IMG/VR virus record: IMGVR_UViG_3300050013_000074
Coordinates: 1 to 23,661 of that record
DNA from: a virus
DNA: 23,661 nucleotides
Reading direction: 5' to 3' (one strand)
Shown: positions 1 through 23,661 of the stretch, piece by piece
Layout: the number at the start of each line of letters is the position of its first letter
How positions within the stretch are numbered: position 1 is the stretch's first letter
The notes under the pieces: generated by a model
Told to the model about the DNA's origin: nothing
Databases searched by the model: none
What the model saw: only the letters and a program-made list of their open reading frames with translations
Program-made: the position numbers and the translations under genes

Positions 1-399
1 AGCAGTGAGAACCGCCAGCGCAGCCTCATCAAATTGATTCGGGGTAATTAGCTGATTGAATCGGTGAGCTGCGTGATACACAAGAGCCGAGCGTATCTTC
101 TCAAGTCGCGGGTCAACCGGCTTCGGCAGGAGTGCGGCGTTGCGGGCTGCAATGAGCCAACCTACCGCGGTCGTAATAGCGTCCCGCTCATTTCCACCAT
201 TCACTCGTAGCGAATTCCGGTAGGTGGCAAGAATAGAGTTGATTTCCTCTGTCGAGGCGTTCACAAGCTGAAGTTGCAGGTAGGGCGCGGCGGCACGATA
301 TATCTTCCGCGCGTACTCCCCATCAACGAATTTAGCTCCAACAGCAATTGCCCCTGCGTGGGCCGCCAGCCCGATCTGCAGCTCTGTCAGTTCTGCCAT
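1..399 (-). CDS. Hypothetical protein, C-terminus cut by the window edge
   Basis: An open frame runs from an ATG at 399 to the left edge with no stop, giving 133 residues of an incomplete protein. A strong Shine-Dalgarno (GGAGG, six bases before the ATG) supports the start. The protein begins MAELTELQIGLAAHAGAIAV and is mostly alpha-helical and Ala/Leu rich, with no signal peptide or membrane segment. I do not recognise a family. It is the last visible gene of the leftward operon that starts near 6330. The function is unknown, but the coding call is firm because the frame, ribosome binding site and operon position agree. Confidence 0.75.
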   Translation of the reverse strand, partial: MAELTELQIGLAAHAGAIAVGAKFVDGEYARKIYRAAAPYLQLQLVNASTEEINSILATYRNSLRVNGGNERDAITTAVGWLIAARNAALLPKPVDPRLEKIRSALVYHAAHRFNQLITPNQFDEAALAVLTA

Positions 400-458
400 G
401 TGTTGCCTCCAATTCGGTTCACTTCGCCTCCACTCAGGGGGCTATGTTGGCGTTCCAT
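387..458 (-). CDS. Possible 23-codon mini-gene
   Basis: The ATG at 458 overlaps the stop of the upstream glycosyltransferase-like gene as TGATG, the arrangement used throughout this genome. The frame gives only 23 residues (MERQHSPLSGGEVNRIGGNT and three more) and overlaps the next gene by 13 bases. It has no Shine-Dalgarno of its own. It may be a translational relay to the ATG at 399 rather than a functional peptide. Confidence 0.25.
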   Translation of the reverse strand: MERQHSPLSGGEVNRIGGNTWQN

Positions 459-1186
459 CACATCACCGATATCAACTTGCGCAGACCAGCTAGGATCACC
501 GGAACCTGCAACTGACTCCGCGTATAAAGCAACCTGCCAAGAGTCTGCGGAGCTACGTCGAACCCGAACCAACGCTCCTGCGGAACGTCGTCGGGCTGCA
601 TGACTAGCACCTTCTTCTTCCACGCAGTCGATATCCAAGTCCATTCATTCGGAACGCCTACAACCAAGCCGGCCGATGCCAGCACCTGCATCCGCTCCTG
701 TAAACTGAGATTCGACAGAATCTGCCCTTCTGTGAACGTGGCGTAATCCATCCGCTCACCGGGACGCCCCAGGAAACGCACCGTCTGCCCGTAGGAGCGC
801 AGATGGCGAACAATGGCCCTCCATACCTGCCAAGGCAGCTTGAACTCTCCTGTGACCTCGTGTGAGCAGACGATTATGCCTCCATTCATCGATGGAGTGA
901 ATCCTGAGAATTGTGGCACACTGATCGGCTTGGACTCCAGCCCACTCGCCCGAGCCAACATCGCCTGATAAGTCTCCTTGACCGTAGCGATAGCACGGTA
1001 TGCCTTACTGAAGTCCAGATCAATCCTATTTCGCGGCTTGGCACTCAACAAACCAGCCATCTGATACAACTCGGCTGCGTCACCAATCGCGTCATTCTCA
1101 ATCGTCAAGATCCCCTGCGACTGACAGACCTGGATCGCCGCCACCACCTCCCACATCTCCGCATCTGATGGGATTCCAATATTCAC
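458..1186 (-). CDS. Glycosyltransferase family 9-like protein
   Basis: This 242-residue protein resembles the C-terminal nucleotide-sugar half of GT9 (heptosyltransferase-like) enzymes. A stretch near residues 165-210 reads LASAGLVVGVPNEWTWISTA, followed by KKVLVMQ, matching the beta-alpha-beta layout in which GT9 enzymes hold the donor sugar, but the usual D-x-G-x-H is replaced by a weaker version. The start is taken as the GTG at 1186 because it overlaps the upstream stop as GTGA, parallel to the ATGA junctions of neighbours. A GTG at 1195 in the same frame is possible. It is a distant relative of the genes at 13867-14694 and 10203-10973, suggesting that the phage makes or transfers a sugar. 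Substrate and acceptor are unknown. Confidence 0.6.
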   Translation of the reverse strand: MNIGIPSDAEMWEVVAAIQVCQSQGILTIENDAIGDAAELYQMAGLLSAKPRNRIDLDFSKAYRAIATVKETYQAMLARASGLESKPISVPQFSGFTPSMNGGIIVCSHEVTGEFKLPWQVWRAIVRHLRSYGQTVRFLGRPGERMDYATFTEGQILSNLSLQERMQVLASAGLVVGVPNEWTWISTAWKKKVLVMQPDDVPQERWFGFDVAPQTLGRLLYTRSQLQVPVILAGLRKLISVM

Positions 1187-1398
1187 TTTGCGCACCTATG
1201 CAGACGAAGCTCCCGAGCGCTGAACGGGCCGGCACCGCACTCGCACATCCGCAGTATGGCCTGAGGCCGATATCCGCCGACCAGCGTCAGCCGCGCCAGT
1301 TGCTCGCGCACAGACTTCATCTCCGCCTGTAGCTCACGATACCGGGCCGTCAGCCTGTCCCGCTCCAACAAAATCTTCGCTGCTGCCGTCTTCGACAT
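1183..1398 (-). CDS. Small coiled-coil protein with Cys/His-rich C-terminus
   Basis: The product is 71 residues. Residues 5-38 are a charged heptad-like helix (ERDRLTARYRELQAEMKSVR region), probably a coiled coil. The C-terminus contains CECG at about 52-55 and ends in HRCAK, so a small zinc site (C-x-C with H-x-C) is possible. The ATG at 1398 has a GAGG ribosome binding site. It overlaps the following glycosyltransferase-like gene by four bases. Function is unknown; a small DNA- or protein-binding adaptor would fit the shape, but that is inference. Confidence 0.65.
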   Translation of the reverse strand: MSKTAAAKILLERDRLTARYRELQAEMKSVREQLARLTLVGGYRPQAILRMCECGAGPFSARELRLHRCAK

Positions 1399-1434
1399 AA
1401 TGCCTCACTCCCATGATACAGAAACTACTCCGCG

Positions 1435-2385
1435 TCAGAACATCCGGTCGATGATCTCCACCAGGTATGCCGCGTTCACCTTGTCCGGATCTTTCTCCTT
1501 CAACTTCTCAATCAGCTGAAGAAAGTAAGCCGTGTCGACACCAGTGAGCTGATCCTCAAGCACCTTAATGTCCGTGAGATCCAACTCCGAAATCTGCATC
1601 GCCATCTTCAAGATCTGCCCAGCGTTGATTCTCCACCCGCGGCTGATGAACTTGCGCAGCCTGACAACTGAGCAGATGGGATACTTACTGCCGACGTAAC
1701 GCAGCTCCTTACACAGAATCGACTCCATCGCCTCAGGCTTCAACACCAGCGTCTCATCCCAACTCGTCCAGTACGACGTGCAGTGAACGAAGTCGTAGTT
1801 CGCATGAATCTCGTCTGGCGTTCCCTGGAAGCGCAAAACGATCTGAAGCTTGTCGCTGAGCGTGATCGCATTGCTGGTCATGAACACCGGACGAAACTTC
1901 TGCTTACCATCCGATGTCGTCTGCAATGCCAGCTTCTCCGTCTCCTCGTGCGCGTCCATGATCTGATCAGGACGATCCATCACGTCTGCAACATACTCCT
2001 CGCCGACCTGCTCAGGATGCGACTCAAAATACTGATAGGGCTTCGCCGTCCCCTCTTCGCTGGCAATCCCAGCCGACTTCGCTACGATCTTGACGCGGCC
2101 ATTTTCTTTATCGACGTAAAGCGGAACCTTGATACCGCCGGCCTTACGCGGCTCGAATTTGCCGACGTAGTACTCAGCCACCTTGACCGCAATCTCGTAG
2201 TCACGCAAGTAGACATCAAAGTCATTCACAGGTTCGCCCTGTAACATAGACGCGATGCAACCCCCCGTCACCACAATCGAGGCAGCTACCTGCTTGCGCA
2301 GAGCCTCGTCCTCGATGGACTCCAGCCAGGCCGTCATCTTGCGCACGATCACCGACTTAATAGACTTCGCCTTCATTCCAGCCAT
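1435..2385 (-). CDS. Nucleotidyltransferase-like protein (NTase fold)
   Basis: This 316-residue protein has the signature of the polymerase-beta-type nucleotidyltransferase fold. GG is at residues 41-42 (VVTGGCIASMLQG), followed by D55 and D57 in NDFDVYL, the spacing of the GG and D-x-D metal-binding residues in tRNA nucleotidyltransferase and poly(A) polymerase-like enzymes. Similar stand-alone proteins occur in large phages, usually without known function. The remaining helical part (residues 200-316) has no motif I recognise. The ATG at 2385 has a GAGGAG ribosome binding site and follows the upstream stop by one base. A nucleotide-transfer reaction on RNA, protein or a small molecule is plausible; the substrate cannot be read from the sequence. 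Confidence 0.7.
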   Translation of the reverse strand: MAGMKAKSIKSVIVRKMTAWLESIEDEALRKQVAASIVVTGGCIASMLQGEPVNDFDVYLRDYEIAVKVAEYYVGKFEPRKAGGIKVPLYVDKENGRVKIVAKSAGIASEEGTAKPYQYFESHPEQVGEEYVADVMDRPDQIMDAHEETEKLALQTTSDGKQKFRPVFMTSNAITLSDKLQIVLRFQGTPDEIHANYDFVHCTSYWTSWDETLVLKPEAMESILCKELRYVGSKYPICSVVRLRKFISRGWRINAGQILKMAMQISELDLTDIKVLEDQLTGVDTAYFLQLIEKLKEKDPDKVNAAYLVEIIDRMF

Positions 2386-2386
2386 G

Positions 2387-2644
2387 TTACTGCTCCTCTG
2401 CCTTCGCAGGCTCTACTGCTGTCCGGTTATTCAACTCCCTACTAATGAACGTCGAGAGACAACCCTCGCCGCATATATGAATCGCCTTCTTCTTGGCCGC
2501 TACTCTGACAGTCCACTCAAAGACAGTGAACTTGCTCCGCCCCAGGCCTTTCATCGCTACACCGCGAAAGGCCACAAACCAACTGTTCGTTTGGCCCTTC
2601 TGCTTTGTGCAGATGTCGCAAGTCGGGATTGTCTGCAAACTCAT
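2387..2644 (-). CDS. Small zinc-binding-like protein
   Basis: The product is 85 residues with two Cys pairs: C9-x2-C12 (TCDICTKQKG) and C-x3-C near residue 58 (ICGEGC), followed by an acidic tail. The spacing suggests a zinc ribbon or treble clef with a beta-rich middle (SWFVAFRGVAMKG). The ATG at 2644 is preceded by GAGGAG. It sits between the ParB-like and nucleotidyltransferase-like genes in one operon, so it may be a small nucleic-acid-binding partner. I cannot assign a family. Confidence 0.65.
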   Translation of the reverse strand: MSLQTIPTCDICTKQKGQTNSWFVAFRGVAMKGLGRSKFTVFEWTVRVAAKKKAIHICGEGCLSTFISRELNNRTAVEPAKAEEQ

Positions 2645-2653
2645 ACTGTCTCC

Positions 2654-3502
2654 TCACCACTCCAACAAAGATGCTGCCGTCTCACGGCCCAGACCGAGAA
2701 TCTCAGGCAACGGCTCAGCAGGCTTATATGAAAATCCCCGCAACTGCTTACCTTCCACAAACGCATTCCACGCATACACGGTATATGCGTACATCGCCTC
2801 ACGCGTGATCTTGTTGACCTTGTCGCGCGCACTGGAGATAAGACGATTCCTAAGCATCAGGATCGGATCGCCGGCCTTCAAATTCAACCCCGACTGGAAC
2901 GTCGTGAAAAACTCGTCCGCCTTCTCCTCGTTGGTAATCGAAAACAGATAGTGGAATCCGATGGTCAGCGACGGTGGGAGCAACAGACTGCCAGTACGTC
3001 CACCGAGCATAGAATGCAGCTTCGTCGACTTACGGATACCGGGATGCTTGTCCAGCAACCGCTCAAGCAACTGCTTGGTCGAAATCGTACCCCGCGCAGT
3101 CGGTGTTCCGTGGAAAGCTCCAGTCGCATAGTCCCATACGAAGCGCAGACCCGCGGCCATATTGTTCCCGTTGATATCCCCGCGGATATGCAACACGTCG
3201 CCCAGGCTGCGCACCTTGCCATCATCTACAGTGTCAAAGACCTCGTCGTCGGCTCCCTTGACCGTCAGAGTGTCAAACGACACGTTGGCCTGAATGCAAG
3301 CCTTCAGCCGATGCTGCCCGTCAATCAAACGTCCGCTCTTGCCGAAGATGATAGGCTCACCGTTGAGCTTCCAACGTCCTGCCTTCATCTCCTGAGCGTA
3401 CCTGTCGACCGTGAACTGCGACACCGGCCGATTGTTGAAGTTCTTGGTGTCCAGAATCTCGACCGCCTTCTGCGGCGTAATCATTTCCACACTGGAATAC
3501 AT
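2654..3502 (-). CDS. ParB/Srx-fold phage protein
   Basis: This 282-residue protein carries the ParB-nuclease-like core. After a helical N-terminus come RWKLNGEPIIFGKSGRLIDG (residues 43-62) and DGQHRL (61-66), the phosphate-binding motif typical of ParB N-terminal and related phage proteins. The rest is helical and lacks the centromere-binding HTH of chromosomal ParB, so a partition role is unlikely. Phage members of this group are often annotated only as ParB-like and may act as nucleases or CTPase/ATPase-like regulators. The start at 3502 is chosen over an upstream in-frame ATG because of the GAGGAG ribosome binding site and the one-base gap to the previous stop. Confidence 0.7.
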   Translation of the reverse strand: MYSSVEMITPQKAVEILDTKNFNNRPVSQFTVDRYAQEMKAGRWKLNGEPIIFGKSGRLIDGQHRLKACIQANVSFDTLTVKGADDEVFDTVDDGKVRSLGDVLHIRGDINGNNMAAGLRFVWDYATGAFHGTPTARGTISTKQLLERLLDKHPGIRKSTKLHSMLGGRTGSLLLPPSLTIGFHYLFSITNEEKADEFFTTFQSGLNLKAGDPILMLRNRLISSARDKVNKITREAMYAYTVYAWNAFVEGKQLRGFSYKPAEPLPEILGLGRETAASLLEW

Positions 3503-3503
3503 A

Positions 3504-3929
3504 TCAGCTCCTCGTCCACTTTCCGCTTCCGCTTGCAAAGATGACCTTGCCAGCCTCCCTCAGCTTCTTCAGGATAGGCACAATCAAGTCCGAGTACTCA
3601 ATACCAGCGATCTGGCACAGCTTACGAGATCCATGCGGCTCGGTCTTGGAACACGCAGTCAGCAACTTGATGGCGATCACCTTGACCGGAAGCACCTCAA
3701 TGTCATTCACATTCCTGACCTGCGAAGTCTGGTACCGTCGAACTTCGACATTGGTGTCGTCTATCCGCTTGGTCAGGATCACCTCGCCCTCAGGAGTAAA
3801 GCACGAGTCAGCATCGACCGTCGTCTTCCGCCCGTCAACAAACACCACCTCCTTCATGAAGACGCTGCCCGACATCGTAGACTGGAAGTGGAACCCGACA
3901 CCAGGAGTGTAAGTCAGCGCGGGCCTCAT
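3504..3929 (-). CDS. Hypothetical protein with possible C-terminal winged helix
   Basis: This 141-residue protein starts at an ATG overlapping the previous stop (ATGA). The first half is beta-rich (KEVVFVDGRKTTVDADSCF region). The last 45 residues (IAGIEYSDLIVPILKKLREA, then GKVIFASGSGKW) have the pattern of a winged helix with a final beta-hairpin wing. Its position beside a ParB-like gene fits DNA binding, but this is inference from secondary-structure pattern only. Confidence 0.6.
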   Translation of the reverse strand: MRPALTYTPGVGFHFQSTMSGSVFMKEVVFVDGRKTTVDADSCFTPEGEVILTKRIDDTNVEVRRYQTSQVRNVNDIEVLPVKVIAIKLLTACSKTEPHGSRKLCQIAGIEYSDLIVPILKKLREAGKVIFASGSGKWTRS

Positions 3930-4294
3930 AGCTCCTCCGCCTTCTTGAGCATGGTCAACCTGATGGACGGCTTGATGGCCTTGCGAGGATACCGCCGCGC
4001 CAGCCGAATCAGATACTGGCGAAGCTCCGCAGCCGTGGGATAAAGCCGACGCGCCATGCTGGACGCCTCACCCTTCCAGTCAACCGTGCGACGCAACTGC
4101 TGCACGATGACACACTGAAGCTGGCCGTAGCGCCGAACATCCTTCGCCTTCAACGTCGCTAGCACCTTGGCTGCTGCCGCGTCGTACTTCTTATCCAGCG
4201 CCTTATACTGCTCGTTGAGATCTTGCAACGCCTCGATCTCACGCTTCAGAGCCGACTCGCCTAGAGGCTCCAGTTTTTCTTTCTTCGCTGCCAT
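3926..4294 (-). CDS. Hypothetical helical, basic protein
   Basis: This 122-residue protein is mostly helical and Lys/Arg rich. Residues 5-50 form a charged coiled-coil-like segment with Ala repeats (YDAAAAKVLATL). The C-terminal half is strongly basic (LIRLARRYPRKAIKPSIRL). The ATG at 4294 has a GGAG ribosome binding site about eight bases upstream, and a promoter-like element with a TATAGT hexamer lies at 4317-4322, so this gene may begin its own transcript. The function is not recognised; a nucleic-acid-binding protein is a reasonable guess. Confidence 0.65.
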   Translation of the reverse strand: MAAKKEKLEPLGESALKREIEALQDLNEQYKALDKKYDAAAAKVLATLKAKDVRRYGQLQCVIVQQLRRTVDWKGEASSMARRLYPTAAELRQYLIRLARRYPRKAIKPSIRLTMLKKAEEL

Positions 4295-4314
4295 ATGGAT
4301 CGCTCCTCACTCTC

Positions 4315-4333
4315 ACACTATAGATGAAACGTG
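4315..4333 (-). promoter_or_regulatory. Recurrent 19-base motif with -10-like TATAGT
   Basis: Plus-strand ACACTATAGATGAAACGTG. It matches 17 of 19 bases of the element at 6339-6357 and sits in the same place relative to a leftward gene. Read on the minus strand it contains TATAGT, a fair -10 box, 22 bases from the ATG of the 122-residue gene. No good -35 box is visible, so a phage-specific regulator or an activator site is possible. Confidence 0.4.
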
Positions 4334-4339
4334 CTACGT

Positions 4340-4510
4340 CTAAGAATCTCCTGCTGCCGCTACTTTGCCGTCCCTGACAACCGGCCGCTTCATTGAGCCT
4401 GCGCGCTGGCAAGCTGGACAAGGCATCAGACCTATCTTCTTACCATCCGATCCCAGCTGTGGAATCGATCCGATATCCTTGCACAGACAACACCGCGGCG
4501 GATTCTTCAT
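4340..4510 (-). CDS. 56-residue zinc-ribbon microprotein
   Basis: The ATG at 4510 overlaps the stop of the upstream gene as ATGA, and the frame ends at a TAG (4340-4342). The 56-residue product has two Cys pairs, C7-x2-C10 and C31-x2-C34 (CPAC), separated by a Gly-rich beta-hairpin stretch (GSDGKKIG), the standard layout of a rubredoxin-like zinc ribbon. The tail is basic. Such microproteins often bind nucleic acid or act as adaptors; nothing shows which. The coding call rests on the overlap start, the paired Cys motif and the lack of any other gene here. Confidence 0.65.
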   Translation of the reverse strand: MKNPPRCCLCKDIGSIPQLGSDGKKIGLMPCPACQRAGSMKRPVVRDGKVAAAGDS

Positions 4511-4854
4511 ACGCTCCTCATCAACCTGTCCATCGTTTTTGTATCGCCAGCGCCCATCGCATCGTACAGAACTACACGATCCCGCGGCGGTAAAACAGTA
4601 GCATCGAAGATAGCCTGAGCCAAAGGATCACGCCCTGCCGCTTTCTCCCGCGCATGGAAGTCGTCGATGCACGCCAGAATTATGTCGGGCTGGCCATCCT
4701 TCTGCAATCGAGTAAGAATGAAACCGCGCTGCCAGATCACGCCGCCGTAGAACACCTTCTCCTCTAGGTAACGCTGAACAAACGTAGTCTTGCGCTCAAG
4801 GCGAACACGCTCCAGCCCGACACTCGACAGCTCCTGTACCTTCATCCTCTTCAT
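4507..4854 (-). CDS. Hypothetical protein
   Basis: This 115-residue protein starts at an ATG that overlaps the preceding stop (ATGA). The N-terminal half contains basic and aromatic segments (VFYGGVIWQRGFILTRL), the middle a hydrophobic strand (DIILACIDDF) and the C-terminus a helical region (LPPRDRVVLYDAMGAGDTKT). No signal peptide or membrane helix is present. I do not recognise a family. It lies in a run of tightly coupled small genes and is probably a cytoplasmic accessory factor. Confidence 0.6.
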   Translation of the reverse strand: MKRMKVQELSSVGLERVRLERKTTFVQRYLEEKVFYGGVIWQRGFILTRLQKDGQPDIILACIDDFHAREKAAGRDPLAQAIFDATVLPPRDRVVLYDAMGAGDTKTMDRLMRSV

Positions 4855-5051
4855 ATCAACGCCTCGATCAACTCCACCGCGCCCTGACCATACTTCTCGC
4901 GGATCACGTCCTTCATCGAACGGTCGCCCGACTTGATAACCTCATCATCGAACTTGGTGATGTCCAGACGATACGGCCCGAGCCAGTACTTCACCAGCTT
5001 GACTCCGAACACGTCGTAGAACTGAACTGCCAGAGCCGATATGTCTGCCAT
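4851..5051 (-). CDS. Hypothetical small protein
   Basis: This 66-residue protein begins MADISALAVQFYDVFGVKLV. The start at 5051 overlaps the previous stop (TGATG) and has a GGAGAGG ribosome binding site. The sequence is alternating hydrophobic and acidic (YWLGPYRLDITKFDDEVIKS) and looks like a compact globular fold. Its family is unknown. It overlaps the next gene by four bases. Confidence 0.6.
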   Translation of the reverse strand: MADISALAVQFYDVFGVKLVKYWLGPYRLDITKFDDEVIKSGDRSMKDVIREKYGQGAVELIEALI

Positions 5052-5560
5052 CACTGCACCTCTCCTGACCAATCGATTGCATTCCAATCCACATCCGTCA
5101 TGCTATCGAGATATTCCTGCATCTCCTTGCGCCGGCGCTTGCGTTCCTTCTTACTCAACCGCAACGTAGGCAACGGAGCATCCCACCGGCGTGTGAAGCG
5201 CGGCTGAGGTTGCAGACCGTACATGATTGTCCAGATCCTATGCAGCGCGCCCTCATAACCTGATCGAATGTTGTCGGGATTCTCCGCGACCTTGTTCTTG
5301 AAATTGCTCCACGTCTGCTCCAGCGTCAACTCACTGATCACATGTGCCCAGACCTTGCGCCCGACCACCAGCCGATATCCGTAGTCAGCCTCACTGATCT
5401 CGATCACCTTCAGCTTGCCAAGCTGTGCAGGGAAACGCTTCTGGATGGCTTCAAGATGCTCCCGCATCCGGGCGCGCACCATAAGATCATCGCCAGAGCC
5501 GCCGACTCGAGCATCTGCTGCCGCGATTGAGTAGAAACCATATTGAGTGAACATCCACAT
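5051..5560 (-). CDS. Conserved hypothetical protein with MWxFTxxGFYS N-terminus
   Basis: This 169-residue protein opens MWMFTQYGFYSIAAAD, followed by MVRARMREHLEAIQKRFP, then DYGYRLVVGRKVWAHVISEL, and WSNFKNKVAE ahead of ALHRIWTIMYGL. From memory, this order of motifs belongs to a widespread family in bacteria, plasmids and phages with no firm function. The C-terminal 55 residues are an added basic and then acidic tail (KKERKRRRKEMQEY region). The ATG at 5560 is one base after the previous stop. I recognise the family with fair certainty but can give no activity. Confidence 0.7.
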   Translation of the reverse strand: MWMFTQYGFYSIAAADARVGGSGDDLMVRARMREHLEAIQKRFPAQLGKLKVIEISEADYGYRLVVGRKVWAHVISELTLEQTWSNFKNKVAENPDNIRSGYEGALHRIWTIMYGLQPQPRFTRRWDAPLPTLRLSKKERKRRRKEMQEYLDSMTDVDWNAIDWSGEVQ

Positions 5561-5561
5561 A

Positions 5562-5879
5562 TCAATTCCGTTCTCGCACTTCAGGGTGCGCTGTCAAAAC
5601 ATCCTCAGCTATCTTCTTCGCTTCCGCTAAAGTCTTAGCTGTCGCCTTCAACGTCCTCCAAACATGTCCAGTCCGATAATCCACGAACCTGATCCGTAAC
5701 TCCAATCCGACCACATCATCACCGCGCAGACGCGGAGCATAATCCCGCCCATCTGTCGCATATAAACACACCGCAGTCCGTCCATCTCGATAATCCGCCT
5801 CAGGCCAGCCTCGATGAGCAAACGACCGATACATACCAGTCGGAGGTTCGTTCACTCGCCACTTCAAAAGTTTCGCCAT
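5562..5879 (-). CDS. Hypothetical protein
   Basis: This 105-residue protein starts at 5879 (TGATG overlap with the preceding stop and AAGGTGG ribosome binding site). It begins MAKLLKWRVNEPPTGMYRSF and contains HRGWPEADYRDGRTAVCLYA and a C-terminal strand-helix (TLKATAKTLAEAKKIAEDVL). The pattern W-P-x-A-x-Y then a long final helix resembles small beta-sheet phage proteins of unknown role that often accompany the MWxFTxxGFYS gene. No catalytic residues are evident. Confidence 0.6.
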   Translation of the reverse strand: MAKLLKWRVNEPPTGMYRSFAHRGWPEADYRDGRTAVCLYATDGRDYAPRLRGDDVVGLELRIRFVDYRTGHVWRTLKATAKTLAEAKKIAEDVLTAHPEVRERN

Positions 5880-6073
5880 CACGCCACCTTCAACAGAAAA
5901 CTGTAACGCTGAGCAATCCACTGAGCCGCCTTCGCGTCATCGAAGCCCACCAGTAGAACATCCTTAGGCTCAGCGATCACGTAGTGAGCGCCAGAGCACT
6001 CAAACTCTATGGTGCCCATCCGCGCGCCGTAACGAATATGTGAAATATTCTTTGCCAAGTCACCGTAGGTCAT
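5879..6073 (-). CDS. Hypothetical small protein
   Basis: This 64-residue protein starts at an ATG overlapping the previous stop (ATGA). It begins MTYGDLAKNISHIRYGARMG and has a beta-strand centre (GTIEFECSGAHYVIAEPKDV) with an aromatic C-terminal helix (AAQWIAQRYSFLL). Its size and hydrophobic pattern suggest a compact globular domain. No family is recognised. It is second in the operon behind the promoter at 6334-6361. Confidence 0.6.
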   Translation of the reverse strand: MTYGDLAKNISHIRYGARMGTIEFECSGAHYVIAEPKDVLLVGFDDAKAAQWIAQRYSFLLKVA

Positions 6074-6309
6074 GCTGCCACCCCGATCTCCGCCAGATGC
6101 TCGTTGGCTGCGATCACCGCGTATGCAAGCTCGAACTCTTCCTTGTAGCTCTCAGGCCACTCCGCAGCCTTGATCGCCTTGGTAAGACGCGCATCGATGG
6201 CTCCCGCTTTCGCGTCCCCATCGACGAACAACCAGAACATCGTCTCTTCGAGATCCGATACCAGACCGCTATCGAGATCCTGACCCTTGACCAGATATTT
6301 GATTGCCAT
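6070..6309 (-). CDS. Hypothetical small protein, first gene of the left operon
   Basis: This 79-residue protein begins MAIKYLVKGQDLDSGLVSDL. The start at 6309 is chosen because AGGAG lies seven bases upstream and a strong promoter ends only about 20 bases away; an in-frame ATG at 6345 lies inside that promoter and cannot be used on its transcript. The protein is acidic with a hydrophobic core (ETMFWLFVDGDAKAGAI) and a C-terminal helix. It is the promoter-proximal gene of the leftward operon, so it may be made early or strongly. Function is unknown. Confidence 0.65.
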   Translation of the reverse strand: MAIKYLVKGQDLDSGLVSDLEETMFWLFVDGDAKAGAIDARLTKAIKAAEWPESYKEEFELAYAVIAANEHLAEIGVAA

Positions 6310-6333
6310 GCCGTTCTCCTTGACCACAACCCT

Positions 6334-6361
6334 ATGATACACCATAGAGGAAACGTGTCAA
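6334..6361 (-). promoter_or_regulatory. Strong sigma70-like promoter overlapped by recurrent motif
   Basis: On the minus strand a perfect TTGACA (plus 6356-6361) is followed after 16 bases by TATCAT (plus 6334-6339). Transcription would begin near 6327 and read leftward, with the first ribosome binding site directly behind. The spacer is almost filled by a 19-base motif (6339-6357) that recurs at 4315-4333. A protein binding that motif would sit between -35 and -10 and could block or aid polymerase. This is the best promoter in the window and marks the boundary between the terminase operon and the small-gene operon. Confidence 0.75.
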
Positions 6362-6402
6362 GTCTTTATTTTAGGCCATATATCAAGGGTTTTTGACGTC
6401 TT

Positions 6403-8076
6403 TTACATGCGGTCGCTGCCGACGTACTGCACAGACCCATCGGTGGGGTAGTAATTGAGCAGCATCGCCCGAGCCGCATGAGCGATGGCGCGCGCCATGA
6501 CTCTGTCATCGTGGGCTCCAGGCGTCGCTTCAGGCTTGCCCGTCTTATTGCGAACGAACACCAGAGCCTCATCGATGAACGACTGATCCCAGATCAACTC
6601 CGGCGATTCCTTCACAAACCGATTCAGCATATTCAGCGCAATCGGTCGTGTGCGCGTATTGGTCTGGAACCCGTCGAACTCTACCGTCTTCTTCTCGCGC
6701 TTGATCCACTCCTTGCTCTTCATCACGTTCCCGTATTTACAGTCACCAGCCAAAACAAGGATCGTGGTTCCGCCGTCCATGTTTCTCTCAACCATGATCG
6801 GACAGTCGTTGTAGTAGCGACCGATATCGGCCAAGTCAAGTGCGAAGTCTTCGGGCGTGACCTTCGCGCAGTACGCCGCCACCTCTTCTCCATTCGACAG
6901 ATCCAACACCACCGCCGCACAGTTATCCGTATCGCTGTTACTGATCGCTTTACCGCCAGCCGTATCCGCGCCGATCACATACCTGCGTCCAGGTATACGC
7001 TGAAAAAAGAACTTCGCCTCACCCGCATGGTAAGACTTGAACGGCTTGAACGTCTGCAACTCCATCCGACGCGCCACAAGGATGTCCCTGTCGAAGTAGC
7101 TCTTACCTGAAACGACGAACGCTGTGATCGCCGACTCAGGATACTTCTCGTCGAACTCCACTCCAGGAAACTGCTTCTTGGTTTCACGTCGCCAAGCAAC
7201 CTGCTGCAAGTCGATGTGAAATGTGTCGATGAGCCTCCGCTCATCTTCCTGCAAGTCCGCTGCCAACTCTTCCTGCTGCTTGGCGTCGAGATGAATGGCG
7301 TACTCTGAACTTTCCCACCACGCGTAAAAGTGGGCCTTGGCGTCAGACAGCTCCGGCGAATTCATCGCCAGCATGTACTTGTCGAAAAACGACCCGACAG
7401 CCCCGTTCGCTGTACACTCCAGATCCAACGTGCCGCCCGGTACCAGAGCGCCGCGGATATTCGCCAACGTCGCCGCTGGATCTTTCGGCCAGCGCGCATA
7501 CTCCGAGCCAATGATGTGGTGCAGCGTGATTCCCTGTGCGCCTTCCTCCACCTCAGCCGACTCAACCGACATCCTAGACTCGAGCTGATCGAAATAAAGT
7601 TCTCGTCGGTTGACGAACTTGGTATGCAACAGATTCTGTCTGAAACTGATATTTACATCGTTGGCTGCGTCGTCGTGCGGATCGCGTACACCGAACATCC
7701 GGTAAGCACGCTGCACCATGAGAAAGTGAGTCTCCGCCATCTCACTCTTCTGGCTGACCAGAATCGCGTTGGTTCCCTCATTGGTGATGACGTTCAACAA
7801 TCCACGCACCAAAGCAAAGAATGTAGTACCACCCATCTGTCTAGACTTCAGCAACAGATTATTCTGCGCCAGCTTCTCATACAAGTCCTTCTGAATAGAA
7901 TTGAGCATGAACGGCACAAGCCGCGTCGGCTGATCCAACTGTACCTTTGAGTCATCCTGCTTCTGCAAGATCCAAATCATCGCAGACACAAAGACAGGAA
8001 CGCCCCAGGCTTTCAACATAGCCTGGAGCGCCTGAAGCTGATCTTTTACGAGAGATTTATCCGGTCGGACTGCCAT
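6403..8076 (-). CDS. terL: Large terminase subunit
   Basis: This 557-residue protein is the ATP-driven DNA-packaging motor and head-filling nuclease. Its N-terminal ATPase has a Walker A variant KSRQMGGTT (residues 77-85) and a Walker B region HIIGSEYARW (187-196), with E192 the probable catalytic carboxylate. Its C-terminal RNase H-like nuclease has D371 in VIGADTAGG, E430 in IMVERNMDGG and D523/D524 in GAHDDRVMARA, the usual D-E-D metal site. Length and domain order are normal, and there is no intein or frameshift. The ATG at 8076 follows an in-frame TGA immediately, so no earlier start is possible; the ribosome binding site is weak. No small terminase subunit is identified beside it. The gene lies at the end of its operon, just before the promoter at 6334. 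Confidence 0.95.
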   Translation of the reverse strand: MAVRPDKSLVKDQLQALQAMLKAWGVPVFVSAMIWILQKQDDSKVQLDQPTRLVPFMLNSIQKDLYEKLAQNNLLLKSRQMGGTTFFALVRGLLNVITNEGTNAILVSQKSEMAETHFLMVQRAYRMFGVRDPHDDAANDVNISFRQNLLHTKFVNRRELYFDQLESRMSVESAEVEEGAQGITLHHIIGSEYARWPKDPAATLANIRGALVPGGTLDLECTANGAVGSFFDKYMLAMNSPELSDAKAHFYAWWESSEYAIHLDAKQQEELAADLQEDERRLIDTFHIDLQQVAWRRETKKQFPGVEFDEKYPESAITAFVVSGKSYFDRDILVARRMELQTFKPFKSYHAGEAKFFFQRIPGRRYVIGADTAGGKAISNSDTDNCAAVVLDLSNGEEVAAYCAKVTPEDFALDLADIGRYYNDCPIMVERNMDGGTTILVLAGDCKYGNVMKSKEWIKREKKTVEFDGFQTNTRTRPIALNMLNRFVKESPELIWDQSFIDEALVFVRNKTGKPEATPGAHDDRVMARAIAHAARAMLLNYYPTDGSVQYVGSDRM

Positions 8077-8117
8077 TCAAGAATGATACTCGCCGCCGGC
8101 CGATGACGAACAGCAAA

Positions 8118-8363
8118 CTAGGGCTCGTCCCTGAGATGCCATTGTGCGACTGGCCCACCCAAAGCACGCTCAGCGACCTGTAGCGGATCCAAGAATGACG
8201 TCATCATCTGCTCACGATCAACCAGCGCGCATCGATTCTTAATCCAGAAGAATTCGTGGAAGCTGAAATCATAGCCTTTGCTTATTACGATCCGATCCTC
8301 GAACGCCACAGACAATGGAAGCTCAGGCTTGCCATCCATGTCCTCGATCACTAAACGAGTCAT
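8118..8363 (-). CDS. Hypothetical protein upstream of terminase
   Basis: This 81-residue protein begins MTRLVIEDMDGKPELPLSVA and contains an aromatic segment (YDFSFHEFFWIKNR). The ATG at 8363 overlaps the stop of the short upstream gene as ATGA. No DNA-binding motif typical of small terminase subunits is apparent, so I do not call it TerS despite its position 42 bases before terL. Probably a cytoplasmic protein of unknown role. Confidence 0.6.
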   Translation of the reverse strand: MTRLVIEDMDGKPELPLSVAFEDRIVISKGYDFSFHEFFWIKNRCALVDREQMMTSFLDPLQVAERALGGPVAQWHLRDEP

Positions 8364-8533
8364 ATATCTCCCATCGAAAATGCACGGCGGACTCGCAGCT
8401 TATAGACGATATGTACTACTAGCTTTCGGTGAGCCTTGCGGCCTCTACGTCGCATTCGTTTTACGTCGAAATCAGCTACCCTGCCGCCGTGCATTATCCC
8501 AGCCAACGATCCCTTTGTCGGTATCAGCTCCAC
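8360..8533 (-). CDS. Small basic protein, GTG start, possibly a truncated longer gene
   Basis: The frame ends at a TGA that overlaps the next ATG (ATGA). From the GTG at 8533 it encodes 57 residues, including GSLAGIMHGGRVADFDVKRM and a strongly basic middle (RRRGRKAHRK). A GGGG element lies about nine bases before the GTG, a weak ribosome binding site. In the same frame, coding-like sequence continues upstream (AECSVGVAP) to an amber codon at 8561-8563 and beyond it to an ATG at 8611. The gene may therefore have been longer and lost its start to a nonsense mutation. Function is unknown. Confidence 0.45.
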   Translation of the reverse strand: MELIPTKGSLAGIMHGGRVADFDVKRMRRRGRKAHRKLVVHIVYKLRVRRAFSMGDI

Positions 8534-8618
8534 GGGAGCGACCCCAACAGAGCATTCCGCCTATCCGCGGTGCGGCTTTCCCAGACTCAGGATCGTCAAC
8601 TTCTCCACCATAGATAAA

Positions 8619-8789
8619 TCATTCGTCGTCTTCTCCATCCAACTCACCGAGCGATGGTGTGCGCTCCACCCGATGTCCGCAGTCAACCATACGGACAGTC
8701 ATGTCGAGCGTCGACCTGAGACTGGCTGGCGTATGGTCATCCACCGCCGCACATAACTCATCCAACTCGGTATCAATCATCCGTTTCAT
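8619..8789 (-). CDS. 56-residue acidic protein
   Basis: An ATG at 8789 with GGGGAG and GTAGG elements just upstream opens a 56-residue frame (MKRMIDTELDELCAAVDDHT at the start) ending at a TGA at 8619-8621. It is acidic, mostly helical and ends in an Asp/Glu cluster (LDGEDDE). No family is recognised. It is the only minus-strand frame of this size between the GroES-like gene and the genes before terL. Confidence 0.5.
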   Translation of the reverse strand: MKRMIDTELDELCAAVDDHTPASLRSTLDMTVRMVDCGHRVERTPSLGELDGEDDE

Positions 8790-8813
8790 CGCCTACTACT
8801 CCCCACAGAATAC

Positions 8814-8849
8814 CCCGTAGTCTTGCGTAGGATGCCCTACGTCGAAGAG
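8814..8849. repeat. 36-base hairpin repeat, copy 1
   Basis: It matches 17527-17562 at 35 of 36 positions. The centre is a perfect inverted repeat, CGTAGG-ATGC-CCTACG, at 8826-8841. It lies in the short non-coding gap just after the GroES-like gene. No T-tract follows on either strand, so it is not a standard terminator. Confidence 0.8.
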
Positions 8850-8865
8850 CTAGACCTCAAACGAC

Positions 8866-9393
8866 TCATACACCGCTAAGCGTGACAGAACCCGCCTCAC
8901 GATCAACTACCAGAAACCGCTCTTCAAGCTTTCTCATAAGCTCCGCAATCTTGATGTTGGCCTTGTCCAACAACACCTGCTGCAACTGCTCAATCGGCTT
9001 GGTATCAGCGTCAGCATAATCGATACGACCGAAGATACCGCCCTCTTCTTTCCAGTCACGCTCCTTGACCACACGGAAGCGATCCGAATCGTATCCAGGA
9101 ATAGGCAGGCCGGCGAAGTGGTGGAATGTCACACGGTCGCCGAGACGCATCTCCGAACGCACTGACAAATACGCTCCCCTACTACCGATAAGTTTCTCCT
9201 TCCAAGTCGCCAGTACAATCCCTTCATGCGCCGTCTTATTCTGCTTCTCAGGCAGATAGATCCCGCCGACCTGCTGCGCCTTCTGACAGACCAAAACAAA
9301 CACCCACGGGTAGATCGGTGTAAACATCGTGTTCGCCGCAAACAGCTCCTGACACATCTCATCGATCTTCGCTACTCGTTCCGCAGTCGTCAT
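8866..9393 (-). CDS. GroES-like co-chaperonin
   Basis: This 175-residue protein has the GroES/Hsp10 beta-barrel pattern: YPWVFVLVCQKA (residues 28-39), GGIYLPEKQNKTAHEGIVLA (43-62) and MRLGDRVTFHHF (82-93). GGIYL matches the GGIVL of the GroES mobile loop that docks onto GroEL, and GDRVTF matches the conserved strand near the C-terminus of the barrel. It is longer than bacterial GroES (about 97 residues) because of a helical C-terminal extension of some 60 residues. Phage co-chaperonins such as T4 gp31 replace GroES so that the host GroEL can fold the capsid protein, and that role is likely here. The start at 9393 overlaps the previous stop (ATGA) and has GAGGGG upstream. No groEL is present in the window. 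Confidence 0.8.
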   Translation of the reverse strand: MTTAERVAKIDEMCQELFAANTMFTPIYPWVFVLVCQKAQQVGGIYLPEKQNKTAHEGIVLATWKEKLIGSRGAYLSVRSEMRLGDRVTFHHFAGLPIPGYDSDRFRVVKERDWKEEGGIFGRIDYADADTKPIEQLQQVLLDKANIKIAELMRKLEERFLVVDREAGSVTLSGV

Positions 9394-9584
9394 ATTCCCC
9401 TCATCATTCTCATTACAGCCTCTGCATCGTATCCCGCGTTCATTAACTGCTCCGCGATGGCCGGTGCGTCGATTCCGTTCATCCTGCACTGCGCTACAGT
9501 AGGAACTCCGTTCGCAGTCGTAGCGACCACAGCCTCCAGCTTCTTCCTGAAAGCCACTACATCGAATGTGCGACCGACTGCCAT
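9390..9584 (-). CDS. Hypothetical small protein, UBA-like C-terminus
   Basis: This 64-residue protein begins MAVGRTFDVVAFRKKLEAVV. The start at 9584 has TAGGAG six bases upstream, whereas the longer in-frame reading would overlap the upstream gene deeply. The C-terminal helices (DAPAIAEQLMNAGYDAEAVM) resemble a small three-helix module with a G-Y loop, as in UBA-type folds. It precedes the GroES-like gene with a four-base overlap. The function is unknown. Confidence 0.6.
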   Translation of the reverse strand: MAVGRTFDVVAFRKKLEAVVATTANGVPTVAQCRMNGIDAPAIAEQLMNAGYDAEAVMRMMRGI

Positions 9585-9592
9585 CGCGTCTC

Positions 9593-9841
9593 CTAATGCT
9601 GGATCATTCCGTTCGGTACAACAATCAAATTCTTCTGCTGCTTCAGCGGAACAGGAAACCCAACCAATGCCAGCTGCGCCATCGCAATACCGGCGGTGAT
9701 CGGTACCAAACACTTCGGGCACAACGTCTGCTCAGAATGCTCGAGGATCAAAACACTGGTTCCTGGCAGATTGATGATCTTCGGCTGCTCCAAGTCCGGG
9801 ATAGTAACCGGCAGCTTGCATGCCCCGCACATTATCTCCAT
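9593..9841 (-). CDS. Zinc-ribbon protein
   Basis: This 82-residue protein has C-x2-C near the N-terminus (MCGACKLPV) and CPKC about 33 residues later (TLCPKCLVPITAG), with beta-strand sequence between (KIINLPGTSVLILEH). This is a typical two-knuckle zinc ribbon. The ATG at 9841 shares its A with the previous stop (TGATG). The next gene upstream also encodes paired Cys/His knuckles, so the two may act together. No specific family is recognised. Confidence 0.65.
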   Translation of the reverse strand: MEIMCGACKLPVTIPDLEQPKIINLPGTSVLILEHSEQTLCPKCLVPITAGIAMAQLALVGFPVPLKQQKNLIVVPNGMIQH

Positions 9842-10308
9842 CACTGTCCTTCTTTCTCTGCCGTCAACGCCTTGTCAATCTGCTCCATGCTACCAATCCC
9901 CTGCGACTCATCCGATAAGTCCACATCTGCAAACAACCGCGGCCGACGCTTGCCCTTCGACACCTTCACCGATTCCAACGGCTCCGCTTCAGGCTTGGTG
10001 AAACCAAGAGCGCGTGACGTCAACCCGAGCAGAGATCGCAGAGTGAACTTGGTGCCTCCGCGATTATCGTCATCCTCAACCCGCAACACTGAAACATCTC
10101 TGTGTCCAGCCTTGCCTGCAACATACATCTGAATCGCATCCGTCGGAACAGGCTCGCCGGCCAGGGCTCGCTCACACAGAGCGCACCGAGCATTGATCAA
10201 CTTTATATGTGAATCGCAGATGTACTGTCTGCAATCGGAGCAGACAATTCGATACGATCCGTCTTGGTTGCGTTGTCCTTGTCGACTGCTGCCTTCTGTG
10301 ATTGCCAT
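9841..10308 (-). CDS. Zinc-finger protein overlapping a glycosyltransferase-like gene
   Basis: This 155-residue protein has a compact Cys/His cluster: C23-x2-C26, C31-x2-H34 and C42-x2-C45 (IVCSDCRQYICDSHIKLINA onward), enough for one or two zinc sites. The C-terminal two-thirds is charged and probably flexible. The ATG at 10308 has AGAGG at seven bases and lies 106 bases inside the preceding gene in another frame. The first four metal ligands are therefore encoded in the overlap. Nucleic-acid or protein binding is likely; the partner is unknown. Confidence 0.65.
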   Translation of the reverse strand: MAITEGSSRQGQRNQDGSYRIVCSDCRQYICDSHIKLINARCALCERALAGEPVPTDAIQMYVAGKAGHRDVSVLRVEDDDNRGGTKFTLRSLLGLTSRALGFTKPEAEPLESVKVSKGKRRPRLFADVDLSDESQGIGSMEQIDKALTAEKEGQ

Positions 10309-10973
10309 GCCAAAACCTCTCTTATACTATGCAACGCATCGGGCAGTCTTTCAAGATGATCCGCTTCACAGATCCTGTACAACGGATTCTTCCACTTGGA
10401 CAACCAGTTGACCGCTCGGTCTTTTGGCAGTATCTCAACCACCGGCAATCCCATCGCTGCCGCTGCATACGTCTGCCATGACTGATGTCCGACAAAAATA
10501 CCATTATGTTCTACCGCTGGATATATAAGCGAACGCTCAAACTCCCGTCGATCTTCGCGTACATCCAACTCAACCATCCATTTACCTGCGTCTGCACCAG
10601 GCGGTACCTGTCGAACCTTCGGATACGGCGGGGCTTCAACTCCGGCGATGGCCGCGCAGACCTGACTACAATGCTTCTCCGAGTTATAGAAGCTCAGTAG
10701 CTTCTCATCGGTCAACTCGATCACTGCATCAGGGAAGCCGATCTGTTCCCTGTCCTGATTCAACTCGATGCCGATGCGCTTGAAGAAATCCCAGTGCTCG
10801 TCCGCCATATCAGCCCAGTAGCGGAACTTGTACGTCGGCATGGTAGGCGTAACACAATTCGCCTCCATCTTGATTTTGTAGTTGTTGATATACATTTGCG
10901 CTGATGCCATCGCAGGGAACTGCAACTCTCTGTCCTTCGGCATCACGAATAGAATGTCTTCAGTCGCTGTCAT
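10203..10973 (-). CDS. Glycosyltransferase-like protein (GT9-related, divergent)
   Basis: This 256-residue protein starts at an ATG overlapping the previous stop (ATGA). Residues 160-205 (HNGIFVGHQSWQTYAAAAMG, then LPVVEILPKD) match the GT-B C-terminal pattern in which a strand ending in a small residue is followed by a helix and G-x-P-V, as in the donor-binding half of GT9 and glycosyltransferase-like phage proteins. The N-terminal half reads like a degenerate acceptor domain. The last 35 residues are Ser/Ala/Asp rich and overlap the next gene out of frame. It is one of three sugar-transferase-like genes between 10203 and 14694. Confidence 0.5.
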   Translation of the reverse strand: MTATEDILFVMPKDRELQFPAMASAQMYINNYKIKMEANCVTPTMPTYKFRYWADMADEHWDFFKRIGIELNQDREQIGFPDAVIELTDEKLLSFYNSEKHCSQVCAAIAGVEAPPYPKVRQVPPGADAGKWMVELDVREDRREFERSLIYPAVEHNGIFVGHQSWQTYAAAAMGLPVVEILPKDRAVNWLSKWKNPLYRICEADHLERLPDALHSIREVLAWQSQKAAVDKDNATKTDRIELSAPIADSTSAIHI

Positions 10974-11308
10974 TTCTTCCCTATCAAAGCAGGCTTAGCT
11001 GTACGCTTCGCCTCCTCCGCCTTCAATCGAGCATCCGCTGTCTTGAAACTATCCTCATAGCAAAACGGACACTGCTTGATCGGAGGCCGGCCGTCGCCCA
11101 GGTCAATCATCATCAACAGCTTCACCGGAAACACCCCATGCCGATCACATGTAAAAAACTCCGTCTTCGGAATGTTGCGAGTCTCGAACCACGAATAGAT
11201 CGCCATGAACACGCCATAAGAGATCACTACTACAGCCGCGCAGAGCAAAGCTACGAACACTACAAATAACGCATTCTGCGCCGCCAACCACTCTGCCATC
11301 GTCCTCAT
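10970..11308 (-). CDS. Membrane-anchored protein with zinc-knuckle domain
   Basis: This 112-residue protein starts at the ATG that overlaps the glycosyltransferase stop (ATGA). Residues 15-38 form one clear transmembrane helix (ALFVVFVALLCAAVVVISYG). The cytoplasmic or periplasmic part then has C-x2-H (TCDRHGVFP) and CPFC, likely one zinc site, and a Lys/Ala-rich tail. Such an anchor plus knuckle could hold an enzyme at the membrane. No family is recognised, and the topology is not certain. Confidence 0.6.
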   Translation of the reverse strand: MRTMAEWLAAQNALFVVFVALLCAAVVVISYGVFMAIYSWFETRNIPKTEFFTCDRHGVFPVKLLMMIDLGDGRPPIKQCPFCYEDSFKTADARLKAEEAKRTAKPALIGKK

Positions 11309-12306
11309 AACGCCCTCACAGTCTCGAATGCTTCTCTCCATCCTGGATGCACGCGGTTGTATGAATAGAACTTCGTGAGTACATCATACATCCTCGCCCC
11401 TAAATCATCGCGGCGATCTTTGTCGTGAATCAACTCACGCAGCTTGGGCTTCCAATTCCCCTGACCCGCGCAGAGCAGCCAGCGCAACTCAGGATCGTGA
11501 CTGGTGAAGTCATCGTAAGGCTTCACCCAACTGGCGAGACAAGGAATCTTACAGTACGCAGATTCCAGCATTTTGATGCAGCTCTTCGCGTCGTTGAACG
11601 GATGATCTGTCACTGGAGCCAACGCGATACTCCATCCCCATACCGGCATTCTGGCAGAGAACTCAGCCACTGGCGTCCAAGGCTTGTGATAGAAGTTCCT
11701 GATCTTCCTCATATCCGCGCTGGGATCGCATCCGCGGAACTCGATCAAGGCGTCAGGATTCTCGCCCGATACCGCATTCAACGCGTCATAGGTCATCGCC
11801 AGATCGCCGATATGCGAACTCGATCCGCTCCAGCCGATGATGAACCTGCTACTCTTCCGCGGCGTCGCATACAGCCGCTGATCCATCCAATTCTCAGCGA
11901 CCACCACCGGCACATCACGTCCTGTGAAACGATTCCTCAGTGGCTTGACGTTGGCCCTGATCCGCTTCTCCAACGTCTTCGTAGATACGGTCACCAGATC
12001 CGTCAACTGAATACAAGCAACAAATCCTTCCCGCATCTGAGTCAGCGGAACATGAGCAGGATTCGACTCCGGCAGATCCCACACATCGTCATCCAAGTCG
12101 TAGATTATCTTCGACCCGAGCGACCTGCATGTGTTGATGAAGTTGTACTGAGCCTGAGAACAACACCGCTGCACCACGACGATGTCGCAGCCGGCGATCA
12201 TGTCGAAGTTGGGCTGGTTGGCAAAGCAGTAGAAGCTACTCCCCGGAATATTTTGGTGGGGATAATACATTCTCCACAGAGCGCATGCGTCAAAGCCACG
12301 CGCCAA
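11305..12306 (-). CDS. Glycosyltransferase, GT-B fold (GT4-like)
   Basis: The 333-residue reading from TTG 12306 has features of phage GT4-like enzymes: YDLDDDVWDLP (residues 69-79) in the N-terminal domain, FIIGWSGSSSHIGDL (155-169), where the donor domain begins with its Gly-Ser loop, and CIKMLESAYCKIPCLAS (about 267-283), the usual E-x7 donor-binding helix. It probably moves a sugar from a nucleotide donor to phage DNA, phage protein or host surface glycan. The start is uncertain. The expected ATG (12344), which overlaps the upstream stop as ATGA, reads only five codons to TAG, while the glycosyltransferase frame is open back to 12330. A one-base indel or a non-ATG start is needed. Confidence 0.8.
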   Translation of the reverse strand: MARGFDACALWRMYYPHQNIPGSSFYCFANQPNFDMIAGCDIVVVQRCCSQAQYNFINTCRSLGSKIIYDLDDDVWDLPESNPAHVPLTQMREGFVACIQLTDLVTVSTKTLEKRIRANVKPLRNRFTGRDVPVVVAENWMDQRLYATPRKSSRFIIGWSGSSSHIGDLAMTYDALNAVSGENPDALIEFRGCDPSADMRKIRNFYHKPWTPVAEFSARMPVWGWSIALAPVTDHPFNDAKSCIKMLESAYCKIPCLASWVKPYDDFTSHDPELRWLLCAGQGNWKPKLRELIHDKDRRDDLGARMYDVLTKFYSYNRVHPGWREAFETVRAL

Positions 12307-12340
12307 GATAGCAGATCGAATTCTGTCTATTCAGCACGGA

Positions 12341-12523
12341 TCATCCCCCTTCCACTGAACTGCTAACCACATGAGTCAACGAAGAAAAAGGCTGTCTCCC
12401 CAGCACCTGGCCCTTCACAAAATAAGCATCTGCGATCCGCTCCATCGCTTCCTTCACCTGCCGCTCATGCATGAGGCCGATAGCCCTCAGACCCTTCAGC
12501 TCGTTCTCGATTATCTCGTTCAT
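12341..12523 (-). CDS. Hypothetical small helical protein
   Basis: This 60-residue protein begins MNEIIENELKGLRAIGLMHE and is an amphipathic charged helix through residue 33, followed by a short Ser-rich tail. GAGGAG lies nine bases before the ATG at 12523. Its stop overlaps a potential ATG of the glycosyltransferase gene. Function is unknown. Confidence 0.55.
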   Translation of the reverse strand: MNEIIENELKGLRAIGLMHERQVKEAMERIADAYFVKGQVLGRQPFSSLTHVVSSSVEGG

Positions 12524-12529
12524 CTCGGA

Positions 12530-12751
12530 CTACTCCTCTGCCTGCATAGCTTCAAACACAGATAGCGATCTCTGTTCTGCGTCGATACCTGAAAACTTTA
12601 TCTCGTCCGAGCCTCTATCCGAATCGAACTTTGTTCCATCTGCACGCTCAATGACTCGAATGTAATCTACGTCCGCCAGTCTATAAAATATCTTCCATAC
12701 GCCGTGGCGATAGTAGTCTTTTTCGCGCCGCAATTCTACGAACTTAATCAT
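12530..12751 (-). CDS. Hypothetical small protein
   Basis: This 73-residue protein begins MIKFVELRREKDYYRHGVWK. The ATG at 12751 overlaps the HNH-gene stop (ATGA), which makes it preferable to the GTG at 12763. The N-terminal 40 residues look like a small antiparallel sheet (IFYRLADVDYIRVIERADG), and the C-terminal part is acidic. No family is recognised. Confidence 0.6.
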   Translation of the reverse strand: MIKFVELRREKDYYRHGVWKIFYRLADVDYIRVIERADGTKFDSDRGSDEIKFSGIDAEQRSLSVFEAMQAEE

Positions 12752-13221
12752 CGTGGGCTCCACTTTCCGCCGATCACTAACCGGCGTCGAACATTCGTCT
12801 GAGACTCCGGTGACAGATGCGTATTCATAAAGTCCACTAAAGCCTGAAATTCTTTGCCTGTCAGAGTCGATTTGACCCAGTTACAACTCTGACAGCAGAA
12901 TACGATGTTGTTCAAACCCCAGCCGCCATGCCGCGAAACAGCCGTCGCATGATCCGGCGTGAGCGTCTTGACCGTCAACTTACACTCGCAATACCAGCAC
13001 GGCCCTCCTAAAGCCTTGGCAGCCCCCTCACGGAACTCCTCGAGGCTGTAAGACAACTTCGCCTTCGTTATATGAAAGAACTCACGCATGCGAGTCGTCT
13101 GCCCGTTGTAGATGCTCAACGTCCGCCGCATGAACGCAGACTGCTTCTGCTTACCGCGCATCTTCGCGCGCTCCTCCACTAAGAGCTTGTTGATCGCCGC
13201 CTTGGTCATCTTTACCGGCAT
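12748..13221 (-). CDS. HNH endonuclease with zinc-binding Cys pairs
   Basis: This 157-residue protein has an N-terminal basic helical region (residues 8-70) and a C-terminal HNH domain: C75-x2-C78 (CWYCEC), D90-H91 (LTPDHATAVSRHGG), N105 (GLNNIVFCC), C110-x2-C113 (CQSCNWVKS). H91 is the likely general base, and the two Cys pairs form the structural zinc site. HNH proteins in phages serve as homing endonucleases, packaging nucleases or host-genome nicking enzymes. This one is not inside a recognisable intron and is far from terL, so a free-standing homing nuclease is the leading guess. GGAG seven bases upstream supports the ATG at 13221; it overlaps the preceding gene by ten bases. Confidence 0.85.
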   Translation of the reverse strand: MPVKMTKAAINKLLVEERAKMRGKQKQSAFMRRTLSIYNGQTTRMREFFHITKAKLSYSLEEFREGAAKALGGPCWYCECKLTVKTLTPDHATAVSRHGGWGLNNIVFCCQSCNWVKSTLTGKEFQALVDFMNTHLSPESQTNVRRRLVIGGKWSPR

Positions 13222-13391
13222 GTCATATCTCCAGGATCGCGCCCCTCGATCCAAGCATACCTCGCGTTGGGCGTATTCGGAATCATGCCCGTCTCGGATA
13301 ACAGTTCCGATGCAATCCTAATCTTCAGAGCGTCCGATCCCATACGCGCATCCCGTAACAACGTCAAAAGATTTAGAACAGACTCCGTCAT
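13212..13391 (-). CDS. Hypothetical small protein
   Basis: This 59-residue protein begins MTESVLNLLTLLRDARMGSD. The ATG at 13391 overlaps the stop of the small HNH gene (ATGA). The first 35 residues look helical, followed by a Pro/Asn/Arg-rich end. It lies between two HNH genes. No motif is recognised. Confidence 0.55.
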   Translation of the reverse strand: MTESVLNLLTLLRDARMGSDALKIRIASELLSETGMIPNTPNARYAWIEGRDPGDMTCR

Positions 13392-13705
13392 ACACTCACC
13401 TCCGTAGACCCAGGAAACTCTTCTTCCCACGCCTGTCGTTCTTTCTCTTCTCTCAACTTCAGGAACATACGCTGCTTGTTGCTCACCGCGCCGTGTTCCG
13501 CGTGGCCCTTCGCCTGAAGATTGCGGCCACACTCGCCCATATTCAATTTGTTCCCGTCCAAATGATGTACGTCCTCATCCCGTCGCAACTTCCTGTGCAA
13601 CTTGGCCTCAAGCACCAGCGTCGCCACTCGGACATCTCGATGTGGGCCAGCCTTGATGACCAAATATCCCTTCGAGTCTACGCGAGTGCCGCCGGTGAAC
13701 TTCAA
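13388..13705 (-). CDS. HNH endonuclease (HNH_3-like, homing type)
   Basis: This 105-residue protein has an N-terminal beta-hairpin (KGYLVIKAGPHRDVRVATLV) followed by the HNH motif EDVHHLDGNKLNM (residues 44-56) and NLQAKGHAEHG (62-72). H47/H48, N52 and H68/H71 are the probable catalytic and metal ligands. This is the layout of free-standing phage homing endonucleases related to I-HmuI-type HNH proteins. The start is a TTG at 13705, directly after the previous stop and preceded by GGAGGAG, so the unusual codon is well supported. It lies two genes away from the other HNH gene. Confidence 0.85.
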   Translation of the reverse strand: MKFTGGTRVDSKGYLVIKAGPHRDVRVATLVLEAKLHRKLRRDEDVHHLDGNKLNMGECGRNLQAKGHAEHGAVSNKQRMFLKLREEKERQAWEEEFPGSTEVSV

Positions 13706-13870
13706 TCACTCCTCCTCGAACGCAGTCCCATCTTCTGTCCGATGATAGACGCGCTTGGTGCAGCGTATCTTATCCAGCAGCTTCTGCTTCCTACGTCGAG
13801 ATGCCACACCGATACGCCGCACAAACCAGAGATACCAAAAGACTGTCAGTGCGATAACGATCAACTTCAT
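13706..13870 (-). CDS. Small single-pass membrane protein
   Basis: This 54-residue protein begins MKLIVIALTVFWYLWFVRRI, an N-terminal transmembrane helix followed by a basic stretch (ASRRRKQKLLDKIR) and an acidic tail. The positive-inside rule puts the C-terminus in the cytoplasm. The ATG at 13870 overlaps the glycosyltransferase stop (ATGA). Coupling to the sugar-transferase gene suggests a membrane partner, but this is inference. Confidence 0.6.
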   Translation of the reverse strand: MKLIVIALTVFWYLWFVRRIGVASRRRKQKLLDKIRCTKRVYHRTEDGTAFEEE

Positions 13871-14694
13871 ATCTTCAACTCCTTCATCACTAAGTCTCGC
13901 AACTGATCCGCTCTCACCCGAGCCGGCTGCATGTATATCAATGTAGTGGTTTTGCTCCACGTCGGCGCGATGAACGGGACTGACGATATCGGAGGCCACA
14001 AGATTAAAGTTTTACATCCCAAAGCCGATGCGATGTGGCCGATTCCGTTGTCAACCGTGATCACCGCAGTCGCACCTGACAGATTGAGAACCAGCTGTCG
14101 CAATGATTCAGTCGTAACCAACTTAACCGGCACACCCGTCCATACATCATTCAGGCCATGCGACACCACCACATCCAAATTCTTCGAGTGCAGCCATTCA
14201 ATCAACAGCCCCCAACGCTCAATGTCAGGCGTCTTGTTCGGCCTCATCCCCATCTGCCGAGAGCATGAACGGGAAAATGGCGATATCACCACATACGGAT
14301 GTACCTGAGACGGAATAGGCGGAAGACCCTTATCGCCCCAGCGCGCCCTCCAGTAAGTCAGCGGAGTGAAATCCCCCTGCCAGTTACTACTGTCCACGCC
14401 CATCATCTCTGCGTAGCATTCCGAAATGTGCAGATACGATCCGTAGCGCAACAAATGCGCCGTACACATCCTCGATGCAGCGCCGGCCGATAAATCAACG
14501 TCAACATGACCGAGCGTACTGACATCCACCACCCGCACCGGCGTACCGTCAAACTGACGTCGCACCATCTCGCCCGACATGTCGCTGCCGACGCCGACTA
14601 CGATCTCTCCCCCAGGCCGCTGCATGCGCAGGTCAGCGATCGGCTTCAGAGTGTAGATCGTGTCTCCGAGTAAATTTAGGTTCTTGATGATCAT
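13867..14694 (-). CDS. Glycosyltransferase family 9 (heptosyltransferase-like)
   Basis: This 275-residue protein resembles ADP-heptose-type GT9 enzymes. It starts with a short LLGDTIYTLKPIADL segment (residues 8-22) like the GD-x-(L/I) acceptor-side motif of heptosyltransferases. It carries VVISPFSRSCSRQM (135-148) and the hallmark VITVDNGIGHIASALG (211-226), equivalent to the D-S-G-x-x-H-L-A-A donor loop. It is shorter than LPS heptosyltransferases (about 320-350 residues). The likely reaction is transfer of a sugar from a nucleotide donor to an unknown phage or host acceptor. AGGA precedes the ATG at 14694. Confidence 0.85.
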   Translation of the reverse strand: MIIKNLNLLGDTIYTLKPIADLRMQRPGGEIVVGVGSDMSGEMVRRQFDGTPVRVVDVSTLGHVDVDLSAGAASRMCTAHLLRYGSYLHISECYAEMMGVDSSNWQGDFTPLTYWRARWGDKGLPPIPSQVHPYVVISPFSRSCSRQMGMRPNKTPDIERWGLLIEWLHSKNLDVVVSHGLNDVWTGVPVKLVTTESLRQLVLNLSGATAVITVDNGIGHIASALGCKTLILWPPISSVPFIAPTWSKTTTLIYMQPARVRADQLRDLVMKELKI

Positions 14695-14701
14695 CGGAGT
14701 C

Positions 14702-14974
14702 CTACTTGAGCAGCGTAACTTTGTCGAGTCGATAACACTGAATCATACCGTCAGGATTCCACGTCACAACGATATCAGCATGCAGCCCCTGCCACAACGG
14801 AACTGGCCCGGTACAGAAATTCAACATCTTCAAGTCTGACGTTCCGTTGTCTTCCTTCACCGTGAAGTCAACATGATTCATCTCCGACATCACCCATATC
14901 CGCTTAGCCTGAGGCTGCGGTGCCTGAGACGAACAACCGATAAGAAACAGCGCCAACACAAGTCCATACTTCAT
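14702..14974 (-). CDS. Small lipoprotein
   Basis: This 90-residue protein begins MKYGLVLALFLIGCSSQ. A positively charged start, hydrophobic core and LIGC lipobox mark a signal-peptidase II site, with Cys14 as the lipidated residue. The mature part is small and mixed alpha/beta (IWVMSEMNHVDFTVKEDNG). The start at 14974 has GGAGG nine bases upstream; a TTG at 14983 is less likely. It faces away from the plus-strand gene at 15029 across a 54-base gap. Roles could include surface exclusion or host-envelope modification; an outer spanin is possible but no inner partner is evident. Confidence 0.7.
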   Translation of the reverse strand: MKYGLVLALFLIGCSSQAPQPQAKRIWVMSEMNHVDFTVKEDNGTSDLKMLNFCTGPVPLWQGLHADIVVTWNPDGMIQCYRLDKVTLLK

Positions 14975-15028
14975 ATTATACAACCTCCATTAGCTACCCC
15001 GCATCCGACTGAAGCTGAGGTACCTCAA

Positions 15029-15178
15029 ATGCACATCACTGCGCACGTCGTTCTACTCGTTCTTGCTGCGGTCTGCTTCGTCATAGCCGCCTACCAAGGC
15101 AACACACCACCGTGGCCGCGTCCGAGTATTGTCGCTCTTGGACTTGCCCTCGGCACAGTGGCCCTGCTCGTCAACTAA
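15029..15178 (+). CDS. Plus-strand two-helix membrane microprotein
   Basis: A 49-residue frame starts at an ATG with TGAGG eight bases upstream and encodes two hydrophobic helices (HVVLLVLAAVCFVIAAYQ and IVALGLALGTVALLVN) joined by a Pro-rich loop (GNTPPWPRPS). It runs against almost every other gene. A hairpin terminator follows 13 bases after its stop. Own ribosome binding site, own terminator and clear membrane topology argue for a real, separately expressed gene, such as a small 'moron' membrane protein. It could also be a holin-like protein. Function is unknown. Confidence 0.65.
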   Translation: MHITAHVVLLVLAAVCFVIAAYQGNTPPWPRPSIVALGLALGTVALLVN

Positions 15179-15180
15179 CT

Positions 15181-15199
15181 CCACTATAGAGAAACGGCG
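15181..15199. promoter_or_regulatory. Degenerate copy of the recurrent motif
   Basis: Plus-strand CCACTATAGAGAAACGGCG resembles the elements at 4315 and 6339 with one base deleted and a changed right end. It lies between the plus-strand microgene and its terminator hairpin, so the shared 3' part overlaps the stem. On the minus strand it offers TATAGT as a -10 for leftward transcription toward the lipoprotein gene. Confidence 0.3.
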
Positions 15200-15217
15200 C
15201 ATCGTCTGCGCCGTTTT
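15192..15217. terminator. Bidirectional hairpin terminator between convergent genes
   Basis: A perfect ten-base stem, AAACGGCGCA (15192-15201) with TGCGCCGTTT (15207-15216), encloses a five-base loop TCGTC. The plus strand then continues with a fourth T, and the minus strand ends in TTTC. It lies between the end of the plus-strand microgene (15178) and the end of the minus-strand gene at 15240. This convergent position fits a terminator for both. Confidence 0.8.
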
Positions 15218-15239
15218 CCTGTCTTCATTGTCCTGAGAG

Positions 15240-15512
15240 TTACTCAAGGAAACCGTACAACGGCTCGATGGTAATTGACAGCGAATTGGTCACGCCCGTC
15301 TGATCGGTGTAGTTCTTGAACGACTGGCTGCCACTAGCCGCCACCCTCACCACGTTCGATGCATCCTGTGACGCCAGAGCCGCATCGATCACCGCGGCCG
15401 CAGCCTGACGAACTGTCTCTTCAGGCTCAGCGCATGGGTTATTTGCGAATTCAGTCGCACACTGTGTTCTTACCGCGGGAGCCTTGCCAACGTACCCTAT
15501 TCCCCAACTCAT
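15240..15512 (-). CDS. Hypothetical small protein
   Basis: This 90-residue protein begins MSWGIGYVGKAPAVRTQCAT and has an Ala-rich helix (VRQAAAAVIDAALASQDASN) followed by a beta-rich C-terminus (SLSITIEPLYGFLE). AAGGAG seven bases before the ATG at 15512 is a good ribosome binding site. It is the last gene before the terminator at 15192. Such proteins often accompany phage structural clusters; no function is known. Confidence 0.6.
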   Translation of the reverse strand: MSWGIGYVGKAPAVRTQCATEFANNPCAEPEETVRQAAAAVIDAALASQDASNVVRVAASGSQSFKNYTDQTGVTNSLSITIEPLYGFLE

Positions 15513-15523
15513 AGTCTTTCTCC

Positions 15524-16351
15524 TTATGGAACGTGATTCTCAAACAACTGCTGGCCCCAGTACAACGGCTCGACTATCTCAGTTGTGCCTTTCACATACG
15601 GCCAGGTTCTCCTGAGCTTGCATCCAAACGTCTTACATGGCACCGGGAACAGGAACGCATGAAACTTCAACTGAAAGTCGGTTGTAGTCGCGCCGAAGTT
15701 GTAAGTGATCGTCTTAGCGTTAGCCTCAATAGGCGGTAGACCCTCAAGCGCAGTATCCGCATCCGCTATCGTGTCGTCCAGGTGCCCGAGCATCAAATCA
15801 AACTGTGGCTTCTTCGCCTGAAAGTAATCCGTGCCAGTAGCCAGCGATGTATTAGCAGTGCCCAACAACGTGGTCGCGGCCTTCGCAGTACCGCCGAACG
15901 CATCCACCGCATCACTAATAGGCTGATTCAGCCTCTTGAGAGAATCCACCTCTCCGGTGACACTATCCCCGATCTTGTCCAGATTCTGTACCGCCCCAGC
16001 AATCAAGACACGGGACTGCATTACAGACTCCGCCCCCTGAGCAGCAAGGATACCTGTGTTCTTGGTAGTCTGTCCGACCTGTACCAGAGTCCCGCACACG
16101 ACCTGATGCCCATTATCCTTACATGGGGCGTTGACCGTGTCGAGAGCCGTCCCCACCTTAGCGAGTATCTGCGCAGATCCTTGGCTGGTCTGCTTGATGG
16201 CACCACGCACCGGCCATAAGATCCAAACAAGGCACGCCCCAACCACCGGAACGGTGATCAGGGCGATGTCTCGAAGCGCTTCATGTACAGTCTGGCGGGT
16301 CATGATGGACTCAGTCTTGTAGCAGAGAGACATCGGGAGCAGGAGGCTCAA
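15524..16351 (-). CDS. Membrane-anchored helical protein, probable TTG start
   Basis: The 275-residue reading from TTG 16351 is supported by a perfect AGGAGG seven bases upstream; the ATGs at 16333 and 16303 in the same frame have poor sites. A transmembrane helix follows (ALITVPVVGACLVWILWP), then about 150 residues of low-complexity amphipathic helix rich in Thr, Ala and Gly (TSQGSAQILAKVGTALDTVN and similar), like the rod of a membrane-bound coiled-coil protein. The C-terminal 60 residues are beta-rich with two Cys. The function is unknown. The ribosome binding site lies inside a hairpin (16335-16374). Confidence 0.6.
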   Translation of the reverse strand: MSLLLPMSLCYKTESIMTRQTVHEALRDIALITVPVVGACLVWILWPVRGAIKQTSQGSAQILAKVGTALDTVNAPCKDNGHQVVCGTLVQVGQTTKNTGILAAQGAESVMQSRVLIAGAVQNLDKIGDSVTGEVDSLKRLNQPISDAVDAFGGTAKAATTLLGTANTSLATGTDYFQAKKPQFDLMLGHLDDTIADADTALEGLPPIEANAKTITYNFGATTTDFQLKFHAFLFPVPCKTFGCKLRRTWPYVKGTTEIVEPLYWGQQLFENHVP

Positions 16352-16374
16352 TGCAGCTCCTCCTGCTTTCTCCC
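16335..16374 (-). promoter_or_regulatory. Hairpin covering the ribosome binding site
   Basis: AGCAGGAGG (plus 16338-16346) pairs with CCTCCTGCT (16359-16367), extended after a small bulge by GGG with CCC. On the minus-strand message one arm contains the AGGAGG ribosome binding site and the other lies in the first codons after the TTG start. The structure would hide the start of the 275-residue membrane protein unless opened. No T-tract follows, so it is not a typical terminator. Confidence 0.5.
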
Positions 16375-16430
16375 GTCTGTTCTCGGGGGTCAACGCGGAC
16401 GCCCCGAGTGCTGATCGCTGAATCCAGCGA

Positions 16431-16793
16431 CTAGGTGGTTGCTGGCGGCACGATTGCCGCGGTCACCTGTGCGACCGCATTGATCATGGTGTCAGTGACG
16501 CCCTCGGTCTCGGCCAGCGTACCCTGCTGCTTAAGATCGGTGACAGTGCCGTCGATGGCCGCAGCAACGGCCTGTGTAACTGCCGTCGCCACATGCTGAT
16601 CTTCTTGAGCCAAGCCGGCATCAGCGACACTCTCTGCGCCGGTTAGGACGGTCAAAGCAATGCTCTGCTTCGTAGCCCCAGGCTGATTTGCGGAAGCCAA
16701 GCCCGTCTCGACAGCCTGCACAGCCGGCTTGACGAACGGAAGGATCTTGGCAAGGATGGTCATAAATCTTGACTCGAACGATTTGAAATCCAC
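16431..16793 (-). CDS. Hypothetical Ala-rich helical protein
   Basis: This 120-residue protein starts at a GTG (16793) with GAGG about eight bases upstream. It is strongly Ala/Thr/Val rich and helical (PAVQAVETGLASANQPGATK and AVTQAVAAAIDGTVTDLKQQ). A short hydrophobic N-terminal helix (MTILAKILPFVKPAV) could be a membrane-interacting segment. The ATG of MTILAK is an alternative start. No family is recognised. It sits in a block of small helical proteins after a multi-pass membrane protein. Confidence 0.6.
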   Translation of the reverse strand: MDFKSFESRFMTILAKILPFVKPAVQAVETGLASANQPGATKQSIALTVLTGAESVADAGLAQEDQHVATAVTQAVAAAIDGTVTDLKQQGTLAETEGVTDTMINAVAQVTAAIVPPATT

Positions 16794-16802
16794 TGGAACA
16801 CC

Positions 16803-17129
16803 TCATGTTGAAATAGTAGAACCCTGCTGCTGCATACTAATCACTAGCACTGCCGTCGCAGCAGCGTACCTCATCACCAGCTCTGCGTCCGGCTTTGGTA
16901 AACCCTTACTAACGACGAAAGCGTTGAGATCGCGTGTGATGGTTTGCATCATCACAGCCGTCTGCACTCCAGTCCCATTCAGCCTGCTGGATACCAACTG
17001 ACCGGCCGCTACACAGATATTGTACAACGGCCCGATAGCAGGCTCCACCAAATCTACGCCCGGCTCTGCGTCAGCCGCAACCGTAACAGTCGTAGTAAAG
17101 ATCCGCTTGAATATGCTTACGAAGCTCAT
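16803..17129 (-). CDS. Hypothetical small helical protein
   Basis: This 108-residue protein begins MSFVSIFKRIFTTTVTVAAD. The ATG at 17129 shares one base with the previous stop (TGATG). It has an amphipathic N-terminus, a helical middle (PAIGPLYNICVAAGQLVSSR) and a hydrophobic C-terminal helix (LVMRYAAATAVLVISMQQQ). It resembles the next gene in composition, and both may be parts of a helical assembly. Function is unknown. Confidence 0.6.
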   Translation of the reverse strand: MSFVSIFKRIFTTTVTVAADAEPGVDLVEPAIGPLYNICVAAGQLVSSRLNGTGVQTAVMMQTITRDLNAFVVSKGLPKPDAELVMRYAAATAVLVISMQQQGSTIST

Positions 17130-17485
17130 CAGTTATTCTCTTTGTCAGCGGGCAGCACCTTGTTCGACTTCGTCATGATGTAGCTCACTACCTTGTCAGA
17201 CATCGCCCCATACAGCCCAGCAGTGGCAAGCGTCAACGGGAAGTAGCGCGCGACGTTGATTCCCCAGTTCATCAGGATGTACGGGTCTCTCCACCACAAC
17301 CAAAACAGACACGAAGAAAAGAAAAGGGTATAGAGCAACGATGCCACATGCGCTTGCAGATATGCCCAGACGTTATGCCAAGGCGTGTACTTCGACGATG
17401 CGAACAAGTCCGCGCGCATCAAAATCGACAGTCCCTGCCCGAGCAAGAACATCAGCCACATCACGAAATATCCCTTGTGCTGCAT
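17129..17485 (-). CDS. Multi-pass membrane protein, holin candidate
   Basis: This 118-residue protein has about three hydrophobic segments: MQHKGYFVMWLMFLLGQGLS, SLLYTLFFSSCLFWLWW and a shorter third near residue 85 (VARYFPLTLATAGLYGAM), and a charged Lys/Glu/Asn tail. Size, number of helices and tail are compatible with a class I holin, but the lysozyme gene is not adjacent (it begins about 2.6 kb upstream in the direction of transcription). GGGAGG seven bases before the ATG at 17485 supports the start. Confidence 0.55.
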   Translation of the reverse strand: MQHKGYFVMWLMFLLGQGLSILMRADLFASSKYTPWHNVWAYLQAHVASLLYTLFFSSCLFWLWWRDPYILMNWGINVARYFPLTLATAGLYGAMSDKVVSYIMTKSNKVLPADKENN

Positions 17486-17515
17486 ACCAATCCTCCCTCT
17501 CCCACCTGTAACCGA

Positions 17516-17731
17516 CTACCACAAGGCCCGTCGTCTTGCGTAGGATGCCCTACGTCGAAGAGTTATCGCTTGGATGCAGCCTTTACCCGCCTTGTGCACC
17601 TTGACCGCCTTGTGAGCCTTAGGTGCCTTGGTCGCCTTTGGGAGCTGCAAGCCCGCTGGTACCTCTTCTGTCGACAAAGATGCGCACACAGAATGCCACC
17701 AACCTAATACTGCTAATCTCCAATCCTTCAT
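17516..17731 (-). CDS. Small lysine-repeat protein (KAx repeats)
   Basis: This 71-residue protein starts at the ATG at 17731 with a perfect AGGAGG ribosome binding site. It begins MKDWRLAVLGWWHSVCAS (a hydrophobic signal-like stretch) and contains a run of Lys-Ala-x triplets (KATKAPKAHKAVKVHKAGK) encoded by six 9-base units, then an Arg-rich end (LRRRASYARRRALW). The Arg-rich end is encoded by the 36-base repeat. Lys-Ala repeats recall histone-H1-like and membrane-anchored basic proteins. Function is unknown; it would bind nucleic acid or acidic envelope polymers. Confidence 0.55.
   Translation of the reverse strand: MKDWRLAVLGWWHSVCASLSTEEVPAGLQLPKATKAPKAHKAVKVHKAGKGCIQAITLRRRASYARRRALW
17527..17562. 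repeat. 36-base hairpin repeat, copy 2
   Basis: It is 35/36 identical to 8814-8849, with the same CGTAGG-ATGC-CCTACG hairpin. Here it forms the last codons of the Lys-repeat gene. In the other copy the equivalent frame is closed by a stop just upstream, so the conservation is not due to one shared protein. Confidence 0.8.
17589..17642. repeat. Six tandem 9-base units
   Basis: Units such as GCCTTGTGA, GCCTTAGGT and GCCTTGGTC repeat six times with substitutions in the last three or four bases. On the minus strand each unit reads x-Lys-Ala or Lys-Ala-x. The pattern suggests slippage expansion kept in frame inside the Lys-repeat gene. Confidence 0.8.
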
Positions 17732-17744
17732 GTCATCCTCCTGA

Positions 17745-18059
17745 TTACAAGTCCGCAATCGTAGACGGTGACCATAGATTCGGATCCGATCCTTTACTAT
17801 GGTTCACCATCGTTGGTCTGCCTTGGTTCAACGTCTTCTGAATGATCTCTTTCATATCGCGTCGGGCTCGCTTCTTCTTTCTCTTCGACGACTTCTTCTG
17901 CCATCCCTCTTGCATCGTGTCGGGCTCAACCTTCTTCGGATTACTGAGACTCGGCGGATGATTCGTCGGAATCGGGCTCGGAGCCTGGAACACCTCGAAA
18001 TGGTCGCTGGCCATCGGGGTGGCAAAGCTGCCGAGAATGATCCGCTGTCCTAAATTCAT
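17745..18059 (-). CDS. Basic protein with MNLGQRI N-terminus
   Basis: This 104-residue protein begins MNLGQRIILGSFATPMASDH and then has a Pro-rich linker (APSPIPTNHPPSLSNPKKV) and a very basic patch (KKSSKRKKKRARRDMKEIIQ). The N-terminal peptide MNLGQRI is shared with the preceding gene. TGAGGA just before the ATG at 18059 supports the start. Basic protein, shared leader and place beside structural genes are compatible with an internal head protein that contacts DNA, but this is inference. Confidence 0.6.
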   Translation of the reverse strand: MNLGQRIILGSFATPMASDHFEVFQAPSPIPTNHPPSLSNPKKVEPDTMQEGWQKKSSKRKKKRARRDMKEIIQKTLNQGRPTMVNHSKGSDPNLWSPSTIADL

Positions 18060-18065
18060 AAGTCC

Positions 18066-18377
18066 TCAGAAGTACGACAACACCTTACCCGATTCCTGCT
18101 GCACTCTACTACCGATATCCGATAACGATTCATCCGGGCCATGCTCTACCACCTTCATCTTTTCTGGTGGTGCAGAGTAATGATGTCCAGATCGTGATTT
18201 ATAAGCTGCCGACGCTGCCGCTTTTTTCTGGTTCATTAACACCTTAGCTGCTTCTTTCGTAGGGATACCTTTCACGATAGCACCTGTGCGATGTGTGACA
18301 ATAGCAAAGCCGCCACCAGCGTGACGACCGCTGCCTGGGCCTCCAGCTTGCAGCACGATACGCTGTCCGAGATTCAT
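18066..18377 (-). CDS. Hypothetical protein with MNLGQRI and GGPGSGR motifs
   Basis: This 103-residue protein begins MNLGQRIVLQAGGPGSGRHA, followed by a basic helical segment (KEAAKVLMNQKKAAASAAYK) and a charged C-terminus (EHGPDESLSDIGSRVQQESG). GGPGSGR stretches are frequent in phage head-associated proteins, from memory. The ATG at 18377 overlaps the upstream stop (ATGA), so the longer frame from 18476 is not used. Function is unknown. Confidence 0.6.
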   Translation of the reverse strand: MNLGQRIVLQAGGPGSGRHAGGGFAIVTHRTGAIVKGIPTKEAAKVLMNQKKAAASAAYKSRSGHHYSAPPEKMKVVEHGPDESLSDIGSRVQQESGKVLSYF

Positions 18378-18766
18378 CTCAGCTCCTTCATGATGAACAA
18401 TCCCTCCGGACTGTCGAACAGATCTGATACATCCTGAGCAATCTTCTCGTCGACCGGCAACGCGCGCTTGTCGCAAGTCTGCGCAATGTGAACTGTCTCA
18501 TGAATCATCGCAATAGCCTGTTGCTTAGGCTGCAACTGCGAGCTTATGACAATCCTGCCAGCCATCATACCGACAGGGCAAGTCACAGCAGCCGCAACAG
18601 GAGTCAACGCGATCCCATTCTTACTTCGCACCGGGCCGAACACATCCTTCTCAAACACAACCGAGTAGCTGCCGCCAGCGATGATGACGGTCGTATTCGC
18701 AGGCACAATCAACTGTGCCTGCGTCCCCAACAACGCGAACATCATCCATGCAATCACCTTACTCAT
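18374..18766 (-). CDS. Secreted HEXXH metalloprotease-like protein
   Basis: This 130-residue protein has an N-terminal signal peptide (MSKVIAWMMFALLGTQA, probably cut after residue 17) and the zinc-metalloprotease motif H89-E-T-V-H93 in AIAMIHETVHIAQTC. E107 (VDEKIAQDV) is a candidate third ligand at a spacing similar to gluzincins. Cys63 and Cys98 could form a disulphide outside the cytoplasm. It begins two bases after the preceding stop. If active, it would cleave a host envelope protein or process a phage virion protein; HEXXH alone can be coincidental, but its place at the hydrophobic end of a helix and with a signal peptide is typical. Confidence 0.65.
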   Translation of the reverse strand: MSKVIAWMMFALLGTQAQLIVPANTTVIIAGGSYSVVFEKDVFGPVRSKNGIALTPVAAAVTCPVGMMAGRIVISSQLQPKQQAIAMIHETVHIAQTCDKRALPVDEKIAQDVSDLFDSPEGLFIMKELR

Positions 18767-18768
18767 GT

Positions 18769-20004
18769 CTAGACCTTGAAGGACGCCTTCTTCTGACTTC
18801 CACTGTCATGCATTTTGGCATGATTGTGTCCAGTGGTGTGATGGGTATGGGACGTCTTACCCCACGCCTTCATGTCCGCCGCTTTCCATTGCTTCGGCAA
18901 CTCATCAAGCACGCCCAACTTCTTCGCATGCTTGATGATGTGCGTCTTGGTAGCAGCAGGATTCTTGGCACGGCCGATTGACCTGACCGCGTTCCTGACA
19001 TCCTGCCGGTTCTGAATCGGAAATCCGCCGTTCTTCATCGCCGCGCCAGTCTTCGCCATCTTCTTTCTGGTCTTGTCTGAGAAGTCGCGGAACTCCATGA
19101 ACTCGCCGCCGTTCTCGTCCGCCCAGGCCACAAAGTCGACCGGCGAGATCCCAGCCTCTACCAGAGGCCCAAGAATCTTTCCTGCATCCGACAGATTGAC
19201 CGGATAGAAGTCAGGCTGCAATGGCTTGTACAATCCGTTCTTGATCGCAGCCAACAACTTGGCTACAACCTTGTCCACGTTGGCCGTGTTGCGAATGACC
19301 ATCCGCACCAGATCCGAATTCTCTCCGCCGCGGCTGCTAACCTGATTGCCTGCCAGAGGTAAAGGATTCTTGACCTGCCGCATTCCATCCTGTGTCCGTG
19401 GCATCCCCGATCCGCATGCGTCGACAAACTTCTCCTGCACCTTGACCGAGTCGCCCGACAAAGCCACATTGCGTCCAGTCGGGTCAAGCGCGAACGCCTG
19501 CCGGAACTTCTGTCCGCCGAACTCGTAGATCAAGTAGTTCTCGAACGGATAGACCTGGACGATGTATGGCCAGGGCTGTCCAGTGATGGGCTGGTTGTTG
19601 CCGTAGATCTTGACCTGGATAAGATGGGACAGCTTCTCGGTCAACTCACCGCAACCGATAGCGTCGTCGGCGTTGATCTCGATAGCGCCACGCTCCACCC
19701 AGGCCATCGCATCCAACACGCCATGAGCAATCATGTGATTGCGGCGATACGCGCCAGCCACCACCACAGCCTCAGGATAGTATCCAGTCGCAACGATCTC
19801 TCCGTAGTGCTTGCGGTTCTTCTCGATCACGATCGGCACGTTCAAACGATTCTCAGCCGATGCCTGCATCTCGCGTGGGCATCCCACCCTGATTAAATGC
19901 ACGCGCACCAGGTCATAGCTGTGGCCGGCCTTGAATGCTCCGACGCTGTCGCCGGACACTGAAAGCAATTGAGCGATGGTATCGCCAGTTAGCGAAACTC
20001 GCAT
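18769..20004 (-). CDS. Probable structural protein with C-terminal helical domain and His-rich tail
   Basis: This 411-residue protein begins MRVSLTGDTIAQLLSVSGDS. Residues 1-200 are mixed alpha/beta without a motif I recognise. Residues 306-372 (RDFSDKTRKKMAKTGAAMKN, FPIQNRQDVRNAVRSIGRAK, and KTHIIKHAKKLGVLDELPKQ) form a helical module that, from memory, recurs at the ends of phage head-maturation proteases and other head proteins. A His-rich tail follows (SHTHHTTGHNH at about 385-395). GGAGGAGG before the ATG at 20004 is among the best ribosome binding sites here, implying high expression. A capsid-related or maturation role is likely; I cannot see protease catalytic residues. Confidence 0.6.
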   Translation of the reverse strand: MRVSLTGDTIAQLLSVSGDSVGAFKAGHSYDLVRVHLIRVGCPREMQASAENRLNVPIVIEKNRKHYGEIVATGYYPEAVVVAGAYRRNHMIAHGVLDAMAWVERGAIEINADDAIGCGELTEKLSHLIQVKIYGNNQPITGQPWPYIVQVYPFENYLIYEFGGQKFRQAFALDPTGRNVALSGDSVKVQEKFVDACGSGMPRTQDGMRQVKNPLPLAGNQVSSRGGENSDLVRMVIRNTANVDKVVAKLLAAIKNGLYKPLQPDFYPVNLSDAGKILGPLVEAGISPVDFVAWADENGGEFMEFRDFSDKTRKKMAKTGAAMKNGGFPIQNRQDVRNAVRSIGRAKNPAATKTHIIKHAKKLGVLDELPKQWKAADMKAWGKTSHTHHTTGHNHAKMHDSGSQKKASFKV

Positions 20005-20076
20005 GATGTTCCTCCTCCGCGCATATCTATCCGGCCAAACCGGAGCCGCACCTAATCGAATACCTACCCGTCGCCA

Positions 20077-20649
20077 TTATGTACCACTGGCGGCGGCTAG
20101 AAACAAGTTTTTCGTCCAATCGTTCCGAGCATCAGGAATCCCAGCACGATGACACTGAGCCGCCATCGTCGTGTAATTCTTGATGTCCACCGCAGCGTCA
20201 AACCGCGGATAAGCTCCTCTCAACTCCGCATCGCCAAGATTGTAGTCCATGTCGATCAATGCCAGCTTCACTCCGTCCGGCAAAGAATCGTAGTCTGGAT
20301 AATCCCTGCGCAGATCATTGTCAAACTGCGTCACCACTTCCCTCAACAGAGCATCGATGTCCACCTGAAGCAGGTAGACCGACATCAAAGCCTTGTATCC
20401 GCCGGCCGCGTATGCCTGACCAAACGGTAAGTGCTGTAAACGATTCCAGTCCGCCATGATCTGCTCCAGCGTCGCCGGCACATTCTCACACTGAAACGGA
20501 TGCGCTCCGTTCAACGTCACACATGCAGCCAAGCTGGGAATCATCTTCCCGACGCCAACCGTCACGTTTCCTCGCGTGTCCCGATAGAGCCAAGGAATCG
20601 ATCCCTCGAATACCTTCAACTGTCCGACTGCATCATCCAAGTAACTCAT
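20077..20649 (-). CDS. Phage lysozyme, GH24-like
   Basis: This 190-residue protein has the T4-lysozyme catalytic pattern: E15 in KVFEGSIPWLYRD, D24 and T30 in RDTRGNVTVGVGK, with the same 9- and 6-residue spacing as E11, D20 and T26 of T4 lysozyme. The C-terminal part contains VKLALIDMDYNLGD, the conserved helix of this fold. It would hydrolyse the glycan strands of peptidoglycan for host lysis or during DNA entry. No signal peptide is present, so a holin or tail delivery is required. The ATG at 20649 shares one base with the minor head gene stop (TGATG) and has GGGGGAG upstream. A longer start at 20682 is unlikely. Confidence 0.85.
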   Translation of the reverse strand: MSYLDDAVGQLKVFEGSIPWLYRDTRGNVTVGVGKMIPSLAACVTLNGAHPFQCENVPATLEQIMADWNRLQHLPFGQAYAAGGYKALMSVYLLQVDIDALLREVVTQFDNDLRRDYPDYDSLPDGVKLALIDMDYNLGDAELRGAYPRFDAAVDIKNYTTMAAQCHRAGIPDARNDWTKNLFLAAASGT

Positions 20650-22160
20650 CACTCCCCCGTTCGTGAAACTGAAAGAATGCATTCGCAGTTATGTGCTACA
20701 ATCGAACCTGCCAAGTACCAACCATTCCTAGTCTCGAGGTTATAAACATGCGAACTCCAATCTTCAACGACTCTGAGATGCGCCGGTTTCACAAAGCGCA
20801 TGCAAGAGGCGAGACAATCCAACACATCGCAGCGCGCCTCGGCGTATCCCGTACCGTCCTTCAATACGGATTCACGCGCATCTGTCTCCCTATCCGTAAC
20901 AGAAGTGACGCCCAGCGAATAACATGGGAGCGCAGATCTGAAACAGAACGCGAACACATGACCAAAGCCGCCCACGATGCGATACGCGGATCGAAACGCT
21001 CTGCCGATGAAGTCAGACAGCGCGCGCAGACCCATGAACGCACTCAGACTACCACGATCAAGTCGTCCTACGAAACCGAATTCAGTTCCTTCCTCAAGCT
21101 CCATAAGATGAAGTTCATCTGGCAGAAAGCTATCGACGTCTACAATATCGACTTCGTGGTCAACTCCCGCGTCGCCGTGGAACTCTTCGGCGGTGGATGG
21201 CACTCTCACCCGTCGCATATGCATCGTCATCTCCGCCGCACTAAAACAATCCTCGAAAGTGGACTCGATCTGCTTATCGTCTGGATTAATCCTCGCCGTC
21301 AGTCTCTTGAAAGCAGCTTCATCGATGCACTGCACCAGATCGTCTCCCTGCTGAAGCTCCACAGCACTAACCCATCCGCGCCTAGTCAATATCGGGTGAT
21401 TCGGAGTGCAAAGTATTTCCCCATATCCAGGGACATCAATGACAACGACTTTCCCGTGAAACCTCCTGCGATACATCCGAGACGTCCCCGAAGCAAGAAC
21501 CCCAACTGAACCTGCGAAACAATTCAAATGACCGAGCGGTGCGCTGTCGCCCGATGAGAATACTTCCTCCATCGGAATCGGCCCGTCGTCTTCATTCAAC
21601 GTACAGATTTCCTCGCACGGCGAATCGCCTAAACATATCCAGCTCTTCATCATGTCCTGCCCGTTCAACACCTGATGCATTCCGTCGTAGTACGCCTGCG
21701 CTGCTTCAAACCTTGCTGCACGCTCCGCCCGAGCTGAACTGAGAGCAAAGTCACTCGATGGATTCGCCTTCAGCCATCTCTTAGACGTCTTCAACATCTG
21801 ACCACTAACCAACTCCGCTCTTTGCTTCGCCAGAGACTCTGCTCGAGCAATCATTCGATTCCCAGGAGTACGACCGATCAAATGCCCCGCATCCTGATAA
21901 CCGCCGATCATCGATGCCCGAATCAATCGGGTCATTGATCCTACGATCGGTACGCCCGACTTCAAAGCTGTCGAAATCGTTCCTGTCTCCATTGCCAAAT
22001 CTACTGCGTCGAAATAATTACCTAATGCATGCGAAGCCATCGCAATATTCGGCCTCAACTTCTTCCAAGGTGAAAACAATAACAATGACAACATCGCCGC
22101 TCTTCGTTCGCGCCTCTTGCGCTTAGCGTCGTCTGAATCGGCATGCAGTCCACAGCACAT
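20649..22160 (-). CDS. MuF-type minor head protein interrupted by an intein
   Basis: The 503-residue precursor consists of an N-extein (1-213), an intein (214-491) and a C-extein (492-503). The exteins joined would make a 225-residue protein whose C-terminal part fits the phage Mu F / SPP1 gp7 head-morphogenesis family: an Ala-rich helix (RAERAARFEAAQAYYDGMHQ), KSWICLGDSPCEEIC (172-186), a Gly/Pro segment, then GHLN joined to CEC, equivalent to the family's HPNCRC ending. These proteins sit at the portal and help DNA delivery. GAGG six bases before the ATG at 22160 supports the start. Splicing is required for a complete motif, because the intein lies exactly between N213 and C492. Confidence 0.85.
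   Translation of the reverse strand: MCCGLHADSDDAKRKRRERRAAMLSLLLFSPWKKLRPNIAMASHALGNYFDAVDLAMETGTISTALKSGVPIVGSMTRLIRASMIGGYQDAGHLIGRTPGNRMIARAESLAKQRAELVSGQMLKTSKRWLKANPSSDFALSSARAERAARFEAAQAYYDGMHQVLNGQDMMKSWICLGDSPCEEICTLNEDDGPIPMEEVFSSGDSAPLGHLNCFAGSVGVLASGTSRMYRRRFHGKVVVIDVPGYGEILCTPNHPILTRRGWVSAVELQQGDDLVQCIDEAAFKRLTARINPDDKQIESTFEDCFSAAEMTMHMRRVRVPSTAEEFHGDAGVDHEVDIVDVDSFLPDELHLMELEEGTEFGFVGRLDRGSLSAFMGLRALSDFIGRAFRSAYRIVGGFGHVFAFCFRSALPCYSLGVTSVTDRETDARESVLKDGTGYAEARCDVLDCLASCMRFVKPAHLRVVEDWSSHVYNLETRNGWYLAGSIVAHNCECILSVSRTGE
20694..20702 (+). promoter_or_regulatory. Extended -10 promoter for the antisense nuclease gene
   Basis: TGC followed by TACAAT (20697-20702, five of six to consensus) forms an extended -10 element on the plus strand. 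Transcription would begin near 20709, leaving about 39 bases to the ATG at 20748. No good -35 box is visible, which extended -10 promoters tolerate. It lies just inside the intein boundary (20688), so the element carries its own promoter. Confidence 0.5.
20748..21509 (+). CDS. HTH + Vsr/DUF559-like nuclease, antisense inside the intein
   Basis: The ATG at 20748 has GAGG eight bases upstream and gives 253 residues; an ATG at 20691 in frame would add 19. The N-terminus carries a helix-turn-helix (GETIQHIAARLGVSRTVLQY, residues 21-40). The C-terminal half has the Vsr-like PD-(D/E)XK fold seen in EDxHD homing endonucleases and DUF559 proteins: a helix with E111 (YETEFSSFLKLHKMKFIW), D135 in VYNIDFVV, E145 in VAVELFGGGWH with H152, and the final helix-strand ILESGLDLLIVWI. 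The last acidic residue of EDxHD is not obvious, so activity is not assured. It lies entirely within the intein DNA and in exact codon register with it on the other strand. The probable role is to cut intein-free alleles of the minor head gene so that the intein is copied in. Confidence 0.8.
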   Translation: MRTPIFNDSEMRRFHKAHARGETIQHIAARLGVSRTVLQYGFTRICLPIRNRSDAQRITWERRSETEREHMTKAAHDAIRGSKRSADEVRQRAQTHERTQTTTIKSSYETEFSSFLKLHKMKFIWQKAIDVYNIDFVVNSRVAVELFGGGWHSHPSHMHRHLRRTKTILESGLDLLIVWINPRRQSLESSFIDALHQIVSLLKLHSTNPSAPSQYRVIRSAKYFPISRDINDNDFPVKPPAIHPRRPRSKNPN

Positions 22161-22168
22161 CTACAACC

Positions 22169-22528
22169 TCACTTCTTCACTCCCGATGATGTGCTCTTGG
22201 TGTTTGTGGTCGAGTAAGAGTCGTTGCCGTTGCTGTCGGTGTGCGTGGTAACGCTCTGACCGCTGATGGTCATGGCTTGTTGCTGTCTGGGGGAAATATA
22301 ATCGAACAAACGAGACCCCGCAATCGGAAGCAGAACCAAGAAAATAGCCCAGAGAAGTTTGCGGTTGCCACCGGCCCGCTTCTCTTCGCGTTCGCGCCAT
22401 TCCGAAAGTGAGGCAACTGTTTTCACGAGTCCCTCCTGTCCGTTACCGTCAATGACTCTGAGTACCCTTTTGAGGTCTTCTGCAAAAGGGCAGTCATCCC
22501 GCATGTGGGTTGGAACTCGATCTGCCAC
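22169..22528 (-). CDS. Single-pass membrane protein, possible holin-type
   Basis: This 119-residue protein starts at a GTG (22528) with GGAGG eight bases upstream; an ATG at 22533 is in another frame and too near the site. An acidic N-terminal region and a short amphipathic helix (LVKTVASLSEWREREEKRAG) precede one transmembrane helix (LLWAIFLVLLPIAGSRLF), then a Ser/Thr/Asn-rich tail. The helix-then-membrane layout recalls XhlA-like lysis proteins, but similarity is weak. It precedes the minor head gene by eight bases. Confidence 0.6.
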   Translation of the reverse strand: MADRVPTHMRDDCPFAEDLKRVLRVIDGNGQEGLVKTVASLSEWREREEKRAGGNRKLLWAIFLVLLPIAGSRLFDYISPRQQQAMTISGQSVTTHTDSNGNDSYSTTNTKSTSSGVKK

Positions 22529-22617
22529 TTCATACTCCTCCGTGTGATCCTACGCCTCTGTCCCGGTTGGATACGGGCGCGATTACTGCACTTGCGAAGC
22601 GGTGATGCTAGTTACTC

Positions 22618-22794
22618 CTACTTCACAACCTTGCAATACGACGGCTTCCTGTACAGATGCCTCAACCTGCGATGCTGGCACTCGTCTATAAACATCCGCC
22701 ATTCATGTACTCTCATCCTAACCGCTCTCTCGTGTTGCTGGCGCACGGTCGGCGTGTGCGGTGCGAGTAGCGCGAGTAAGAGAAGAAGGTGCAT
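22618..22794 (-). CDS. Small exported or membrane-attached protein
   Basis: The ATG at 22794 shares its A with the stop of the tail-fibre-like gene (TAATG), and the frame encodes 58 residues. It begins MHLLLLLALLAPHTPTVRQQ, a signal-peptide or anchor-like hydrophobic segment, followed by an Arg/His-rich part (ERAVRMRVHEWRMFIDECQH) and a basic end. The stop is TAG. A longer reading from 22839 lies inside the upstream gene and is not needed. Function is unknown. Confidence 0.5.
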   Translation of the reverse strand: MHLLLLLALLAPHTPTVRQQHERAVRMRVHEWRMFIDECQHRRLRHLYRKPSYCKVVK

Positions 22795-23661
22795 TATTGC
22801 ACCTGCGCGGTAATGTCGAATGTCGGAGCAGTCACGCAAGTACCTCCAGTAAAGGCAAACCCGTAGTAGTCTCCGGGCGTCATGGTGACGCTGGCGCTGT
22901 ACTGATATACCCCATCGGATGTTCCTGTTGTGACCGCCGCAACACTCCCGATTGCACTACCAAAAGCTGTTGATGGGGATGTTCCCAAGTCCATCATTGA
23001 GACAACCGGAGCCCCAGTACAGGAGATCGTGCCGCTCAGTCGCACAATAATCGTTTTGAAGTGAACCTGCAACGGTTCCGCAAATACAGGGCCAAGCATT
23101 GTATTTGTAGCGAACAGAGTCCCTTCAACGTGGGCATAGTCGCTATGCGCAAGCCCAGTACCGCAAACTCCTCCTCCCGTCCCATCCGCAAGGCAGGGGC
23201 TTTGCTGCGAGGTTCCGTTGCTGATTGTGACTGCACTCCCACTTCCACCAATGGCTACATTTCCGCCGCGAGGATTCAAGTCCAACGTGCTTGAACCTCC
23301 CGTATCATATCTCTGTGCCTGAAGACCACTTACATATTGCGCTACAGGATAGAAAGCTAGTTGAGTATTTGCGGCAGGATTTATGCCTATAAAAATAGCA
23401 ATATTAGAGCCAACTCCAGCATAACCATTTTCTACTGTTAGAGTACCAACAGAGTCTCCCGACGACACAGGATAATTGATTGTGTTGTTGAATATTTGTG
23501 GCTGCGAGGTTGCTCCAATGGTTGCTCCAGTTGCCAATAACGCCCCGGAGAGCGACGTGAGAACATTGCTGGCCGCGATGCCGCTGTCTGCCGCCTGCCC
23601 GCCTGTGCCGGTGAAGCTCACTAGATTGCCGCTGGTTGAACTGGTCGGGCCTGTTGTGATG
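22794..23661 (-). CDS. Tail-fibre-like protein, N-terminus beyond the window
   Basis: The frame is open to the right edge; the 289 visible residues start ITTGPTSSTSGNLVSFTGTG. That TGP-x-S/T-x-S-G-N-L-V-x-F-x-G-T-G-G pattern, followed by AADSGIAASNVLT, is typical of repeat modules in phage tail fibres and tail-spike proteins. The C-terminal part is beta-rich and Gly/Ser/Thr rich, ending YYGFAFTGGTCVTAPTFDIT, likely a receptor-binding or trimerised beta domain. A GTG at 23619-23621 is an in-frame codon, not the start. The true start lies beyond 23661. The host receptor cannot be inferred. Confidence 0.7.
   Translation of the reverse strand, partial: ITTGPTSSTSGNLVSFTGTGGQAADSGIAASNVLTSLSGALLATGATIGATSQPQIFNNTINYPVSSGDSVGTLTVENGYAGVGSNIAIFIGINPAANTQLAFYPVAQYVSGLQAQRYDTGGSSTLDLNPRGGNVAIGGSGSAVTISNGTSQQSPCLADGTGGGVCGTGLAHSDYAHVEGTLFATNTMLGPVFAEPLQVHFKTIIVRLSGTISCTGAPVVSMMDLGTSPSTAFGSAIGSVAAVTTGTSDGVYQYSASVTMTPGDYYGFAFTGGTCVTAPTFDITAQVQ

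Follow-up and report, generated by a model that had tools for sequence, protein, structure and literature searches.

A stretch of viral DNA of 23,661 nucleotides (IMG/VR record IMGVR_UViG_3300050013_000074, positions 1 to 23,661; hereafter the window) carries an intein in a head protein gene on the minus strand and, opposite the intein, a long plus-strand reading frame. Is the plus frame a gene, and, if so, does its product mobilize the intein? The interpretation we favor, with a probability of about 0.9, is that the locus holds a mobile intein and that the strand opposite its linker encodes, in the same codon register, the intein's homing endonuclease; splicing, expression, and cleavage are inferred. 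Our data reveal two conserved products on opposite strands, selection that switches between the strands, conserved initiation signals, and a mobile distribution (Table 1 gives the features).

Table 1. Features of the intein locus and of the antisense nuclease gene, in window positions
Feature	Position	Strand	Basis
MuF-like head protein precursor, 503 aa, intein-interrupted	20649..22160	-	Sequence; Phage_Mu_F match in relatives of the gene
N-extein, 213 aa, C terminus ...PLGHLN	21522..22160	-	Aligns to MuF exteins from residue 166 on
Intein, 278 aa, C214 to N491	20688..21521	-	Sequence, Pfam profile, Hint-fold model
Intein block A (Cys1)	21483..21521	-	C1 invariant in alignment A8
Intein block B (CTPNHP)	21381..21422	-	H42 invariant, T39 and N41 nearly so (A8)
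Intein linker, sense codon position 1 fastest, largely disordered in sense model	20802..21341	-	Substitutions, model
Dual-coded motif, sense FHGD opposite nuclease V142-A-V-E145	21171..21182	-	Both frames conserved, antisense third bases frozen
Intein block F (HVYNLE; SHVYNLE in longer form), opposite nuclease SD and start codon	20733..20750	-	Sequence
Intein block G (LAGSIVAHN), opposite promoter -10	20688..20714	-	Sequence
C-extein, 12 aa, CECILSVSRTGE, Cys+1	20652..20687	-	Sequence
Extended -10 promoter element TGCTACAAT of nuclease gene	20694..20702	+	Sequence; p=0.025 vs synonymous shuffles
Shine-Dalgarno (SD) GAGGT	20736..20740	+	Sequence; p=0.03 vs synonymous shuffles
Antisense EDxHD-type homing endonuclease gene (putative), 253 aa; ATG is complement of block-F His codon	20748..21509	+	Profile, fold
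Helix-turn-helix (HTH), residues 24-44	20817..20879	+	Profile and model
EDxHD/Vsr/DUF559-like nuclease domain; E109, D135, E145, H152, R164	21054..21404	+	Alignment, model, profile
Disordered nuclease C-terminal tail, opposite intein blocks A-B	21417..21506	+	pLDDT <50 at 224-229 and 232-253

The minus-strand ORF is continuous from end to end and contains Cys1, TPNHP, SHVYNLE, and VAHN/C. A sequence-only reading of the window had described a contiguous intein with blocks A, B, F, and G that interrupts the GHLN/C junction of a MuF-like head gene. Both points were borne out: the precursor is a single ORF, the intein spans exactly the predicted interval, and it is inserted before the Cys of the junction. 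C1, H42, and N278/C279 are invariant across our intein alignment (A8). The Pfam profile Intein_splicing matched the window intein with E=1.8e-4 and 21.8 bits, under the curated cut-off of 35.8; it also matched 56 of 58 relatives (best 1.6e-16), with the intein of Escherichia phage Snoke above the cut-off. In an AF2 model, the N- and C-terminal parts had pLDDT >90 and formed a Hint fold at both ends, the middle (~residues 130-235) was mostly disordered, and the best PDB matches were inteins (probability 1.00). The Phage_Mu_F profile did not match the window gene itself but matched its relatives L002, L013, and L126, and the window extein could be aligned to MuF relatives from residue 166 on. 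Judged from its sequence, the minus frame encodes an intein that interrupts a MuF-like head gene.

The plus-strand product scored 22.8 bits against DUF559, above the Pfam cut-off of 20.6, and also matched HTH families, in agreement with the HTH and Vsr/DUF559-like motifs noticed earlier. MTES_1575 was matched by 56 of 70 nuclease relatives, and a profile of the 70 aligned relatives matched I-Bth0305I (PDB 3r3p), an EDxHD homing endonuclease of a group I intron (PMC3943268), with E=3.2e-6. A structure prediction without a nuclease fold would have refuted the proposed gene. Instead, the model (mean pLDDT 85) had 3r3p as its top Foldseek match (probability 1.00, TMt 0.66-0.68). Both the Foldseek and the sequence matches are remote, at 14-15% identity. 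Y132, D135, and E145 are invariant in the 70 sequences; within the catalytic set, E109, D135, and E145 are conserved, H152 mostly so, and the last position is R164 (equivalences made without superposition). By predicted fold and profile, the plus product is an HTH-plus-EDxHD nuclease. It resembles I-Bth0305I in its nuclease fold, its E/D/E/H core, and its extended DNA-binding N terminus, but that enzyme is intron-encoded on the sense strand, whereas the window nuclease is intein-associated and antisense.

The rule proposed for the two frames, n+i=491 for plus codon n (counted from 20691) and precursor residue i, is arithmetically exact. As the codon boundaries of both frames coincide, sense positions 1, 2, and 3 lie opposite antisense positions 3, 2, and 1. 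These coincident registers make it possible for the plus frame to be a mere shadow of a conserved sense linker, open through codon bias and similar to its homologs through sense conservation. Long antisense frames are indeed common in the window, as had been cautioned and as the ORF listing confirmed, and the sense FHGD motif is also conserved, both of which fit a shadow. At the window's own extein antisense-stop rate, the chance of a 243-codon overlap staying open is p ~4e-6, a rate that comes from only 222 extein codons, all that the window offers. Antisense-stop codons numbered 994 of 46,595 in exteins versus 0 of 27,935 in overlaps, a zero that in part follows from the requirement for open frames. 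The conservation evidence for the antisense frame is stronger than this openness statistic.

We determined which strand is selected by comparing substitutions at sense codon positions 1/2/3 in 15 non-overlapping pairs. The N-extein had 524/393/1070 substitutions and blocks A-B had 162/85/275; for the linker the counts were 1029/398/739, and for blocks F-G 52/32/115. Exteins and splicing blocks thus changed fastest at sense position 3, while the linker was reversed, changing fastest at sense position 1 (the antisense wobble position) in all 15 pairs and in five of five new pairs, or 20/20. Since a few pairs share a phage lineage, not all are fully independent. The sign of the bias switches at intein residues ~60 and ~240. 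At the dual-coded motif, 92 of the 94 four-fold codons for nuclease A143 have C as their third base, and 80 of 81 codons for V144 are GTG. Since the window's nearest relatives are only ~35-37% identical, selection in the window itself was read from residue conservation rather than codon positions; by this measure, HEN alignment scores were ~2-3x the sense-linker scores. Selection of the linker mainly on the antisense strand, and of the splicing blocks on the sense strand, is supported, as is the earlier claim that the linker is the complement of a live nuclease gene whose core lies opposite it.

Unless it is an artefact, the concentration of linker substitutions at sense position 1 in 20/20 pairs refutes a shadow origin of the plus frame. 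The same frame matches independent nuclease families as well as I-Bth0305I, a free-standing homolog contains 12 would-be sense stop codons, and the SD, ATG, and promoter occur more often than synonymous codon choice predicts (these last two points are described below). We regard a shadow as close to ruled out. Codon positions also bear on a second alternative, in which the intein has lost splicing, the head protein works in its fused form, and the nuclease alone is selected. The window's C-extein of only 12 residues and its Intein_splicing score under the Pfam cut-off would fit such a loss. However, Cys1, T-x-x-H, block F, and HN/C are all kept, the splicing blocks are under sense-strand selection with position 3 fastest, and the model has a Hint fold at both ends, all of which make loss of splicing very improbable. 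An intein with a live antisense nuclease, our preferred reading, would also have been refuted by homologous inteins in which the plus frame is broken and the linker conserved. Such cases were confined to two lineages (L041; L106/L107), each with one nonsense codon in the nuclease and the intein frame still open, as expected of a decaying homing gene or of the homing cycle.

To be expressed separately, the nuclease gene would need signals of its own. In the window, TGCTACAAT and GAGGT both lie upstream of the ATG at 20748. The extended -10 promoter and the ribosome site described by the sequence-only reading are present, but the window's promoter consists of the extended -10 only and was not picked up by a standard scan for two-hexamer promoters. 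In 73 of the ~85 loci listed, the nuclease start codon and the block-F His codon are reverse complements (CAT/CAC, giving ATG/GTG), and the typical sequence upstream of it is TTGGAGGTCATAAAC, opposite V-Y-D/N-L-Q. The window and Jersey types carry TGCTACAAT or TGCTATAAT opposite I-V/I-A. Relatives have TGCTATAAT or TTGACA-N17-TATAAT at the window's -10 position, and in many loci (e.g., L034, L039, and L089) TTGACA lies opposite the C-terminal S-S-N, with TATAAT 17 bases further. Promoter scores averaged 8.86, compared to 5.47 in synonymous-codon shuffles (Fisher 1e-28), and SD scores averaged 4.65, compared to 2.80 (Fisher 1e-6), although these combined values overstate significance because the loci are related. 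An SD, a start codon, and a sigma-70-like promoter are conserved and embedded opposite blocks F and G, which the sequence-only reading had missed.

Metagenomes, named earlier as a place to look for the same intein, contained it repeatedly. Nuclease-only searches of IMG/VR yielded 96 loci, ~90 of which have both splicing ends on one sense ORF and the nuclease antisense in register; of the remainder, five are truncated by contig ends and one has a frameshift. A tblastn search with the nuclease matched 121 phage records, and in all 15 of the intact records opened, not counting the window, the nuclease lies antisense inside the head-gene intein in the same register. Among a further 35 IMG/VR and 7 bacterial-genome loci (Chloroflexi, Firmicutes, Glycomyces, Aggregatibacter, a gammaproteobacterium, and Peregrinibacteria), all 40 held-out complete loci had this arrangement. 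Single-protein searches of viral contigs gave no matches; smaller alignments were usable as queries, and an 18-sequence alignment was too diverse. The window and every complete intact locus have an unbroken sense ORF, with no split-intein halves.

The commonest insertion site is HPN/C-R-C of MuF. A second MuF site, TSTT/C-RARDG, is occupied in Escherichia phage KMB36 (L126, OR525703.1, 772-2742), and the insertion in L148 (HN/C-WAMDG) may be at the same site. One 1706-codon sense ORF (L145/L147, 2-5119) contains two antisense-nuclease inteins, with ends HN/S and HN/C, and a further such intein resides in a dCMP deaminase gene of Virus Rctr197k (L129, KX853510.1, 1153-2505; PF00383, E=5e-11). 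The arrangement recurs in far more than 100 loci of phages and prophages, a breadth that the sequence-only reading had not noticed, and it appears to represent a little-noticed class of mobile element. KX853510.1 annotates the Rctr197k host gene as a head morphogenesis protein. Separately, Rhodococcus phage REQ3 (L127, NC_016654.1, 1164-2942) has a related intein and antisense nuclease ORF in which the first residue is apparently Ala, not Cys.

Evidence for mobility comes from relatives, not from the window. Gordonia phages Sedona and Vivi2 have proteins with 99.3% identical N-exteins and 97% identical C-exteins, and inteins at the same site that are only 35% identical. Empty sites occur in Jabberwocky (99% over the joined exteins) and in Escherichia virus fEg-Eco19 (98% to Snoke). 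The intein DNA of Snoke is 96% identical to that of Salmonella phage sam, whereas their N-extein DNA is only 69% identical. These empty sites and the incongruent distribution support homing, with cleavage itself inferred. We also looked for a co-conversion tract between Snoke and fEg-Eco19, but a drop in flank identity near the insertion was lost in a mosaic background (mostly 82-100%) over 6 kb.

The distribution is also what weighs on a third alternative, that the antisense nuclease is real but not homing and is instead a domesticated defence, exclusion, or antisense-regulatory gene sitting in the intein. EDxHD/Vsr folds are also known from repair and restriction enzymes, the head gene could be regulated by antisense transcription, and there are no cleavage data. 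Yet the gene is confined to inteins or directly adjoins the same target gene, its distribution is patchy with empty sites and incongruent hosts, and further insertion sites, including one in a dCMP deaminase, show the same arrangement. We consider a non-homing role improbable. The adjoining case is a free-standing homolog in Acinetobacter phage P1068 (L007, 2767-3660), which is convergent with an intein-free MuF gene, overlaps its end, and has 12 codons that would be sense stops. Searching with the P1068 nuclease revealed this form in only three identical Acinetobacter records (P1068 and two relatives). Its position suggests an origin in which a neighboring nuclease beside an intein-free MuF gene was later captured by the intein, and a route by which an independent nuclease and an intein may have come together.

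A model for the antisense homing element is as follows. The sense strand would be read with the late head gene to give a precursor from which the intein, to judge from its conserved blocks, splices itself out. The opposite strand, from its own promoter and ribosome site opposite blocks G and F, would yield a separate HTH-EDxHD nuclease, whose expression is inferred. As inferred from the empty sites and incongruent distribution, the nuclease would cut intein-free MuF genes of a co-infecting phage at the HPN/C codon junction, and repair of the cut would copy the element into the empty gene. The linker would be mostly a passive complement, kept free of stops. Separating the strands may allow an early nuclease and a late capsid gene, a possible escape of the homing enzyme from the late timing of its host gene.

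How does this element relate to known systems? Homing nucleases within inteins, EDxHD enzymes close to split inteins, and nucleases hidden on the same strand all have precedents. In canonical inteins (LAGLIDADG or HNH), the Hint splicing domain likewise accommodates a homing nuclease between blocks B and F; here, in contrast, the nuclease has its own signals on the other strand and forms no part of the spliced protein. Fractured genes in which an EDxHD nuclease lies between split-intein halves (Dassa et al., 2009, Nucleic Acids Res 37:2560, cited in PMC10448857 and PMC12350094) share the nuclease superfamily, the phage inteins, and the linker position of the nuclease, but here the intein is one contiguous frame that the nuclease overlaps antisense in codon register. 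The ShiLan element, an out-of-frame HNH in a phage methylase, similarly hides a nuclease gene in another frame of an in-frame insertion, and for this same-strand element it has been proposed that the fused protein is used unspliced and the nuclease alone is selected (PMC11855218). ShiLan lacks a splicing domain, whereas here one is present and the nuclease is of the EDxHD type. The annotated inteins of Snoke (MK931441) and of Jerseyvirus UPWr phages (PMC8425127) belong to the same intein family in the same gene; the antisense nuclease has no annotation there and no mention in the intein passages of PMC8425127.

Full-text literature searches, whose scope did not include the original EDxHD papers or the actinobacteriophage-intein preprint of Gosselin, Arsenault and Gogarten (2025; 'Non-Canonical Architecture'), revealed no prior report of antisense inteins. 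The Gordonia MuF inteins may be among those treated in that preprint. Antisense in-register encoding with signals opposite splicing blocks was likewise not found described, again with the 2025 preprint outside the search. We judge it slightly better than an even bet that the locus represents a widespread, undescribed class in which blocks G (with its neighbors) and F double as promoter and as SD plus start, placing a splicer and a separately timed homing enzyme on opposite strands. In such an element, the self-removal and the spreading of selfish DNA can be written on opposite strands of the same sequence, with splicing motifs facing gene-expression signals. The long antisense overlap, in which strand-specific selection is directly readable and switches sharply at domain borders, offers a test case for overlapping-gene evolution, and the relatives bring to light many nuclease genes that lack annotation in common phages (Jersey-type Salmonella, Gordonia, and Pseudomonas).

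Several additional observations were made. In the terminase of Vibrio phage 1.238.B (L130, MG592604.1, 2500-3590), an HNH-like ORF lies on the same strand between split Hint halves, as in a classical fractured gene. Elsewhere in the window, a small HNH-type ORF on the minus strand at 12748-13254 (HNH_5, E=8e-5, below cut-off) is possibly another mobile nuclease, and the minus-strand gene at 13867-14694 encodes a heptosyltransferase-like glycosyltransferase of family 9 (E=1.7e-7). Overlapping the end of the head gene, the minus-strand ORF at 20077-20682 has a weak match to Phage_lysozyme (E=0.0016).
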